DNA of 64,000 bases from Lachnospiraceae bacterium (GTDB taxonomy: Bacteria; Bacillota; Clostridia; Lachnospirales; Lachnospiraceae), in NCBI GenBank assembly GCA_017936785.1, contig JAGBEV010000044.1, positions 1 to 64,000 of the forward strand. The letters run 5' to 3'. Every line of letters starts with the position of its first letter. The first letter of the stretch is position 1. Shown here in pieces: positions 1 to 64,000 of this stretch. The notes below the pieces were generated by a model. That model did no database searches and was not told where the DNA came from. It saw nothing but the letters and a program-made list of their open reading frames with translations. A program made the position numbers and the translations under genes.

Positions 1-285
1 CTTGCAGCGGCAGGAAAGATCGAACCGGCAGTCATGGTAACACATGTGGGCGGCATTAACAGTATTATTGATGCTACTTTGAATCTTCCCAATATTCCGG
101 GCGGCAAGAAGCTGACCTATACACAGTTTGACATGCCCCTGACAGCAATCGATGATTTTGCAGAATTGGGAAAAACAGATCCGTTATTTGCTAAACTGGA
201 TGAGGCTTGTAAACGCAATCGCAGCATGTGGAATGCGGAAGCAGAAAAAATCTTATTTGAACATTTTGGTGTAGAAATGAACTAG
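1..285 (+). CDS. C-terminal part of a zinc-type sugar-phosphate dehydrogenase (L-sorbose-1-phosphate reductase-like), cut by window edge
   Basis: The reading frame is open from base 1 and ends at 285, so only the last 94 residues are present. The stretch THVGGINSIIDATLNLP followed by NIPGGKKLTYT resembles, from memory, the C-terminal end of L-sorbose-1-phosphate reductase-type members of the medium-chain dehydrogenase family, which reduce a PTS-imported ketose phosphate. The N-terminal zinc and NAD(P) sites lie outside the window and cannot be checked. It sits 12 nt before a gene for HPr and then enzyme I, which fits a PTS sugar operon. The substrate is inferred and another sugar or polyol phosphate is possible. 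Confidence 0.55.
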   Translation, partial: LAAAGKIEPAVMVTHVGGINSIIDATLNLPNIPGGKKLTYTQFDMPLTAIDDFAELGKTDPLFAKLDEACKRNRSMWNAEAEKILFEHFGVEMN

Positions 286-297
286 GGAGGGAATATT

Positions 298-561
298 ATG
301 GTATCACAGAAGGTAGTTATTAAAAATGCGTCAGGTCTTCATGCAAGACCGGCAGGGATATTGGCACAGGCAGCTATGAAATGCAATTCAAATGTCCTGA
401 TTCTGGTAAACGGAAAAACAGTTCAGGTAAAAAGTATCTTAAATCTGATGGCAGCAGCCATTAAATGCGGTACGGAGATTGAACTACAGTGTGAAGGAGC
501 AACGGAGGCAGAAGACCTGAAGACCTTGGTTGAACTGATTGAAAGCGGATTGGGAGAATAG
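298..561 (+). CDS. ptsH: HPr phosphocarrier protein of the PTS
   Basis: This 87-residue protein has the usual HPr length. The phosphorylation site His15 lies in GLHARPAG, and Ser46 (VKSILNLM), the target of HPr kinase in Firmicutes, is present. HPr accepts phosphate from enzyme I and passes it to sugar-specific EIIA domains in the cytoplasm; with Ser46 phosphorylated it can also act with CcpA in carbon catabolite repression. The start is an ATG preceded by GGGAGGGAAT. It is followed after 3 nt by ptsI, so the two are probably co-transcribed with the dehydrogenase upstream. It may be an operon-dedicated paralogue rather than the general HPr. Confidence 0.95.
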   Translation: MVSQKVVIKNASGLHARPAGILAQAAMKCNSNVLILVNGKTVQVKSILNLMAAAIKCGTEIELQCEGATEAEDLKTLVELIESGLGE

Positions 562-564
562 CCT

Positions 565-2163
565 ATGAAAGAAATAAATGTAGAAAAAACGGCATCCCGG
601 GGAATCGCCATTGCGCCTGTATACATTTATGAAGAAGCAGATCTGACTCCTGCGGACTATCCTGTTGAAAAAGAACGGATAGGAGAGGAATTGGAAAAGT
701 TTGAACAGGTAAAAAGGGATGTGATCGCAGAACTGGAACAGTTATCCGAAGCTAACCCTATATTTGCGGCACATGTGGCGATTGCCGGTGACTATACCAT
801 GGTGGAGGCAATTACCAGCAGGATTCAGTCTGGAGAGAAGAATGTGGAACAGGCGATTGCAGAGGCAGTAGAAGAAGTAGCAGAGCTGTTCCGTCAGATG
901 GATGATGAGTATATGCGGGAGCGCAGTGCGGATGTACTTGATATTGGAAAACGTTTTCTTACAAAATGCAAGAATATAGCAGTGCAGGATCTGTCAGCGA
1001 TCAATGAACCGGTGATCGTAGTGGCAAGAGATTTATTTCCTTCTGATACGGTAAAAATGAACCCGGAGTATGTAAAAGGAATCATTACAAAAGAAGGCGG
1101 AGTGACCAGCCACGTATCCATTATGGCGAAAAACTATGGAATTCCTGCTTTGACAGGAGTTGCCGGGATTCTGGATGCAGTGAAACCGGAAAGTATGATC
1201 TGCATGGACGCAAGAAGCGGCAGGATTTTAGTTGATCCGGAAGAAGAAATTTTGGCAGAGTACAAGAAACGGCAGCAGGAGGAAGAGGCAGAACAGGAGC
1301 GCATTAAAAAATACCGTTCCATGGAGCCTGTGACAGCGGACGGAAAACGGATTTCTCTATGTATCAATGTGGGCAGTACCGATGAGATCAAACATGCCTT
1401 GGATAAAAATATAGATGGTGTGGGCTTATTCCGTACGGAGTTTCTCTATATGGAAAACAGTCATTTTCCTACGGAAGAAGAACAGTTTGCAGTCTATAAA
1501 GAGGCAGCAGTCCTTTGTCCCAAGGAGGTTACCATTCGGACTCTTGATATCGGCGGAGATAAGACGCTGCCTTATTATGAATTTGAAAAAGAAGAAAATC
1601 CATTCTTAGGCTGGCGGGCGATCAGGATTTCTCTGGATATGCCGGAAATGTTCCGGGAGCAGCTGAGAGCCATCCTGCGGGCAAGTGCGTATGGACATAT
1701 CCGCATCATGTTTCCCATGCTGATTTCTCTGGAAGAATTGCGCAAGGCAAAAGAAATGGTAGAAAAATGTAAAGATGAACTTAGGAAAGAGCAGATTCCC
1801 TTTGATGAAGAAATCGAAGTCGGCATGATGATGGAAACGCCAGCCAGTGTGATCCTTGCAGATGAATTTGCAAAAGAAGCAGATTTTTTCAGCATCGGAA
1901 CCAACGATCTGACCCAGTATATACTGGCAGTAGACCGGGGAAATAAGAAAATAGCATCCCGGTATGATTCCTTCCATCCGGCGGTAATGAAAGCAATCGA
2001 GACGATTATTCAGGCAGGTCATAAGTATGACCGGAAAGTGGGAATGTGCGGAGAGCTTGCCGGAGATGTGAATGCAGTCTCCCGATTACTGGAAATGGGA
2101 TTAGATGAGTTCAGCATGTCAGCAGGCAATGTGGATTATGTGAGAAGTGCTATTATTGGTTAA
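565..2163 (+). CDS. ptsI: PTS enzyme I (phosphoenolpyruvate-protein phosphotransferase)
   Basis: At 532 residues this is somewhat shorter than typical enzyme I (about 570). It takes phosphate from phosphoenolpyruvate and gives it to HPr. The phospho-histidine is His183 in GGVTSHVSIMAKNYGIPA. The PEP-binding barrel shows DIGGDKTLPYYEFE, the metal-binding FFSIGTNDLTQY and GMCGELAGD with the active-site Cys. The swivelling-domain motif departs from the usual GGRTSHxAIMAR pattern, which suggests a specialised paralogue. Its place directly behind a sugar-phosphate dehydrogenase and ptsH fits that reading. The start ATG has a GGGAGA site 8 nt upstream, inside the end of ptsH. Confidence 0.93.
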   Translation: MKEINVEKTASRGIAIAPVYIYEEADLTPADYPVEKERIGEELEKFEQVKRDVIAELEQLSEANPIFAAHVAIAGDYTMVEAITSRIQSGEKNVEQAIAEAVEEVAELFRQMDDEYMRERSADVLDIGKRFLTKCKNIAVQDLSAINEPVIVVARDLFPSDTVKMNPEYVKGIITKEGGVTSHVSIMAKNYGIPALTGVAGILDAVKPESMICMDARSGRILVDPEEEILAEYKKRQQEEEAEQERIKKYRSMEPVTADGKRISLCINVGSTDEIKHALDKNIDGVGLFRTEFLYMENSHFPTEEEQFAVYKEAAVLCPKEVTIRTLDIGGDKTLPYYEFEKEENPFLGWRAIRISLDMPEMFREQLRAILRASAYGHIRIMFPMLISLEELRKAKEMVEKCKDELRKEQIPFDEEIEVGMMMETPASVILADEFAKEADFFSIGTNDLTQYILAVDRGNKKIASRYDSFHPAVMKAIETIIQAGHKYDRKVGMCGELAGDVNAVSRLLEMGLDEFSMSAGNVDYVRSAIIG

Positions 2164-2428
2164 AATAGAATGATGTTTTAAAAGGGCATCCCTGATGATA
2201 TGCCTTTCTTGAAACGAACAGTTGGAATAGTAGAAAACTGTTTATTTCAGGGAGGAGCATATTATGGAGGGATGTCTTTTTATTTTGCGGGAAATATGAA
2301 AAAAAGAGTATTTTATTACCATATATGGAATGGATGGAAACGTAATATATTGTATAATTATGTAGAATTGTTATATACCTAGTTGGAAATGATTCCATAT
2401 ATAAATTAAAGTGTCAGGAGATAGAGAA

Positions 2429-3535
2429 ATGGGCTTATTTACAAAGAAAATCGGATCGGTATTTTTAAAAGAAACAAGCGATACAACGGAATTTATTGAA
2501 AAATTGCAGAAATTGCTGCCTGAGGCAGAAGGAAATATCAAAAAAGCTATTGAAAAGCAGATCAGTATAGCAAAGTACGGAGAAATAGGGGAAAATAATG
2601 TGGCATACGAATTAAAGAGCAGCGGAATGGATATGTACATATTGCATGACATTTATCTGGAATCAGAAAATGTATCGGCGCAGATTGATTATCTGGTGAT
2701 AACAAGAAAGCGTACTTATGTAATAGAATGTAAAAATTTAATCGGCAATATTGAGATTGATAGAGATGGGAATTTTATCAGGACATATGAGTTGTTCGGG
2801 AAAAGAATAAAAGAAGGAATTTATTCGCCTATTACTCAGAATCAGAGACATTTGCAGGTCTTGAAAGAAATCCGCAAGGGGAGTAAAGGAAATTTCCTTT
2901 CTAAAATGCTCTTTGAAAATGGTTTTGAAGATAATTTTAAATCATTGGTTGTTCTGGCGAATCCTAAAACATACCTGAATGCAAGGTATGCGAAGAAAGA
3001 TGTAAAAGAGCAGGTGATCCGTGCTGACCAGCTGATTGCATATATAAGGGAAATGGATGAACAGGTCAAAAATGTTTATTTAAGCGAAAGTGAAATGCGG
3101 GAGCTTGCTGAGTTCTTCTTGGAAAGAAATAAGTCTGAAAGGTCTGATTATGCAAGAAAGTATGAAGAAATGCTGGCTGAGATAAAGAAAACGGATGAGG
3201 CAGGAACGGTTGAAACGGGAAAAGCAGAAAAGGAAAAGGTTGAGGAAAATATTGAAACGAAAACTATCGCAGAAGAAGGCTTAGAAGTGAAAAAAGAGGT
3301 AAAAAGTGGACAGGCAGATCATAAAGAGGACGTTAAAAGCCGTCTGAAAGCATATCGGTTAGAGAAAAGCCGGAGCGAAGGATATAAACCATACTTTATT
3401 TTTAATGATGCACAGATGGAAGATTTGATTGAGAAAAATCCGAAGACAAAAGAGGAGTTGTTGGAAGTGTCGGGATTTGGGAATGTGAAGGTAGAGAAGT
3501 ATGGAGAAGAAATTTTGGGGATTTTGAGGGGATAA
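2429..3535 (+). CDS. NERD domain protein with C-terminal HRDC domain
   Basis: The N-terminal part (about residues 40-170) matches the NERD (nuclease-related) domain, with QIDYLVITRKRTYVIECKN supplying the D...ExK pattern of PD-(D/E)xK-like nucleases. A lysine/glutamate-rich linker follows (residues about 225-300). The last 70 residues resemble an HRDC domain, a small helical nucleic-acid-binding fold found in RecQ helicases and RNase D. Such proteins are thought to act on DNA or RNA, but no activity can be assigned here. I chose the ATG at 2429 because AGGAG lies 8 nt before it; a GTG at 2411 in the same frame has no such site. It is the first gene of an AT-rich accessory stretch. Confidence 0.8.
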   Translation: MGLFTKKIGSVFLKETSDTTEFIEKLQKLLPEAEGNIKKAIEKQISIAKYGEIGENNVAYELKSSGMDMYILHDIYLESENVSAQIDYLVITRKRTYVIECKNLIGNIEIDRDGNFIRTYELFGKRIKEGIYSPITQNQRHLQVLKEIRKGSKGNFLSKMLFENGFEDNFKSLVVLANPKTYLNARYAKKDVKEQVIRADQLIAYIREMDEQVKNVYLSESEMRELAEFFLERNKSERSDYARKYEEMLAEIKKTDEAGTVETGKAEKEKVEENIETKTIAEEGLEVKKEVKSGQADHKEDVKSRLKAYRLEKSRSEGYKPYFIFNDAQMEDLIEKNPKTKEELLEVSGFGNVKVEKYGEEILGILRG

Positions 3536-3569
3536 AAACGTAAAAAAATACTATAGGAGAGTAGATTAT

Positions 3570-4661
3570 ATGAACAAGAGTGATTGCGAAGAAAATGCCC
3601 TAAATAGCAGAAATTGTTCTAAAATTGTAGTTCCTAAAATAACTGAAAAAGCAGATGTTTTTCATTATACTTCTTCCATGGGATTAAAAGATATTTTGCA
3701 TAAAGGTTCGCTATGGTTTACTAATATAAAATATTTGAATGATAAAAGTGAAATTATAGATGGGATAAAATCTTCTTTAAAATTGATAGAGATTGAGCAG
3801 GGAATTTTGCCAGAATCTATAGAAAAAGAAATAAAACTATTTTTAGAGAATTTAGAAAGAGAAATTATTAAACGAGTTTTAGATAAAAATGTATTTGTAT
3901 GTTGTTTTTCTAAAGGATGGGATGAACTTCCTTTATGGAATTATTACACAAAAGATTTAATGAATCAAGGATATAATATAGGCTTCTCATGCACGAAATT
4001 AGTCCAGACTATTTTAGATAAAAATGAAAAGGAATTAAACGGATGCGAATTGTCTTTTGGTAATATTAGTTATGATGAAAATTTAAAAAACAAGTATTGG
4101 ATGAGAATGATGAGAGATTTCTATATGCAAAAAGAAGATGATATTAAACCAATAATGAAAATATTTGCAAACGAACTGATTTCAATAGGGAGAGATAAAA
4201 TAGACAGTACAGATGAAGAAATTCAAAGATTGTTAGATATAGAAATTAATAGCAAATTTGAGGAAACAAAGAAGATAGAGGGACATCTTCCGCCAATATA
4301 TAGTTATTGCAGAGAAAAAAACAAATTTTGTCAATCTATCGATCTTGATCCGACACCATATTATAAAAGAAAAGACTTTAAAAGCGAGAAAGAAATTAGA
4401 ATTGTTATTACTGTTCCGGATAAAAATTTAAAGGAATTGAAAGAAGCTGGGATATATAAATTTAGAATTAGTAAAAATGTTTTAGTTCCATATTTAGAAT
4501 TAAAATTTGATAAGAGAGCAATTAGTGGGATTACTATTTCACCAACTATACAAAGTGATTTAATAAAAACAAGTTTAGAAGAGTATTGTGAATATTGTGA
4601 TATTGATTCCCATAAATTAAAACTTGGAATAAGAAATTCTGATATTCCGGTCAGATTTTAG
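3570..4661 (+). CDS. DUF2971 family protein
   Basis: The N-terminal part contains FHYTSSMGLKDIL and LWFTNIKYLNDKSE, and a later segment reads FVCCFSKGWDELPLWNYY. These are the recurring motifs of the DUF2971 family (a Tyr-Thr-Ser start, a LND motif and an SFS...WxxY motif). A KSEKEIRIVI segment near residue 270 matches the conserved C-terminal E-x-E-x-R pattern. No function is established for the family, though members recur in bacterial defence islands. Codon use is markedly AT-rich compared with the PTS genes before it. The next gene starts 11 nt after the stop, so the two are likely one transcript. Confidence 0.75.
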   Translation: MNKSDCEENALNSRNCSKIVVPKITEKADVFHYTSSMGLKDILHKGSLWFTNIKYLNDKSEIIDGIKSSLKLIEIEQGILPESIEKEIKLFLENLEREIIKRVLDKNVFVCCFSKGWDELPLWNYYTKDLMNQGYNIGFSCTKLVQTILDKNEKELNGCELSFGNISYDENLKNKYWMRMMRDFYMQKEDDIKPIMKIFANELISIGRDKIDSTDEEIQRLLDIEINSKFEETKKIEGHLPPIYSYCREKNKFCQSIDLDPTPYYKRKDFKSEKEIRIVITVPDKNLKELKEAGIYKFRISKNVLVPYLELKFDKRAISGITISPTIQSDLIKTSLEEYCEYCDIDSHKLKLGIRNSDIPVRF

Positions 4662-4672
4662 GAGAGCTGTTT

Positions 4673-5719
4673 ATGGTCATACTCAACTTTTACGGAAAAC
4701 TACCAACCCCCATATGCATTTCACAAAAACTAAAAATCTTCATATCCAATCTTCCTAAAGAAGAACATAACAATTGGAATGAATATTTAATAGAAAATAT
4801 GTTGATAGAAATAAAAGAACGCGCAATCTCTGAGGAATTTTATAAAAATGTTCCAGCGGGTTCTTTTAAGCCATATGATTTACAAAGAATCTGTGAACAA
4901 CAGTTTCCATGGGAGAAAGTACCTCAAAATGCAACTGAACAAGAATATTTGCAAATAATAGCAGATAATCTGATCTGCATTTACTTTGATTATGAATATG
5001 AAGACATGCCGTTTTTTGACTGGACAACAAATTGTTTTGATGGTCGATTGTGTGAAGAGGATTACGCTGAAAAATTTATGGACTTTTGCCATTTTATTAT
5101 TAGAAATTCAAAAGAATATGAAACAGAAATCAATGCTAATTTTCCCAGCTATATCTATTCGTCTAATGACGATTTGAAACGGCATTTTACATTAGGGAGA
5201 TTACAACTGAAATGCTTTTATAATAAAGAAGACTATATTGCCTCTTTGCAGGCATGGGGAAAACGATTTGACAATTTTCTCAGTTTTCCCAACGATTTCT
5301 ATCAATTGGATTATTTAATCAATGCCATACATAAGGATCGGGAATATAATGCCTATCATTTTTTTAAATCATTTTCTTTATGTGAAATGTTGTTATTGAG
5401 CAATCATAAAGAGTGTCAAACAAAAGATGTTGACAATAAACTATCTTATTTCATTCAGGATGATTATTCTGATGAAGAAAAATGCAGCTTGGCAAAATAT
5501 ATCAGGCAGATCCGCAATAAGATCGGGCACGGGGATTTCCTAAAATTTAATGAATTGCTGGAGAGGGTTGGAAATGAAATTTTAGACAATCATTATGCAT
5601 ATGATTATACGGAATTCAGCCGTCAAAATTGGATAATACAATCTTTATGTTGTATAATAGACGATGCTTTAGCAAAAATTATATATTTATATATAATAGA
5701 TAAAAATCATACTTTTTAA
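4673..5719 (+). CDS. Uncharacterised protein with a C-terminal HEPN-like Rx4H motif
   Basis: The N-terminal two thirds of this 348-residue protein is not recognised. The C-terminal part is all-helical in appearance and carries KYIRQIRNKIGHGDFL, in which Arg281 and His286 form the Rx4H motif of HEPN domains, a fold often used as an RNase toxin or effector. No membrane segment or signal peptide is seen. The start ATG has AGGAGAG 6 nt upstream and lies 11 nt after the DUF2971 gene. Together with the NERD-HRDC gene this suggests a small defence or toxin-type operon, which is inference. The HEPN call rests on a short motif and could be fortuitous. Confidence 0.6.
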   Translation: MVILNFYGKLPTPICISQKLKIFISNLPKEEHNNWNEYLIENMLIEIKERAISEEFYKNVPAGSFKPYDLQRICEQQFPWEKVPQNATEQEYLQIIADNLICIYFDYEYEDMPFFDWTTNCFDGRLCEEDYAEKFMDFCHFIIRNSKEYETEINANFPSYIYSSNDDLKRHFTLGRLQLKCFYNKEDYIASLQAWGKRFDNFLSFPNDFYQLDYLINAIHKDREYNAYHFFKSFSLCEMLLLSNHKECQTKDVDNKLSYFIQDDYSDEEKCSLAKYIRQIRNKIGHGDFLKFNELLERVGNEILDNHYAYDYTEFSRQNWIIQSLCCIIDDALAKIIYLYIIDKNHTF

Positions 5720-5732
5720 GGAGTTTCCATTT

Positions 5733-6194
5733 ATGCAAATCCTCATCGACGCCGACGCCTGCCCCGTCATCCAAATAACTGAACAAGTGGCAAAAGATTT
5801 CTCTATTCCCGTAACTCTTCTATGTGACACCAACCACATTCTTCAATCCAACTATAGCACAGTCAAAACCATAGGAGCCGGAGCCGATGCAGTGGATTTT
5901 GCCCTGATCAATCTTTGTAAAAAGGGTGATATCGTAGTGACCCAGGATTATGGTGTTGCTGCCATGGCACTGGGAAAAGGTGCTCATGGAATCCATCAAT
6001 CCGGCAGATGGTATACTGATGAAAATATGGACAGGCTTTTAATGGAAAGGCATCTGTCCAAAAAAGCAAGGCGTGCCTCTGCTAAAAATCATTTAAAAGG
6101 ACCATCAAAGAGGACGGCAGAAGATGATCTGCGATACGAACAATCACTGAGAAAGCTAATATTATCCCTTACACCTTCCGCAACAAAACCGTAA
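5733..6194 (+). CDS. yqxD: UPF0178 / YaiI-YqxD family PIN-like domain protein
   Basis: This 153-residue protein opens with MQILIDADACPV, the hallmark of the UPF0178 (YaiI/YqxD, DUF188) family. DIVVTQDYGVAAMAL and the KGAHGIHQSGRWYT segment are also conserved. The fold is PIN-like, with acidic residues that could bind metal, but no biochemical role is established. AAGGAG lies before the ATG and the gene starts 13 nt after the HEPN-motif gene. Its 3' end overlaps the opposite-strand kinase gene by 26 nt, so the two transcripts converge. It is GC-richer than the three genes upstream, suggesting it is ordinary chromosomal background. Confidence 0.9.
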   Translation: MQILIDADACPVIQITEQVAKDFSIPVTLLCDTNHILQSNYSTVKTIGAGADAVDFALINLCKKGDIVVTQDYGVAAMALGKGAHGIHQSGRWYTDENMDRLLMERHLSKKARRASAKNHLKGPSKRTAEDDLRYEQSLRKLILSLTPSATKP

Positions 6195-7422
6195 CCCTCA
6201 TAACCCCATCCTTACACTCCGCAAATATCTCCCCATCCATCTTATGCACTAGCTGTCTGCAAATATAAAGTCCCAGCCCGCTGCCGGAATTGCTCCCGGT
6301 ATTGGAGCCCCGCCAGAAACTGTCGAAGATATGGGGCATTTCATTTTCCGAAAGCGTGCAGCCGCTGTTTGATACGGTGATCAGGCGGCAGTCCTCTTCG
6401 TCAGCAAAGTCTATGGCAATAAATTCCCCATCTCCATATTTCACTGCATTTTCCATGACATTTTGCAGGATTTCAACAGTTCGTTCCATATCTCCCTTTA
6501 AAAGGCAGTCAGAATATTTAGACACAGCAAATGGTATTTTCAAAAGATTTAACTTATCATCATAATATTCGGAAATCTTGTTGATGGCTTCTGACATATA
6601 AAATTCGCCGTTTTCTACTGACAAATTCAGAAAATCCTCCTGGGAAGCCTCTATGATCTGGGATAAAAAGCTTTCGATTTCATCCGCTTTGGCATTGATA
6701 TGTTCGGAAATCTCCAGATTCTTTTCAGGAGTATCATAGATGTTTTTGGACAAAGCCTTAGCATAGAGCTTGATCGCTGAAAGAGGCGTTTTAATGTCGT
6801 GGGATAGGGACAAGATCAATGTTTTCTTTTCTTTTTGCAGTTTTAAAGAGTTTTCTTTCTGCTGCTCCAGATTTTCACGCAGCAGATCCATTCCCCACAG
6901 GAAACGACCGAAGAAACGGTTTTTGCTTTCCTTGAGGGGAAGGGTTAAATTCCCTTTGGAAAGCTCATAGGGAATGTCTTTTAACTGTTCAAATGGGCGA
7001 AGCAGGTATATTTTTACATAAAGAAGCAGAGCAATGACTGCTGCCGATATGATTTCCAGCATCAGATTAAAGGCAATGACCATTTTCCGGCGGTAATCCT
7101 TTGGCACGAACCGATAATCAAAGCGGTAATATTCTCCATCAATTTCTTTTATCAGGTAATCGCTGTTTTCCCCTTCAAAAAAGGCTTCCGTATCGGCAGA
7201 ATCCAGCTTTTGGACAGCGATGATGGACGGATATTTTGATAAATCCAGGGAGTCAGAACCCTCAAAACCATTTTCTTCGATTTCATCCTCCAGGCGCGCT
7301 GCTTCCACCCGGTAGGGACGTCCCGCATCCAGGTCTATATGATACAGATAAATATTTGTGCCGATAAAAGCGGCAATCATGACAACTATGACCGCTGCGA
7401 AAATCCTGTTAAATGTTTTCAT
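6169..7422 (-). CDS. Membrane sensor histidine kinase
   Basis: This 417-residue kinase has a transmembrane segment at residues 7-25, an extracytoplasmic loop of about 90 residues, a second membrane segment at 114-135 and a HAMP-like linker. The H-box LSLSHDIKTPLSAIK carries the phospho-acceptor His208. The N-box (ENAVKYGDGEF) and G-box (GSGLGLYI) of the ATPase domain follow. It phosphorylates the response regulator encoded immediately upstream in the transcript (2 nt gap). The ABC transporter genes farther upstream suggest control of the exporter, perhaps in response to a peptide or antibiotic; the signal is unknown. The gene end overlaps the convergent yqxD gene by 26 nt. Confidence 0.93.
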   Translation of the reverse strand: MKTFNRIFAAVIVVMIAAFIGTNIYLYHIDLDAGRPYRVEAARLEDEIEENGFEGSDSLDLSKYPSIIAVQKLDSADTEAFFEGENSDYLIKEIDGEYYRFDYRFVPKDYRRKMVIAFNLMLEIISAAVIALLLYVKIYLLRPFEQLKDIPYELSKGNLTLPLKESKNRFFGRFLWGMDLLRENLEQQKENSLKLQKEKKTLILSLSHDIKTPLSAIKLYAKALSKNIYDTPEKNLEISEHINAKADEIESFLSQIIEASQEDFLNLSVENGEFYMSEAINKISEYYDDKLNLLKIPFAVSKYSDCLLKGDMERTVEILQNVMENAVKYGDGEFIAIDFADEEDCRLITVSNSGCTLSENEMPHIFDSFWRGSNTGSNSGSGLGLYICRQLVHKMDGEIFAECKDGVMRVTVLLRKV

Positions 7423-7424
7423 GC

Positions 7425-8090
7425 TTATTCCTCAAAACGATAACCTGTGCCCCATACTGTTAAGATATGTTTGGGGGATTTGGGATCGTCTTCAATTTTT
7501 TCTCTCAGCCATTTGATATGGACGGTTAATGTCTGAGGCTCCGAAAAGCTGTCGAAGCCCCAGATTTTGTTAAACAACAGGTCTTTTGAAAGGGTTCTTC
7601 CGCTGTTTTCCATAAGAAACAACAGCAGTTCAAATTCTTTTGAAGTCATCTGCAGGGGAGAATCATTCTTATAGACAATGTGTTTTACTTTATCCAGCTT
7701 TAAATCTCTGCACAAAATAGTATCGCTTTGGTATCTGCGTTTAAAAATACCGTTTACTTTAGCAAGGAGAATATCGATATCATAGGGCTTTTCGATATAA
7801 TCATCAGCGCCCAGGATCAGCCCGGAAAGCTTATCCTCCTTTTCGCATCTGGCACTGACGATGATAATGGGTGTATTGCTGTTTTCACGGATTTTCCGGC
7901 AGACGGCAAAGCCATCCATACCCGGAAGCATAATATCCAGGATAACAAGCTTTGCGCCGCAGGATGTATAATATTCCAACCCGTCCTCGCCGTTTTTCTG
8001 CAGACTGACGGAGTACCCGTCAGCCTTTAGAAAATCCATGAGCAGTCCGCCGATCTCAATATTATCTTCAATGATCAATATATCTGTCAT
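7425..8090 (-). CDS. OmpR/PhoB-family response regulator
   Basis: The receiver domain (1-115) has the acidic pair in IIEDN, the phospho-acceptor Asp52 in ILDIMLPGMDG, a Ser in IIVSAR and the conserved Lys in YIEKPYD. The C-terminal winged-helix domain (about 125-221) shows LTVHIKWLREKIEDDPK and ends WGTGYRFEE, as in the OmpR/PhoB class. The adjacent kinase gene follows 2 nt later, and the ABC exporter genes precede it in the same transcript. It most likely activates this operon, possibly through the palindrome upstream of the permease gene at 11380-11410, though that link is only positional. Confidence 0.95.
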   Translation of the reverse strand: MTDILIIEDNIEIGGLLMDFLKADGYSVSLQKNGEDGLEYYTSCGAKLVILDIMLPGMDGFAVCRKIRENSNTPIIIVSARCEKEDKLSGLILGADDYIEKPYDIDILLAKVNGIFKRRYQSDTILCRDLKLDKVKHIVYKNDSPLQMTSKEFELLLFLMENSGRTLSKDLLFNKIWGFDSFSEPQTLTVHIKWLREKIEDDPKSPKHILTVWGTGYRFEE

Positions 8091-8140
8091 ATCTCTATCG
8101 TTCCTTTCGCAGCCGCTTCAAGCAAAAAATGCGTTCCGGC

Positions 8141-8908
8141 TTACCATCCCATTTCCATCAGCCAGTTATTGAGAGTCCGCTCCCGTTCCCGAAGCTGCGT
8201 CTCACTTTCATATTGATTTAATTTTACCTCACCTTTGATATTTCCATCAACTATATAAAGGACTCTTGTGCATTTTGCCGCCACCTTTACATCATGGGTA
8301 ACCAGCATGATGGTAGTGCCTTCGGAATTGATCTTGGTAAGTTCCGTCATGACTTCATCGGAAGCAGAACGATTTAATGCCCCTGTAGGTTCGTCGGCAA
8401 AGATCATCTTAGGGTGGTTTATCATGCTTCGGCAGATACATGCCCTTTGGAGCTGCCCGCCGGAGACCTCATCAATATCGTTATCTGCAATTTCAATGAT
8501 ACCCAGCTTTCTCATTAAATCTTTTCCGTATTTTACTTTTTCTTTTTTGGAAATCTTATTTTTCTTTGACTGGCAGGCGGGGAGAATGATATTGTCCAGC
8601 ACTGTAAGGTTTTTTAACATATACATCTGCTGGAAGATAAATCCCATTTCATCCAGACGGAGTGATGCAAGCTCTTTCTGATTAAGGCAGTGAAGGTCGG
8701 TGCCGTCAAAATTCACGCTGCCGGCAGTGATGCTGTCCATTCCGGATACGGCATATAAAAGCGTCGATTTGCCGGAGCCGGACGGTCCCATGACTGCCAC
8801 CATTTCTCCGTCAGAAATGCTGAAATTTACATTTTTTAACACGTTGTTCTGTCGTTTGTTTACAATATATGTTTTGCATAAATCCCTGACTTCAAGTACG
8901 TTATTCAT
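8141..8908 (-). CDS. ABC transporter ATP-binding protein (MacB/LolD-type)
   Basis: This 255-residue ATPase has Walker A GPSGSGKST at residues 41-49, the Q-loop in FIFQQMYML, the signature VSGGQLQRACICRSM, Walker B MIFADEP and the switch His in MLVTHD. The MacB/LolD-type layout pairs with FtsX-like permeases, and the permease gene lies just upstream in the transcript (81 nt gap). The signature begins VSGG rather than LSGG, a mild variant. The pair probably expels or detaches peptides, antibiotics or lipid-linked compounds from the membrane. A 50-nt gap separates it from the response regulator gene. Confidence 0.95.
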   Translation of the reverse strand: MNNVLEVRDLCKTYIVNKRQNNVLKNVNFSISDGEMVAVMGPSGSGKSTLLYAVSGMDSITAGSVNFDGTDLHCLNQKELASLRLDEMGFIFQQMYMLKNLTVLDNIILPACQSKKNKISKKEKVKYGKDLMRKLGIIEIADNDIDEVSGGQLQRACICRSMINHPKMIFADEPTGALNRSASDEVMTELTKINSEGTTIMLVTHDVKVAAKCTRVLYIVDGNIKGEVKLNQYESETQLRERERTLNNWLMEMGW

Positions 8909-8989
8909 ATTTTAAATCCTCTTTACTTTCTACTAAAAATATATATACAATCACGATTCATAATAAATTCAAATGCCCACAAGGTTATA

Positions 8990-11368
8990 TTATTCCATAT
9001 TCGAGCTTTCCGCAGGCGAAATGCTGCGGACGCATTGTGTGGTCAAAAATGCCGCCGCAAGCACGATCACAAGGATAAACAGCGGATAGAGCACATAAAC
9101 TTCCAGAGGGCGGATGGCATACTCAATTCCATATTGTGCGCCTATAATTTTAAAAATCTGTCCTGCCACTAGTTTTGTTGCCGGAGTTGATATGACGGCT
9201 GAAAAAACGGTTGAAATGATCAATACGATTCCGACCCGCAGGGTGTGATACCATATGATCGTATTGTTTTGAAATCCGATAGCTTTTAAAATCCCGATTT
9301 CACCCTGTTCCCTGGCAATGAAGGAGCGTTCCATCAATACGACCACAAGGGTACAGATCGTAGACATGATCAGTATGATGATAAATCTGACACTGTACAT
9401 GCTTGAAGCGGTATAGCCTGTTTGATAATCCGAATATTCGCCGCCGGTATAAACATCCCAGCCTTTAAAAATTTCCTTTATTTTCTCAATACGCTGTTTG
9501 ACTTCGGAATCATCCGGATCATCTGTGAAGTTGATCTGAAATGCCAGATAACCCATTAACTGGGAATAATTCACTTCTTCTGTTTCATGAAGTCTTACGC
9601 CTTCTCCCATATTATTCAGGGATTGATAAAGTGCAGTGATCAGATAGTCTTTGTTTCCGTCTTTATAGGCTATGGTAATGGTGTCGCCGATTTCAACCTC
9701 CAGCTCTTCGGCTATTATCCCGGTTATGGCTACCTCATCTGTATTTTGTGGCGGAGTTCCCTCTATATAGACATATTGATCCGTAGTAGTTCCTGTACCT
9801 TGAAATACAAGGGATTTATAGGATTTATCCCCATTTATAAGGGACAGCTTAAACAATGTCTCAAGGGCGCATTGTGCCGGGATACCGTTATCCTCCAGCG
9901 TATCTTCTATTTCCTTTAATTGTTCTCTTTCTTTGTCGTGACCGTTTTCCGTGTAAAAATCTGAATAGTTGTCATTAGGGTTTTCTATGTATACATCGCT
10001 TATTGTTAGGGACATTATGGGTAAAAGACGGTCGCTTTTTAATGTATTGATGGTATTTACAATGATTATGATCAATGTGATACTGAGTGTAAAACTTAGG
10101 AACATGATGAAATAACGCTTCATACCGCTGAAAATATCATGAAAAGCCATGAATTCTGCCGGGCGGAGCCTGCTTTTATAGAGCTTTAAAATTCCTTTAC
10201 TTTTGAAGTTTTCTCCTTTGGAGCCGTTTCGTATCGCGTCTACAGGAGTGAATTTCTGGACCTTTTTTGTGCAGCCAAAGCAAAAGAGCATGATGATTCC
10301 CAGCACTGCTAAAGCGCAGAGGATATTGATCAGGTAATGATTCTGATTTTCCATAACAATGGATTGGGAAACGCTCTTAAGCATTACATGTCCAAAGGGG
10401 ATACCGCAAAACAGACCGATAACGGAGCCTGTTATGGATAGGGCAAAATATTTAACCAGATAAAGTCCCCTGATTTTTGCCGGCTTGATGCCGATCGCTT
10501 TCATAACACCGATCTGCCTGTATTCTTCAGATAGTGTAAAGGCAATGGTAAACCGAAGAATAACAAGTGCGATCAAAATAAGGCAGACGCTTGCCATTAA
10601 CAGACAGCCTACGATCACCATATATATAAGGTATGTCATCTTTATAAAGCTCTTGTCACCTGAAAAAATAATGTTACTGTCAGTCTTATTTAAAGCCTGT
10701 TTAAGAGTTTTTACATCTTCTGTACTGATGTAGCAGATATTTCCTTTAAAACCTGCTGCAGCCGGATCGGATGTGAATTTTTCATAATCGGTTTCATTGA
10801 TCAAAAATCTGCATAAACCCATCATGGGAGAACCCAGAAGGGCATCTTTTATATATCCGTCAATTACAAAATCCTGAGAAGTTTCGCCTACTGTAACGGT
10901 AAGTTTATCGCCGGTTGAAAGACCGGCTGTTTCCATATGAGCCTTAGAAAGATAAATGTGACCTTGTTCTACATCTGTGATCCGGTTGTCATTTGCATCG
11001 AAATAATTAAGCTGTACATTTTCAGATGACATGAGTATGCTGGTGGCTGAAATTTTTATAGCCGTTCCATCTGCTTCAATACTGCTTGTATCAATATAGA
11101 TTACCGGTTCAATGCCATAGGAACTGACGCTGTCCTGTTCGTTAAGGATGTCCGCTATCCGGTCCTCTGAGGTTCCCATTGCTTTGGTAGCAACGGTCAG
11201 TTCCGGCATCCCTGCCTTTTCAAAGTAATCATCCAGTGCCGTTGAAATCGTAATGATATTATTGACGCTGCTGGATACAAACATAGTTGCAAGAATAATG
11301 AACAGAAATAAGATCATGTTCATCGTCTTTTTTCGTTTTAAATCTTTTTTTAAAATGTTCCAATACAT
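8990..11368 (-). CDS. FtsX-like ABC transporter permease (two FtsX domains)
   Basis: The 792-residue protein has an N-terminal membrane segment (about 17-38), an extracytoplasmic domain, then three membrane segments (about 245-380) forming the first FtsX domain. A fourth to eighth segment repeats this plan (about 425-445, 670-690, 705-725, 750-775). EEYRQIGVMKAIGIKP and EQGEIGILKAIGFQNN are the two copies of the cytoplasmic helix that contacts the ATPase. It lacks the single very large loop of BceB-type permeases and is closer to the duplicated FtsX type. It is the first gene of the minus-strand operon, with GGAAAGGAG before its ATG and a 31-nt palindrome overlapping that site. Confidence 0.93.
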   Translation of the reverse strand: MYWNILKKDLKRKKTMNMILFLFIILATMFVSSSVNNIITISTALDDYFEKAGMPELTVATKAMGTSEDRIADILNEQDSVSSYGIEPVIYIDTSSIEADGTAIKISATSILMSSENVQLNYFDANDNRITDVEQGHIYLSKAHMETAGLSTGDKLTVTVGETSQDFVIDGYIKDALLGSPMMGLCRFLINETDYEKFTSDPAAAGFKGNICYISTEDVKTLKQALNKTDSNIIFSGDKSFIKMTYLIYMVIVGCLLMASVCLILIALVILRFTIAFTLSEEYRQIGVMKAIGIKPAKIRGLYLVKYFALSITGSVIGLFCGIPFGHVMLKSVSQSIVMENQNHYLINILCALAVLGIIMLFCFGCTKKVQKFTPVDAIRNGSKGENFKSKGILKLYKSRLRPAEFMAFHDIFSGMKRYFIMFLSFTLSITLIIIIVNTINTLKSDRLLPIMSLTISDVYIENPNDNYSDFYTENGHDKEREQLKEIEDTLEDNGIPAQCALETLFKLSLINGDKSYKSLVFQGTGTTTDQYVYIEGTPPQNTDEVAITGIIAEELEVEIGDTITIAYKDGNKDYLITALYQSLNNMGEGVRLHETEEVNYSQLMGYLAFQINFTDDPDDSEVKQRIEKIKEIFKGWDVYTGGEYSDYQTGYTASSMYSVRFIIILIMSTICTLVVVLMERSFIAREQGEIGILKAIGFQNNTIIWYHTLRVGIVLIISTVFSAVISTPATKLVAGQIFKIIGAQYGIEYAIRPLEVYVLYPLFILVIVLAAAFLTTQCVRSISPAESSNME

Positions 11369-11379
11369 GTTTTGGCTCC

Positions 11380-11410
11380 TTTCCTGTTATAATCTCATTA
11401 CAACAGGAAA
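11380..11410 (-). promoter_or_regulatory. 31-nt palindrome at the ribosome-binding site of the ABC operon
   Basis: Arms at 11380-11393 and 11397-11410 pair at 13 of 14 positions around a 3-nt centre. The downstream arm runs into the GGAAAGGAG Shine-Dalgarno sequence of the permease gene 12 nt before its ATG. It could be an operator for the operon's response regulator or another repressor, or an RNA hairpin that limits translation. The two cannot be separated from sequence alone. Confidence 0.5.
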
Positions 11411-11471
11411 ATTATTAAATAGTCCTTAAATATAATCTTCCAAATATGAAAATGTTAATAAATATAATAAA

Positions 11472-11500
11472 TTGAAAAGAATATCCATATTAGGTATATT
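11472..11500 (+). promoter_or_regulatory. Sigma-A-type promoter for the DNA glycosylase gene
   Basis: TTGAAA at 11472-11477 and TATATT at 11495-11500 are separated by exactly 17 nt, 65 nt before the glycosylase ATG. A second TATAAT-like box starts four bases later. Confidence 0.55.
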
Positions 11501-11564
11501 ATAATTATTTAAAGGTTTTGAAAAGAACAGGAATACATGACAGCAGGTCAAAGGAGAGCAATAT

Positions 11565-12149
11565 ATGAAGCTGAACCGGTCATTTTATACTGAAGATGTT
11601 CTGAAAGTGGCTGAAAAACTCTTAGGAAAAATATTAGTTCATGAATCCCCGGAAGGAATTACCAAAGGAAAAATTGTGGAAGTGGAAGCATATAACGGGC
11701 TCACCGACAAAGCTGCCCATTCCTATCCCAATCTGTGCACCGAACGGACCAGAATACAGTTTCAGGAAGGCGGCTACGCCTATATCTATTTCATCTACGG
11801 AATGCACACCTGCATGAACATCGTAACCGGAAAACCTGACGAACCCCAGGCGGTACTTCTGCGCGCCTTAGAGCCCGTAGACGGCATAGACCTGATGAAG
11901 CAAAGGCGAAAGACCGATAAAATCGCCAATCTCTGCAACGGTCCCGGCAAACTATGCCAGGCTATGGGAATTACCAGAGAACACTACGGACAGGACCTAT
12001 GTGCAGGACCCCTCTATCTGGAAGATGCCGCCCCGATCCCCAAAGAAAACATCCTGCAAACCAAACGAATCAACATCGATTACGCCCAAGAAGCAAAAGA
12101 CTTCCTATGGAGATACACCATAAAAGACAACCCTTTCGTTTCTAAATAA
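11565..12149 (+). CDS. 3-methyladenine DNA glycosylase (AAG/MPG family)
   Basis: This 194-residue protein has the usual length for the bacterial AAG (MPG) family, which removes alkylated purines and hypoxanthine from DNA to start base excision repair. Typical segments are LAEKLLGK-like VAEKLLGKILVH near the start, the catalytic Glu region KIVEVEAYNG, the DNA-facing YAYIYFIYGMHTCMNIVT, and QAVLLRALEPVDG and LCNGPGKLCQAMGI. The ATG has AAAGGAG 9 nt upstream. It is followed by a YjbR-family gene after 51 nt, possibly on the same transcript. The family identity is clear; substrate range is not visible. Confidence 0.95.
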   Translation: MKLNRSFYTEDVLKVAEKLLGKILVHESPEGITKGKIVEVEAYNGLTDKAAHSYPNLCTERTRIQFQEGGYAYIYFIYGMHTCMNIVTGKPDEPQAVLLRALEPVDGIDLMKQRRKTDKIANLCNGPGKLCQAMGITREHYGQDLCAGPLYLEDAAPIPKENILQTKRINIDYAQEAKDFLWRYTIKDNPFVSK

Positions 12150-12200
12150 TAATCCCAGCCATAAGAACCAAAATCGCACCCCACACCCGAAAGTATCAGA

Positions 12201-12578
12201 ATGGAGACAAAAATGGAAAAACCAATGACAACCCGCCAGGAAGCGATCAAATACTGCATGAAATTCCAGGACACCTACGAGGACTATCCTTTTCACGACC
12301 CCAACTGGACCTGTATGCGCTTAAAATCCAACAAACGCATCTTCGCATGGATCTACGAACATAACGAAAAAATCTGGATCAACGTAAAATGCGATCCCGA
12401 ATGGCGGGACCTGTGGAGAAACGCCTATGAATCCGTCCTCCCCGCCTACCACATGAACAAAGAACACTGGAACTCCATCATCTTAGATGGCACAATCCCC
12501 ACCCCCGAACTCCACCGAATGATCGCCGAAAGCTATGAATTATGTGCCAAAAAGAACCAGAACCCCAAAAAAAGGTAA
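12201..12578 (+). CDS. MmcQ/YjbR family DNA-binding protein
   Basis: This 125-residue protein shows the features of the MmcQ/YjbR family: a start helix with REEAxxYC-like TRQEAIKYCM, the DYPF motif (EDYPFHDPNWTCMRL), KRIFAWIYEH, and the basic core WINVKCDPEW followed by HWNSIILDGTIPTPELHRMI. The fold is of the CyaY type and members are annotated as DNA-binding without a defined role. An ATG at 12213 (MEKPMTT) is an alternative start; the first ATG follows ATCAGAATGGAG and neither has a strong site. Copy 1 of the long palindromic element begins 16 nt after its stop. Confidence 0.88.
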   Translation: METKMEKPMTTRQEAIKYCMKFQDTYEDYPFHDPNWTCMRLKSNKRIFAWIYEHNEKIWINVKCDPEWRDLWRNAYESVLPAYHMNKEHWNSIILDGTIPTPELHRMIAESYELCAKKNQNPKKR

Positions 12579-12593
12579 ATTTTACCACAGCCA

Positions 12594-12863
12594 GCGGACC
12601 GGGAGTTGCAAAGGGCGGGCGGGTAGTTCTTCTTTTCTGCGGCTTCTGCAATAAAACGGCAATTTTTCTTACAGAATGCATCACCCCCAGGGAAACCAGC
12701 CCCGGATGGGCTGGTTAACCGTCTCTGCGGCATGGACGCCGCATAGACGGTGCTCCCGTCCGTTACCAATAATACTCCGCGCATTCTGTTAGAAAAATCC
12801 GTTTTACTGCTCAGCCGCAGAAAAGAAGAACTACCCGCCCGCCCTTTGCAACTCCCGGTCCGC
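12594..12863. repeat. Palindromic structured element, copy 1
   Basis: The outer arms 12594-12644 and 12813-12863 are perfect 51-nt reverse complements. Inside them, 12652-12679 and 12781-12806 form a second inverted repeat (AAAACGG...ACAGAATGC). The centre holds a 9-bp hairpin (12694-12716, loop CGGAT), a hairpin at 12718-12751 (7 + 6 bp, loop ATGGAC) and a CCCGTCCG motif (12756-12763). The inner core recurs nearly unchanged at 37456-37733, but the outer arms there are unrelated. It exactly fills the gap between two convergent genes. No open frame with a ribosome binding site and no U-run after either arm is seen. It could be a structured RNA or a non-autonomous mobile element; the family is not recognised. 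Confidence 0.85.
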
Positions 12864-12885
12864 GTCCGCCCTAAAATCTCCCCCC

Positions 12886-14241
12886 TTACACCTGAATCCA
12901 CCCCGCCGCCTCCGCAACAGCAAACAAAACGATCAAAATCAGACAAACCGGAGCAATCCATTTCAACATAACCGTATAAAACCTCTTAACCTTAAATTCT
13001 CCATTTATCTCAACCTCATCATAAACAACCTGCGGCTTTATAAAAAACCCGATACTGATACAAGTCAATATCCCTATAACAGGCATCAGAATACTATTAC
13101 TTATGAAATCAAAAAAATCCAAAAGCCCCATCCCCAAAATCCGAATAAAGTTCAAACTCCCATACCCCAGAGAAATGACCGCACCCATGATCAATACATA
13201 AACAGTGGTCAAAGCAGTAGTCCTTTTTCTGCTCCAGCCCCATTTATCACAGACAATAGATACATTGGTCTCCATTAATGAAATGGAAGAAGTCAGTGCT
13301 GCAAACAGCACCAGCAGAAAGAATACAGTCCCTATGATGCTGCCAAATTTCATATTCTCAAATACCTTCGGCATCGTAACAAACATCAGGGAAGGTCCTT
13401 TTCCCAAGGCTTCTTCATTTCCGCCGGAAAAAACAAAAACGGAAGGAACGATCATAAATCCCGCCAGAATAGCAAGGGCTGTATCAAAAAGCTCGATCTG
13501 ACGCACGGATTTTTCCAGATTATCCTCTTTTTTCATATAAGAGCCATAGGTGATCATGGTGCCCATGGCAAGTGACATGGAATAAAACAACTGCCCCATG
13601 GCAGCAAGAACAGTTGTGGCAGAAAAACGGCTGAAATCAGGCAGAAGATAATATTTAACCCCTTCCATGGCTCCGGGTCTTGTAACGCAGTACAGGGCGA
13701 TCGCCACGGTCAGCACGATCAATACAGGCATAAGAACACAGCTTGCACGCTCAATGCCCTTTTCCACTCCGATCATGACCACTACAGCCGTAAACAGTAC
13801 AAAAACCCCAAACCATAGGATAGGTTCTGCGGACCCTGTAATAAATCCGTTATAATATTCTTCCTCCGCGGCTGCGACTACATTTCCCGTAAGGAAGGTG
13901 ATCAGATATTTTACAACCCAGCCGCCGATCACACAATAATATGGGGTAATGATAAATGAAGCTGCACAGGCAAGATAGCCGATTATCCCAAAACGCTTGT
14001 CCAGCTTTTGAAAGGCATTTATGGCACTTAAACCCGTCCTGCGTCCGATGGCAATTTCAGTGATCATCAAAGTGAAGCCCAGTGTTACGGCAAGGATCAG
14101 ATAGACCAGAATAAAAATTCCACCGCCGTATTTTGCGGCAAGATAGGGAAAGCGCCAAAGATTCCCCAGACCTACGGCAGAGCCTGCCGCCGCAAGGACA
14201 AAGCCCAGTGTATTAGAAAAAGAACTTCTTTTATTTTCCAT
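12886..14241 (-). CDS. Sodium-dependent transporter of the SNF (NSS) family
   Basis: This 451-residue, roughly 11-12-segment membrane protein has the NSS signature early in segment 1 (AAAGSAVGLGNLWRFPYLAAKYGGG), which in LeuT-like proteins forms the sodium and substrate sites, and a matching Ser/Thr-rich segment 8 (LVLFAALTSSISLMET). It probably imports an amino acid with sodium; the substrate is not evident. I chose the ATG at 14241 because GAAAGGA lies 10 nt before it; an in-frame TTG six codons earlier overlaps that site. Its 3' end lies 22 nt from the palindromic element. It is divergent from the EAL gene at 14408. Confidence 0.92.
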   Translation of the reverse strand: MENKRSSFSNTLGFVLAAAGSAVGLGNLWRFPYLAAKYGGGIFILVYLILAVTLGFTLMITEIAIGRRTGLSAINAFQKLDKRFGIIGYLACAASFIITPYYCVIGGWVVKYLITFLTGNVVAAAEEEYYNGFITGSAEPILWFGVFVLFTAVVVMIGVEKGIERASCVLMPVLIVLTVAIALYCVTRPGAMEGVKYYLLPDFSRFSATTVLAAMGQLFYSMSLAMGTMITYGSYMKKEDNLEKSVRQIELFDTALAILAGFMIVPSVFVFSGGNEEALGKGPSLMFVTMPKVFENMKFGSIIGTVFFLLVLFAALTSSISLMETNVSIVCDKWGWSRKRTTALTTVYVLIMGAVISLGYGSLNFIRILGMGLLDFFDFISNSILMPVIGILTCISIGFFIKPQVVYDEVEINGEFKVKRFYTVMLKWIAPVCLILIVLFAVAEAAGWIQV

Positions 14242-14310
14242 AGTTTTAAATCCTTTCAAGCATTCTTAATCTAGTTTGTGCCATATTCAGGTAATTATGC
14301 TATGCAAAAT

Positions 14311-14323
14311 CTCGTAATACGAG
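14311..14323. promoter_or_regulatory. 13-nt perfect palindrome in a divergent promoter region
   Basis: CTCGTA-A-TACGAG is a perfect palindrome lying between the divergent symporter and EAL genes, just upstream of the probable plus-strand promoter. Its size suits a homodimeric regulator site, but no regulator is identified. Confidence 0.35.
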
Positions 14324-14337
14324 TATTGGCAGTCGGC

Positions 14338-14366
14338 TTGTTTTACAATAAATTCTATAGTAAAAT
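14338..14366 (+). promoter_or_regulatory. Promoter of the EAL protein gene
   Basis: TTGTTT at 14338-14343 and TAAAAT at 14361-14366 are spaced by 17 nt, 42 nt before the ATG. The -35 box is imperfect. Confidence 0.45.
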
Positions 14367-14407
14367 AATATAAATAAATGTATTCTTTAGCGTAAGAAGG
14401 GATAGCA

Positions 14408-16300
14408 ATGAATATTAAAGTACAGTGCTGCGGAATTGTTCTGATGTTTGTCATCTTATATTTTTATGGGCGTCAGAAAAAGATTCGTTTAAATACAGAA
14501 AAAGCATTTTTGGGAATGTTTTGTACCATTCTGGCAAGTCTTTTTATGGATATTCTTTCCCTTGTGGCACTCACTCATATGGACCAGCTTCCTGTTTTAG
14601 CGGTAGATTTAATTTGTAAGGCTTATATTGCCATGCTTGTGCTGTCTGCTTTGTCAGGCATCCTTTATGTATGTACGGATATCTATGGCGGAGGACCACG
14701 GTATCGGAAGGTGACTTCCTTTTATTGTATCATGGCAGGAATAGGTATTATTTTAATATTTATTTTACCTATTTACAAAATCTGTAATGGCGAAAAGGAA
14801 ATGTATACTTATGGTCCCAGTGCTTTGGTGACTTATGCCTTTGCTTTTTTCTTTTTTACTGCAACCCTGATTTTAATGCAGCGGCATAAGGATAGTATGA
14901 ATCCAAGAAGGCGGGAAGCAGTATATATCTGGATAGCTTTTTGGATCATTGCCGCAGTCATACAATTCATATTCAAGGAATTGCTGGTTGTGGGCTATGC
15001 AGGTGCAATTGCTGTTATGGTGATCTATCTGAAACTGGAAAATCCGGAGACCAATTTAGACCGGCAGACAGGCTTGTATAATCAAAACGCCCTTTTGCAG
15101 TATATTATCCAGCTGCATGGCAGGAATCAGGAGTTTTCAGTTCTCTGTATGATCTTCTCCCGTTCTCAGACCAATAACATGACTTCGGAAGAGGAACAGC
15201 AGATCAGAAGGGAAGTCATTAAATTTATTCTGGAAATTCCCAATGCTTTAGCATTTAGGAATGCGGAGGATGAAATTGCCCTTTTGTTCCGGCATGAAAC
15301 CGAAGCAGAAGAGTGCGGTGCCATGTTGAAGCGGCGTTTTGAATTTGGCTGGGGGAAAAACAGCAATATTTTTGTCAGCCCCAATTGGATGTACGTGCCG
15401 GATACTCAAATAGTAAATCAGGCTGAAGATATTTTGTATCTATTGAGATATGCAAGACAAAACAGCAAAGACTTCGGAGAAAGCGAAACAGTGATCATTG
15501 ACAAGATGATTGCAGACCGTATGTATGAAGAAAAAAGGGTCGAGCATTTAATGCTGAGAGCCATAGAAAAGGACCGCATAGAAGTCTATTACCAGCCGAT
15601 TTTCTCCACAAAGGAACAGTGCTTTACCTCTGCAGAGGCTCTGATCCGCATCAGGGATGAAAATGATGAGATCGTACCGCCGGGGGTTTTTATCAATATT
15701 GCAGAAAAAAACGGGATGATCATTAAGCTGGGTGAAATCGTATTTGAGAAGGTATGCAGTTTCTTGAAGGAGCATCGACCGGTCCAGCTGGGAATACATT
15801 ACATAGAGGTCAATCTGTCCGTAGTGCAGTGTGCTTATGAACATCTGGCGGAAAGCTTTATCCGGATCATGGAGAAGTACGGAATTGATCCTGCATGGAT
15901 CAATCTGGAAATAACGGAATCTGCATCCATCAGTGCAAAGAAAATATTATCCAAAAACATGAAGACCTTAATTGATTATGGCGTTCATTTTTCTTTGGAT
16001 GATTTCGGAACGGGTCAGTCCAATTTGAATTACATTGTGGAAATGCCGGTCAACATTGTAAAATTTGACCGCAATATGATTTCAGCATATTTTGAAAACG
16101 GAAAAGCAAAATATGTGATGGATGCTGCAATGCATATGATCCACGGGATGGAGCTTCAGATCGTATCGGAAGGAATCGAAACGAAGGAACAGTTTGATAC
16201 TATGGAAAATCTGGGCATCAGTTATATTCAGGGATACTATTTTTCAAAACCTCTGCCATCTGCGGCATTTTTGGAATTTATTGTAAGACAGAGACAGTGA
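14408..16300 (+). CDS. Membrane c-di-GMP phosphodiesterase (degenerate GGDEF + EAL)
   Basis: The 630-residue protein starts with about six to seven membrane segments (residues 5-220). A degenerate GGDEF domain follows (LDRQTGLYNQNALL to about 375), in which the GGDEF loop reads RNAEDEIALLF, so cyclase activity is unlikely. The EAL domain (about 395-625) keeps the catalytic set: EALIRI, the Asn in EVNLSV, the Glu in ITESAS, DDFGTG, the Lys in VKFDRN, EGIETKEQ and QGYYFSKPL. It should hydrolyse c-di-GMP to pGpG in response to an unknown membrane signal. AAGAAGGGATAG precedes the ATG. It appears to be a single-gene unit, or to run on into the SUFU gene 41 nt later. Confidence 0.93.
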   Translation: MNIKVQCCGIVLMFVILYFYGRQKKIRLNTEKAFLGMFCTILASLFMDILSLVALTHMDQLPVLAVDLICKAYIAMLVLSALSGILYVCTDIYGGGPRYRKVTSFYCIMAGIGIILIFILPIYKICNGEKEMYTYGPSALVTYAFAFFFFTATLILMQRHKDSMNPRRREAVYIWIAFWIIAAVIQFIFKELLVVGYAGAIAVMVIYLKLENPETNLDRQTGLYNQNALLQYIIQLHGRNQEFSVLCMIFSRSQTNNMTSEEEQQIRREVIKFILEIPNALAFRNAEDEIALLFRHETEAEECGAMLKRRFEFGWGKNSNIFVSPNWMYVPDTQIVNQAEDILYLLRYARQNSKDFGESETVIIDKMIADRMYEEKRVEHLMLRAIEKDRIEVYYQPIFSTKEQCFTSAEALIRIRDENDEIVPPGVFINIAEKNGMIIKLGEIVFEKVCSFLKEHRPVQLGIHYIEVNLSVVQCAYEHLAESFIRIMEKYGIDPAWINLEITESASISAKKILSKNMKTLIDYGVHFSLDDFGTGQSNLNYIVEMPVNIVKFDRNMISAYFENGKAKYVMDAAMHMIHGMELQIVSEGIETKEQFDTMENLGISYIQGYYFSKPLPSAAFLEFIVRQRQ

Positions 16301-16341
16301 TCTGATATAGGAGGCATCAGCATAGTAAAAGGAGGATATCT

Positions 16342-17112
16342 ATGGGATTTATTTTTAACCGTAAAAAGAAAGTGTCAAAGGATGGGACCAAGGTTGAGAT
16401 CATAAGATATGGAGACGAAGAGCGAAGTGAGTGGACACCGCCTGCGGAATCGGGACTGTATCTGGAAGAAATTCAGGAACATATTGACAAAGTGTATCCT
16501 TGCAGGGAAAAGGAGCCTTTTGTGTTACATGAGATCGTTTCCGATATTGTACATATTGATGTGAATATTATTCCGCCGGAGGGAGAACGGGATTATTATG
16601 TATTATGGACCAGCGGCATGAGCGACTTACCTATGAATCTGCCGGATGGGGATTATGATAAAAAGGAATATAACAGAGCGGAGCTTTTCATGTATCTGCC
16701 AAAAGACTGGAAGTTTGCCAAGATGGGGGAAATCGATTCTCAAATGTCAGAAGAGTATTACTGGCCCATTCACTGGATCAAGTTTCTGGCAAGATTCCCT
16801 CATGAATATCATACATGGCTGGGAACAGGTCATACGTTACCCAATGGAGAAGATTATGCCCCTCTGGGAGAAGGAACTGAAATGGGAGGATTTTTCTTTA
16901 TTCCCCCGATCTCCCTGGGAGATAAATATCCGGGTGTGGAGCCTTTGACCTGTAAGGATGGCATAAAGATCAATTTCCTGTGGGCAATTCCCATGTACAA
17001 AGAGGAGATTGAATTCAAGCTGGAAGAAGGCTTTGATGCCATGATGGATTTGTTTTCCGAAAAAGAGTTTCCCAGAGTATTGGACCCCAAGCGGGAAAAC
17101 TACAAAAAATAA
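16342..17112 (+). CDS. Suppressor-of-fused (SUFU) domain protein
   Basis: This 256-residue protein matches the bacterial SUFU-domain family. Residues about 45-210 show HEIVSDIVHIDVNII, YYVLWTSGMSDLPM, AELFMYLPKDW, PIHWIKFLARFPHEYHTWLG and the C-terminal LWAIPMYKEEIEFKLEEG, the order seen in this family. Bacterial SUFU proteins are cytoplasmic, have no established function and are sometimes linked to polymorphic-toxin immunity; no toxin gene is adjacent here. The ATG has AAAGGAGG 7 nt upstream. An ArsC-like gene begins 17 nt after the stop, so the two are probably an operon. Confidence 0.88.
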   Translation: MGFIFNRKKKVSKDGTKVEIIRYGDEERSEWTPPAESGLYLEEIQEHIDKVYPCREKEPFVLHEIVSDIVHIDVNIIPPEGERDYYVLWTSGMSDLPMNLPDGDYDKKEYNRAELFMYLPKDWKFAKMGEIDSQMSEEYYWPIHWIKFLARFPHEYHTWLGTGHTLPNGEDYAPLGEGTEMGGFFFIPPISLGDKYPGVEPLTCKDGIKINFLWAIPMYKEEIEFKLEEGFDAMMDLFSEKEFPRVLDPKRENYKK

Positions 17113-17128
17113 AACGGAGGTATGAGAA

Positions 17129-17479
17129 ATGTTATTTATTCAATATCCCAAATGCACTACCTGCCAAAGGGCAAAGAAATGGCTGGAGACAAACAGGATC
17201 AAATTTGAGGAACGTCATATCAAAGAGGAAAATCCAACCTGTGAAGAAATCAGGAAATGGCATAAAATGAGCGGACTGCCCTTAAAGAGATTTTTTAATA
17301 CCAGCGGACTTCTTTATAAAGAAATGCAGTTAAAAGACAAACTTCCCACCATGAGCGAAGAAGACCAATACAACCTTCTTGTCACCGACGGAATGCTGGT
17401 AAAACGCCCTCTTATAGTAGGGGAAGATTTTGTGCTGACCGGGTTTAAGGAAAAGGAGTGGGAAGAAAAATTAAAATAA
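17129..17479 (+). CDS. ArsC/Spx-family thioredoxin-fold protein
   Basis: At 116 residues this has the length of the ArsC/YffB/Spx family. It begins MLFIQYPKCTTCQRAKKWL, with the CTTC redox motif at residues 10-13 (only the first Cys is needed in many ArsC-like enzymes), then GLPLKRFFNTSG, TDGMLVKRPLIVG and GFKEKEWEE, all typical. It may be a glutaredoxin-type or arsenate-reductase-like enzyme, or a Spx-like regulator. No ars genes are nearby, so arsenate resistance is not supported. ACGGAGG precedes the ATG, 17 nt after the SUFU gene. Confidence 0.85.
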   Translation: MLFIQYPKCTTCQRAKKWLETNRIKFEERHIKEENPTCEEIRKWHKMSGLPLKRFFNTSGLLYKEMQLKDKLPTMSEEDQYNLLVTDGMLVKRPLIVGEDFVLTGFKEKEWEEKLK

Positions 17480-17487
17480 TTTTTTCT

Positions 17488-17517
17488 TTGACAAATTTTT
17501 TAATTTTATGTTAGGAT
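17488..17517 (+). promoter_or_regulatory. Promoter upstream of the DUF2798 gene leader
   Basis: A perfect TTGACA lies at 17488-17493, with TAGGAT at 17512-17517 (18-nt spacer). It would start transcription just before the hairpin leader at 17544-17639. Confidence 0.5.
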
Positions 17518-17543
17518 AATCAAGCAAAATAAATAACGTATGA

Positions 17544-17639
17544 ACGACACACGTAGTGCTGAAAGCATGTAAATCTGATCACGGAACACATTTTTTAAAT
17601 CAGATGGCTTTTTGCACTGGGTGTGTTTTGTTTTGTCGT
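17544..17639 (+). promoter_or_regulatory. Long nested-hairpin leader of the DUF2798 gene
   Basis: Five complementary blocks are nested in order: ACGACA with TGTCGT, CACAC with GTGTG (partly), AGTGC with GCACT, AAAGC with GCTTT and ATCTGAT with ATCAGAT. They fold the 96-nt leader into one extended hairpin with an apical loop of about 20 nt. No U-run follows, so it is not an intrinsic terminator. It does not match any riboswitch class I know. Confidence 0.5.
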
Positions 17640-17677
17640 GGAAAAATTTAAATATTTATCAGTAGAGGAGTAAAATT

Positions 17678-18358
17678 ATGCCAAGAAATCAATTCCAAAG
17701 AATGTTTTTTGCATTCATCACAGTCATTATCACCGTACACGCCTATGTATTCTACAGCCTTTATGTAGTAAACGGCACTACCCTTATGACCCTGAACGGA
17801 ACCCACAGCGTTCTGGGGGCTATCCGTAATCAGGGCGGTGTCTATATGTTCGGACAATTTCTTCCCATTTGGTCAGTTGTTCTGGTAGAATTCTGCCTTG
17901 CCTATTTATTGGAAGTTATGATGGGAAGTCCCTGTTCTTTTAAACTGGCGTCCAAAGTATTTGATCCCCGCCGCAATCATCCCATGATCTTTGAATCGGC
18001 AATAATCTGTGCGACAGTGGGATTGATGTGCCCTGCCATGAGTTTTCTGGCAGCATTATTATATTATCCCTATTATGAAGGATTTCATGTGATCACATTA
18101 TTTGCAAACTGGTTAAAATTAGTCTGCCTTAATTTCCCTTTTGCATTCTTTACCCAATTATTCTTCATTCAGCCCCTGGTACGTACCATATTTAAATGGG
18201 TATTCCGTAAGGATATTGCAAGGCGTGAAAAAGAAGCCCATGAAAAAGAAGCACAGGGGGAAAAATTAAAACCTGTGGACGAGACAGAGGCAATTGCAGA
18301 CATTATCAAGCGTGTCAATGAAATCGAAGCAGAATTAAAAGCAGAACGACAAAAATAA
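17678..18358 (+). CDS. DUF2798 family membrane protein
   Basis: The 226-residue protein has four likely membrane segments (about residues 8-30, 62-85, 105-130, 140-165) and a charged C-terminal tail from about 180 that looks like a coiled coil (KEAHEKEAQ and later). The repeated pattern RMFFAFITVIITVHAYVFYS and IWSVVLVEFCLAYLLE matches the DUF2798 family, here in two copies. No function is known for these small membrane proteins. The ATG follows AGAGGAG by 7 nt. It is preceded by a strongly folded leader and followed by a clear terminator, so it is a monocistronic unit. Confidence 0.8.
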   Translation: MPRNQFQRMFFAFITVIITVHAYVFYSLYVVNGTTLMTLNGTHSVLGAIRNQGGVYMFGQFLPIWSVVLVEFCLAYLLEVMMGSPCSFKLASKVFDPRRNHPMIFESAIICATVGLMCPAMSFLAALLYYPYYEGFHVITLFANWLKLVCLNFPFAFFTQLFFIQPLVRTIFKWVFRKDIARREKEAHEKEAQGEKLKPVDETEAIADIIKRVNEIEAELKAERQK

Positions 18359-18392
18359 GAGTTTATATGCAGCCTGTTCAGGATTATGGAAA

Positions 18393-18442
18393 AAGGTATA
18401 TCAGAAATCAGGAGATGAATGTCTGATATGCCTTCTTTTTTT
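18393..18442 (+). terminator. Intrinsic terminator after the DUF2798 gene
   Basis: Arms 18393-18405 and 18422-18434 form a 13-bp stem with one G:U pair and a 16-nt loop, followed by CTTTTTTT. Confidence 0.85.
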
Positions 18443-18465
18443 ACAATGAATTATTTTATACAAGG

Positions 18466-18484
18466 TACTTGACAATACCAAGTA
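18466..18484 (+). promoter_or_regulatory. Inverted repeat over the padR promoter (candidate PadR operator)
   Basis: TACTTG (18466-18471), 7 nt, then CAAGTA (18479-18484) is a perfect inverted repeat. It covers the TTGACA -35 box at 18469-18474; TATAAT follows at 18490-18495 after a short 15-nt spacer. PadR repressors commonly bind such repeats in their own promoters. Confidence 0.55.
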
Positions 18485-18521
18485 GTGGGTATAATATAAT
18501 TCCAGAAGGGAGGGAATCCTG

Positions 18522-18842
18522 TTGAATGCGCAATTTAAAAAAGGAGTTTTGGAGCTGATCGTTCTGGAATCCGTCAAAAATAGAGATATGTACGGTTATG
18601 AACTGGTAGAGGAAGTTTCCAAGGTCATTGATGTCAACGAAGGTACGATTTATCCGTTGCTTCGGAGGCTTACCAACGAACAATATTTTGAAACCTATCT
18701 GGTGGAGTCCAGTGAAGGACCACCGCGGAAATATTATCATTTAACCGCAAAAGGAGTATTATACAGCAATGCGCTGTATAAGGATTGGGATACATTTCAG
18801 GCAAAGGTAAATGAATTTTTTAGAGGAGTAGAGCATGAATAA
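18522..18842 (+). CDS. PadR-family transcriptional regulator
   Basis: This 106-residue winged-helix regulator shows the PadR pattern: LELIVLESVKNRDMYGYELVEEV (helix 1-2), VNEGTIYPLLRRL (recognition helix), then the wing LVESSEGPPRKYYHLTAKG. The start is TTG, with GGGAGGG 7 nt before it; no in-frame ATG fits. It heads a three-gene unit with a HAAS/DUF1700 protein (8-nt overlap) and an exported protein. In Firmicutes such PadR-HAAS units usually act together at the cell envelope. A palindrome over its promoter suggests autorepression. Confidence 0.92.
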   Translation: MNAQFKKGVLELIVLESVKNRDMYGYELVEEVSKVIDVNEGTIYPLLRRLTNEQYFETYLVESSEGPPRKYYHLTAKGVLYSNALYKDWDTFQAKVNEFFRGVEHE

Positions 18843-19602
18843 GGAAGAATTTATTACACAATTAAAGCAAAGCATCAATATTCTGGACGATCAGGAACAA
18901 CAGTACTTTGTGGAAGAGTATACCCAGCATATTGATATGAAGATCAGCCAGGGTATGACAGAGGAAGAGGCTGTTAAAGAGATAGGTTCCATAGAGGAAT
19001 TGAGCAAGGAGATATTGGAATCCTATCATGTAAAAACGGATCTGGTAGAAAATAAGCCGCCAAAAAATATTGATTGCGGAAAATTTTTCGGAAAGGTAAA
19101 AGTCCAGGCGGATAAAATTTATGAAAAGATCGGGGCAGGCTGTAAAAAAATGGCTTCCGCCTTCAAAAAGATGTTTGCAGGCATCGGAAATGGTTTAGGC
19201 AGGCTGTTGAAAAAAGAGAAGGCAGAAGATTTAGAATTAAAAGAAACCAAGGAAAAAAACAGAGGAGGTTTTCATTTGAGGAATTTGATCAAAGGATTTT
19301 TTGGGTTTTGCGGCAGAGTGATCAGGAAATGCTTTTACATAGCGCTGTGGTGTATGATGCTTATGTGGAACTGCTTTGCCATCGGCTGCGGCCTGTTTGG
19401 AATCTTTCTGATGGCAATCTGTGTATTTATGCTGGGGGTGTTTCTGGTCATGCTGGTACAGGGATATCCGGTTATAGGCTTAACAATAGGATCTCTGGGT
19501 GCATGTGTTTCCATCGGGGCATTGACCGTAAGCTGCTTTATATTGACCAGATGGAAAATAAACAGGAATGAGGAACAGGAAGGAGGAGAGGCAAATGCGT
19601 AA
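18835..19602 (+). CDS. HAAS/DUF1700 domain membrane protein
   Basis: Residues 1-65 form the HAAS helical domain (FITQLKQSINILDDQEQQYFVEEYTQHID, then EEAVKEIGSIEELSKEIL), typical of DUF1700 proteins partnered with PadR regulators. A lysine-rich amphipathic stretch (about 78-125) follows, then three membrane segments between about 155 and 245. The HAAS domain is thought to relay a membrane signal to the PadR protein. It overlaps padR by 8 nt and the next gene by 8 nt, so translation is probably coupled. Confidence 0.85.
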   Translation: MNKEEFITQLKQSINILDDQEQQYFVEEYTQHIDMKISQGMTEEEAVKEIGSIEELSKEILESYHVKTDLVENKPPKNIDCGKFFGKVKVQADKIYEKIGAGCKKMASAFKKMFAGIGNGLGRLLKKEKAEDLELKETKEKNRGGFHLRNLIKGFFGFCGRVIRKCFYIALWCMMLMWNCFAIGCGLFGIFLMAICVFMLGVFLVMLVQGYPVIGLTIGSLGACVSIGALTVSCFILTRWKINRNEEQEGGEANA

Positions 19603-20206
19603 GAAATGGATGATTTTGGCAGGCTGTTTTTTTGGCGGAATTTTACTTTGTGGATTGGGCACAGGAATCGGGTTCGTGGAATTCTCTCATTTTACTTATG
19701 CGGGAGACCGGGAACTGGGCACCATAAAAGAAGAAACATTGACATATATGGCAGAAGATGATGTGGATACTTATTATGTAAGAGTTCCCTTTGGCAGAAA
19801 TCATGGTAAAACTGTCAATATGGTTTCCGATAATTCTCTGCCTGAGGGTGCTATCGAAATAGATGTGCAGTATAATGACGATTATGAAATGCCGTATCTG
19901 TATGGAGAAGAGTGGTACTCACCGTACTATGAGGAGTATGAATCTTATGAGTATGAAGAGTATCTTGTAGAGGGTACAGATGAAGAAACTGTCGTTGAAG
20001 ATGAAGAAATAAAGCGGGAAGGATGTCTGAATATATATTTGGACAGTGATCCCGTAAAAATTATGATGAGATATAAGGATATTATCCTGGAGGATATTAA
20101 AAACGGTCAGATCGGTTCTTATTCAAGTGATGAATCATGGAGCTTCCGGATTGAAGAAATCAGATATCATCCTTCCTTAGAAGGTAAAATTAAATTACTG
20201 CGTTAG
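19595..20206 (+). CDS. Exported, Tyr/Glu-rich protein of the PadR-HAAS operon
   Basis: The ATG at 19595 is chosen because GGAGGAGAGG lies just before it; it overlaps the HAAS gene by 8 nt. The 203-residue product has an N-terminal membrane segment (WMILAGCFFGGILLCGLGTGIG) that may be a signal anchor, then an extracytoplasmic part with a remarkable Tyr/Glu cluster (about residues 105-130, alternating E, Y and S). In comparable operons the third gene usually encodes a DUF4097 beta-helix protein; I see only a possible remnant of that pattern here. Function is unknown, presumably envelope-related. Confidence 0.75.
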   Translation: MRKKWMILAGCFFGGILLCGLGTGIGFVEFSHFTYAGDRELGTIKEETLTYMAEDDVDTYYVRVPFGRNHGKTVNMVSDNSLPEGAIEIDVQYNDDYEMPYLYGEEWYSPYYEEYESYEYEEYLVEGTDEETVVEDEEIKREGCLNIYLDSDPVKIMMRYKDIILEDIKNGQIGSYSSDESWSFRIEEIRYHPSLEGKIKLLR

Positions 20207-20216
20207 AAATATAAGG

Positions 20217-20245
20217 CGGCAGTCCATTGGACAGCCGTTTTTTTT
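20217..20245 (+). terminator. Intrinsic terminator after the PadR operon
   Basis: CGGC-A-GTCC pairs with GGAC-A-GCCG around a 3-nt loop, followed by eight T. Confidence 0.9.
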
Positions 20246-20267
20246 CGTCTGAGGCTGCTTTGTAAAG

Positions 20268-20296
20268 TTGTATTTTTATTAGTTAACTGATACAAT
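20268..20296 (+). promoter_or_regulatory. Promoter of the FIST-EAL gene
   Basis: TTGTAT (20268-20273) and TACAAT (20291-20296) are spaced by 17 nt, 62 nt before the ATG. Confidence 0.55.
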
Positions 20297-20358
20297 AGTA
20301 CTAAATAAAATATAGAAATGTAAGTGAGAGAAATAGAGATTTTGACAGGGGTGTCACT

Positions 20359-22866
20359 ATGAAAGCATATAATCATTTATTTATCTCAATAGAGAATTTT
20401 AAAAATTTTATTGATGGGATCGAATTGGACAGAAACAAAGAAGTGCTTCTCAGGATTCATACCTGCATTCATTCCATGGAAGCCATCAAACCTCTTGTAA
20501 AGGAAATAAAAGAGATTTTGCCTAAGGCGGTCATTATTGGATGCAGCACAGCCGGAGTTATATGTGAGGGGAGAATTTTAACGGATTCATGCCTGATATC
20601 CATTACTTCCTTTGATGATTGTGAAATGAGACTGGGAATGTTTTCCTGTGAAACCTCTGATGGGAAGGAAAAGGATGGAAAAACCTTGTCTGAAGAAGTA
20701 TCCAGAGAGCTTGTTAAGGGCGATCAGGGACTTATGGTGGTGTTTTTTCCATTGTCATATTATAAGACAGCAAAGTTTGTGGAAAATATGAATCATTTAA
20801 ATGAAGGGCTGAAAATGATCGGCGGCGCGGCTTATGTAGCGGATGGAGTGCATCATGAAGCTGAGAATTATGCCTATGTCCTTGCCCAATCGGAAGCATC
20901 TGCTAACTCTATGGCGGCAGTAATGCTGACTTCTCCACAATTATCCGTGTATGAAAATGTTGTGTGCGGAGTTGAAAGTGTGGGAAGGAGCTATGAGGTA
21001 ACAAAGGTGCATGAGCACTTTTTGGATGAAATAGAAGATATAGATTGTGCGGAATGGTATGGGGAAATGCTGGGAAAGGAAGAACTGGTAAAGGACCCTT
21101 CCATTGTAGGAATTTTTCCACTGGTTCATGAAGAAACCCAGATTGCCTACAATGTGGTATATGAACCCTATGATACGCTGCCGGAGCCATGGAAATCCGG
21201 TAAGAGAGACCGGATCAATCTGTTTAGCGAGATTTCCGCAGGAATGAAATTTTCATTAGGATATTTTAATCCGCAAAAAATCGCAGATCAGATGAATACG
21301 GTTTATCAGGAATTGAAGAAAGAGCCGATAGAAGCGTTGTTTGTCTATGATTGTCTGTCGAGAATGTGGATGCTCCATGATTGTGCAAAGTGGGAGGTAG
21401 AGCAGTTTTATACGACCAATATGAGCGGTGCATTGCTGGCAGGGGAAATCAGCAATATCGGCGGGGAGAATATTTATGCAAATTCTACTTATATTATTGC
21501 CGGACTTTCTGAGCATAAGGATGCCCGCATTCTGTTAAAAGGAAAGTCCCTGAAAGATGTTTCCGCATTGCAGCATGATAATGTACAGATGATAAATTAT
21601 CTCTTGATGACAGGCAATAAGCAGCTGAATAACCAGTTGGGTGATCAGCGAAACAAGATGAAGAGGGCAGTGTTTTTTGATGAGGTCTTAGGGTTGGATA
21701 ACCAGACAAAATTCCTTTATGACAAAGACCGTAAGAAGCTGGATAAGATAGCTGTATATTCATTAAAAAATGAACGTATCATAAGACTGTTCCTGGGACA
21801 GAATAAGTTTTCGAATGAATTAAAAGAAATATACAAGGAAGTGGAACGGACCTCCATCAGCGAAAAGGTACATTTTTATAGTTATGGGGACTGTTCACTT
21901 CTGATCGCAGGAGAGGACGCAGTAGAGGAGGAAAGTTTTCTTTTATATGCTAAGAAAGTTTTTGAGCAGCTGAACGGAATTAACCGAAGTGAATTTGTTT
22001 TTTCTTATGAAGGTGTAGTAGTTGTGGGAGAAGAAGAACTTCTGCAAAAAGCGGAGGTTGCATTGCAATACGGCAATAAGAATAAGCTCCCGTTTGTCAA
22101 CTACAGCCAGATGCCGGAAGAGCTTTTATGCGTCAAGGAAGAAATGCATATGCTTCAGGTGTTGCGGGAGGCACTGGTTCAGGATGGAATTGTCCCCTAT
22201 TTTCAGGGAATATATGATAACCGCCAGAAGAAGATTACCATGTACGAGGCATTGATCCGCATAAAAGACGGACAGGGGAAAATCTATTATCCTAATCAAT
22301 TTCTCCCTATTTCCAAGGAATATAATCTTTATGAGTCCCTATCTGTGAGTATGGTCAAAAAGGTCATGAGCATGTTTTTGGACCGGAATATCAGAGTTAC
22401 CATTAACTTAAATGTACGGGATATTTATGACAGGGATATGATCAAGATGATTTTCCATTATCTGAAGAAAGCCTCTCATCCTGAAAATTTTATATTTGAG
22501 CTGGTGGAGAGTGAGGAGGTAAAGGATTATCAATTTATCAAGCAGTTTGCAGACAGCATACATGAGCATGGAGCCAAGGTTGCTATTGATGATTTTGGAA
22601 GCGGGTTCTCTAATCTGCTGCATATTATTCAGATAGATGCAGATATTCTTAAAATAGATGGGGAAATTATTAAGGAAGTCAGTCATGATCCCAATTGCCG
22701 GGAATTTGTCTCCATGATCAGCGGATGGTGCAGCAGTAAGGGAAAGGAAGTAGTGGGAGAATTTGTTGAAAACGAAGATATTCAGCAGGTAATGGAGGAG
22801 ATCGGTATTACCCACTCTCAGGGCTACTATTTCTCTAAACCGGATAAATGGGAAAATCTTAAATAA
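20359..22866 (+). CDS. FIST sensor - degenerate GGDEF - EAL protein
   Basis: The 835-residue soluble protein begins with FIST_N (about 20-200, including VIIGCSTAGVICEGRI) and FIST_C (about 210-390), an intracellular sensor module thought to bind small ligands such as amino acids. A degenerate GGDEF region follows (about 435-590; YGDCSLLIAG replaces the active loop). The EAL domain (about 610-835) retains EALIRI, the Asn in INLNV, the Glu in LVESEE, DDFGSG, the Lys in LKIDGE, the Glu in GEFVEN and QGYYFSKP, so it should be an active c-di-GMP phosphodiesterase. FIST-EAL fusions are uncommon. No membrane segment is seen. Confidence 0.9.
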   Translation: MKAYNHLFISIENFKNFIDGIELDRNKEVLLRIHTCIHSMEAIKPLVKEIKEILPKAVIIGCSTAGVICEGRILTDSCLISITSFDDCEMRLGMFSCETSDGKEKDGKTLSEEVSRELVKGDQGLMVVFFPLSYYKTAKFVENMNHLNEGLKMIGGAAYVADGVHHEAENYAYVLAQSEASANSMAAVMLTSPQLSVYENVVCGVESVGRSYEVTKVHEHFLDEIEDIDCAEWYGEMLGKEELVKDPSIVGIFPLVHEETQIAYNVVYEPYDTLPEPWKSGKRDRINLFSEISAGMKFSLGYFNPQKIADQMNTVYQELKKEPIEALFVYDCLSRMWMLHDCAKWEVEQFYTTNMSGALLAGEISNIGGENIYANSTYIIAGLSEHKDARILLKGKSLKDVSALQHDNVQMINYLLMTGNKQLNNQLGDQRNKMKRAVFFDEVLGLDNQTKFLYDKDRKKLDKIAVYSLKNERIIRLFLGQNKFSNELKEIYKEVERTSISEKVHFYSYGDCSLLIAGEDAVEEESFLLYAKKVFEQLNGINRSEFVFSYEGVVVVGEEELLQKAEVALQYGNKNKLPFVNYSQMPEELLCVKEEMHMLQVLREALVQDGIVPYFQGIYDNRQKKITMYEALIRIKDGQGKIYYPNQFLPISKEYNLYESLSVSMVKKVMSMFLDRNIRVTINLNVRDIYDRDMIKMIFHYLKKASHPENFIFELVESEEVKDYQFIKQFADSIHEHGAKVAIDDFGSGFSNLLHIIQIDADILKIDGEIIKEVSHDPNCREFVSMISGWCSSKGKEVVGEFVENEDIQQVMEEIGITHSQGYYFSKPDKWENLK

Positions 22867-22880
22867 ACAGGAGAATCATA

Positions 22881-22970
22881 ATGAATTACAAGATCTGGAA
22901 ATACAGGAAACGGAATTCTGCCGGCAGCGAGAAAGCAAATACGGATGAGCAGGTAAAAAAAGGGGTATAA
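22881..22970 (+). CDS. Candidate 29-residue basic microprotein
   Basis: An ATG with CAGGAG 8 nt upstream opens a 29-codon frame (MNYKIWKYRKRNSAGSEKAN and nine more residues) that stops inside the following terminator hairpin. It begins 14 nt after the FIST-EAL stop, so it would be translated from the same mRNA. About a quarter of its residues are Lys or Arg. Ribosome-site spacing is good, but at this length chance cannot be excluded. Confidence 0.4.
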   Translation: MNYKIWKYRKRNSAGSEKANTDEQVKKGV

Positions 22971-22986
22971 TTTCGCCCCTTTTTTT
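22955..22986 (+). terminator. Intrinsic terminator after the FIST-EAL gene
   Basis: AAAAAGGGG (22957-22965) pairs with CCCCTTTTT (22976-22984) around a 10-nt loop and ends in a T-run. The stop codon of the small frame lies within the loop. Confidence 0.9.
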
Positions 22987-23020
22987 CATACTAAGGGAAA
23001 AAGGAAAAGAGGGAAACGAA

Positions 23021-23449
23021 ATGAATGATACAGTCCGGCTTTTGGAGGAAGTGGATTATGGATGTAAGATGGCAATTAACAGCATGAACAGAATTGCTGA
23101 TTATGGCATGGATCAGAAACTTTCCCGTGTGATCGATTACTACAAATATAAGCATATGGAATTGCAGAAGCAGGCGGCTGAGCTGCTCCGCCGTAACGGA
23201 GCAAGGGAAAAAGATCCGGGAGTAATGGTATCTGCCATGGCAAAAGTTACTACGGAAGTCAAAATGTTTATGAGAGATGATAATACTCAGGTGGCGAAAA
23301 TCATGATGAATGGCTGCAATATGGGAATCCAGTCCATTGCCGAGAATATCAATAAATATACACAGGCTTCAAAGGAAAGTGTTGGGCTTGCCAAAAGTCT
23401 GGTCAGGGCAGAAGAGGACTTTATGAGTGATTTAAAGCAGTTTTTATAA
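23021..23449 (+). CDS. Helical, ferritin-like (DUF2383-type) protein
   Basis: The 142-residue protein is predicted all-helical, with segments resembling a four-helix bundle: TVRLLEEVDYGCKMAINSMN, KLSRVIDYYKYKHMELQKQA, MAKVTTEVKMFMRDDNTQVA and IQSIAENINKYTQAS. This layout and length resemble DUF2383-type ferritin-like proteins, in which conserved Glu and His residues may hold metal. Here the pattern of E and H is incomplete, so metal binding is uncertain. It has a GAGGGAAACG site before the ATG and appears monocistronic. It may be a stress or iron-related protein; function unknown. Confidence 0.6.
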   Translation: MNDTVRLLEEVDYGCKMAINSMNRIADYGMDQKLSRVIDYYKYKHMELQKQAAELLRRNGAREKDPGVMVSAMAKVTTEVKMFMRDDNTQVAKIMMNGCNMGIQSIAENINKYTQASKESVGLAKSLVRAEEDFMSDLKQFL

Positions 23450-23590
23450 ATTGTCGAATAGTTTCTTCTTTTTTTATTAAAATGTTGAAAAGTTTTCATA
23501 GGAAAATTGTGTAAAACAAGTTATAATAGAGATAGCTGATGGGCTCAGTTGTCAGCAGGCAAAGCTATGAGATGAAAAAGGAGGAAAGTT

Positions 23591-24739
23591 ATGGCAAACA
23601 GATTTGTATTGAATGAGACATCCTATCATGGAGCAGGGGCAATCAATGATATTGCTACTGAAGCAAAGGGGAGGAATTTTGGAAAGGCATTTGTGTGTTC
23701 TGATCCGGATCTGGTTAAATTTGGAGTTACCGGTAAGGTATTGAAGGTATTAGATGATGCAGGACTTACATATGAGCTTTATTCCAATATCAAACCAAAT
23801 CCTACCATTGAAAATGTACAGTCCGGTGTGGAAGCGTACAAAAAGTCCGGTGCGGATTATATTATCGCTATCGGCGGCGGTTCTTCCATGGATACTGCAA
23901 AGGCAGTGGGTATTATTATCAATAATCCCGATTTTGCAGATGTGATCAGCTTAGAGGGTGTAGCACCTACTAAAAATAAAAGCGTTCCTATCTTTGCAGT
24001 ACCTACAACAGCAGGAACAGCGGCAGAGGTTACTATTAACTATGTTATTACCGATGTGGAGAAAAACCGCAAGATGGTATGTGTAGATCCTAAGGACATT
24101 CCGGTAGTGGCATTTGTAGATCCTGAAATGATGTCCTCCATGCCTAAGGGCTTGACAGCAGCAACCGGTATGGATGCTTTGACACATGCTATTGAAGGTT
24201 ATATCACCGCAGGAGCATGGGAATTATCCGATATGTTCCATTTGAAAGCCATCGAGATCATTTCCCGTTCCTTAAGAGGAGCAGTGGATAATACTCCTGA
24301 AGGAAGAGAAGACATGGCACTGGGACAGTATGTTGCCGGCATGGGATTTTCCAATGTCGGTTTAGGTATCGTTCACTCCATGGCACATCCTCTGGGTGCT
24401 TTATATGATACTCCCCACGGTGTAGCAAATGCAATTATCCTTCCTACAGTTATGGAATATAATGCAGAAGCTACAGGCGAGAAATATCGTGAAATCGCCA
24501 GAGCAATGGGCGTTGCAGGTGTCGATTCCATGAGTCAGGAAGAATACCGCAAAGCAGCAGTAGATGCAGTTAAGAAGTTGTCCCAGGATGTAGGAATCCC
24601 TGCAGACTTAAAGGAAATCGTAAAGAGAGAGGATATTCCGTTCCTGGCACAGTCCGCATATGATGATGCCTGCAGACCGGGCAATCCCAAAGAGACCAGT
24701 GTGGAAGATATTACCAAGCTGTATGAGTCTTTGATTTAA
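23591..24739 (+). CDS. fucO: Iron-type alcohol dehydrogenase, lactaldehyde reductase-like
   Basis: This 382-residue protein has the length of FucO. The NAD-binding loop is IAIGGGSSMDTAKAVG, and the metal site is Asp195 and His199 (GMDALTHAIEGY) with two His in HSMAHPLGALYDTPHGVANA. FucO-type enzymes reduce lactaldehyde to 1,2-propanediol during fucose or rhamnose fermentation. No fucose genes are adjacent, so a broader aldehyde/alcohol role is equally likely. AAAGGAGG precedes the ATG. TATAAT at 23522-23527 may be its -10 box; no good -35 is visible. Codon use suggests high expression. Confidence 0.9.
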   Translation: MANRFVLNETSYHGAGAINDIATEAKGRNFGKAFVCSDPDLVKFGVTGKVLKVLDDAGLTYELYSNIKPNPTIENVQSGVEAYKKSGADYIIAIGGGSSMDTAKAVGIIINNPDFADVISLEGVAPTKNKSVPIFAVPTTAGTAAEVTINYVITDVEKNRKMVCVDPKDIPVVAFVDPEMMSSMPKGLTAATGMDALTHAIEGYITAGAWELSDMFHLKAIEIISRSLRGAVDNTPEGREDMALGQYVAGMGFSNVGLGIVHSMAHPLGALYDTPHGVANAIILPTVMEYNAEATGEKYREIARAMGVAGVDSMSQEEYRKAAVDAVKKLSQDVGIPADLKEIVKREDIPFLAQSAYDDACRPGNPKETSVEDITKLYESLI

Positions 24740-24760
24740 TGAAATGAAATAAAGTAAATA

Positions 24761-24820
24761 AAAAGGAACTGTTACATTTTCCAATATGCATAAGCATGAT
24801 CGGAATGGACAGTTCCTTTT
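24761..24820 (+). terminator. Large intrinsic terminator after fucO
   Basis: AAAAGGAACTGT and ACAGTTCCTTTT form a perfect 12-bp outer stem. The 36-nt loop contains a further TCC...ATGC-ATAA-GCAT...GGA hairpin. It ends in TTTT. Confidence 0.8.
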
Positions 24821-24936
24821 ATAATACAGAAATTTGAGTATTATATCGGTTGAAGTATGAATTTTATTTTGATATTATGATTTTAATTAAATGGAAAGGA
24901 CATATAAATTATGAGGAATTATTGGCGAGGTAGCTG

Positions 24937-25020
24937 CTCGGTGCAGTTATAAATCTGACAGCAGATTGTACCGAGTAATAAGTGATAAGAAGACTATGTT
25001 GTCAGTTGGCTGCACCTTTT
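24937..25020 (+). promoter_or_regulatory. Candidate attenuator leader with two exclusive folds
   Basis: Fold A pairs CTCGGTGCA (24937-24945) with TGTACCGAG (24967-24975) and AATCTG with CAGATT. Fold B pairs GGTGCAG (24940-24946) with CTGCACC (25010-25016), directly followed by TTTT, and CTGACA (24955-24960) with TGTCAG (25000-25005). The two share bases and cannot coexist, which is the arrangement of an antiterminator and a terminator. It lies 37 nt before a frameshifted methyltransferase gene. No known riboswitch class is recognised. Confidence 0.5.
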
Positions 25021-25056
25021 GAAATAAATAAATTTTCAAAAAAGGAGTAGTTAAAG

Positions 25057-25816
25057 ATGAAGAGAAATGTATTAAAAGAATATTGGTTAAAGGAAGAAAA
25101 AGCAGCGCATATTCACGGATGGGACTTTTCGCATATAGCCGGGCGTTTTGAAGAGGAAAATGATCTGCCATGGAATTATGAACAGATCGTACGTGCCTAC
25201 AGAAAGCCTACAGATACTTTGCTGGACATAGATACCGGCGGGGGGGGAGTTTCTATTGTCCCTTGAACATGCTTATGAGAATACCAGTGCCACAGAAGGC
25301 TATCTGCCTAATGTAAGACTGTGTGAAGAAATCTTATTGCCTTTGGGAATTGATTTTAAAGAAATGAAGCATTATGACAAAATGCCTTTTTCGGATCAAA
25401 AATTTGACCTTATTATAAACAGACATGGTAATTATGACGTTCAGGAATTATATCGTGTCCTGAAACCAAAGGGAATATTTATTACAGAGCAGGTGGGCTG
25501 TGACAATGACAGGGAATTGGTGGATTTACTGTTGCCTGATACTGCGGGAACTTTTCCAAATGCAAATTTAACAGCTCAGGCTTCTTTATTTGCAAAACAG
25601 GGATTTTGTCTGCTTCGGACAGAAGAGGCATTTTGCCCGATACGCTTTTTTGATATAGGCGCTTTGGTATGGTTTGCACGGATCATTGAATGGGAATTTC
25701 CCGGATTTTCAGTTGAAAAGTGCTTTGAAAATCTTTTACAGGCGCAGAGGATTCTTGAAACGAATGGTTCTGTAGATGGCACCATACATAGATACTTGAT
25801 AGTTGCACAGAAATAA
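25057..25816 (+). pseudogene. SAM-dependent methyltransferase broken by a +1 G in a G8 run
   Basis: The first frame runs to a stop at 25264-25266, reaching LLDIDTGGG, the SAM-binding motif I. The following frame continues with LSLEHAYENTSATEGYLPNV and PFSDQKFDLIINRHG to 25816. Removing one G from the eight-G run at 25240-25247 joins them into one 252-residue protein reading DTGGGEFLLSLEHAY. A class I methyltransferase of unknown substrate is clear. The extra G may be an assembly error, a real inactivating mutation or a phase-variable tract. GGAG lies 13 nt and AAAGATG immediately before the ATG. Confidence 0.8.
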
Positions 25817-25821
25817 TAGGA

Positions 25822-25849
25822 TTTACCCCCTCGGATTCGAGGGGGTAAA
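25822..25849. other. Perfect 12-bp stem-loop after the methyltransferase
   Basis: TTTACCCCCTCG and CGAGGGGGTAAA pair around a GATT loop, 6 nt after the stop codon. There is no proper U-run on either strand, so it may end or protect the transcript rather than act as a standard terminator. The region from here to 26086 shows no supported gene, only a short frame (25880-25987) that may be a gene remnant. Confidence 0.6.
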
Positions 25850-26086
25850 AATAAATTAGTTGCCAGGTATCCGAAGGGAGCTGCTGGTGGCAGGTCCTGC
25901 AGGATTGGAACTAATGGATAATCTAAACAGAATTTTTGGAGTGGAAATGGAAATGAAATATAATTCATCAGCGGATATGAAAAAATAAAGAATTATCCAC
26001 CTTATGACAGTAGGGAGCTTGCCATCTGCTATGCAAAGAATTTATAAATATTTGAAGGATTTTTATTTGAGAAAGGCAGGAATTTT

Positions 26087-26302
26087 ATGTTCAGATCTAA
26101 AAAGAAAACTTGCAGCTATAATAAAGAAACACAAATACCAATGATGAGAGTCAGCATTTGTACAGGAGAAAAGGTTGCAGGATTTAAGGATAAAACTACC
26201 GGGAAATTTGTGGATGTCATGTTGATCAGAAATGAAAGTGATCTGAATTTCTTTTGTGAAGAGTATGGGGTGGAGAAGGAAGAAATAAACAAAATCTGGT
26301 AA
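26087..26302 (+). CDS. Small uncharacterised protein (71 residues)
   Basis: The protein is mixed alpha/beta and soluble, with a basic start (MFRSKKKTC), a central VSICTGEKVAGFKDKTTGKFVDVMLI stretch that looks like a beta-hairpin, and an acidic end. I do not recognise a family. The upstream AGGCAGGAATTTT gives a moderate ribosome site. It lies between the broken methyltransferase and a lipoprotein gene in a decaying AT-rich block, so it could be functional or a leftover. Confidence 0.5.
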   Translation: MFRSKKKTCSYNKETQIPMMRVSICTGEKVAGFKDKTTGKFVDVMLIRNESDLNFFCEEYGVEKEEINKIW

Positions 26303-26409
26303 TCATAGATTTTCTTTGCCATTGCGAAATCGTGAAAAATTTGTTTATGAATTCACAAGTCCGTTGGATGATTGGATAGAGCTTTATAATTCATTTTTGG
26401 GGGATAGAA

Positions 26410-27507
26410 TTGAAAAAGATATTTGTAAAATTCATTATATTTTTAAACTTATTGTTGTGTGTGGGATGTTCCCTAAGTAATAACGAATCTCAATATGAAG
26501 AAATAGGAGAAACAGAAGAAACAGAAGAAAGTACTCTTAATGATTTAAATATGGAGTTAAAAAAGGTTTTAGAATCTGATATGCATGAACTTATGGAAAC
26601 ACAGGATTTTCAAATAAGTAATGATAAATTTATCCGTGTCTTTAGTCCGGAATATTATCCTTGTGCAGAGGCAGAAAATTCAGATTTTTATCTGGTATGT
26701 ACAAGCTATTACAATGAAGATCAACCACCAGCTTATATTGTGTTTAACGAAGAATACATAGAAGAATATTTGGAAGAAATAGGGCTGGAAAAAGGGATGA
26801 ATTTTTCGGATGTTATGGAAGTATGGGGAGATTCTGATGTTTTTGAGACAAGTTATGATGATACTGTTCAAAAGAAATATAAGATTGAATATGAGAGAGA
26901 TGGTTTAAGATATTTATTTGTTTCAGAAGATAAAAGTGGAACACAATTTGATTTGTATATTGGATTACCCAAAGATGGCTCAGATAATCAGGAATATTAC
27001 CCGATACCATCAGATGATGATATTAAGAACTTTCTAAATATGACAGAGCAGGAATTAGAAGTAATGACAGAGAGTAAAGTTGATGAAAGTTCTTTGATCG
27101 TTTTTGAGACAACTTTAGCATTTCCGGTTCTGTTTCCGGGTAATACATCTTATTGGTTTGTTTGTACCAGCAGGGATACAGCTTACAAACCTAAATATCT
27201 TGCCTTTTATGCAAATTATGAAAAGGAGTATTTACGCCAATTAGGGCTTAAAAGTTGTCAGAATTTTGAAGATATCATGAAAGTAATGGGAAATACGGAA
27301 GTGATAGAATCAAAAACACGAGAAGAAATGGAAAAGATCAATATTACTGATTATAAAAATTATATGATTCAATATGAGAAGAATGGTCTGCAGTATAATT
27401 TTATTGCAGATAATGTGGAAGGAAAAAGTTTTATATTATACATTGGTCTTGCAACATCAGATATGGAAGATCAGTCAGAAGAAATTGATGATACGGAAAT
27501 CAAATAA
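26410..27507 (+). CDS. Probable lipoprotein with two tandem homologous domains
   Basis: The start is TTG with GGGGGATAG upstream. A signal sequence (FVKFIIFLNLLLCVGC) ends in a possible lipobox, with Cys20 as lipidation site; the Cys at -3 is unusual. A Glu/Thr-rich spacer leads into two similar halves (about 45-200 and 210-355). FYLVCTSYY matches WFVCTSRD, YLEEIGLEKGMNFSDVMEVWG matches YLRQLGLKSCQNFEDIMKVMG, and each half ends in LYIGL. It is presumably surface-anchored; function unknown and family not recognised. A terminator follows at 27545. Confidence 0.7.
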   Translation: MKKIFVKFIIFLNLLLCVGCSLSNNESQYEEIGETEETEESTLNDLNMELKKVLESDMHELMETQDFQISNDKFIRVFSPEYYPCAEAENSDFYLVCTSYYNEDQPPAYIVFNEEYIEEYLEEIGLEKGMNFSDVMEVWGDSDVFETSYDDTVQKKYKIEYERDGLRYLFVSEDKSGTQFDLYIGLPKDGSDNQEYYPIPSDDDIKNFLNMTEQELEVMTESKVDESSLIVFETTLAFPVLFPGNTSYWFVCTSRDTAYKPKYLAFYANYEKEYLRQLGLKSCQNFEDIMKVMGNTEVIESKTREEMEKINITDYKNYMIQYEKNGLQYNFIADNVEGKSFILYIGLATSDMEDQSEEIDDTEIK

Positions 27508-27544
27508 AAATATGATTATGTAGATAAATATGGAAATTACAGAG

Positions 27545-27590
27545 AAGGCGGATGGTCATAAAGTTGTTTATGGAACATCCGTCTTTTTTT
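27545..27590 (+). terminator. Intrinsic terminator after the duplicated lipoprotein gene
   Basis: GGCGGATG (27547-27554) pairs with CATCCGTC (27576-27583) including one G:U, with CATAAA/TTTATG nested inside, followed by seven T. Confidence 0.85.
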
Positions 27591-27710
27591 GCATATAAAA
27601 CATTACATAATGATGCAAAAGTGATGCCTTTTTGTGCAACAATGTCATAAAGGAGTTCGGACAATGAAAAAATATATAATCTGTTAGAACTTGTGATAGG
27701 AGTAATCATC

Positions 27711-28003
27711 TTGAAGAAGGTTTTAATTAAAAGAATAATCAGTTGTATATTATGCTTTTTTGCTTTAATTATTTTGATAGGAAAAATACGATATCCGGTA
27801 AAGAAGAAAAACAATATGATATTGATGTCAAAAAAATTTTTTATAATAAAGAAATAGTTGAAAATATGGGGAATCCCTCCTTGGAAGAGACAAAAAAAGA
27901 AGTGTTTTCATTATTTGAAGGTGAATGGAAAGGTTGTTTTAGGTGTAAAAGGCAGCGTTTTTTTGCTGGAAAAAGAATAGTAGAAAACCACTATAAAGTA
28001 TAG
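27711..28003 (+). pseudogene. Frameshifted small exported protein
   Basis: A TTG with GATAGGAG upstream opens a frame with a good signal anchor (KRIISCILCFFALIILIG) that stops after 48 codons. Adding one base near the A5 run at about 27782-27786 makes it continuous with the frame reading EEKQYDIDVKKIFYNKEIVE to 28003, giving 97 residues. The end (after FEGEWKG) looks truncated or shifted again. Similar short N-terminal remnants occur at 27664 and 28022. I take it as a decayed relative of the small exported proteins that follow. 28004-28230 holds only such remnants. Confidence 0.5.
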
Positions 28004-28230
28004 TAGACAGGAGAAAGAAGATTGAAAAAGATTTTGTGGGGATGAAGATTCAGATGATCAGGAATTAATGGGTGGATAATTCTGACCGGATAGACACTAT
28101 TTCGCAGGAAATGTGGGGGAACATACAAAACGGTATGTTTATCAAAATAATTAGGGTAATTTAATAATAGCAGATGATTGAAAGCGGATTACCTTATATA
28201 AAGAATTTTTATAATTGGGAGGAGCAGATA

Positions 28231-28918
28231 ATGATTCATAAAGTCTTAAAGCATAAGCTTGGGATTATTTTTCTATTGATAAGTGTTGGGGTTGTTTTAG
28301 GAGTTTTTTGGGGATTTTCTCTAAGAGAAGAAAGCAATGGTATCAATAATGAATTTTTTTTTTAAGGAAAACCAAATGCAAGCTAAATTTGATGGGGTAT
28401 TGTATCCTTTAAGTTCCAGAGAAATAAAACAGGATATTACCTTGAATATTATTGAAATTGAGAAACTGGAACATGGAACGCTTTTTAAACTTGAATTGGA
28501 ACAGCCTCCTGTGGAAGAACCCCTGGATGAAATGAGAATGGGTGCAAGATATTTAGGATATTATTATGTTACAAAAGATGTTATTTATCTCAAACCTTTA
28601 GGGGATATGGAGGGGTATACAGATGAAAAAGATAATGGGATTGTTACAGAAATAAGAGAAAATGAAGAAGAGTTTTTAGAAGAATGTTATATTGTATGCA
28701 GCGAGGAAGAGACGGATGATAGACCTGATGAAAATGGCTGGTATTCTTATGTTAAAGCTATTGGAGAAAGGCGTTTTTTCTATCTATATAACAGCTATAG
28801 TGGAGGAACAAAAGAATATTGTGAAATTGTTTGGCAAAAAGGAGCAGGGATGGTGTACTATTTGCATGGAACAGGAAATCGGTTAATGGAAGTTGAACTT
28901 TATAAAATGGTGGAGTAA
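28231..28918 (+). pseudogene. Signal-anchored protein broken at a T10 run
   Basis: The ATG at 28231 has GGGAGGAG 7 nt upstream and starts a membrane anchor (LGIIFLLISVGVVLGVFWGF). The frame stops right after a run of ten T (28353-28362). With nine T it continues as EFFFKENQMQAKFDGVLYPL to the stop at 28918, giving 228 residues with an acidic extracellular part ending VELYKMVE. The family is not recognised. As with the G8 run at 25240, the shift could be a sequencing error, phase variation or decay. A shorter ATG start at 28337 would yield only the mature part, without the anchor. Confidence 0.7.
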
Positions 28919-29015
28919 ATATGAAATTTTAAGCAAAGTCGTTAAAATTTCAAATGAGTTAGAAATAGATTCAAAAAAGAAGCAGCCAATGTAGTTATGA
29001 AAAGGAGAAATTGGT

Positions 29016-29513
29016 ATGAAAAATAAAGAAAAGAAGAAAAAAAGTAAGTTTCAATACTGTTTTTGTATCATAGTATTGTTGGGTGTATTCATTTGTATAA
29101 TAGTTGGATATGGCAGCTATGAAAAATTTTTGTTAAAAGAGAATAATTTGGATTCATGGATCGGAGTATATAAATTTTCTGAATCAGCAAATGAGCCAGA
29201 TGGACCATTTATGATGATGGATTATGAAATTAAAATTTATAAAGAAGAGGATTATTATGCAGATATCATAATTGATGGACAAACAACATTAGCCAGGGCA
29301 AAAGCAGAAGTATATGGTAACAGGGAGTGGATCAGTTTAACATTCTTGGAATATTTACCGGAAAATATAATAGGAATGTATGCAAAAAAGAATGATGTAT
29401 TGATAAGTTTTAGAAAGGATAACCGGGAAATATATACTTATTGGGGAGAAATAGAACCTATGTTGTATGACAATGAAGAATCCGGGAAAATTTACTTCCA
29501 GAAAGAGTTTTAG
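29016..29513 (+). CDS. Small membrane-anchored protein
   Basis: The 165-residue protein has a very basic start (KNKEKKKKSKF), one membrane segment (about 15-35: CIIVLLGVFICIIVGYG) and an extracytoplasmic domain beginning DSWIGVYKFSE. The W-x-G-x-Y-x-F start and later beta-strand pattern are reminiscent of small lipocalin-like domains found in secreted Firmicute proteins (for example DUF5991-like), but I cannot confirm this. AAAAGGAG precedes the ATG. It belongs to the block of small exported proteins from 26410 to 30647. Confidence 0.6.
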   Translation: MKNKEKKKKSKFQYCFCIIVLLGVFICIIVGYGSYEKFLLKENNLDSWIGVYKFSESANEPDGPFMMMDYEIKIYKEEDYYADIIIDGQTTLARAKAEVYGNREWISLTFLEYLPENIIGMYAKKNDVLISFRKDNREIYTYWGEIEPMLYDNEESGKIYFQKEF

Positions 29514-29570
29514 TATGCAATGGTGTAATGCAAGAGGATCGATTGGAAAAAATACATAAGTGCTTAAGAT

Positions 29571-29822
29571 ATGGATACCAGAAGATTGGGAAGAAAAAAA
29601 GAGTCCGTAATGTTACTTACAAATAGTGAGGATGTTTCAAATTCCTGGGGATATGTTCAGCTGGTAGGTGGGAAATATGATGCAGAGGAAAAAATCTATG
29701 GAATAGCATATTTAACAAATATGAATGGATATGGTCTGATTGATGTAGGATTAATTGAAAGGTTTGATGCAAGCGATATAGAAGATGCAGAATGGATTTT
29801 TATACAAAAGGAAGATGATAAT
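29571..29822 (+). pseudogene. C-terminal remnant fused in frame before a lipoprotein
   Basis: These 84 codons (SWGYVQLVGGKYDAEEKIYG, later DAEWIFIQKED) read like the end of a soluble beta-rich domain. They have no signal sequence or good ribosome site. They run without a stop into a TTG that has its own ribosome site and signal peptide. I read them as a leftover of another gene of this block rather than an N-terminal extension. Read as one unit, 29571-30647 would be 358 residues. Confidence 0.45.
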
Positions 29823-30647
29823 TTGAAAATAAATAGAATTTTTGCAAGTGCTATCTTATTTCTGAGTTTATTTTTGATTTCCTGTGAAAAGAATGGTGGT
29901 GCAAATAGAAATGCGGCTATTTCTGAAATAGAGCAAGGTGGAAATCAGATAGTACATGAGTTACCTCAAATAATTAAAGAAAATTTCTATATGAAAAATA
30001 TGATTTATGAGGTTATGGAAAAAGGAATTTCAGAAGATACTTTTATTAGTTTCCAAAGTAATAACCAAAGCCTAGATACTGATTGGTCGGGAAATGATGC
30101 AGAGGAAGTGATAATAAGTCTATATAGAGAGTTTTTAGACGGCAAAAGAGAGATTGATGGACTGAGCATAAATGAGCTTACAATTCCTACTGGAGAGGAA
30201 GGCAGAAGATATCCTGCTAAATATGCCTTTTGGGATTCAAATGGAGATAGTATTCCGGAACTGCATGTTGATTCGGCACATTACTATTATGTATTTTCAT
30301 TTAGAAGTGGAGAACTTTTTGTTTGGAAGGATTTTACAGGAAGTAATTGTTTTCCATTAAAAGATGGGGGATTTATTTTTTGGAGTATTGGGGTGTTTAA
30401 AGATGATTTATATAATTATCATACTTATGATTATAATGGACAGGAAAATTATGGATTTTGCTTTAGCTGGGATGACCTTAATGACAATAAAATTCATGAT
30501 AAGGAAGATGAGTACTTATTTGATGACCAATCTGTTACACAAGATCAATGGAATAAACTAACACAGAAATATCTTTATCAAGATGAAAATGGTGCTTGGA
30601 AAATAGCAAATGAAATAGAATGGACCATTTTATATGAGGGGAATTAA
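29823..30647 (+). CDS. Probable lipoprotein with EF-hand-like motifs
   Basis: I place the start at the TTG 29823, which has AAAGGAAGA upstream and is followed by a lipoprotein signal (RIFASAILFLSLFLISC, lipidated Cys at residue 19). The mature part has YAFWDSNGDSIPELHV, a pattern common in secreted Clostridia proteins (D-x-N-G-D-x-x-P-E-L) that resembles a calcium-binding loop. A second loop-like DLNDNKIHDKED follows. It is probably surface-anchored with unknown function. The frame is open upstream to 29571, which could mislead automatic start calls. Confidence 0.65.
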   Translation: MKINRIFASAILFLSLFLISCEKNGGANRNAAISEIEQGGNQIVHELPQIIKENFYMKNMIYEVMEKGISEDTFISFQSNNQSLDTDWSGNDAEEVIISLYREFLDGKREIDGLSINELTIPTGEEGRRYPAKYAFWDSNGDSIPELHVDSAHYYYVFSFRSGELFVWKDFTGSNCFPLKDGGFIFWSIGVFKDDLYNYHTYDYNGQENYGFCFSWDDLNDNKIHDKEDEYLFDDQSVTQDQWNKLTQKYLYQDENGAWKIANEIEWTILYEGN

Positions 30648-30773
30648 AAATCGCAATAATCATTTTCATTTAAAATTCCATATGCTATAACAAAGATATA
30701 AATAAAATTTGTCTTATTATGTAAAAATAATATTTGATAGGGAATTTCAATGATAAACGATCAGGAGGAATTT

Positions 30774-31742
30774 ATGTACGATATCATCATCATCGGTGCG
30801 GGACCTGCAGGGCTGTCTGCAGCGATTTATGGAATCAGGGCAGGGAAAAGCGTTCTGGTGCTGGAAGGAAAAACTTATGGCGGGCAGATCGTGAATACCC
30901 CGGAAGTAGAAAACTACCCCGGGATCAAAAAGATGTCCGGTTTTGAGTTTGCAACGGAGCTTTATCAGCAGGCAAAGGATCTGGGAGCACAGATTAAAAT
31001 GGAAAAGGTCCTTACTGTAGAAAAGGCGGACGGCAGATCAGAATATGACCTGCAGGCAGCAGAAATAGAAGGGCAGGAAAACTCACATATCATAGTAACA
31101 ACTTCCAAGGGAATTTATGAAGCAGGAGCAGTTATTTTTGCTACAGGAGCCAAGAACCGGCTGTTGGGACTTCCCAGGGAAAAGGAAATGACAGGAGCCG
31201 GGATTTCTTATTGCGCTACTTGTGATGGGATGTTTTACCGGAATAAAAGTGTAGCGGTCAATGGAGGAGGAAGCACTGCGTTAGAGGATGCGCTCTTTCT
31301 GTCCAATTACTGCAAAGAAGTATATTTGATTCACAGGAGAGATACTTTCCGGGGGGAACAAAAATTAGTTGAAGCCTTAAAGAAAAGGGAAAATGTAAAA
31401 TTTATCCTCAACTCTGTGATTACAGGGCTTATAGGAGAGGAAACGCTTACAGGTGTTCAGATTAAGGAAAAAAACGGAGAAGAAAAAGTTCTTATGATAG
31501 ATGGGCTTTTTATTGCCATTGGACAGGAACCGGAAACTGCTCTCGCTAAAGAACTGGTGGCAGTGGATGGAAAAGGTTATATTCAGGCTGGAGAAGACTG
31601 TAAAACCACAACACAGGGGATATTTGTGGCAGGAGACTGCCGGACCAAGGCGATCCGGCAATTGACTACGGCAGCATCTGATGGTGCAGTGGCAGCCTTG
31701 ATGGCGGTAGAATATTTAGACCAAAAGGAAGCAAAACAATGA
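30774..31742 (+). CDS. trxB: Thioredoxin reductase
   Basis: The FAD site DIIIIGAGPAGLSAAIYG, the redox-active CATCDG (Cys at about 146 and 149), the NADPH site NGGGSTALEDALFL with HRRDTFR, and the C-terminal FAD contact IFVAGDCRTKAIRQLTTAAS are all present in 322 residues, the normal length. It passes electrons from NADPH to thioredoxin in the cytoplasm. I chose the ATG at 30774, which has AGGAGG 6 nt upstream; an ATG 24 nt earlier lacks a site. The NADPH motif GGGSTA differs from the common GGGxSA. It appears to be its own unit and is convergent with the M18 gene. Confidence 0.93.
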   Translation: MYDIIIIGAGPAGLSAAIYGIRAGKSVLVLEGKTYGGQIVNTPEVENYPGIKKMSGFEFATELYQQAKDLGAQIKMEKVLTVEKADGRSEYDLQAAEIEGQENSHIIVTTSKGIYEAGAVIFATGAKNRLLGLPREKEMTGAGISYCATCDGMFYRNKSVAVNGGGSTALEDALFLSNYCKEVYLIHRRDTFRGEQKLVEALKKRENVKFILNSVITGLIGEETLTGVQIKEKNGEEKVLMIDGLFIAIGQEPETALAKELVAVDGKGYIQAGEDCKTTTQGIFVAGDCRTKAIRQLTTAASDGAVAALMAVEYLDQKEAKQ

Positions 31743-31767
31743 CATAATGTTAGAGTTTTGCGAAAAT

Positions 31768-33090
31768 TTATTTCAATTTTCCTTTTTCTGTAAATAATGC
31801 CGCAGCAAGCCGGCAAAGTGCCTTTTGGTCCTCACATGCCATCAATTCCCTTGCGGAGTGCATGGAGAGAAGCGGAACTCCTGCATCTATACAGGGAATA
31901 TTTAATCTTGCGGAGCTGATGCTGCCCAAGGTGTTGCCGCCCCGAAGGTCTGACCGGTTCACGTATTTTGTGTAAGGTATGTGGTTATTTTGGCATATGG
32001 ATTGAATGATGCTGACAAAAGATGAATCTGTTGCATAGGATTGTTTTGCCGAGAGCTTTAAAACCACTCCGTCACCTAAGCATACGTGGTTGGTCAGATC
32101 ATTTTTATCGGGGTAGCCCGGATGCATAGCGTGAGCAACATCCAGAGACAGGCAGAGACCGCCGCCAATGGAACAATGGAGCTGTTCTCTGTTAAATCCC
32201 AGATTTTCAAAAATGCGTTCCAGAATTTCCACGGTCAAGCCTGAGTCAGCCCCCTGTTTTGTGGTGCTGCCGATTTCCTCATTATGATAAAAGGCGGACA
32301 TGCAGATCAGGTTACCTTCTGAGTCTGCATTTATGACCGCTTCCAATGCAGCATGGACGCTGGAGCAGTTATCGATGCGGGGAGAAGAAAAGAATTCCCG
32401 GGAAATGCCGGTGCAGATTCCTTCATCGGCATTATACAGGCAAAGCTCATAGTCCAGTATTTCATCCTGAGATGTTTCCAGCAAAGTGCTTAAATAGGAA
32501 AGGAAAAAGTCTTTGTCATCCTCCTTTTGTTTCAGTGCAGCCAGAGGCAGCATATGAAGCTGGGGATTTAATTTGGTCCCGTTATTGATCTCATGATTCA
32601 TATGAATGGCAAGTCCGGGAATCACAGCAACCGGCTGAAGGGAATCCATCAGATGAGTCCGGGGATGAAAAGAATCCTTCCCTTTCAGACATACTTTTCC
32701 GGCAATTCCCAGAGGGCGATCCAGCCAGCTTGTATAAACTGCCCCGCCGTAGGGCTCTATATTTAATCTGCCGTATTGGTCAGAGCAGACCTCAGGATTG
32801 GGCTTGATCAAAAAAGTGGGCCAGTCCGTATGTGATGTGATCATGCGGAAATCAGGCATTTTACCAGTGTCTGCCAGGGAACTTCCGATGGTAAAGGCGA
32901 TGCAGGTCGTGTCATAAATATTGATACAGTATCTGCCGCCGGGCTTTACCTGAAAGGGTTTGGTCAATTCTAACGGGGTAAAGCCGGCTTCCATCAGCCG
33001 TTCCATGCAGTAGGAACAGCAGTGGAAGGGAGAATGGGCATGATCGATCAAACTTTTTAGCGCCTGAATGGATGATTGATTGTTTTTCAT
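31768..33090 (-). CDS. M18-family metalloaminopeptidase
   Basis: At 440 residues this fits bacterial M18 (aspartyl aminopeptidase-type) enzymes. Metal ligands are visible in ITSHTDWPTF (His87; the family usually has HTDSP), the paired acids in FYHNEEIGSTTKQGADS, SLDVAHAMHPGYPDK, and the final His in VPLLSMHSARELM. GGAVYTSWLDRPLGIAG is a strong family marker. It trims N-terminal residues, often acidic ones, from peptides in the cytoplasm. GGAGGTTCCCTACT precedes the ATG on the minus strand. The 3' end faces trxB with 25 nt between. Confidence 0.93.
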   Translation of the reverse strand: MKNNQSSIQALKSLIDHAHSPFHCCSYCMERLMEAGFTPLELTKPFQVKPGGRYCINIYDTTCIAFTIGSSLADTGKMPDFRMITSHTDWPTFLIKPNPEVCSDQYGRLNIEPYGGAVYTSWLDRPLGIAGKVCLKGKDSFHPRTHLMDSLQPVAVIPGLAIHMNHEINNGTKLNPQLHMLPLAALKQKEDDKDFFLSYLSTLLETSQDEILDYELCLYNADEGICTGISREFFSSPRIDNCSSVHAALEAVINADSEGNLICMSAFYHNEEIGSTTKQGADSGLTVEILERIFENLGFNREQLHCSIGGGLCLSLDVAHAMHPGYPDKNDLTNHVCLGDGVVLKLSAKQSYATDSSFVSIIQSICQNNHIPYTKYVNRSDLRGGNTLGSISSARLNIPCIDAGVPLLSMHSARELMACEDQKALCRLAAALFTEKGKLK

Positions 33091-33186
33091 AGTAGGGAAC
33101 CTCCTGTTGTTATCATTTTACACGTATATACCGGTTCTTATTCTGTATTTGCATTGGTTTTGTTGAAAGAAGCCGGGATGAAGTGA

Positions 33187-36105
33187 TCATTTGACCAGAG
33201 AGTAATATTGTAAGCAGGTGCTGACTTCATCTAAGGAAACTTTAACATCAATTTCCGTTACAGGCTTTGTTTCATCATAAGGACTGATATAAATTTTTGT
33301 ATAGCTGCCTGCAGCCCAGTCTGCATTAGTGGCAAGAGGAAGCAGCAGCTTACCATTGCATAAATCTGTAAGGATACAGCCCTTGCCTTCCCAGCTAATG
33401 GTCATAATGGAATTTTCATGGAGGGAATTGCCGAATCTGGCATTTAAAGCATCCAGATCAATTTCCGCATAAAGAAATTCCGAAGGAACATCAGAGGGCT
33501 GCAGGATCGGACTTAAATTTTCTAAATTGCTGCCTAAGGTCAGACCGCATTTACTGATATAAACAGGTGCTGCCCAGGGTGAATCGGAAAGAGAGGCATC
33601 ATTGTAGCTTTCATTTCCGTATATGGAGATATAAAGTTCTTTGGACAGATAAAAGCCCGTCGCAAAATCATAGGCATATCCTTTCTCCAGCAAATAGCGG
33701 TAAATATAATAATTATTGAGAGGATGGAGATCACTGCCTATAACGGTATGTTCATCGATCAGGGAAATAACTTCGTCAGCAGCTTCCCTGCTTTTGGCAA
33801 GAGAAACCTTTCCGGAATACAGCGCCTTTTCATTTAAAAGAAAATAGTACATCTGCTGACCGTCAAGACCCAGTACCTTCAGGTACGGGTCTGTATTATG
33901 TAAGACTGCCAGATGATCATGATAAAGATACAGGTTATCTCTCACAGACCCTTCCATAAAACCATATCCCAACTGGGGGAATGCCGAAATATCATCTTCA
34001 CTGACAGGAACAGCTGTAGGAGAGACAGGAAAAGGCAGAAGGTTAGCTGTATATTCACCTACACATGCGCTTTTGGCATTTGAGGTTCCGTCCATGGCAG
34101 GAAATTGGTAGTCTCCCATTTCATAAAAGGTCAAAAAAGGAATGCTTACTGAAAGGGCAATCAATGCAGCAATGGAAACGGACTTATGCAGGATCTGTTT
34201 TCCATAACGAATGAGCAGGATGGGAAGAAGGATTCCCATGATCCAGAGATATACATGGCTGCTTCGGGAAAAAAGCCTGCTGACCCAGCTCTCATCCATA
34301 ATGACCAGGGTATAGGTATAGCATACCGGCAATATGAGAAAACCTGCGGACAGGCCCGGAAAAGCAGGCTGTCCAAAAGGATTTTTGTCTTTATTGCGGT
34401 ATATATAGGACAACAATAATAATAAAAACAGCCAGATGGGAACCATGCCGCCCAGAAAACGGACTGCATAATATAGTCCGCTTCTGACCCCATCCATGGA
34501 TGACAGGTAAGGCATAAACCAGTCAGGGAGGGAAACGGAGCTCAGAGACAAGCCGTCTGCAAGGATTGTCTGGTGTGAATAGGCGAGTACATGCCCTGCC
34601 ATTTTTACAAGTAAAGGAATGGCAAGGATGATGGGAACAATGAGCAGCAGAGTTTCTATATAAAAGGACTTTTGTTTGAAATCTCCTATGAGTTCTTTTT
34701 CTTTTATATAGGAGTATAGTTGAAAAAGAGCAAAAGGCATTCCTGCCACGATCAATGCCAGACCAAACAGGGGGTAATATAATCCACTTAAAAAACCGCA
34801 GAAAACATAAAGATAAAGAAAGCGCCTTTTATTTTTTATAACGCCCGGAAGGCAAAACAGCAGTAAAACCGGAAGAATGATCCATGTCCGGCAGTATACC
34901 GGCATATGGAACAGAAATGCAAACAAAAGTGTCCATTTACCGTCCACATGAAGATAGATCATAATTATGGTCAAAATGGCAGATGTTATGAAAAGAATCG
35001 TAAAGGCAGCAGCATAAGTTGTCGCCTTTCCGCCGAAAAACAGCTGATTGATGCCGCCTATGAGCATGGGAAATAATCCTGATACGGGTGAATAGCTGTC
35101 ATAAGCGGAACTGCCCAGTACCATGATCTGCTGCCAGGGCAGCATCTGTTCGCCATGATGATGCATATCACTTTGCACCATAAGAGCGGAAGGGATATAG
35201 GAACCATATAAAAAAATGGAAATTGCCGAAGTGACGGAAATAAAGGTCTTTGAATGTCCGGAGGCAAAGCGGTATTGAACCAGAAGCACTCCATATAAGA
35301 CTAAAATAAGTAATCCGATAAATAAAAGATAGGTTTTGGGATAAGCAAGACGAAAGGTTTCGCCCTGATAATTGTATGTATTTTTCGTATACAAGAGAAG
35401 TAAAAGGGGCAGAGGAAGCTGGCTGGCAAAGAGAACCTTTTGCAGCAGTCCGTAAAAGTGAAAGTGTAAAAGAAGGACTAAGGCAAAAAGAACTGCTGCC
35501 GCCACAAATATCAAAATATCATATGACAGGTATCTTCCGGTTGTAAGGGAAACAATGACTACAATTGCCTGAATGTCAAAATAAAGAAAAAGAAATAAGG
35601 CTGCAAACTGAGATTTGTTTTCTTTTATGATTAAAATGATAAAAGCAAATGCGGCGGCAAAAAGCCAGAGATAAAGGGAAGTTTTTCCATAAAATATCAA
35701 TTGAAGCACAGGTGGGAAAAAGCAAAGAGCGCATTGATAAAGCACGGGCAGGTCATAAAATGAAACAGAAATGTTCTGTAAGGAAGCCTGGGGATTCAGG
35801 GTTTTGGCAATCTGGGAGGCTGGCTGGGAACGGAAAAAGGATTTTCCGATACAAAACAGACCCAGGATCAAAAAGCATCCGATCCAGAGAAGCGCCCAGA
35901 AAAAATCCAGTTCCCCGGTCTTGTTGCTGCCTTCCAGGGCAATCTGATCGATGATCAGATCGTACATTTGGGAGGTTCCTTCAAAATACCGGTCTTTGAA
36001 TATAAGGTAGAGAACGGCAACCAAAATACAGGACAGCATAAAAACTGCCCATAGAGGTAGTGATTTCTTTTGTTCTTTTTCTTTTGCGTCTTTTCCCATC
36101 CTCAA
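33187..36105 (-). CDS. Large polytopic membrane protein, glycosyltransferase-like
   Basis: The protein of about 972 residues has an N-terminal cytoplasmic stub, then roughly 15-18 membrane segments up to about residue 655, and a C-terminal extracytoplasmic domain of about 300 residues rich in aromatic residues. The layout resembles large polytopic GT-C type or surface-polymer proteins. It is co-transcribed with a GT2 gene, which supports a role in making or exporting a surface glycan. I chose the TTG at 36105, 7 nt after GAAGGG; a TTG at 36120 and an ATG at 36099 are alternatives. The exact family is not recognised. Confidence 0.75.
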   Translation of the reverse strand: MRMGKDAKEKEQKKSLPLWAVFMLSCILVAVLYLIFKDRYFEGTSQMYDLIIDQIALEGSNKTGELDFFWALLWIGCFLILGLFCIGKSFFRSQPASQIAKTLNPQASLQNISVSFYDLPVLYQCALCFFPPVLQLIFYGKTSLYLWLFAAAFAFIILIIKENKSQFAALFLFLYFDIQAIVVIVSLTTGRYLSYDILIFVAAAVLFALVLLLHFHFYGLLQKVLFASQLPLPLLLLLYTKNTYNYQGETFRLAYPKTYLLFIGLLILVLYGVLLVQYRFASGHSKTFISVTSAISIFLYGSYIPSALMVQSDMHHHGEQMLPWQQIMVLGSSAYDSYSPVSGLFPMLIGGINQLFFGGKATTYAAAFTILFITSAILTIIMIYLHVDGKWTLLFAFLFHMPVYCRTWIILPVLLLFCLPGVIKNKRRFLYLYVFCGFLSGLYYPLFGLALIVAGMPFALFQLYSYIKEKELIGDFKQKSFYIETLLLIVPIILAIPLLVKMAGHVLAYSHQTILADGLSLSSVSLPDWFMPYLSSMDGVRSGLYYAVRFLGGMVPIWLFLLLLLSYIYRNKDKNPFGQPAFPGLSAGFLILPVCYTYTLVIMDESWVSRLFSRSSHVYLWIMGILLPILLIRYGKQILHKSVSIAALIALSVSIPFLTFYEMGDYQFPAMDGTSNAKSACVGEYTANLLPFPVSPTAVPVSEDDISAFPQLGYGFMEGSVRDNLYLYHDHLAVLHNTDPYLKVLGLDGQQMYYFLLNEKALYSGKVSLAKSREAADEVISLIDEHTVIGSDLHPLNNYYIYRYLLEKGYAYDFATGFYLSKELYISIYGNESYNDASLSDSPWAAPVYISKCGLTLGSNLENLSPILQPSDVPSEFLYAEIDLDALNARFGNSLHENSIMTISWEGKGCILTDLCNGKLLLPLATNADWAAGSYTKIYISPYDETKPVTEIDVKVSLDEVSTCLQYYSLVK

Positions 36106-36127
36106 AGTAATTCCCTTCAACTGTATT

Positions 36128-37171
36128 TTATCTGAAGTAAATGCGCACTGCCAGAAAAATGGGCAGGTACATGTGATGCTTCATAAAGAATATAAACAGC
36201 TTCTCAGCCGCTGATAACCGGGGCATTTCATAAACCTGTAATGCATGGCGCACATGGGGGTCATTGCAGACTGTTTTCATATCCCTTTTGTGCTCTTTAT
36301 ACGAAACAGCTTTCTTTTTATAAATACCACCCTTTATGTGAAGAACGGTAAGACAGAGAAAATCATTCCAAATCTGTGTTTTAAAATCGTAACTGCCTTT
36401 TATCCGGCTGATGCGCAGGAGATTTTCCTTCATGATCTTGATCTTATCCATATAATGCTCGTCATATTTCATGGTCATGGAGCTGTTATTCATGTAATAG
36501 TAATAAGGGAAATAATCCTTTAATACCACTACTTTTTCAGCGTCCAGAAACATACATAAAGAAAACTGAAAATCCTCACCGATAGAAACCTCATCACTGC
36601 AAAGAGAAAGATTCTTTTTCACAAGGGAAGCCTTAACTAACTTGGTAACCCGGTTGGGATGAAGCTTTCTTCCCATAAAGCTGCCGTCATTGATCAGCAC
36701 GGGAAACATTTCCTTTTCCAAAGAAGCAGGTTCAAATACATCTATAGGAAAATCCATCTGATCGTCCCATTCCTCGTGACTGCCGTCCTCATAAATATGA
36801 TGAAGTCCGCAGCAGGCAATATCCGCCTGTTCTTCTTCAATACGGGTAAACATTTTTTCATACATATGGGGCAGAATATAATCATCGCTGTCCACATATC
36901 CGATATAGCGTCCGGCAGCAGCGGCGCTTCCCGCCTTCCATGCCGAGGTCAGACCGCCGTTTTCTTTGTGGATGACCCGGATCTTGTCAGGATATGCAGC
37001 GGCATAGTCATCACACATAGACACAGAACGGTCGCTTCCGCCGTCATCTACTAAAATGATCTCAATATTTTGAAGAGTCTGGGCGAGAATGCTTTTTACA
37101 CACCTGTCCAGATAAGCTTCCATGTTGTATACGGGTACGACGATGGTTACGTCGAAAATAGGATCTGACAT
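36128..37171 (-). CDS. Family 2 glycosyltransferase
   Basis: The 347-residue protein has a GT-A fold of family GT2: FDVTIVVPVYNMEAYLDRCV, the nucleotide-binding IILVDDGGSD and the DxD metal motif in GYVDSDDY. It transfers a sugar from a nucleotide donor, probably at the membrane face. It is the first gene of a two-gene operon with a large membrane protein (short gap), suggesting decoration of a wall polymer or exopolysaccharide. A perfect sigma-A promoter lies at 37309-37337 on the minus strand, followed by an unusually strong leader hairpin. Confidence 0.92.
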   Translation of the reverse strand: MSDPIFDVTIVVPVYNMEAYLDRCVKSILAQTLQNIEIILVDDGGSDRSVSMCDDYAAAYPDKIRVIHKENGGLTSAWKAGSAAAAGRYIGYVDSDDYILPHMYEKMFTRIEEEQADIACCGLHHIYEDGSHEEWDDQMDFPIDVFEPASLEKEMFPVLINDGSFMGRKLHPNRVTKLVKASLVKKNLSLCSDEVSIGEDFQFSLCMFLDAEKVVVLKDYFPYYYYMNNSSMTMKYDEHYMDKIKIMKENLLRISRIKGSYDFKTQIWNDFLCLTVLHIKGGIYKKKAVSYKEHKRDMKTVCNDPHVRHALQVYEMPRLSAAEKLFIFFMKHHMYLPIFLAVRIYFR

Positions 37172-37213
37172 TGTATTAGCACCTTTTCTGTTATAATGGG
37201 GTGTTGGAAACGG

Positions 37214-37293
37214 GGGACCGCTTGGGGGAATCGTGCAGTTTATATTTCAGCCCGGAGAAAGAAATATAAACTGCACGATTCCCCCAAGCTCCC
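37214..37293 (-). promoter_or_regulatory. Very strong hairpin in the leader of the glycosyltransferase operon
   Basis: 37220-37248 and 37261-37289 are perfect 29-nt reverse complements around a 12-nt loop. GGGA (37214-37217) and TCCC (37290-37293) extend the stem past a 2-nt bulge. On the minus strand it begins about 10 nt after the predicted transcription start. No U-run follows the stem, so it is not a simple terminator. Confidence 0.75.
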
Positions 37294-37308
37294 TGGCTTC
37301 TCCCAATC

Positions 37309-37337
37309 ATTATATAAGAATATGGTATTTTTTTCAA
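37309..37337 (-). promoter_or_regulatory. Sigma-A promoter of the glycosyltransferase operon
   Basis: On the minus strand TTGAAA (37337-37332) and TATAAT (37314-37309) are separated by exactly 17 nt. Transcription would start near 37302. Confidence 0.75.
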
Positions 37338-37455
37338 TTTAGATTGTTTTTTCCGAGGTGCAACTATGGGAGTTTTGGGAAAAATATAGTATACTGTGCA
37401 GAAGATATGTAATAACGAGGGACGACCAAGATATCAAACGGAAAACCAACGCACA

Positions 37456-37733
37456 GGCAGAGGAAAGGGGCAGGCGGCAGTAAGGGAAAGGGGTTGAGGT
37501 TTTTCATGGCTTCTGCAATAAAACGGTAATTTTTCTTACAGAATGCTCCACAACCCAGGGGAATCCTGCCATGGATGGCAGGATTAGGTTCCTTCGTGCA
37601 TGGATGCACGTTGGAACCGACCCGTCCGGTTCCCGGTAAATTCCCGCATTCTGTTAGAAAAATCCGTTTAATTGCCCAGTCATGAAAAACCTCAACCCCT
37701 TTCCCTTACTGCCGTCTGCCCCTTTCCTCTGCC
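37456..37733. repeat. Palindromic structured element, copy 2
   Basis: The outer arms 37456-37508 and 37681-37733 are 53-nt reverse complements with one difference, which is G:U in RNA. They share no sequence with the arms of copy 1 at 12594. From 37509 to about 37680 the core follows copy 1: a conserved left flank (GCTTCTGCAATAAAACGG), the ACAGAATGC / GCATTCTG inverted repeat, and CCCAGGG. A hairpin at 37562-37585 (loop ATGGAT), a hairpin at 37587-37618 (loop ATGGAT) and CCCGTCCG complete it. Both stems have different sequence from copy 1 but the same pairing. It ends 36 nt before lrgA, so it may be part of that leader. Confidence 0.85.
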
Positions 37734-37769
37734 GTCCCCCCGCCAAAACTAAAATCCAGAGGTGCCATT

Positions 37770-38138
37770 ATGAAATATGTAAGACAATTCCTATTAATCC
37801 TGGCAATAACTTTCCTGGGCGAAATCCTGAAAGCCATAATCCCCTTACAGATCCCCGCAGGAATCTACGGTCTGTTGCTGCTACTCATTCTTTTAATGAC
37901 AGGAGTCATAAAACTATCCCAGGTAAAGGAAACCGCAGATTTTCTCATAGAGATCATGCCCATTATGTTCATCCCCGCAGCAGTGGGGCTTTTGGATACA
38001 TGGGACGTGCTGCAGCCCGTCTGGATAAAGCTCATGATCATTACCCTGATATCTACCGTATTGGTAATGGGTGTTTCAGGTCTTGTAACCCAATTTGTGA
38101 TGCGCAAAGGAGGAAAAAAGGATGAAGGAGTTCGTTAG
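37770..38138 (+). CDS. lrgA: CidA/LrgA family membrane protein
   Basis: This 122-residue protein has four membrane segments and the CidA/LrgA pattern (FLLILAITFLGEILKAIIPLQIPAGIYGLLLLLILL, then VKETADFLIEIMPIMFIPAAVGLL). CidA/LrgA proteins are holin-like and modulate murein hydrolase activity or pyruvate uptake with LrgB. It overlaps lrgB by 17 nt, so the pair is co-translated. AGAGG lies before the ATG. The palindromic element ends 36 nt upstream, so lrgA transcription must start within or before it. Confidence 0.92.
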   Translation: MKYVRQFLLILAITFLGEILKAIIPLQIPAGIYGLLLLLILLMTGVIKLSQVKETADFLIEIMPIMFIPAAVGLLDTWDVLQPVWIKLMIITLISTVLVMGVSGLVTQFVMRKGGKKDEGVR

Positions 38139-38814
38139 TGAATCCGTATTTTTCGGTGTATTCATTACTCTTATAACCTATGAAACAGGAATGTGGATCA
38201 AGAAAAAAACAAAACTGGCAGTCTGCAATCCCATGTTGATTTCCATTGTTGCGATTATTTTGTTTTTATTAACCTTTAAAATCGATTATACTGTATATAA
38301 TGAAGGTGCACACTATATCAGCTATCTTTTAACACCGGCTACGGTGGCGCTGGCAGTGCCCTTGTATGAGCAGTTTTCCAAATTAAAAGAAAATGCTCTT
38401 GCCATCATGGCAGGATTGATCGCAGGAGTTTTAACATCCCTGTGCAGCGTTTTTGCAATGTCAAAACTTGCAGGGCTTAGTCATGAACTGTATGTGACCA
38501 TGCTTCCCAAATCCATTACCACAGCAATCGGTATGGGAGTTTCTGAAGAATTGGGCGGCGTTGTGACCATTACCATTGCTGTCATCGTGATCACCGGCAT
38601 TGTGGGAAATGTATTTGCAGAAGGAATCTGTAAGCTCTTTCATATTACAGATCCGGTGGCAAAGGGAATCGGTATCGGCTCTGCGTCCCATGCTTTGGGG
38701 ACGGCAAAGGCAATGGAGCTTGGAGAAGTGGAGGGCGCCATGAGCAGCCTGTCCATTGCAGTAGCAGGTCTTCTGACTGTGGCAGGCGCATCTGTTTTTG
38801 CTAACTTTATGTAA
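38122..38814 (+). CDS. lrgB: LrgB family membrane protein
   Basis: The 230-residue protein has the LrgB/CidB features: multiple membrane segments, [31 protein letters not shown], and the strongly conserved [27 protein letters not shown] (about 190-216). It works with LrgA in control of autolysis or in pyruvate transport. The ATG has AAGGAGG-like AAAGGAGGAAAAAAGG upstream within lrgA. It shares its transcript with lrgA. No terminator is evident before the VWA-protein gene 69 nt later. Confidence 0.92.
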
Positions 38815-38883
38815 CAATATGGAGCCGGTAGAAGTATAAAACAAAACAGCGGCATAAAAAGAAAGAATGATCAGGAAAATGAC

Positions 38884-40308
38884 ATGGCGGATTTGAAATT
38901 AACCGATGAAGAACAGGAACAACTGAATAAGATCAAAAAGCTCTCTGCCCATATTATCAAACTGGCTTCCGACAGCATTGTAGTAAATATGCGTTTCCTG
39001 GATGTGGCGGTTTCCGCTTTGACAGGAGAGCCACGGATGGGTATGGGAGGAGCAGCTACGGATGGAAGCAAGATTTATTATGATCCGGTCTGGCTTTTGA
39101 AACGTTATGAGAGAGAACCGGCATTTGCTATGAGAATGTATCTTCATATGCTGTTCCATTGTATTTTTTATCATAGCTACCAATACGGGAAGCTGGATAC
39201 TGCTATCTGGGACTTAGCGGCGGATCTGGCGGTGGAGAATACCATTTTAGAGCTTGGTATTCACGGCACTGCCATGAAAAAGGATGACAGGCTGCGGGAG
39301 GCTGTGAGGAATCTGAAGGACTATATGAACGGCAAAGGCAGTGAAGAGGAGTATGCCAGACAGGTTTCATGGAATCAGACCGGGAGCAGTACAGCTAAAA
39401 AGAAAAAGAAAGTTCCCTTTACGGCGGAACATATTTACCGTTACCTGCTGAAAAAACCTTTAAAGCCGGATGAGATGAAAGAGTTGATCTCCTTAAGTCA
39501 TGTGGATGAACACCTGACCTGGAACGTAAAAGAAGAAATGACCATAGGGCAGGAGCAGTTTCAGAGGATCAGTGAAAGGATCAAAGCGGATTTAAAGAGT
39601 TTTTCCAAGGATAAAACAAAATCGGAAAGTCTGGATGCAAATCTGGGAGAGGCAACAAAGGAACGCTATGATTACAGCGATATTTTAAGGCGGTTTACCT
39701 GTCTGTCCGAGGATATATCCGTGAATGACGAGGAATTTGATTATATTTATTATACCTATGGACTTTCCACATATGGTAATATGCCTTTAGTGGAACCCCT
39801 GGAATATAAGGATGTTAAAAAGGTTAAGGAATTTGTCATTGCCATCGATACCTCCGCTTCCTGCAGAGGACCTTTGGTACAGGCGTTTCTAAAGAAAACT
39901 TATTCTATCCTGAAACAGAGCGAAAGTTTTTTCCATAAGGTCAATGTCCATATTATCCAGTGTGACATGGAAGTACAGTCAGATACGAAGATTACCTGCG
40001 ATGAGGATTTCGATGTATTTCTTGCATCAGGGAAACTAAGGGGATTTGGTTCCACGGATTTCCGTCCTGTTTTTGATTATGTGGATGAGCAGATTGCAAT
40101 GGGAGAATTTGAAAACCTGAAGGGTTTGATCTATTTTACAGACGGCTATGGGATTTATCCTGACAGAATGCCGGCTTATGATACCATATTTGTTTTTTTG
40201 AATGAGGATGATAAAAAGCCTGAAGTGCCCGTATGGGCAATGGAGGTTGTGCTGGATGAACCGGAGATAGAAGCATTTGAGGAAAAGGAGAAGGAAGATG
40301 AACATTAG
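38884..40308 (+). CDS. VWA-like protein with DUF2201-type N-terminal domain
   Basis: Residues 1-250 match the DUF2201 putative metallopeptidase region that usually precedes a VWA-like domain. The expected HExxH is replaced by HMLFH (88-92), so peptidase activity is doubtful. The VWA domain (about 310-470) has a full metal-ion site: Asp322-Thr-Ser-Ala-Ser in IAIDTSAS, the Thr in GSTDFRP and the Asp in YFTDGYG. It is paired with a MoxR-type AAA ATPase (11-nt overlap), as in RavA-ViaA-like chaperone or maturation systems. The target is unknown. Confidence 0.85.
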   Translation: MADLKLTDEEQEQLNKIKKLSAHIIKLASDSIVVNMRFLDVAVSALTGEPRMGMGGAATDGSKIYYDPVWLLKRYEREPAFAMRMYLHMLFHCIFYHSYQYGKLDTAIWDLAADLAVENTILELGIHGTAMKKDDRLREAVRNLKDYMNGKGSEEEYARQVSWNQTGSSTAKKKKKVPFTAEHIYRYLLKKPLKPDEMKELISLSHVDEHLTWNVKEEMTIGQEQFQRISERIKADLKSFSKDKTKSESLDANLGEATKERYDYSDILRRFTCLSEDISVNDEEFDYIYYTYGLSTYGNMPLVEPLEYKDVKKVKEFVIAIDTSASCRGPLVQAFLKKTYSILKQSESFFHKVNVHIIQCDMEVQSDTKITCDEDFDVFLASGKLRGFGSTDFRPVFDYVDEQIAMGEFENLKGLIYFTDGYGIYPDRMPAYDTIFVFLNEDDKKPEVPVWAMEVVLDEPEIEAFEEKEKEDEH

Positions 40309-41794
40309 ACAGGCAAAGGATTATATTAAAGATTCCGTCAGATTATACTTAAAAAAAGATGAATTTGGAGAATACCGGATTCCGGTAGTAAGACAGCGTC
40401 CTATTTTTCTGCTGGGTGCGCCGGGGATCGGCAAAACTGCCATTATGGAGCAGGTGGCTTCAGAACTGGGCATTGCTTTGGTATCTTATTCCATGACCCA
40501 TCACACCAGACAATCTGCCCTGGGTCTGCCATATATTGTCAATAAGGAATACGAAGGGGAGAATTTTCAGGTTTCAGAATATACTATGAGTGAGATCATC
40601 GCATCCGTATATGAGACCATGGAAGGCAGCGGCATCAGGGAAGGAATTTTGTTTTTGGATGAGATCAATTGTGTGTCTGAAACACTTGCACCTTCCATGC
40701 TGCAGTTTTTGCAGTATAAAACCTTCGGAAGGCACAAAGTGCCTGAAGGATGGATCATCGTTACAGCAGGAAATCCTCCGGAATATAATAAATCCGTCAG
40801 GGAATTTGATGTGGTTACCATGGACCGGTTAAAGGTCCTGGAAGTGGAAGCAGACTATGATGCCTGGAAAACCTATGCAAGGGAAATGGGCATCCATGGT
40901 GCTATCGTCAGCTTTCTGGAATTAAAAAAAGAATATTTTTATCATATTGAAACCACCGTAAAGGGCAGGCTTTATGTGACAGCCAGAGGATGGGAGGATC
41001 TTTCACAGATCTTGTATCTGTATGAGGAGGAAAAACTTCCTGTAACGGAAACCCTCATAGGGCAGTACATCCGGAATGATAAGATCGTCAAGGAATTCGG
41101 AGCCTATTATGACCTTTATCAGAAATATAAAAAGGATTATCATGTGGATGAAATATTAAAAGGAGAAGCCGGGGAAGACATTGTGAAAAAGGCAGAGGCA
41201 GCGCCCTTTGATGAAAGGCTGTCCCTTTTGGGCATGCTCATTGACAAGATGTTAGCACATATGAAGGAAAATATGGAAACTGCGGCATACCTTCAGGATA
41301 TGATGGCACCGCTGAAGGCGGTAAAGGCAGCAGAGGATGCACATGCCATGCTGGATAAGCAGATAGAGGCAAGGGAAAAGATTTTGACGAATCTGGAAAA
41401 AGGCGGTTCCCTGTCACCGGCGGATAAAAAGAAACATAAGAGGATCAGGCGTTTTCTGGAAGAGTCCAAAAAAGAAGCGGTTACGAAACAGGCAGTTTCA
41501 TCAGAGGATGTATTTGCTTTGATCAAGGAACGTTTTGACAAAGAAGTATCCATCATGAAAAAGGATACTGCCCTGTGCCAGAGCCGGCTTTCTTCTCTGT
41601 TTGCCTTTGTAGAGGCGGCTTTTGCCCAGGGAAATGAAATGCTGATCCTGGTCACGGAACTGACAGTGAATAATGATTCTGCAAGGTTTATCGCAACCTT
41701 TGGCTGTGAAGCGTATCAGAAGCAGAATGAACAGCTTTTGTTGTCCGAGAGGACGGACCGCCTGATGGAAGAAATACGAGAGTTAAAATTATAA
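40298..41794 (+). CDS. MoxR-type AAA+ ATPase
   Basis: The 498-residue protein has Walker A GAPGIGKT (40-47), Walker B ILFLDEIN (117-124), a sensor-1 Asn in VTAGNPP and the FDVVTMDRLKVLEV segment typical of MoxR-type proteins, followed by a helical C-terminal part with coiled-coil character (about 330-400). Such ATPases work with VWA proteins to remodel or insert cofactors into target complexes. I chose the ATG at 40298, which has GGAGAAGGAAG before it and overlaps the VWA gene by 11 nt. The LRR gene follows 10 nt later. Confidence 0.88.
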   Translation: MNIRQAKDYIKDSVRLYLKKDEFGEYRIPVVRQRPIFLLGAPGIGKTAIMEQVASELGIALVSYSMTHHTRQSALGLPYIVNKEYEGENFQVSEYTMSEIIASVYETMEGSGIREGILFLDEINCVSETLAPSMLQFLQYKTFGRHKVPEGWIIVTAGNPPEYNKSVREFDVVTMDRLKVLEVEADYDAWKTYAREMGIHGAIVSFLELKKEYFYHIETTVKGRLYVTARGWEDLSQILYLYEEEKLPVTETLIGQYIRNDKIVKEFGAYYDLYQKYKKDYHVDEILKGEAGEDIVKKAEAAPFDERLSLLGMLIDKMLAHMKENMETAAYLQDMMAPLKAVKAAEDAHAMLDKQIEAREKILTNLEKGGSLSPADKKKHKRIRRFLEESKKEAVTKQAVSSEDVFALIKERFDKEVSIMKKDTALCQSRLSSLFAFVEAAFAQGNEMLILVTELTVNNDSARFIATFGCEAYQKQNEQLLLSERTDRLMEEIRELKL

Positions 41795-41804
41795 GGAAGT
41801 TTTT

Positions 41805-42713
41805 ATGGCAGAAGAACGTTTTGAAGGGGCAGGAGCCGTATATTTTTATACAATTTCAGAAAAAGGAGCCGTGATCACCGGCTATGAAGGACACAAAATG
41901 GAACTGTCTGTGCCTTCCCAAATAGAAGGAACAGAAGTAACAGCGGTGGGGAAAAAAGCATTTTTTAATACAACGGGATTATACCGCATTTATTTGCCGG
42001 ATACCATTCAAAGGATTGATGACTGGGCATTTGCCCATTGCCGTGATCTGGAAGAAATTTACCTGCCCAGAAAAGAATATGTGCTGGGGAAGGCTTTATT
42101 TATGGAGTGCGGCAGTTTGAAGCGCATTTGCCTGACCCAAGGGAATGGGGATGATGTCAGGGGCTTTGGCTCTTTGCTTGCCTCAGTCTGTGGGATTTTG
42201 GATGCCCCCTATTTATTTCAGACAACCAAAATAGATGACAGGGAGTGGCTTTCTTTGTGGGATACCCGTATGCTGACCATTCTCCATGAGGATGATATGG
42301 AAGGATATACCAAACTGCTGTTATGCGGAGAAGAGGATTACGGCAGCAGGGAAAATAATCTGGATTATTTTCTGGAGGAAAAGCGGAAGAGAAAGGTGCG
42401 GCTGGCGTTTTTGCGGCTTTTATATGACAAAGGGTTATCTGATGCTAACCGAAAGGAGCTGACGGATTATCTGTTATCCCATACCAGAGGCTGCGCCAGT
42501 GAGGAAACATGGCTGGTTTTAAAAGAAGAACATGGGGAAGAGATGGATTACATTTCTCTGTTTTTAAATCTGGGCTGTCTTACCCTGGACAATTTTGATT
42601 CCGTTTTAGAGGATCTGGGAGAGGAACACCCACAGATGAAGGCATTTTTTATGCGGTTTAAAGAAGAGCATTTAGGCGGTTATGACTTTTTTGGCGGACT
42701 GTCCCTGGATTGA
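41805..42713 (+). CDS. Leucine-rich-repeat protein of the MoxR-VWA operon
   Basis: The N-terminal part (about residues 25-120) contains BspA/LRR_5-type repeats (VTAVGKKAFFNTTGLYRIYLP, IDDWAFAHCRDLEEIYLP, GKALFMECGSLKRICL). The remaining 180 residues are helical and not recognised. No signal peptide is seen, so the protein is probably cytoplasmic. It begins 10 nt after the MoxR gene and is likely a partner or target-recognition subunit of that system, which is inference from position. AAGGAAG precedes the ATG. Confidence 0.8.
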   Translation: MAEERFEGAGAVYFYTISEKGAVITGYEGHKMELSVPSQIEGTEVTAVGKKAFFNTTGLYRIYLPDTIQRIDDWAFAHCRDLEEIYLPRKEYVLGKALFMECGSLKRICLTQGNGDDVRGFGSLLASVCGILDAPYLFQTTKIDDREWLSLWDTRMLTILHEDDMEGYTKLLLCGEEDYGSRENNLDYFLEEKRKRKVRLAFLRLLYDKGLSDANRKELTDYLLSHTRGCASEETWLVLKEEHGEEMDYISLFLNLGCLTLDNFDSVLEDLGEEHPQMKAFFMRFKEEHLGGYDFFGGLSLD

Positions 42714-42880
42714 TCAGAGAGCTGTTAAAAACTGGGGATAAAAGTGGAAAAGCAGTTAGAAAAATCGGAAAAGCAATAGGAAAACCCGGATAAATCATGT
42801 ATAATATAAAAAATGTGGAAATTTGTAAATTTGTTAATGAAGGGATTTTGACCGGATAACGGCAGGAAGGAGAATGCGTA

Positions 42881-44107
42881 TTGGATTATCAGCAGGCAAT
42901 ATCAAAGCTGGAGCAGTATGGACAGTCACATTTGCTAAAGTTTTTCGACCAGTTGGATGAGAGGCAGAAAGAAAGTTTACTGGCGCAGATAGAAGAGACG
43001 GATTTTTCCGTGGTAAAATGTCTGGAACATAAGGATGAAGCAGGCGGAAGAGGGGAAATTACTCCCATAACCTGTATGCAGGTGGATGAGATCCAAAGGG
43101 AAAAAGAGAGGTTTGATGCCCTGGGAATGGAAGCCCTTAGAAATTGCAAGGTAGGCGCAGTACTTCTGGCAGGCGGCATGGGGACCCGGCTGGGCAGCGA
43201 TGCGCCCAAGGGAGTCTATAATATAGGTATCACAAAGGAATTGTATATTTTTGAATGTCTGATCCGCAACCTGTTAGAGGTAGTGGACAGAACCGGTGTC
43301 TGGGTGCCTTTATTTATCATGACCAGTGACAAGAACCATGAGAGAACAGTGTCCTTTTTTAAGGAGCATCAGTTTTTCGGATATGCGCCTGATAAAGTAT
43401 GGTTTTTTAAGCAGGAAATGGCACCGGCGGTAGATTACAGAGGCAAAGTTTATCTGGAATCAAAAGGAAAAATATCCACATCTCCCAACGGAAACGGCGG
43501 CTGGTTTATTTCCCTGGAAAGGAATGGGCTGTTATCCAAAATTCATGAAATGGGAGTGGAATGGCTGAATATTTTTGCTGTGGATAATGTACTGCAGAAA
43601 ATAGCAGACCCTGCATTTGTAGGAGCAGTTTTAGACAGTCATGTTGAAGTGGGAGCCAAGGTTGTCCGCAAATCTGACCCTGAAGAAAAAGTAGGCGTTA
43701 TGTGTCTGGAAGATGGAAAACCATCTATTGTGGAATATTACGAATTAACGGAAGAAATGCGGTATGAAAAAAATCATAAGGGAGAATATTCCTATAATTT
43801 CGGAGTTATCTTAAACTATCTGTTTTCCGTAAAGGCTCTGGAGCGCATTATGTCCCATAAGCTGTCCCTGCATGTGGTGGAAAAGAAAATCAACTGCCTG
43901 GATGAGGATGGAAATGAAATCCGGCCGGAAGAGCCAAACGGTTATAAGTTTGAACAGCTTGTGTTGGATATGATTCACGATCTGGATAGCTGTCTGCCTT
44001 TTGAGGTGGTCAGGGAAAAGGAATTTGCGCCCATTAAAAATGCCACCGGTAAAGACAGTGTGGAGACTGCAAGAGAACTGTTGAGAAAAAACGGCGTAGA
44101 GTTATAA
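42881..44107 (+). CDS. UDP-sugar pyrophosphorylase (eukaryotic-type UAP/UGP family)
   Basis: This 408-residue protein belongs to the UDPGP family typical of eukaryotic UDP-N-acetylglucosamine and UDP-glucose pyrophosphorylases, not the bacterial GalU or GlmU type. Markers are VGAVLLAGGMGTRLGSDAPKG (about 94-114), STSPNGNGGWF, WLNIFAVDNVL and NGYKFEQLVLDMI. It joins a sugar-1-phosphate with UTP to give a UDP-sugar. The start is TTG with GGAAGGAG 9 nt upstream. It is followed by a bidirectional terminator. The exact sugar is not decidable from sequence. Confidence 0.88.
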   Translation: MDYQQAISKLEQYGQSHLLKFFDQLDERQKESLLAQIEETDFSVVKCLEHKDEAGGRGEITPITCMQVDEIQREKERFDALGMEALRNCKVGAVLLAGGMGTRLGSDAPKGVYNIGITKELYIFECLIRNLLEVVDRTGVWVPLFIMTSDKNHERTVSFFKEHQFFGYAPDKVWFFKQEMAPAVDYRGKVYLESKGKISTSPNGNGGWFISLERNGLLSKIHEMGVEWLNIFAVDNVLQKIADPAFVGAVLDSHVEVGAKVVRKSDPEEKVGVMCLEDGKPSIVEYYELTEEMRYEKNHKGEYSYNFGVILNYLFSVKALERIMSHKLSLHVVEKKINCLDEDGNEIRPEEPNGYKFEQLVLDMIHDLDSCLPFEVVREKEFAPIKNATGKDSVETARELLRKNGVEL

Positions 44108-44151
44108 AGGGAAATTGATTTATAGTCTGCATGAAAAGAACTGCAATAAAC

Positions 44152-44197
44152 AAAAAAGAACTTCCCTCCTCTGTATATAAGGGGAAGGAAGTTTTTT
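44152..44197. terminator. Bidirectional intrinsic terminator
   Basis: AACTTCC (44159-44165) pairs with GGAAGTT (44187-44193), with partly paired CTCC/GGGG inside. It is flanked by A-rich and T-rich runs, so it can serve both the pyrophosphorylase gene and the convergent hemolysin III gene. Confidence 0.8.
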
Positions 44198-44221
44198 GTA
44201 TACAAAAGATCAAAAAACGGA

Positions 44222-44869
44222 TCAAATTACATATTGGTACATAAAGATAAAGTGACAGAAACTTCCTGCCATAATGAACAGGTGGAAGATCTCATGAGAA
44301 CCAAAGTAAGCATGTTTGTCGTTGAACACCTTTAATTTCAATGCATAGATCACACCACCCACAGTATACAGAAGTCCTCCGGCAAGAAGCCACAGAAATG
44401 CCTGTAAGGAAAGGGTCGCAATGATCGGTTTGATGGCGCTGACGCAGATCCATCCCATTCCGATATAGAGAATGGAGGAGAACCATTTGGGACAGGTGAT
44501 CCACAATGCCTTTATGAGAATGCCGCCCAAGGCAATACCCCATACGGCAAGCAGCATCCGGTATCCGGTGTGATGATCCAATACAAGCAGGCAGACCGGA
44601 GTATAGGAGCCTGCAATCATGATGAAGATCATCATATGGTCGATTTTTCTGAATATTTTAATGATATTGGGTGCCACATTGATGGAATGATAAGTAGTGC
44701 TTGCACCATATAATAAGATCATGCTGCTGATAAATACAAACATGGCAAAGGTATAAATAGTGCCCAGCTCAGATGCTTTTATCAGTAAAGGGACTGCACT
44801 GCCCATTGCCAGTATCATGGCAACAAAATGAGTAATGGCACTTCCCGGTTCACGAATGGATATCTGCAT
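44222..44869 (-). CDS. Hemolysin III family (PAQR-type) membrane protein
   Basis: The 215-residue protein has seven membrane segments and the HlyIII/PAQR marks: EPGSAITHFVAMILA at the start, the His in YGASTTYHSI, the FRKIDHMMIFIMIAGSYTP motif and a final His pair in SHEIFHLFIMAGSFCHF. These likely hold a zinc ion in the membrane. Bacterial members affect membrane energetics or stress tolerance; true haemolysis is doubtful. AAGGAGG precedes the ATG. A short AT-rich palindrome lies in its leader at about 44897-44913. Confidence 0.92.
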   Translation of the reverse strand: MQISIREPGSAITHFVAMILAMGSAVPLLIKASELGTIYTFAMFVFISSMILLYGASTTYHSINVAPNIIKIFRKIDHMMIFIMIAGSYTPVCLLVLDHHTGYRMLLAVWGIALGGILIKALWITCPKWFSSILYIGMGWICVSAIKPIIATLSLQAFLWLLAGGLLYTVGGVIYALKLKVFNDKHAYFGSHEIFHLFIMAGSFCHFIFMYQYVI

Positions 44870-44968
44870 AAAATTACCTCCTTAAAAACACATGACATAG
44901 TTTTTAAAACTACGTGTTGATATTCTGATGTTACAACATATTATTCCGGGTGTCAATTGTTTTATTCA

Positions 44969-45026
44969 TAAAAATAAAAAAATGCCCATTTAGAATATTT
45001 TTATATCAAATGCTTCTAAATGGACA
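44969..45026 (-). terminator. Terminator of the small minus-strand gene
   Basis: CCATTTAGAA (44986-44995) and TTCTAAATGG (45014-45023) form a 10-bp stem. On the minus strand it runs into a T-rich tract. Confidence 0.8.
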
Positions 45027-45032
45027 GTTGCT

Positions 45033-45299
45033 TTAATCCTCTTCAATGACCTGGATCTCCAAATAATCAAAAGAAATTTCTTCTATAAAATTATCCTGAT
45101 AAAAACGTGTTTTATCATGGCGTTTAAATTCTTCCACGGTTTTATCCAGCCAGATGGGCTTTCCCAGATCGAATTCATAACAGATTTCCTCCAGCCCCCG
45201 GAAAATTTTGTGGGTCCTGGTATCATCGCTTTCCTCTGTAAATACCGTATCCTTTATTAAATGATTATCCTTCCAGATTTTTCCCCATAAGCGAAACAT
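45033..45299 (-). CDS. Small uncharacterised soluble protein (88 residues)
   Basis: I chose the ATG at 45299 because AAGGAGAAGCC lies directly before it. The product (starting MFRLWGKIWKDNHLI, ending LEIQVIEED) is acidic with no membrane segment. It appears to be a single-gene unit divergent from the alarmone synthetase gene. The segment RTHKIFRGLEEICYEFDLG and WLDKTVEEFKRH look like a conserved small Clostridia protein, but I cannot name a family or function. Confidence 0.7.
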   Translation of the reverse strand: MFRLWGKIWKDNHLIKDTVFTEESDDTRTHKIFRGLEEICYEFDLGKPIWLDKTVEEFKRHDKTRFYQDNFIEEISFDYLEIQVIEED

Positions 45300-45493
45300 G
45301 GCTTCTCCTTTCCGCTGTCTTTTATCATACCGGAATTTTATAAATGCCCTGTGGCATATTATAACAAAGGTTTTTGAGAGGGGCAACTGCAATCTAAAAA
45401 TGAAAAAAGGATAAATTTTTTGTCTATTTTGTACAAATGATAAAATAATATGGTAAAATATCACCATAAAGTTGACTATCGAGGTGAGGGCTT

Positions 45494-46174
45494 TTGGAAT
45501 TGAAAAAGGAACGCAGCAACGACGTGGAAAGCTGGGAAGAAGTCGTATTGATATATAATTCCGCTTTGAAGGAAATCGGAACAAAACTGGAGATTTTAAA
45601 TGATGAGTTTCAGCACGTACATCAGTATAATCCCATTGAACATATTAAATCCCGCATTAAGACACCCCAAAGCATTGTTAAAAAATTGAAAAAACATGGA
45701 CATGAATCCACCATTGATAACATGGTAAAATATGTCAATGATATTGCCGGGGTCCGGGTAATCTGCTCTTTTACTTCGGATATTTACAGAATTGCGGAAA
45801 TGATCATCAACCAGAATGATATCAAAGTAATCTCCGTAAAGGATTATATCCTGCATCCTAAGCCAAGCGGCTATAAAAGCTACCATCTGATCGTAACAGT
45901 GCCGATCTTTTTGTCCGACCGTATCGTAGATACCAAGGTGGAGATCCAGATCCGTACGGTTGCCATGGATTTCTGGGCAAGCCTTGAGCATAAAATTCAT
46001 TATAAGTTTGAAGGAAATGCTCCCGAACATATTAAACGGGAACTGGTAGAATGTGCCAATATGGTTTCGGAGCTGGATGCCAGAATGCTTTCCCTGAATG
46101 AGCAGGTACAGGAGCTGGCAAATGAAAATGCCCAGGCAAAAGAGATAGAGGAAAACAGAAGTGCAGTGATCTGA
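45494..46174 (+). CDS. Small alarmone synthetase (RelA/SpoT synthetase domain only)
   Basis: The 226-residue protein contains only the (p)ppGpp synthetase domain: HIKSRIKTPQSIVKKL (the RxKxxxS-type nucleotide-binding basic motif), DIAGVRVICSF, PSGYKSYHLIVTVP, VEIQIRTVAMDFWASLEHKIHYK. There is no HD hydrolase, TGS or ACT domain, so it is a small alarmone synthetase of the RelQ/YjbM type. It makes (p)ppGpp from ATP and GTP/GDP under stress and may form tetramers. The start is TTG with GAGGTGAGGG upstream. Confidence 0.92.
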   Translation: MELKKERSNDVESWEEVVLIYNSALKEIGTKLEILNDEFQHVHQYNPIEHIKSRIKTPQSIVKKLKKHGHESTIDNMVKYVNDIAGVRVICSFTSDIYRIAEMIINQNDIKVISVKDYILHPKPSGYKSYHLIVTVPIFLSDRIVDTKVEIQIRTVAMDFWASLEHKIHYKFEGNAPEHIKRELVECANMVSELDARMLSLNEQVQELANENAQAKEIEENRSAVI

Positions 46175-46669
46175 TACATGGTTTCCGGTAAATGAGGATG
46201 ATTTTAGAAAAAGGCAGTTTGAGACTTTTATAAAATGTTTCAAATATGCCTTTTTTATATGGATAGTGAGCTTATAGGAACAGGAAAATTGCCGGATCAT
46301 AATGCAGAGGGGAGGACGAGAAAGACAATATGGATGAATGGAAAACCTTCATAAAAATGAGGAGTGCCCAGGCACCTCGCAGCACCTGGGCTATTATGAA
46401 AAAATTTATCTATGTCTGTAATGTATAACATTACGTAGTTCGTTGTTGATGGTTTAATAATAAAATATAAATATGAATAAACTATGAACAAGGGATGAAA
46501 AAATAGTGAATATTCACAAGTGAGTAAAAAAAATAAAAGAAAAATTGTACAATTTCAACAAAAGAATTAAAGAAACTGTCGAAAAGCCGGAGGTTGTAAA
46601 AGAAAATGATACATGATAAAATAAAAAAGTATATTCAAACCGCACTGAAAGGGCACGGAGGGTATTTTA
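46175..46669. other. 495-nt AT-rich intergenic region
   Basis: Besides the terminator at 46208-46256, it contains a GCCCAGG / CCTGGGC hairpin at about 46366-46391. A 33-codon frame (46330-46431) spans that hairpin but has poor ribosome-site spacing. I see no supported gene. Confidence 0.6.
46208..46256 (+). terminator. Intrinsic terminator after the alarmone synthetase
   Basis: AAAAAGGCA (46208-46216) pairs with TGCCTTTTT (46247-46255), with GTTTGA/TCAAAT nested inside, and ends in a T-run. Confidence 0.85.
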
Positions 46670-47551
46670 GTGGACAATTTTATGGACAAATTGGCAAAAA
46701 GATTTAATGCCGGAGAAATTATAAAGGCCAATGCACAGGCAGAGGCAAGAGATATGAAAAGAATGCAGGAGCGCACTGCGGAATATGAACGTATGATGCA
46801 GGAAATGCGCCGCCTGAATCTAAAAAATGTAGAAGTGACGGAGCAGGTTCAGCAGCTGATCCAATGTGGGATCGAACAGTTTGAAGGATATGGCAGCGGG
46901 GAAGAACTGCTTGGAAATAAAATTGACGGGACCGCAGACACTGTAAAAGAAACTGCGGAGAGCATCCGGGAAGAAATGCTATCCGTCAAAAGGGAAATAT
47001 CCGATGCTGCAGTTAAAACAGATGATGGATTTTATCAAATGGGCGGCAGGCTGGATGAAATAGAACGAAGTGTAAATGACGGATTGAGACAAAATCAGCA
47101 GTCCCTCTATGATGCTTTGAGAACCCTGGAAGAGAAGATCGGAACCGACAGCAGTATGGAAGAAGCTCTGGCAAAAATAGAAACTGCTGTTTCTTCGGGA
47201 AGATATGCTACGGAAGAAAATCTCCGGGAAATGTCGGAGTTGGTATGCCGTATGGAAGAATCCCTGCAGTCCATGAGAGAAATTCTGGTTGCTACCCGCA
47301 TCAGCGTAGAGGAAGGTCAGAAACGCATGGAAGAGCATGTGCATAAGGAAAATGTCCGGGTATACCGGAATGTACAGGCTGTCATTACCGATGAAGCCAC
47401 AAAGAAGGCAAGAGATATAGGAATGCGTCTGGACCAGTTGGAAGCCAGTGCCAAAAAGAGCAGCGGAGTGAAACCACTGCTGGTTCTTACCCTTCTGCTG
47501 GCATTAGCTTCAGTGGGAATTCAGGTTGCACAGATGCTGCAATTATTATAG
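46670..47551 (+). CDS. Coiled-coil protein with a C-terminal membrane anchor
   Basis: The start is GTG with GGAGGG 8 nt upstream. The 293-residue product is almost entirely helical with heptad-like patterns from about residue 20 to 260 (QERTAEYERMMQEMRRL, TVKETAESIREEMLSVK and similar), then a single membrane segment at the very end (VKPLLVLTLLLALASVGIQV). This is a tail-anchored topology with the coiled coil in the cytoplasm. It could organise a membrane-associated complex; no known family is evident. No signal peptide is seen. Confidence 0.75.
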   Translation: MDNFMDKLAKRFNAGEIIKANAQAEARDMKRMQERTAEYERMMQEMRRLNLKNVEVTEQVQQLIQCGIEQFEGYGSGEELLGNKIDGTADTVKETAESIREEMLSVKREISDAAVKTDDGFYQMGGRLDEIERSVNDGLRQNQQSLYDALRTLEEKIGTDSSMEEALAKIETAVSSGRYATEENLREMSELVCRMEESLQSMREILVATRISVEEGQKRMEEHVHKENVRVYRNVQAVITDEATKKARDIGMRLDQLEASAKKSSGVKPLLVLTLLLALASVGIQVAQMLQLL

Positions 47552-47613
47552 GAAAAATCTGGATAATACCTTTCAAATAAAAATATCTGAATTGGAAAAC
47601 GGAGATATGGGAA

Positions 47614-48183
47614 ATGGGAAAAGTGTCTTTTAAACCGGGCAATATGCTTTATCCGCTGCCGGCTGTATTAGTAACGGTAACTGATAAAGAGGGAAATGAT
47701 AATGTGCTTACCATAGGCTGGACAGGAACGGTCTGTTCAGATCCGGCAATGGTTTCTATTTCTGTAAGACCGGAAAGATATTCTTATCATATGCTGGAAG
47801 AAACCGGGGAATTTGTCATTAACCTGACAACCAAGGCTCTGGCGTATGCCACCGATTATTGCGGCGTAAAAAGCGGAAGAGATGTGGACAAGTTTCAGGA
47901 AATGAATCTGACAAAGCTGCCGGCGCAGAAGGTGAAGGCACCGCTGATCGCAGAAAGTCCTGTTAATATAGAGTGCAAAGTCACCCAATCCATAAAACTG
48001 GGAACTCATGTGATGTTTATTGCCACTGTAGAAGCGGTTACGGTGGATGAGGCATATATGGATGAAAAAAATACCTTTCATCTGAGCAAAGCAGATCCCA
48101 TCGTTTATTCCCATGGGGAATATTATACCCTGGATAAGATGATCGGAAAATTCGGCTACAGCGTCAGAAAGAAGAAACATTAG
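47614..48183 (+). CDS. Flavin reductase-like (FMN-binding split barrel) protein
   Basis: The 189-residue protein matches the flavin reductase domain family: YPLPAVLVTVTDKEGNDNVLTIGWTGTVCSDPAMVSISVRP, then EFVINLTTKALAYATDYCGVKSGRDVDKF and HLSKADPIVYSHGEYY. Such proteins bind FMN and reduce flavins or act in small oxidoreductases; some bind haem. There is no partner monooxygenase nearby. AACGGAGATAT lies before the ATG. A wall-peptidase gene begins 4 nt after the stop, so they may share a transcript by chance of spacing. Confidence 0.88.
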   Translation: MGKVSFKPGNMLYPLPAVLVTVTDKEGNDNVLTIGWTGTVCSDPAMVSISVRPERYSYHMLEETGEFVINLTTKALAYATDYCGVKSGRDVDKFQEMNLTKLPAQKVKAPLIAESPVNIECKVTQSIKLGTHVMFIATVEAVTVDEAYMDEKNTFHLSKADPIVYSHGEYYTLDKMIGKFGYSVRKKKH

Positions 48184-48187
48184 ACAG

Positions 48188-49759
48188 ATGAAAAAAATTA
48201 CGAAATATTATTTGGAATTGAAAATTGTTTTTCTGAAAACCGCAGCTTTGATCATTCTGGTGTGTTTATTTTTGTTTCCTTCATTTCATAAAATTGAGAG
48301 CACAGGAGATAATATGTATACCATCCTCTTAAACGGAGAAGAAGTGGGGATGGTGGACAGCAGGAAAACTGCGGAAGAATATCTGCGTAAGGCTCGTACT
48401 GCAATGATAAAGGAAGCAGAAGGGCTTGTTTTTGTAGATGCCGTAATGGAAACAGAAGGAAGGGAATTGATATTCGGCAGGGTTGACACAGAGGAAGAAG
48501 TGGTGGATAACATGTGCCGGGTACTGAAAACCAATGAGATTACGGACAGAAGTCTTGCTTATACTATCAAGATCAATGAGTTTACCGTTAATATCCAAAG
48601 TGCGGAAGGAGTAAAAGAAATCCTTCAGGCAGCGCTGGCTAAATATGACCCGGATAATGAATTTCAGGTAGAGCTGGTAGTGGACCCTGACAGGGAGATC
48701 AATGTATTGACCACCAGGATCACCACTTCCGACGACCGGGTAAAAGAGGAATTGGAAATGCCCATGGCAGGGGCAGAAAAAGCGTTCTACGAAATGGAGA
48801 GAAATTCTGATGTAAGTCTGCAGATGAGCTTTGATGATTTTGATTACGGGCTGGTGGACTTATATTATGGAGATGAAATTGAAGTAATTGAAACATACCT
48901 TTCACAAAATGAACTGACAGATGTTGCCACGGCAAAGGAGATCCTGACCAGAGACCAGGAGAAAAATACCATATATGAGGTTCAGGCAGGAGATACCCTT
49001 TCGGAAATCTCCTTAAAGACGGAAATACCGCTGGATCGCATTATCGAAATGAATGAGACTTTAGAGGATGAAAATTCTACCATCCGGGTAGGGGATGAAC
49101 TGATCATTACGATCCCTGAGCCGGAGCTTTCTGTTGGAAGACAGGAAGAAATCTATTACGAAGAGGACTATGATGCCCCTACGGAATATATTTACAATGA
49201 TGAATGGTATACAACAGATTCGGTTGTAAGACAGCAGCCTTCTGCAGGACACAGAAATGTTGCGGCAGTCGTTACTTATCGCAACAATTCCGTAACGGAT
49301 ACGGAAATCTTAAAGGAAGAGGTGACTATAGCTCCTGTTCCCAAGATCGTGGAGGTTGGTACGAGAATTCCGCCTACTTATATTAAACCTATTTCGGGCG
49401 GCAGGCTTTCTTCTAACTTCGGACGCAGAAGTGCACCTACCAGAGGCGCATCTACCTATCATAAAGGTGTTGACTGGGCTACTCCTGTAGGTACTGCAGT
49501 GGTTGCATCCTGTTCCGGTACGGTGGTGAGAGCCGGCTGGGGAAGCGGATACGGATATGTTGTATACATTAACCATCCCGATGGCAGACAGACCCGTTAC
49601 GGACATTTGAGCAAGGTACTTGTAAAGGTGGGACAGACAGTCTCCCAGGGAGATAAGATTGCTTTAAGCGGTAATACGGGCAGAAGTACGGGACCCCATC
49701 TTCATTTTGAAATTTTGATCGGCGGAAGTCAGGTCAATCCATTACAATATCTGAATTAA
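48188..49759 (+). CDS. LysM - G5 - M23 peptidase, cell-wall endopeptidase
   Basis: The 523-residue protein has an N-terminal membrane segment (about 15-32), a beta-rich region, a LysM domain (about 262-310, YEVQAGDTLSEIS), a G5-like segment (about 358-395) and a C-terminal M23 peptidase domain (about 403-523). Catalytic residues are visible: His in YHKGVDW, the Asp after it and the HLHFE motif in GPHLHFEI. It should cut peptide cross-bridges in peptidoglycan outside the membrane. It begins 4 nt after the flavin reductase gene. The layout resembles other Clostridia wall hydrolases. Confidence 0.93.
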   Translation: MKKITKYYLELKIVFLKTAALIILVCLFLFPSFHKIESTGDNMYTILLNGEEVGMVDSRKTAEEYLRKARTAMIKEAEGLVFVDAVMETEGRELIFGRVDTEEEVVDNMCRVLKTNEITDRSLAYTIKINEFTVNIQSAEGVKEILQAALAKYDPDNEFQVELVVDPDREINVLTTRITTSDDRVKEELEMPMAGAEKAFYEMERNSDVSLQMSFDDFDYGLVDLYYGDEIEVIETYLSQNELTDVATAKEILTRDQEKNTIYEVQAGDTLSEISLKTEIPLDRIIEMNETLEDENSTIRVGDELIITIPEPELSVGRQEEIYYEEDYDAPTEYIYNDEWYTTDSVVRQQPSAGHRNVAAVVTYRNNSVTDTEILKEEVTIAPVPKIVEVGTRIPPTYIKPISGGRLSSNFGRRSAPTRGASTYHKGVDWATPVGTAVVASCSGTVVRAGWGSGYGYVVYINHPDGRQTRYGHLSKVLVKVGQTVSQGDKIALSGNTGRSTGPHLHFEILIGGSQVNPLQYLN

Positions 49760-49881
49760 GAGACAAAAAACACTAAAAATTGTACAAATTGACTGATTTT
49801 TAAATTGCAAGTTTACAATGAAGCCGTCAGTGGTATATAATAAAAAAATGTAGATGTAAAATTTTGTGTTTGAGGTGCATT

Positions 49882-51174
49882 ATGGAGCAATATGCAATTA
49901 AAGGGGGCAATCCCCTGGTAGGCGAGGTCGAGATCGGCGGTGCCAAAAATGCAGCACTTGCAATATTAGCTGCTTCCATTATGACAGATGAAACAGTTAG
50001 AATAGAGAATTTACCCGATGTCAGGGACACCAATGTATTGATGCAGGCTATGAAGAGCGTAGGTGCCACCGTTGAGAGAATTGACAGACACAGCATCATG
50101 GTGAATGGTTCTACCATTCATGATGTTGTCATTGAGGACGATTATATTAAAAAGATCAGAGCTTCCTATTATCTGCTGGGAGCATTGCTGGGAAAATATA
50201 AGAGAGCCGAGGTAGCTCTGCCCGGAGGCTGCAATATCGGCAGCAGACCTATTGACCAGCATATCAAAGGATTTAAGGCTTTGGGTGCAGAGGTAAAGAT
50301 TTCCCACGGTCTGATTGTAGCTCAGGCGGAGCATTTAAAGGGAAGCCACATTTATCTGGACGTAGTTTCAGTGGGAGCGACTATCAATATCATGATGGCT
50401 GCTGCGCTGGCAGAAGGACAGACCATTATCGAAAATGCGGCAAAAGAACCTCATGTGGTAGATCTGGCTAACTTTTTAAATAGTATGGGAGCTAATATCA
50501 AAGGTGCAGGTACGGATGTGATCCGTATCAAAGGTGTAGAGAAACTGCACAAAACGGAATATTCCGTTATTCCGGACCAGATTGAAGCAGGTACATTTAT
50601 GTTGGCAGCAGCAGCTACCAAAGGCGATGTGACTATAAAAAATGTAATTCCCAAGCATTTGGAATCTATCAGCGCAAAGCTTCTTGAAATAGGCTGTGAA
50701 ATTGAAGAGTCTGATGATGCGGTAAGAGTCGTTTCTTCCAAACCTCTTTCCCATACTCAGGTAAAAACACTTCCTTATCCCGGATTTCCCACGGATATGC
50801 AGCCCCAGATCACTGTTACACTGGCACTTTCGTCAGGCAGCAGTATCGTTACCGAAAGTATTTTTGAGAATCGTTTTAAATATGTGGACGAGCTGACCCG
50901 CATGGGAGCGTCCATCAAAGTAGAAGGCAATACGGCTATCATTACCGGCGTGCCCAAATATACCGGAGCCCACATCAGCGCTCCCGACCTTCGTGCCGGA
51001 GCCGCCTTGGTTATTGCAGGTCTTGCTGCTGAAGGTATTACTGTAGTAGACGATATCTTCTACATTGAAAGAGGTTATGAAGACTTTGATGTGAAATTAA
51101 GAAGTCTTGGTGCTCAAATTGAAAAAGTCTCTGATGAGAAAGAAATCCGCAAATTCAAGATGCGTGTATCTTAA
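49882..51174 (+). CDS. murA: UDP-N-acetylglucosamine 1-carboxyvinyltransferase
   Basis: This 430-residue enzyme adds enolpyruvate from PEP to UDP-GlcNAc, the first committed step of peptidoglycan synthesis. Lys22-Asn23 in GGAKNAAL, the catalytic Cys117 in LPGGCNIGSRPID, the Asp in YPGFPTDMQ and the Arg in DLRAGAALVIAG are present. The Cys means fosfomycin could act on it. The ATG at 49882 has TGAGGTGC before it; an in-frame GTG at 49864 has no better site. A terminator follows directly. Confidence 0.96.
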   Translation: MEQYAIKGGNPLVGEVEIGGAKNAALAILAASIMTDETVRIENLPDVRDTNVLMQAMKSVGATVERIDRHSIMVNGSTIHDVVIEDDYIKKIRASYYLLGALLGKYKRAEVALPGGCNIGSRPIDQHIKGFKALGAEVKISHGLIVAQAEHLKGSHIYLDVVSVGATINIMMAAALAEGQTIIENAAKEPHVVDLANFLNSMGANIKGAGTDVIRIKGVEKLHKTEYSVIPDQIEAGTFMLAAAATKGDVTIKNVIPKHLESISAKLLEIGCEIEESDDAVRVVSSKPLSHTQVKTLPYPGFPTDMQPQITVTLALSSGSSIVTESIFENRFKYVDELTRMGASIKVEGNTAIITGVPKYTGAHISAPDLRAGAALVIAGLAAEGITVVDDIFYIERGYEDFDVKLRSLGAQIEKVSDEKEIRKFKMRVS

Positions 51175-51193
51175 TACATCAAAGAGCTTCTCT

Positions 51194-51222
51194 GGCAGGG
51201 TTAGATTCAAAACCCTGCCTTT
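51194..51222 (+). terminator. Intrinsic terminator after murA
   Basis: GGCAGGGTT (51194-51202) and AACCCTGCC (51211-51219) form a perfect 9-bp stem with an 8-nt loop, followed by TTTAT. Confidence 0.85.
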
Positions 51223-51223
51223 A

Positions 51224-52354
51224 TCATATGATCTGTTCGATATACAATTCCGGTTTGGTTGTAAGATCAATAAACTTATCCCCGGATTTGATCATGGGCC
51301 TGGACAAATGCGCATGGTTAATATAAACGATATCGCCTTCCGTACCATCTGATAATCGAATCCGGTTGTTCATGTAAGTCATAACTACATTTTCCAAAAA
51401 CTTCAATATATAAGCAGCTTCATATTTTTGCAAGCCTTCCTTTTCAAAAATATCAATTACCTGAAAAGGGCAGAGAGGACCGCGGTAAACTCTTGCGGCT
51501 GTCATGGCATCGTAAACATCGGCAATACCGACGATCTTTGCAAAAGGATCTATTTTATTTCCCTTTAAGCCAAAAGGATAACCGGAACCGTCACACTTTT
51601 CATGATGCATCAGGGCTGTGTTTTTAATATGAATGTTGATGTCCTGGTCTTTTAGAATATCATAGCCTTTAATGGTATGTGTTTTTACGATCTTATATTC
51701 CTCATCAGTCAGTTTAGAAGGTTTTTTAATGATCCGGTCAGGGATGGCAAGCTTGCCGATATCGTGCAGAAGTCCGCAAAGAGTAGCTGTTTCAATATCT
51801 TCCTCGGACATGCCCAGCCAGCCTGCAAGGATGTTGCTGATCAAAGCCACGTTCATACAGTGGGCAAAGGTAAGGTCGTCATACTGCCTCATATTATGAA
51901 GCATATGAAAGAAATCGGAATTGGTGGAAGTGCCATGGATCAGGCTGGTTGCCTGATGAAGAAGGGTGTCCGTATTGATGTCGGCACCTTTTTGGACGAT
52001 ATCGTTGATACTGTCCTTAAATTCATCTATGGTCTCGTCAAAGTCCTGCTTGAACTTTTTGAATTCAGGACTTGCCTGGATCAAAGCGGAGTAAGCCCAT
52101 TCTTCCCTGTTCTGGGGAGTAATGGGATCTGACTGCCCGGCATCCGTGGTATCATCATGGGTGATAGGCGCATCAAAAGGCTCATTTTCCGACTCTTTGA
52201 TTTTTATGTAAGGAATGGAATAAAACTCCAGACGGGTAATCATTTTATCTGTAAGGGTAAGACCCTTGGGGATGATCAATTGATTGGAAAAACTGAATAC
52301 ATCTTCCCCTGCGATCATGCCCGGCAGAAGATGGCTGGTATAAAGACGTTTCAA
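51224..52354 (-). CDS. HD-GYP domain protein, probable c-di-GMP phosphodiesterase
   Basis: The 376-residue protein has an N-terminal DUF3391-like region (about 1-110), a helical linker and an HD-GYP domain (about 155-320). The metal and signature residues are HDIGKLAIP (about 194), the later TH...HH set (KTHTIKGY, LMHHEKCDGSGYP) and IVGIADVYDAMTA. HD-GYP enzymes degrade c-di-GMP. No membrane segment is seen. GGGAGAAAAC precedes the ATG. The gene ends next to the murA terminator, convergent with murA. Confidence 0.92.
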   Translation of the reverse strand: MKRLYTSHLLPGMIAGEDVFSFSNQLIIPKGLTLTDKMITRLEFYSIPYIKIKESENEPFDAPITHDDTTDAGQSDPITPQNREEWAYSALIQASPEFKKFKQDFDETIDEFKDSINDIVQKGADINTDTLLHQATSLIHGTSTNSDFFHMLHNMRQYDDLTFAHCMNVALISNILAGWLGMSEEDIETATLCGLLHDIGKLAIPDRIIKKPSKLTDEEYKIVKTHTIKGYDILKDQDINIHIKNTALMHHEKCDGSGYPFGLKGNKIDPFAKIVGIADVYDAMTAARVYRGPLCPFQVIDIFEKEGLQKYEAAYILKFLENVVMTYMNNRIRLSDGTEGDIVYINHAHLSRPMIKSGDKFIDLTTKPELYIEQII

Positions 52355-52482
52355 TAGTTTTCTCCCCTTTCCTGAGTGACTATTTTATTATACCTTTTTA
52401 TATGTTAAAATGTCAATCCGGACAAAAGTGCTATGAAAAGCATGAGAGCATTAAGAAAGTTGCAGAAACCATGTAGAAATAC

Positions 52483-52511
52483 TTGACGAAGTGCAAGGGA
52501 TATTATATAGT
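52483..52511 (+). promoter_or_regulatory. Promoter of the metK transcript
   Basis: TTGACG (52483-52488) and TATAGT (52506-52511) are separated by exactly 17 nt, about 34 nt before the SAM riboswitch. Confidence 0.75.
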
Positions 52512-52544
52512 GTTTTTAGATGTGAAAATTCAATATTGGGAAGT

Positions 52545-52646
52545 CTCTTATTCAGAGTGGTGGAGATACAAAGGATCTGTGAAGCCACGGCAACCCCAAC
52601 AGACAATGGAAGGTGCCAACCTGAGCGAGTAATCGAACAATAAGAG
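52545..52646 (+). promoter_or_regulatory. SAM-I (S-box) riboswitch
   Basis: The P1 stem is CTCTTATT (52545-52552) with AATAAGAG (52639-52646). Inside are the S-box landmarks: AGAGTGGTGGAG, the GAAGCCACGGCAACC core (52581-52595), GGTGCCAACCTGAG and GCGAGTAATCGAAC. It binds S-adenosylmethionine and leads into a terminator, so high SAM should switch metK off. Confidence 0.95.
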
Positions 52647-52665
52647 GATCTTTATGTCTGACTGG

Positions 52666-52693
52666 TCCGCTTATGATACGAAGCGGATTTTTT
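52666..52693 (+). terminator. Riboswitch-controlled terminator before metK
   Basis: TCCGCTT (52666-52672) and AAGCGGA (52681-52687) form the stem, followed by six T. It is the expression platform of the S-box. Confidence 0.85.
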
Positions 52694-52754
52694 ATTTTAA
52701 CAAATGGAATCAGAGCGCTATAGCCGATTCCGCTACTTTAAGGAGGATAAGAAA

Positions 52755-53942
52755 ATGGATAAGCGTTTATTTACATCTGAATCTGTAACAGAAGGACATC
52801 CTGACAAGGTTTGTGATGCGATTTCTGATGCGATTCTGGATGCATGTATGGAACAGGACCCTATGAGCCGTGTGGCGTGTGAAACATGCTGCTGTACCGG
52901 TTTTGTACTGGTAACCGGCGAGCTGACAACAAAAGCTCAGCTGGATATTCCGGCATTGGTACGAAAAACGGTGGATGAGATCGGTTATAACAGAGGCAAG
53001 ATCGGTTTTGATGCAGATACCTGTGCGGTTATGGTAGCACTGGATAAACAGTCCACTGATATTGCCATGGGTGTTGATAAGGCGCTGGAAGCAAAACAGA
53101 ATAAAATGACCGATGAGGAAATCGAAGCAATCGGTGCCGGAGACCAAGGTATGATGTTCGGTTATGCCACAAATGAAACGGAAGAACTGATGCCTTATCC
53201 CATCAGCCTTGCACACAAGCTGGTACTGCAGCTTACCAAGGTTCGTAAGGATGGAACTTTACCTTATTTAAGACCGGATGGAAAAAGCCAGGTTTCTGTT
53301 GAATATGATGAGAATGGCAGACCTATCCGTTTAGAGGCTGTTGTGCTTTCTACACAGCATGATCCTGAGGTAACCCAGGAACAGATCCATGAGGATATTA
53401 AGAAGTATGTATTTGATCCGGTGCTTCCCAGGGAGATGCTGGATGAGAACACCAAATACTTTATCAATCCTACAGGACGTTTCGTGATCGGAGGACCTCA
53501 TGGTGACGCAGGATTAACGGGAAGAAAGATCATTGTAGATACATATGGCGGATATGCACGCCACGGCGGCGGAGCTTTCTCCGGAAAGGACTGCACCAAG
53601 GTTGACCGTTCTGCAGCCTATGCAGCAAGATATGTTGCAAAAAATATCGTGGCAGCAGGCATTGCGGATAAATGCGAGATTCAGTTATCCTATGCGATCG
53701 GAGTGGCACAGCCCACATCTGTTATGGTAGATACCTTTGGAACAGGTAAGATTTCTGATGAAAAACTTGTGGACATCATCCGTGAGAACTTTGACCTGCG
53801 TCCTGCAGGTATTATCCAAATGCTGGATCTGCGCAGACCTATTTACAAACAGACCGCAGCTTACGGACATTTCGGACGCAACGATCTGGATCTGCCTTGG
53901 GAAAAGCTGGATAAAGTAGATGTATTGAAGAAATATTTATAG
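52755..53942 (+). CDS. metK: S-adenosylmethionine synthetase
   Basis: The 395-residue enzyme makes SAM from methionine and ATP. Motifs include [20 protein letters not shown], the [12 protein letters not shown] motif, and the [20 protein letters not shown] and [19 protein letters not shown] segments. The ATG at 52755 is chosen because AGGAGG lies 8 nt before it; the frame is open upstream but the region is the riboswitch tail. Expression is under a SAM-I riboswitch, so product feedback is direct. Confidence 0.97.
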
Positions 53943-53992
53943 AAGCTGACGGTAAATCCATAAGAATTAGGATACTGATACCGGATGTGTTT

Positions 53993-54034
53993 AAAAAGAA
54001 ATGCCTGTCCTACTGGAAAAGGCATTTCTTTTTT
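53993..54034 (+). terminator. Intrinsic terminator after metK
   Basis: AAAAAGAAATGCC and GGCATTTCTTTTT form a 13-bp stem, followed by T residues. Confidence 0.9.
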
Positions 54035-54092
54035 GATAGAATAAAAATGTTACCAATTAAGAAAACAAAGGAAAAGCGAAACGGAGAGTCTC

Positions 54093-57000
54093 ATGGCATT
54101 TACACATCTTCACGTCCATACGGAATATTCCCTGCTGGACGGTTCCAACAAAATTAAAGAGTGTGTGAAAAGGGTAAAGGAGCTGGGCATGGACAGCGTG
54201 GCGATCACAGACCATGGTGTTATGTACGGCGTTATTGATTTTTACAGGGCAGCAAGGGAGATGGGCATTAAGCCCATTTTAGGCTGTGAGGTTTATGTTG
54301 CGCCCAATTCCCGTTTTGATAAGGAACTGACCGGAGGGGAAGACCGGTATTATCATCTGGTCCTTCTGGCAGAAAATAATCAGGGTTATTCCAATCTGAT
54401 GAAGATCGTCAGCCGGGGTTTTACAGAAGGTTATTATTATAAACCCCGTGTGGATATGGAAATCCTGCGGGAATTTCATGAAGGGATCATTGCCCTTTCC
54501 GCCTGCCTTGCAGGAGAGGTGCAGCGTTATATCTCCAAGGGATTGATAGAAGAAGCAAAAAAGACTGCTTTAAAATATGAAGACTGCTTCGGAAAAGGCA
54601 ATTATTTTTTGGAATTACAGGACCATGGCATTCCCCAGCAGAAGGTTGTCAATACGGCGCTTTTAAGCATCAGCCGGGAACTGGGAATTCCTTTGGCAGC
54701 CACCAATGATGTGCACTATACTTACGCTGAAGATGAAAAGCCCCACGATATCCTGCTCTGCCTTCAGACCGGCAAAAAACTGGCAGATGAAGACCGTATG
54801 CGTTATGAAGGGGGACAGTATTATATCAAGAGTGAGGAAGAGATGAAACAGCTCTTTCCCTATGCTTTGGAGGCTTTGGAAAATACCCACAAGATTGCGG
54901 AACGATGTAATGTGGAGATCGAATTCGGCGTGACCAAGCTGCCTAAATTCGAAGTGCCGGATGGATATGATTCCTGGAGCTACTTAAATAAGCTGTGTTC
55001 TGACGGGCTGGCGGAACGTTATCCTGAGGATGACGGAAAGCTGCGGGAGAGACTGGACTATGAACTTTCCGTGATCAAAGAAATGGGATATGTGGATTAT
55101 TTCCTGATCGTATGGGATTTTATCAATTATGCCAGACAAAATGATATTATGGTAGGACCGGGACGCGGTTCTGCTGCCGGCAGTATTGTTTCTTATTGCT
55201 TAAAAATAACCAATATAGACCCCATTAAATATAATCTGCTCTTTGAGCGTTTTTTGAATCCGGAGCGTGTGTCCATGCCCGATATCGATATCGATTTCTG
55301 CTTTGAAAGAAGGCAGGAGGTTATCGATTACGTAGGCAGGAAATACGGTGCGGATAAGGTTGTGCAGATCGTTACTTTCGGTACACTGGCAGCAAAGGGC
55401 GTTATCCGGGATGTGGCGAGAGTTATGGATCTGCCCTATGCTTTTGCGGACTCTCTTGCCAAGATGATACCCAACGAATTGAATATTACCCTGGAAAGGG
55501 CGCTGGCAGTCAATCCGGAGCTTCGGAATTTATATGAAAATGATGATCAGGTCCATGAACTCATTGATATGTGCAAGCGTTTGGAGGGACTTCCCCGACA
55601 TACTTCCATGCATGCGGCAGGTGTTGTGATCTGCAGGGAACCGGCAGACGAGTTTGTACCTTTATCACGAGGTTCTGACGGATCAATTACCACTCAGTTC
55701 ACCATGACCACCATTGAGGAGCTGGGGCTTTTGAAAATGGATTTTCTGGGACTTCGGACCCTGACCGTTATTCAGAATGCCTGCAAACTGGTAGAAATGA
55801 GCAGCGGTAAAAAAATAGATATTGATAAAATAGACTTTGATGATAAGGAAGTATTTGAATCTATCGGAACCGGAAAAACCGATGGCGTGTTCCAGTTGGA
55901 AAGTGCAGGAATGAAAAGCTTCATGAAGGAATTGAAGCCTCAGAATTTAGAGGATGTCATTGCGGGAATTTCTCTTTATCGTCCCGGACCTATGGATTTT
56001 ATTCCCAAATATATCGAAGGAAAGAACAATCAGGACAGTGTTACCTATTCCTGTCCGGAGCTGCAGCCTATTCTGGAGCCTACCTATGGCTGTATTGTTT
56101 ATCAGGAACAGGTTATGCAGATCGTCCGGGATTTAGGCGGTTATACCTTAGGCAGAAGTGATCTTGTGCGCCGCGCCATGAGCAAAAAGAAACAGGCAGT
56201 CATGGAAAAAGAACGCGCCAATTTTATATACGGCAATCCGGAAGAAAATGTGCCGGGCTGTGTATCCAAGGGGATTCCTGAAAAGGTGGCGGAGCAGATT
56301 TACAATGATATGATGGATTTTGCCAAATACGCCTTCAACAAATCCCATGCTGCGGCTTATGCGGTGGTAGCATACGAAACGGCTTATTTAAAATATTATC
56401 ATCCCGTGGAATTTATGGCGGCGCTTCTGACCTCTGTCATCGATAACGCAGGAAAAGTTTCTTCCTATATAATGACATGCCGTTCCATGGGCATTCAGAT
56501 TCTGCCCCCTGATGTAAATGAGGGGCTTGTAGGATTTTCCGTTAAGAATGGCGCCATTGTCTATGCTCTGACAGCGATCAAGGGTGTAGGGCGCAATATC
56601 ATCGATCTGATTGTAAGGGAAAGGGAGCTGAGAGGACCTTACAAAAACCTGAAGGATTTTATTACCAGACTTGCCGATGAGGATATCAACAAAAGACTGG
56701 TGGAAAACTTTATTAAGGCGGGAGCCTTTGACTGTCTGCCGGGAACCAGAAAGCAGCAGATGAGCGTTTATGTGCAGATCATGGACAGCATCATCAAGGA
56801 TAAGAAAAGCAATATGGCGGGGCAGATGTCCTTATTTGACCTTGCGGGAGAAGAGGAAAAGGCGGAATTTGATATAAAAATGCCCGATGTGGGAGAATAT
56901 AAAAAGGAAGTTCTGCTGGGATTTGAAAAGGAAGTGATCGGATTTTATGTCAGCGGTCATCCTTTAGAAGAGTATGAAGCCCTTTGGAAAAAGAAAATCT

Positions 57001-57542
57001 CTGCCACCACGGCAGAGTTTATGCTGGATGAAGAGCTGGGACATGCCAGGATCGGGGACGGTAAAAAAGTTACGGTAGGCGGTATTATTGCAAATAAGAC
57101 AATTAAATACACCAAAAGCGATAAGATGATGGCATTTTTAACCATAGAGGATCTGGCAGGAAGCGTGGAAATCGTAGTATTTCCCAGAGATTATGAAAAA
57201 TATGCCGCCAAACTGCAGGAAGAGGAAAAGGTGTTTATCACCGGACGAACCAGTATTGAGGAGGATAAGGACGGCAAGATTCTCTTAGAGTCCATGATGA
57301 CATTTGATGAGGTGCCAAAGAATCTCTGGATCAAGTTTTCTTCTATTGAAGCCTATGAACAGAAGGAAAAGGTTCTTGCATCCATACTTGCCATGTCAGA
57401 AGGGAATGACAATGTGGTCATATTCTGTCAGGAGCAGAAGCAGATGAAGCAGCTTCCGCAAAACCAGAATGTAAAGGCGGATGAACAGCTTTTAGGCAGA
57501 CTGAGGAGCGCTTTTGGAGAGGAAAATATTAAACTGGTATGA
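54093..57542 (+). CDS. dnaE: DNA polymerase III alpha subunit (DnaE)
   Basis: The 1149-residue protein has the PHP domain at the N terminus (FTHLHVHTEYSLLDGSNK), the C-family polymerase core with catalytic acids in MPDIDIDFCFERR (about 390), GPGRGSAAGSIVSYCL, a helix-hairpin-helix (IKGVGRNIIDLI) and an OB-fold (about 985-1065). It replicates DNA; in Firmicutes DnaE often extends primers while PolC does bulk synthesis. It lacks the PolC-type internal exonuclease. GGAGAG lies before the ATG. It is followed by pfkA after 105 nt. Confidence 0.96.
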   Translation: MAFTHLHVHTEYSLLDGSNKIKECVKRVKELGMDSVAITDHGVMYGVIDFYRAAREMGIKPILGCEVYVAPNSRFDKELTGGEDRYYHLVLLAENNQGYSNLMKIVSRGFTEGYYYKPRVDMEILREFHEGIIALSACLAGEVQRYISKGLIEEAKKTALKYEDCFGKGNYFLELQDHGIPQQKVVNTALLSISRELGIPLAATNDVHYTYAEDEKPHDILLCLQTGKKLADEDRMRYEGGQYYIKSEEEMKQLFPYALEALENTHKIAERCNVEIEFGVTKLPKFEVPDGYDSWSYLNKLCSDGLAERYPEDDGKLRERLDYELSVIKEMGYVDYFLIVWDFINYARQNDIMVGPGRGSAAGSIVSYCLKITNIDPIKYNLLFERFLNPERVSMPDIDIDFCFERRQEVIDYVGRKYGADKVVQIVTFGTLAAKGVIRDVARVMDLPYAFADSLAKMIPNELNITLERALAVNPELRNLYENDDQVHELIDMCKRLEGLPRHTSMHAAGVVICREPADEFVPLSRGSDGSITTQFTMTTIEELGLLKMDFLGLRTLTVIQNACKLVEMSSGKKIDIDKIDFDDKEVFESIGTGKTDGVFQLESAGMKSFMKELKPQNLEDVIAGISLYRPGPMDFIPKYIEGKNNQDSVTYSCPELQPILEPTYGCIVYQEQVMQIVRDLGGYTLGRSDLVRRAMSKKKQAVMEKERANFIYGNPEENVPGCVSKGIPEKVAEQIYNDMMDFAKYAFNKSHAAAYAVVAYETAYLKYYHPVEFMAALLTSVIDNAGKVSSYIMTCRSMGIQILPPDVNEGLVGFSVKNGAIVYALTAIKGVGRNIIDLIVRERELRGPYKNLKDFITRLADEDINKRLVENFIKAGAFDCLPGTRKQQMSVYVQIMDSIIKDKKSNMAGQMSLFDLAGEEEKAEFDIKMPDVGEYKKEVLLGFEKEVIGFYVSGHPLEEYEALWKKKISATTAEFMLDEELGHARIGDGKKVTVGGIIANKTIKYTKSDKMMAFLTIEDLAGSVEIVVFPRDYEKYAAKLQEEEKVFITGRTSIEEDKDGKILLESMMTFDEVPKNLWIKFSSIEAYEQKEKVLASILAMSEGNDNVVIFCQEQKQMKQLPQNQNVKADEQLLGRLRSAFGEENIKLV

Positions 57543-57647
57543 AATTAGAGCAGAGATTTGCCCATATTTTACCTTAAATGAATTGAAATGACCGGAAAAA
57601 TAGATTAAAATATAACAGACGTTTTATATGGAAACGGAGGAGCAGTT

Positions 57648-58622
57648 ATGGCAAAAGAAATCAAGACAATCGGTATTTTAACAAGCGGCGGAGATGCACC
57701 GGGCATGAATGCGGCAATCCGTGCAGTATGCAGAAAAGCGTTGAGCAACGGTGTAAAGGTAAAGGGTATTAAAAAAGGCTATCAGGGACTTTTAAATGAA
57801 GAGATCATAGATATGGAGCGGAGAGATGTTTCCGACATTATCCAAAAGGGCGGTACGATCTTAGGTACTGCAAGGTGTATGGAGTTCTGTACATTGGAAG
57901 GCCAGGAAAAAGGAGCTGAGGTGTGCAGGAAACATGGCATTGACGGCATTGTAGTCATAGGCGGTGACGGTTCTTACAGAGGAGCTCAGGCTCTTTCCAA
58001 ACAGGGTATCAACACCATCGGACTTCCGGGAACTATTGACCTGGATATCGCCTGTACCGATTATACCATTGGATTTGATACAGCCATCAATACAGCTATG
58101 GATGCTATTGATAAAGTAAGAGATACATCTTCTTCCCATGAACGCTGCAGTATTATTGAAGTAATGGGCAGAAATGCCGGTTATATTGCATTGTGGTGCG
58201 GTGTGGCAAATGGTGCTGAGGACATACTTCTTCCTGAAAAATATGATTATAACGAGCAGGCGATCATCAATAATATCATCAGGAACAGAAAGACGGGAAA
58301 GACCCATCACATTATTATCAATGCGGAAGGCATCGGTCATTCTACTTCCATGGCAAGGAGAATTGAGGCAGCCACCGGTATTGAAACAAGAGCCACTATT
58401 TTAGGTTATATGCAGCGAGGAGGAAGTCCTACCTGTAAGGACCGTTATTATGCGTCGATTATGGGGGCATATGCAGCAGATATTCTCTGCTCAGGCAAGA
58501 CCAACCGAGTGGTTGCACATGCAAACGGCGGTTTTGTGGATTATGACATTGATGAAGCGCTGGCTATGCAGAAGGATATTGATGAATACCAGTATCAGGT
58601 CAGCCTGGCGCTTTCCAGATAA
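57648..58622 (+). CDS. pfkA: ATP-dependent 6-phosphofructokinase
   Basis: The 324-residue enzyme phosphorylates fructose 6-phosphate in glycolysis. TSGGDAPGMNAAIRAV, the ATP-type GGDGSYRGA (Gly at about 104), GLPGTIDLDI with catalytic Asp residues, and EVMGRNAGYIALWCG are visible. The usual PGTIDND has Leu in place of Asn, leaving both Asp intact. GGAGGAGC precedes the ATG. A very strong stem-loop follows. The dnaE-pfkA order is common in Clostridia. Confidence 0.96.
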   Translation: MAKEIKTIGILTSGGDAPGMNAAIRAVCRKALSNGVKVKGIKKGYQGLLNEEIIDMERRDVSDIIQKGGTILGTARCMEFCTLEGQEKGAEVCRKHGIDGIVVIGGDGSYRGAQALSKQGINTIGLPGTIDLDIACTDYTIGFDTAINTAMDAIDKVRDTSSSHERCSIIEVMGRNAGYIALWCGVANGAEDILLPEKYDYNEQAIINNIIRNRKTGKTHHIIINAEGIGHSTSMARRIEAATGIETRATILGYMQRGGSPTCKDRYYASIMGAYAADILCSGKTNRVVAHANGGFVDYDIDEALAMQKDIDEYQYQVSLALSR

Positions 58623-58659
58623 AACAGCGGAAATTTCATAAAGAATTTACATGAATTTT

Positions 58660-58719
58660 AAATGCCATATCTGCCGGCGAATGTTTCCTTTGGAAATGAA
58701 ACCGGCAGTTATGGCATTT
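58660..58719 (+). terminator. Strong stem-loop after pfkA
   Basis: Arms 58660-58677 and 58702-58719 pair at 17 of 18 positions, with a TTTCC-TTT-GGAAA hairpin in the loop. The following T-run is weak (TTTATAT). Confidence 0.65.
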
Positions 58720-58760
58720 ATATCAGGAAATGATAGAACAAGGCGGAATGAAGGAATCGT

Positions 58761-59585
58761 ATGGAGATGAATAAAGAGATGATCACATCAGCAGCCAATA
58801 AAAAGGTCAGGAATGTGATGCTTTTATCCACAAAATCCAAGGAGCGGAGAAAGCAGAAACTGTTTGTAGCAGAAGGGGTAAAAATGTTTTTGGAAGCTCC
58901 CCATGAACAGATCAGGGAAGTTTATTTGTCCGAAGAGCTTTTAAAGGATAAAGAGGGATTTTCGGCAGTTTCGGACAAGCTTACTGCCATTGGGAAACAG
59001 AAGCATACAGCAGTGGAGATAGTAAAGAAGGATATTTTTCAAAAAATATGTGATACAAAAACGCCCCAGGGTATTCTATGTCTGGTGGAAATGCCGGAAT
59101 ATGCGTTTGAAAAGATTCTGGATAGAGAAAACGGATTATATCTGGTATTGGAAGATATACAGGATCCGGGCAATCTGGGCACCATGATCCGTGCAGGAGA
59201 AGGAGCAGGCATCACAGGGGTGGTCATGAGCAGCCATACAGCGGATGTATATAATCCCAAAACCATCCGGGCGACCATGGGAAGCATTTACCGGATTCCT
59301 GTTGTCTATGAGGAGGATCTGGCTGAAAGCATTAAAACCATGAAAAGAAAAGGCATTCAGACATATGCTGCCCATCTGGAAGGGAAAAGAGCTTATGATA
59401 AGGAAGATTATCATAAAGCAACAGCATTTTTGATCGGCAATGAGGGAAACGGATTGAGCCGTCCTATTGCGGATCTGGCAGATAACTATGTGAAAATACC
59501 CATGCTGGGTAAAGTTGAATCATTAAACGCTGCAATTGCGGCGACTTTATTGATATATGAAGCAGCAAGACAGAGGAGGAATTAA
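58761..59585 (+). CDS. TrmH/SpoU-family RNA 2'-O-methyltransferase
   Basis: The 274-residue protein has a substrate-binding N-terminal domain (1-100) and a SPOUT methyltransferase domain with the knot motifs DIQDPGNLGTMIRAGEGAG, FLIGNEGNGLS and IPMLGKVESLNAAIAATLL. It methylates a ribose in rRNA or tRNA, using SAM. AAGGAATCGT precedes the ATG; a second ATG two codons later is possible. proC begins 1 nt after its stop, so translation may be coupled. Confidence 0.93.
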   Translation: MEMNKEMITSAANKKVRNVMLLSTKSKERRKQKLFVAEGVKMFLEAPHEQIREVYLSEELLKDKEGFSAVSDKLTAIGKQKHTAVEIVKKDIFQKICDTKTPQGILCLVEMPEYAFEKILDRENGLYLVLEDIQDPGNLGTMIRAGEGAGITGVVMSSHTADVYNPKTIRATMGSIYRIPVVYEEDLAESIKTMKRKGIQTYAAHLEGKRAYDKEDYHKATAFLIGNEGNGLSRPIADLADNYVKIPMLGKVESLNAAIAATLLIYEAARQRRN

Positions 59586-59586
59586 A

Positions 59587-60390
59587 ATGAAGATCGGATT
59601 TATCGGACTGGGAAATATGGCAACGGCAATGATCGGCGGCATTGTCAAAAAAGGGATCGTAAAGCCGGAAGAGATCCTGGGATCATCCAGAACAAAGGAA
59701 TCTTTGCAAAAGGCGGTGGATGCTTTTGGGATCAGAGGAATGGAAACCAATGAAAAGGTGGCAGAGGAAGCAGATGTATTGGTGCTTTCCGTAAAGCCTC
59801 AGATGTATGAGGCGGTAATCGGAGAAATCAGGGATGCAGTCAAAAATGATACGATCATCATCAGTATTGCACCGGGGAAGACTATATCATGGCTTTCCGG
59901 GCTTTTTGGATTTTCTGATGAAGAAGGGAAAATAGTCAGATGTATGCCCAATACTCCGGCATTGGTTGGAGAAGGATGCACCGGGGTCTGCTTTGGACAG
60001 GGTATAAATGAAAGAGAAAAAGAAACGGTCATGGATATTTTGAACAGCTTCGGCAAGGCAATCGAGGTTGCCGAGCATCTGATGGATGCGGTGGGAGGAG
60101 TTAGCGGTAGCTCACCGGCTTATGTCTTTTTGTTTATTGAAGCAATGGCAGATGCAGCAGTTGCTGACGGAATGCCCAGGAAGCAGGCGTATGAGTTTGC
60201 AGCGCAGGCAGTTTACGGAAGCGCCAAAATGGTACTGGAAACAGGAATGCATCCGGCAGAGCTGAAGGATATGGTATGTTCTCCCGGGGGAACTACTATT
60301 GAAGCGATCAGGGTGTTGGAGGAAAAGGGCTTCAGAAGCGCTGTAATAGAGGCTCAAAAAGCCTGTGTAACCAAGTCCAGAGGCATGTAG
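59587..60390 (+). CDS. proC: Pyrroline-5-carboxylate reductase
   Basis: The 267-residue enzyme makes proline from pyrroline-5-carboxylate with NAD(P)H. The nucleotide site is GFIGLGNMATAMIGGI, and the substrate part shows GVSGSSPAYVFLFIEAMADA and MVCSPGGTTIEAIRVLEEKGFRSAVIEA. The ATG at 59587 is chosen because AGAGGAGG lies 9 nt before it inside the previous gene. It may share a transcript with the RNA methyltransferase gene. A short AGGTATC/GATACCT hairpin follows the stop without a T-run. Confidence 0.95.
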   Translation: MKIGFIGLGNMATAMIGGIVKKGIVKPEEILGSSRTKESLQKAVDAFGIRGMETNEKVAEEADVLVLSVKPQMYEAVIGEIRDAVKNDTIIISIAPGKTISWLSGLFGFSDEEGKIVRCMPNTPALVGEGCTGVCFGQGINEREKETVMDILNSFGKAIEVAEHLMDAVGGVSGSSPAYVFLFIEAMADAAVADGMPRKQAYEFAAQAVYGSAKMVLETGMHPAELKDMVCSPGGTTIEAIRVLEEKGFRSAVIEAQKACVTKSRGM

Positions 60391-60436
60391 TAAAAGGTAT
60401 CTTTGATACCTGATCTTGATAAAATATTGGGTAAAT

Positions 60437-60465
60437 TTGACAAATAGATAAAACTCTGATATGAT
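60437..60465 (+). promoter_or_regulatory. Promoter of the SH3-SleB gene
   Basis: A perfect TTGACA (60437-60442), 17-nt spacer and TATGAT (60460-60465) lie 91 nt before the ATG. Confidence 0.8.
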
Positions 60466-60556
60466 AGCCTCAGTTTTGATATTTAACATTTCTGTAATAT
60501 TTGAAACAGAAATGAAATAAAAATTAATAAAAATATCAAAAAATTTGGAGGTAATC

Positions 60557-61699
60557 ATGAAAAGAGTGAGCAAAAAGACTCTTCGTCATCTGCTTGGAAT
60601 CTGTAGTTTCCTTCTGGCATTTATGATGATGAGCACTGTTGCAGAAGCGGCGGGTACGGATTTAAATGTTGGTGCAGCCGCAGTTCTTAATTCTGATGAA
60701 TCAGATAAAAATGAAAAAAGTGATGTAGCGGTAACCGCCGGCGCAGTTGTAAGCGAATCAGTTGCAGTAAAGATTGATGAGCCTGCAGCAGAAGAGAATC
60801 AGGAGGAAACAGAGCCTGAGGAAGAAGAGACAGAAGAAGTAGAAGAGACCGCCGGACAGCTGGTCATGGCAAATGTGGATAACAGTGTGAATGTCAGAGA
60901 AGCAGCAGGCGAGGATGCACCGGTAGCAGGAAAATTATTTAAAAACTGCAGCGGCATCATTTTAGAGCAGACAGAAGGATGGACGAAGATCCAGAGCGGA
61001 AATCTGACAGGATGGGTCAGCAATGACTATTTGATCTTCGGTGAAGAAGCACAGGCAATGGCAGAAGAAGTGGGTTCCCTGAAAGCCACAGTTTTGACAG
61101 ATGCTTTGAGAGTCAGAAAAGAAGCCAGTGAAGAAGCAGGTGTTTATAAGCTTGCTAAAAAAGGTGAAGTATTAGATGCAGTGGAAGAGCTGGGTCAGTG
61201 GGTATCCGTACAGGTAGATGATGAGACTGTAGGTTATGTATCCGCAGAATATGTTTCCGTGGAGTTTGCAACAGATCACGGCAAAACATCCCAGGAGATT
61301 GCTGATGAAGAAAGAGCAAAGGAACTTGCAAAGTTAAGCCGGAATCAGGGCGCAGTTCCTACCAGCGTTTCTGATGTGACTTTACTTGCAGCATTGATCC
61401 AGGCAGAAGCAGGCAACCAGCCTTATGAAGGCAAGCTGGCAGTAGGCGCAGTAGTTATGAACCGTGTGAGAAGCGGTGGATATCCCAATTCCGTTATTGA
61501 TGTTATTACGGCACCGGGACAGTTCCCGCCGGCAACAAACGGTACGGTAGCTGCTATTGCTGCAAGAGGACCTTCCTCTTCCTGTATGCAGGCAGCACAG
61601 GCGGCTGTTGACGGTCAGACCAATGTAGGAAGCGCTACGCATTTCGGTCGTGTAGGAAAAGCTTCAGGAGTGGTGATCGGCAGTCATGTATTCTACTAG
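60557..61699 (+). CDS. Secreted SH3 - SleB-type cell-wall hydrolase
   Basis: The 380-residue protein has a signal peptide (HLLGICSFLLAFMMMSTVAEA), a Glu-rich linker (about 75-100), two bacterial SH3 domains (about 105-165 and 175-235) that bind wall peptides, and a SleB/CwlJ hydrolase domain (about 274-380; LAALIQAEAGNQPYEGKLAV, VGSATHFGR). SleB-type enzymes are lytic transglycosylases used in spore germination or wall turnover. I chose the ATG at 60557, which has GGAGG 7 nt upstream. It has its own promoter and terminator. Confidence 0.93.
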   Translation: MKRVSKKTLRHLLGICSFLLAFMMMSTVAEAAGTDLNVGAAAVLNSDESDKNEKSDVAVTAGAVVSESVAVKIDEPAAEENQEETEPEEEETEEVEETAGQLVMANVDNSVNVREAAGEDAPVAGKLFKNCSGIILEQTEGWTKIQSGNLTGWVSNDYLIFGEEAQAMAEEVGSLKATVLTDALRVRKEASEEAGVYKLAKKGEVLDAVEELGQWVSVQVDDETVGYVSAEYVSVEFATDHGKTSQEIADEERAKELAKLSRNQGAVPTSVSDVTLLAALIQAEAGNQPYEGKLAVGAVVMNRVRSGGYPNSVIDVITAPGQFPPATNGTVAAIAARGPSSSCMQAAQAAVDGQTNVGSATHFGRVGKASGVVIGSHVFY

Positions 61700-61741
61700 A
61701 ATATCTGCAGCAGTAAAGTAAATTGAAAAGAAATCATGGAG

Positions 61742-61772
61742 GGAGCATTCGTTTATACGGATGCTTCTTTTT
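61742..61772 (+). terminator. Intrinsic terminator after the SleB-type gene
   Basis: An 11-bp stem with two G:U pairs (arms 61742-61752 and 61757-61767) and a TTAT loop is followed by five T. Confidence 0.85.
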
Positions 61773-61932
61773 ATGGGAAAAATATATATCCGGCAGAAAT
61801 AAAAAGGGAAAGAATCAACTGTAAGTTGCGACTTGAAGCACCTAAATTTCTACAAGGTATTTTTCTGCCATTCATTGAATATTTTATTGAAATATAGTAT
61901 GATGGGAATACTACAAAGGGGAGGAAAGGAGA

Positions 61933-62400
61933 ATGGATATGACAACAGTATTTGGTGTATCGGCTATTTTGTTCTGGCTGGCTGTGATGGTGCTTATGCT
62001 CATTATAGAGATCATTACATTGGGGCTTACGACCATCTGGTTTGCAGGCGGCGCACTGGTCGCCTTTGTGCTTGCAATGCTGAATGCTCCGCTCATGGTG
62101 CAGATTTTTGCCTTTTTAATCGTTTCATTGATATTATTGATGTTTACAAGACCTATTGCGGTGAAATATTTTAATAAAGACAGAGTGAAAACAAATGTGG
62201 AAACCATGATAGGCAGGCAGGCTATTGTAGTCAGTGAGGTTGATAACCTTCAGGGAATAGGCCGTGTGACCGTAGGCGGTCAGGAATGGTCTGCACGTAC
62301 CGTACAGGACGGAATTACACTGCCTGTAGGAGCAGTTGTAATCATAAAAGAAGTAAAAGGCGTAAAACTAATCGTAGAAGAAAGAAAAGAGGAAAACTAA
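61933..62400 (+). CDS. NfeD-family membrane protein
   Basis: The 155-residue protein has three membrane segments (about 5-75), a Gly-rich WFAGGALVAFVLA segment, and a C-terminal OB-fold (about 85-150: IGRQAIVVSEVDNLQGIGRVTVGGQEWSAR). This is the short NfeD type, which partners with SPFH proteins such as the one encoded next. The gene ends one base before the next ATG, indicating tight coupling. GGAGAATGG precedes the ATG. The pair is thought to organise membrane microdomains. Confidence 0.93.
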   Translation: MDMTTVFGVSAILFWLAVMVLMLIIEIITLGLTTIWFAGGALVAFVLAMLNAPLMVQIFAFLIVSLILLMFTRPIAVKYFNKDRVKTNVETMIGRQAIVVSEVDNLQGIGRVTVGGQEWSARTVQDGITLPVGAVVIIKEVKGVKLIVEERKEEN

Positions 62401-63327
62401 ATGGGAGCATTGGTAGGTATCATTATTTTAATTGTTATTGTAATCTGGGTATTGGCATCTTGTATCAAGATCGTACCCCAGGCACACGCATATGTAGTTG
62501 AAAGATTGGGAGCATATCAGGGCACCTGGTCTGTAGGACTTCATTTCAAGACACCGTTTATTGATAAGATCGCAAAGAAAGTATTATTAAAAGAGCAGGT
62601 CGTTGATTTTGCTCCGCAGCCGGTTATTACCAAGGATAACGTTACTATGAGAATCGACACCATCGTATTTTTCCAGATCACCGATCCTAAGCTTTATGCT
62701 TATGGTGTTGAGAACCCTATCATGGCAATCGAAAACCTGACAGCAACAACCCTTCGTAATATCATCGGTGAAATGGAACTGGATCAGACCCTGAATTCCA
62801 GAGAGATCATCAATGCAAAGATGAGCAGTACCCTTGACGTGGCTACAGACCCCTGGGGTATCAAAGTAAATCGTGTTGAGTTAAAGAACATCATTCCTCC
62901 TGCAGGCATTCAGGATGCAATGGAGAAACAGATGAAGGCAGAACGTGAACGTCGTGAAGCTATCCTTCGTGCAGAAGGTGAGAAGAAATCCACAGTCTTA
63001 GTTGCAGAAGGTCAGAAAGAATCTGCGATCCTGGAAGCACAGGCTGAAAAAGAAGCTGCTATCCTTCGTGCAGAAGCCCAGAAGGAAAAGATGATCCGTG
63101 AAGCGGAAGGTCAGGCTGAGGCGATCATGAAAGTACAGCAGGCTACAGCAGACGGTATTAAAATGTTAAAAGAAGCAGGTGCAGACGAAGCCGTTCTTCA
63201 GTTAAAGAGTCTGGAAGCATTCGGCAAAGCCGCAGACGGCAAAGCAACCAAGATCATTATCCCATCGGATATTCAGGGTGTTGCAGGTCTTGCTACAAGC
63301 CTTAAAGAAATTATCACAGAGAAATAA
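62401..63327 (+). CDS. SPFH/Band 7 (stomatin-like) membrane protein
   Basis: The 308-residue protein has an N-terminal membrane segment, then the SPFH domain (VVERLGAYQGTWSVGLHFK, VDFAPQPVITKDNVTMRIDT, LRNIIGEMELDQTLNSREII), followed by an Ala/Glu-rich helix (about 175-265) of the flotillin/stomatin type. It probably oligomerises at the membrane with the NfeD protein encoded directly upstream. No protease domain is present. The start is directly after the NfeD stop. A terminator follows. Confidence 0.94.
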   Translation: MGALVGIIILIVIVIWVLASCIKIVPQAHAYVVERLGAYQGTWSVGLHFKTPFIDKIAKKVLLKEQVVDFAPQPVITKDNVTMRIDTIVFFQITDPKLYAYGVENPIMAIENLTATTLRNIIGEMELDQTLNSREIINAKMSSTLDVATDPWGIKVNRVELKNIIPPAGIQDAMEKQMKAERERREAILRAEGEKKSTVLVAEGQKESAILEAQAEKEAAILRAEAQKEKMIREAEGQAEAIMKVQQATADGIKMLKEAGADEAVLQLKSLEAFGKAADGKATKIIIPSDIQGVAGLATSLKEIITEK

Positions 63328-63357
63328 GGAATGGAAGAGTCCATTTGCAGGTAAATG

Positions 63358-63393
63358 GGATTCGGCACAGGGATTTGTGCCGAATCCTTTTCT
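63358..63393 (+). terminator. Intrinsic terminator after the SPFH gene
   Basis: GGATTCGGCACA (63358-63369) and TGTGCCGAATCC (63376-63387) form a perfect 12-bp stem, followed by TTTTCT. Confidence 0.93.
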
Positions 63394-63541
63394 ATTGCCG
63401 GGAATGTTTAGAGATTTGAAAGGAATGGTTGCCGGGGACAAATACTTGCAACAAAAGGACGGATAAGTTAAGATAGAAAAAGAGCGGTTTGACAGCTCTG
63501 AATAACCGGGTGCATGCAGACACCCAAGGGGAGGATTTGAA

Positions 63542-64000
63542 ATGGTAGATTTAAAAGGACGTCATTTTTTGAAGCTGTTGGATTATACACCGGAGGAGAT
63601 TACTTATTTGCTGGATCTGGCAGCCGAGCTTAAAGATAAAAAGAAAAAAGGGATTCCTGTAGATACTTTAAGGGGGAAAAACGTAGCGTTGATCTTTGAA
63701 AAGACCAGTACGCGTACCAGATGTTCCTTTGAAGTGGCAGCGCATGATCTGGGAATGGGAACAACCTATTTAGACCCCTCAGGCTCCCAGATCGGTAAGA
63801 AAGAAAGCATTGCGGATACTGCAAGGGTTCTGGGAAGAATGTATGAAGGTATTGAATACCGTGGATTTGAGCAGGAAATCGTAGAAGAGCTGGCAAGATA
63901 TGCGAAAGTTCCCGTATGGAACGGACTGACCAATGAATTTCACCCCACACAGATGCTTGCGGACCTTTTGACCATCAGGGAACATTTGGGAGATTTAAAG
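63542..64000 (+). CDS. argF: Ornithine carbamoyltransferase, N-terminal part, cut by window edge
   Basis: The frame opens at an ATG with GGGGAGG 9 nt upstream and is still open at the last base, giving 153 residues. The carbamoyl-phosphate site STRTR (residues 56-60, in [12 protein letters not shown]), [21 protein letters not shown] and the HPTQ motif near the end identify ornithine carbamoyltransferase. It forms citrulline from ornithine in arginine synthesis, or works backwards in arginine catabolism. Which role applies cannot be told because the downstream genes are outside the window. Confidence 0.92.

Follow-up and report, generated by a model that had tools for sequence, protein, structure and literature searches.

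TwoAYGGAY RNA copies in Lachnospiraceae stand on long outer stems with mostly copy-private, complementary arms

An intergenic repeat in a Lachnospiraceae bacterium raises the question of how copies of one element can share a conserved middle while their outer arms differ from copy to copy, each arm pair nonetheless remaining complementary. The window analysed here is a stretch of 64,000 nucleotides (NCBI GenBank assembly GCA_017936785.1, contig JAGBEV010000044.1, positions 1 to 64,000) and holds two such copies, both on the + strand. A first-pass annotation made from the letters had described perfect 51-nt arms around a recurring core, with pairing kept in both copies, and these observations were upheld. 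In copy 1, the 5′ outer arm (12594..12644, 51 nt) is complementary at 51/51 positions to the 3′ outer arm (12813..12863), which is directly followed by GTCCG. Copy 2 has a 56-nt 5′ outer arm (37456..37511) and a 3′ outer arm at 37678..37733, directly followed by GTCCCC; 54 of the 56 positions are complementary, the other two being G.T when read in the sense direction. The second core was recovered at 37512-37675 with 75% identity to the first. Perfect 51-nt arms are not to be expected by chance (~4e-22 by a crude estimate for 64 kb and a spacer of up to 600), and the folds of both copies lie ~20 standard deviations below those of shuffled sequence (z of −20.7 for copy 1 and −19.6 for copy 2). 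Part of the copies also share an edge outside the variable arms, namely A/ACA before the 5′ arm and GTCCG or GTCC directly after the 3′ arm (in the window, 12864-12868 and 37734-37739).

Both window cores are full-length covariance model matches to RF01731 (model positions 1-168 of 168; gathering cut-off, 43 bits), at 12646..12812 for copy 1 (92.6 bits) and 37514..37676 for copy 2 (85.8 bits). The repeats are thus, with near certainty, copies of TwoAYGGAY, a described structured RNA family that was listed in 2010 (PMC2864571, in excerpt) and for which a link to CsrA has been proposed (PMC4333381, in excerpt). A novel RNA family is ruled out by this match, and the earlier statement that no described family behaves in this way fails for the core; a match to a known RNA family had been named there as grounds for refutation, which removes the novelty of the RNA and leaves the behaviour of the arms untouched. 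The window copies resemble the family in matching its model from end to end, with scores roughly double the gathering cut-off, and in carrying two GGA-loop hairpins, and differ from it in an outer stem of ~20-100 bp that lies outside the Rfam match; the available excerpts of PMC4333381 mention an external stem as "not well conserved." No description of private complementary arms or of divergent pairs was found in the available portions of the literature on TwoAYGGAY/RF01731, Lachnospiraceae inverted repeats, template switching, and CsrA-FliW in Clostridia. The novel finding concerns the outer stem, which is long in almost all copies examined, differs in most of its sequence from one copy to the next, and changes on both sides in concert. 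The window also contains a SAM riboswitch (RF00162) at 52545-52646; a search for this riboswitch, intended to supply a control for pairing, gave one copy per genome and was left aside.

The stem is a general property of the element. This genome (G000; 66 contigs) carries 24 copies above the RF01731 cut-off, and up to 31 loci were found per genome. In a first pass over G000, long outer arms flanked 23/24 copies, the exception being a match with a shortened core. Across G000 and the genomes of three other species (G003, G005, and G008), at least 20 complementary arm bases were present in 103 of the 104 copies lying in retrieved stretches (of 108 counted matches in these genomes). Another six species, including two from other genera, gave 14/16 copies in which 20 or more paired bases ended no farther than 30 nt from the core (two loci cut by contig ends were skipped, and three loci from G003, G005, and G008 were left out). 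Pairing is rarely flawless: copies pairing over 20 or more bases, free of mismatches and gaps, numbered 11/24 in G000, 3/24 in G003, 5/27 in G005, and 7/29 in G008, so that the perfect self-complementarity first described held as near-universal complementarity, with fewer than half of the G000 copies free of mismatches. Mismatch frequency rises away from the core, in G000 from ~1 to 3% at positions 1-30 to 9 to 12% at 30-50 and 20 to 28% at 50-80 (10 to 18% past position 80, which few arms reach), and in G003, G005, and G008 pooled from 4 to 10% in the first 30 positions to 23 to 32% at 30-70. Within the core, predicted folds placed GGA in at least two hairpin loops in 92/104 copies and in one loop in the other 12, while the antisense strand had at least two such loops in just 2/104; in the alignment, GGA occupied the first loop column in 101/104 copies and the second in 69/104, the remainder being shifted or changed. 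A conserved core with two GGA loops is seated on a stem of ~20-100 bp in which the letters are free and the sides complementary. G000 contigs C40 and C41 both open with a TwoAYGGAY fragment of ~113 bases, and because the two fragments share length and score, the assembly probably breaks inside a copy at these contig starts.

The first-pass annotation had also held that the arms of different copies have nothing in common. This stood for G000, where the 5′ arms gave weak local matches at most (best local score, 14) and the closest core pair was 84% identical; it did not stand throughout, as some G008 arms are related between copies (best score, 22) and one duplicate pair in G003 has near-identical arms. 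In that pair (neighbours at positions 48498 and 49979 of contig C44), the cores are 93% identical, which indicates that a duplicated core takes its arms along. At the other extreme, the copy G000_C50_31933 and its G006 counterpart (neighbouring gene, 83% identical) have cores that align and arms that are unrelated, yet each is complementary. Given these two cases, and other G000 cores that are at most 84% identical with weak arm matches, we read the private arms as what drift after duplication, under a constraint to pair, would leave behind. An origin of the arms from other DNA nearby was also considered; when 23 arms were compared with 210 kb of their own loci, the matches were their own arms plus two of 15 and 16 nt attributable to chance (beyond these loci, the search covered copies 1 and 2 only), and the idea was rejected.

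Orthologous copies in G003, G005, and G008 allowed the two sides of each stem to be followed through time. Thirty groups were chosen by hand (flanks mostly 83 to 99% identical; range, 77 to 100%), and mirrored changes were counted in 28 of them, after removal of two groups whose elements differed altogether and of one deviating member, G003_C37_191380. Among 808 arm pairs compared within ~34 nt of the core, no change was seen at 715 Watson-Crick and 19 non-Watson-Crick pairs; one-sided changes led to G.U in 27 cases, A.C in 10, and another mismatch in 21, and four states had changed on both sides without a restored pair. Mirrored changes, in which both sides had changed and paired again, numbered 15, against ~0.35 expected from the single-sided rate (52 doubles in all pairwise comparisons over all 30 groups). 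At orthologous sites, the stem thus changes in mirrored pairs far above chance. The first-pass annotation had named two candidate causes, selection for pairing and copying of one arm from the other, and the comparative data favour these same two. One locus pair among these genomes, G003 C60 (L138) and G005 C37 (L153), had flanks 99.8 to 100% identical over 2.4 kb, above most orthologous loci, for which recent transfer, slow evolution, and a mixed assembly are three readings.

The kind of mirrored change bears on its cause. Eleven of the 15 were transversions (for example, A-T to T-A between the arms of G003_C11_93142 and G008_C11_32338), and transversions in a stem cannot pass through G.U. Selection on the RNA alone, with two independent substitutions per changed pair and no special mutation process, is a possible but doubtful account: the stem folds far beyond shuffled sequence and one-sided changes favour G.U over A.C (27:10; P = 0.008), as it would predict, but those 11 transversions would each need a true mismatch as intermediate, and the mirrored changes cluster, with two or three each in three groups. 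The excess of mirrored transversions is as expected from template switching between the arms, to a contribution of which we give an even chance, and the 27:10 preference argues for selection on the sense RNA.

A second account holds that the hairpin works as DNA, as a cruciform or a single-stranded fold (e.g., in a mobile or recombination element), and that its resemblance to RNA is secondary. It draws on the ratio of G.U to A.C across whole arms (63:63) and on the inner 9-bp helix, where G.U makes up ~0.5% although each position shows several Watson-Crick pairs. Near the core, however, G.U exceeds A.C (54:32 within 30 nt of the core over all copies; P = 0.02), and the GGA loops are strand specific. 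A control set of 85 terminator-like stems from the same DNA gave 35:38, and the whole-arm ratio was dropped as proof of a DNA-level role because these stems show the same ratio; with whole arms at 63:63 and the control at 35:38, the pair-type test as a whole is weak evidence. Mobility would also fit certain site differences. The intergenic region of copy 1 has the same two genes in G002 and G006, where the element is absent and a terminator-like hairpin stands instead (by eye), and the site G005_C25_32162/G008_C15_61829 has flanks 92 to 99% identical around an element that differs together with its arms. Tandem duplication and subsequent differential loss would account for the same differences: in G005_C14, 63 nt separate two tandem copies whose cores are 95% identical, and a gap in G008_C5 holds a 3′ half copy (by eye), which makes this explanation sufficient. 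Moreover, the closest G000 cores, at 84% identity, speak against a recent burst, and a terminal repeat common to all copies is absent. The earlier remark that the arms are unlike ordinary transposon ends was borne out, since terminal inverted repeats of the MITE type, shared among copies, were not found and G000 arms share only weak matches; short flank motifs are common to part of the copies, and the close G003 duplicates share arms. Taken together, we regard a DNA-level function as improbable.

Other sites add to the record of gain and loss. At three, G003 is without part or all of the elements found in G008, absences that we read as deletions, and at G008_C1_113530/G005_C18_267643 the core subtype differs between species. 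An origin from phage or plasmid was rejected on a search with copy 1 and its arms, which had no match in phage and plasmid collections. G003 locus L132 (~785-846) holds a near-perfect hairpin of ~67 nt that G008 and G005 lack at this place; it would be a different kind of palindrome, inserted or newly made.

Copies often occur in divergent pairs. Among the matches listed (151 typed, of 163 counted), 32 neighbours lay less than 2 kb apart and 31/32 were divergent (binomial P of ~5e-18, with orthologous pairs non-independent); among the matches listed for the wider family sample, two divergent neighbours (G231 and G061) and one tandem pair (G189) were seen by eye. In G003, G005, and G008, 21/25 divergent pairs mix two core subtypes (expected, 11.6; 0/20,000 permutations as high), subtypes being assigned by simple patterns that left 16/24 G000 copies untyped, with the two G000 pairs excluded and orthologues counted repeatedly. 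As the antisense strand is mostly without GGA loops, a divergent pair would place one sense copy in the path of outgoing transcripts, whichever their direction. Upstream of copy 2, at the place of its would-be divergent partner, lies a perfect hairpin of 29 nt with a 12-nt loop (37220..37289, − strand), followed at its − strand 3′ end by GGTCCCCCG, which resembles the GTCC after the element arms; judged by position and edge, this may be the partner of copy 2 minus its core.

Most copies sit between co-oriented genes (crude gene calls). No obvious regulon was seen among the genes adjoining G000 copies (names by eye, crude gene calls); the downstream genes are of many kinds, and this variety (by eye) ruled out cis-control of one pathway. 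Promoter-like sequences were not enriched in the 90 nt that precede the arms (99 flanks; mean best score, 5.14 versus 5.01 in shuffles; P = 0.76), in a noisy test whose control on the 3′ flanks gave 5.54 versus 4.75 (P = 0.04), and an own promoter upstream of each copy was rejected on this result. Since such enrichment directly upstream was not found, it is more likely that the elements belong to longer transcripts than that each is a gene starting its own. That the arms are the stems of a 3′-end or bidirectional intergenic terminator is very unlikely, because, although G002 and G006 carry a terminator-like hairpin in place of copy 1, a T-run is absent directly after the 3′ arm on the sense strand of both window copies (read from the sequence), the genes around most copies are co-oriented, and a conserved core bearing GGA loops on one strand is not something that a terminator requires.

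The first-pass annotation had suggested searching family genomes for the core, and the search found TwoAYGGAY RNA in 36 of 250 genomes from 249 genera (stricter filters, at most 10 candidates scored per genome). CsrA was present in 35/36 RNA-bearing genomes versus 91/214 others (Fisher's exact test, 8e-11), and the flagellar export protein FlhA (gene flhA) was present in 36/36 versus 92/214 (2e-12); because CsrA and FlhA presence differs in only 6/250 genomes, the two associations are inseparable. G000 encodes CsrA. Within the genus, no CsrA match was obtained in G003, which has 24 copies and FlhA (an assembly gap is possible), and CsrA was absent from G191, which has one RNA copy and FlhA. 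On this co-occurrence and the GGA loops, we lean somewhat towards TwoAYGGAY copies binding CsrA.

The explanation that we find best overall, and consider probable, is that TwoAYGGAY copies are CsrA-binding modules whose stem is kept by pairing selection together with template switching. The element would be transcribed within intergenic or untranslated-region transcripts, and its two GGA loops would be bound by CsrA, making the scattered copies modules that may act as decoys or as local controls of their transcripts. CsrA binding does not explain a stem of such length. Its pairing would be kept by selection on the RNA and by template switching between the arms during replication, a process that would transfer a change between the arms in a single event and that can create and maintain RNA hairpins (PMC8794818, in excerpt). 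After duplication, the arms would therefore drift from those of the parent while staying complementary. More tentatively, and as a conjecture that we would not yet favour, the copies could form a distributed CsrA sponge of up to ~30 scattered two-site modules per genome, often in divergent subtype pairs, on stems that renew themselves by template switching, so that arms would soon become private and the hairpin would stay near-perfect.

The published CsrA prediction for TwoAYGGAY thereby gains a strong, motility-confounded genomic association and concrete loci, and ~100 orthologous and paralogous stems become available for telling pairing selection from template-switch mutation. Among known systems, REP/BIME and MITE-type palindromes are likewise dispersed, intergenic, and palindromic. 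MITE ends are shared among copies, whereas the present copies have mostly different ends around a conserved middle. The RNA hairpins maintained by template switching described in the available excerpts of PMC8794818 share mirrored changes, some of several bases, that keep stems paired; those are RNA genes (rRNA histories), and the stems described here are longer and belong to an intergenic repeat of bacteria. CsrB/CsrC and RsmX/Y/Z of Gammaproteobacteria also present hairpins with CsrA-type sites, but these RNAs, as the available excerpts of PMC4333381 describe them, carry numerous sites each, whereas in the genomes examined here the sites are scattered, with about two at each of up to 31 loci per genome.
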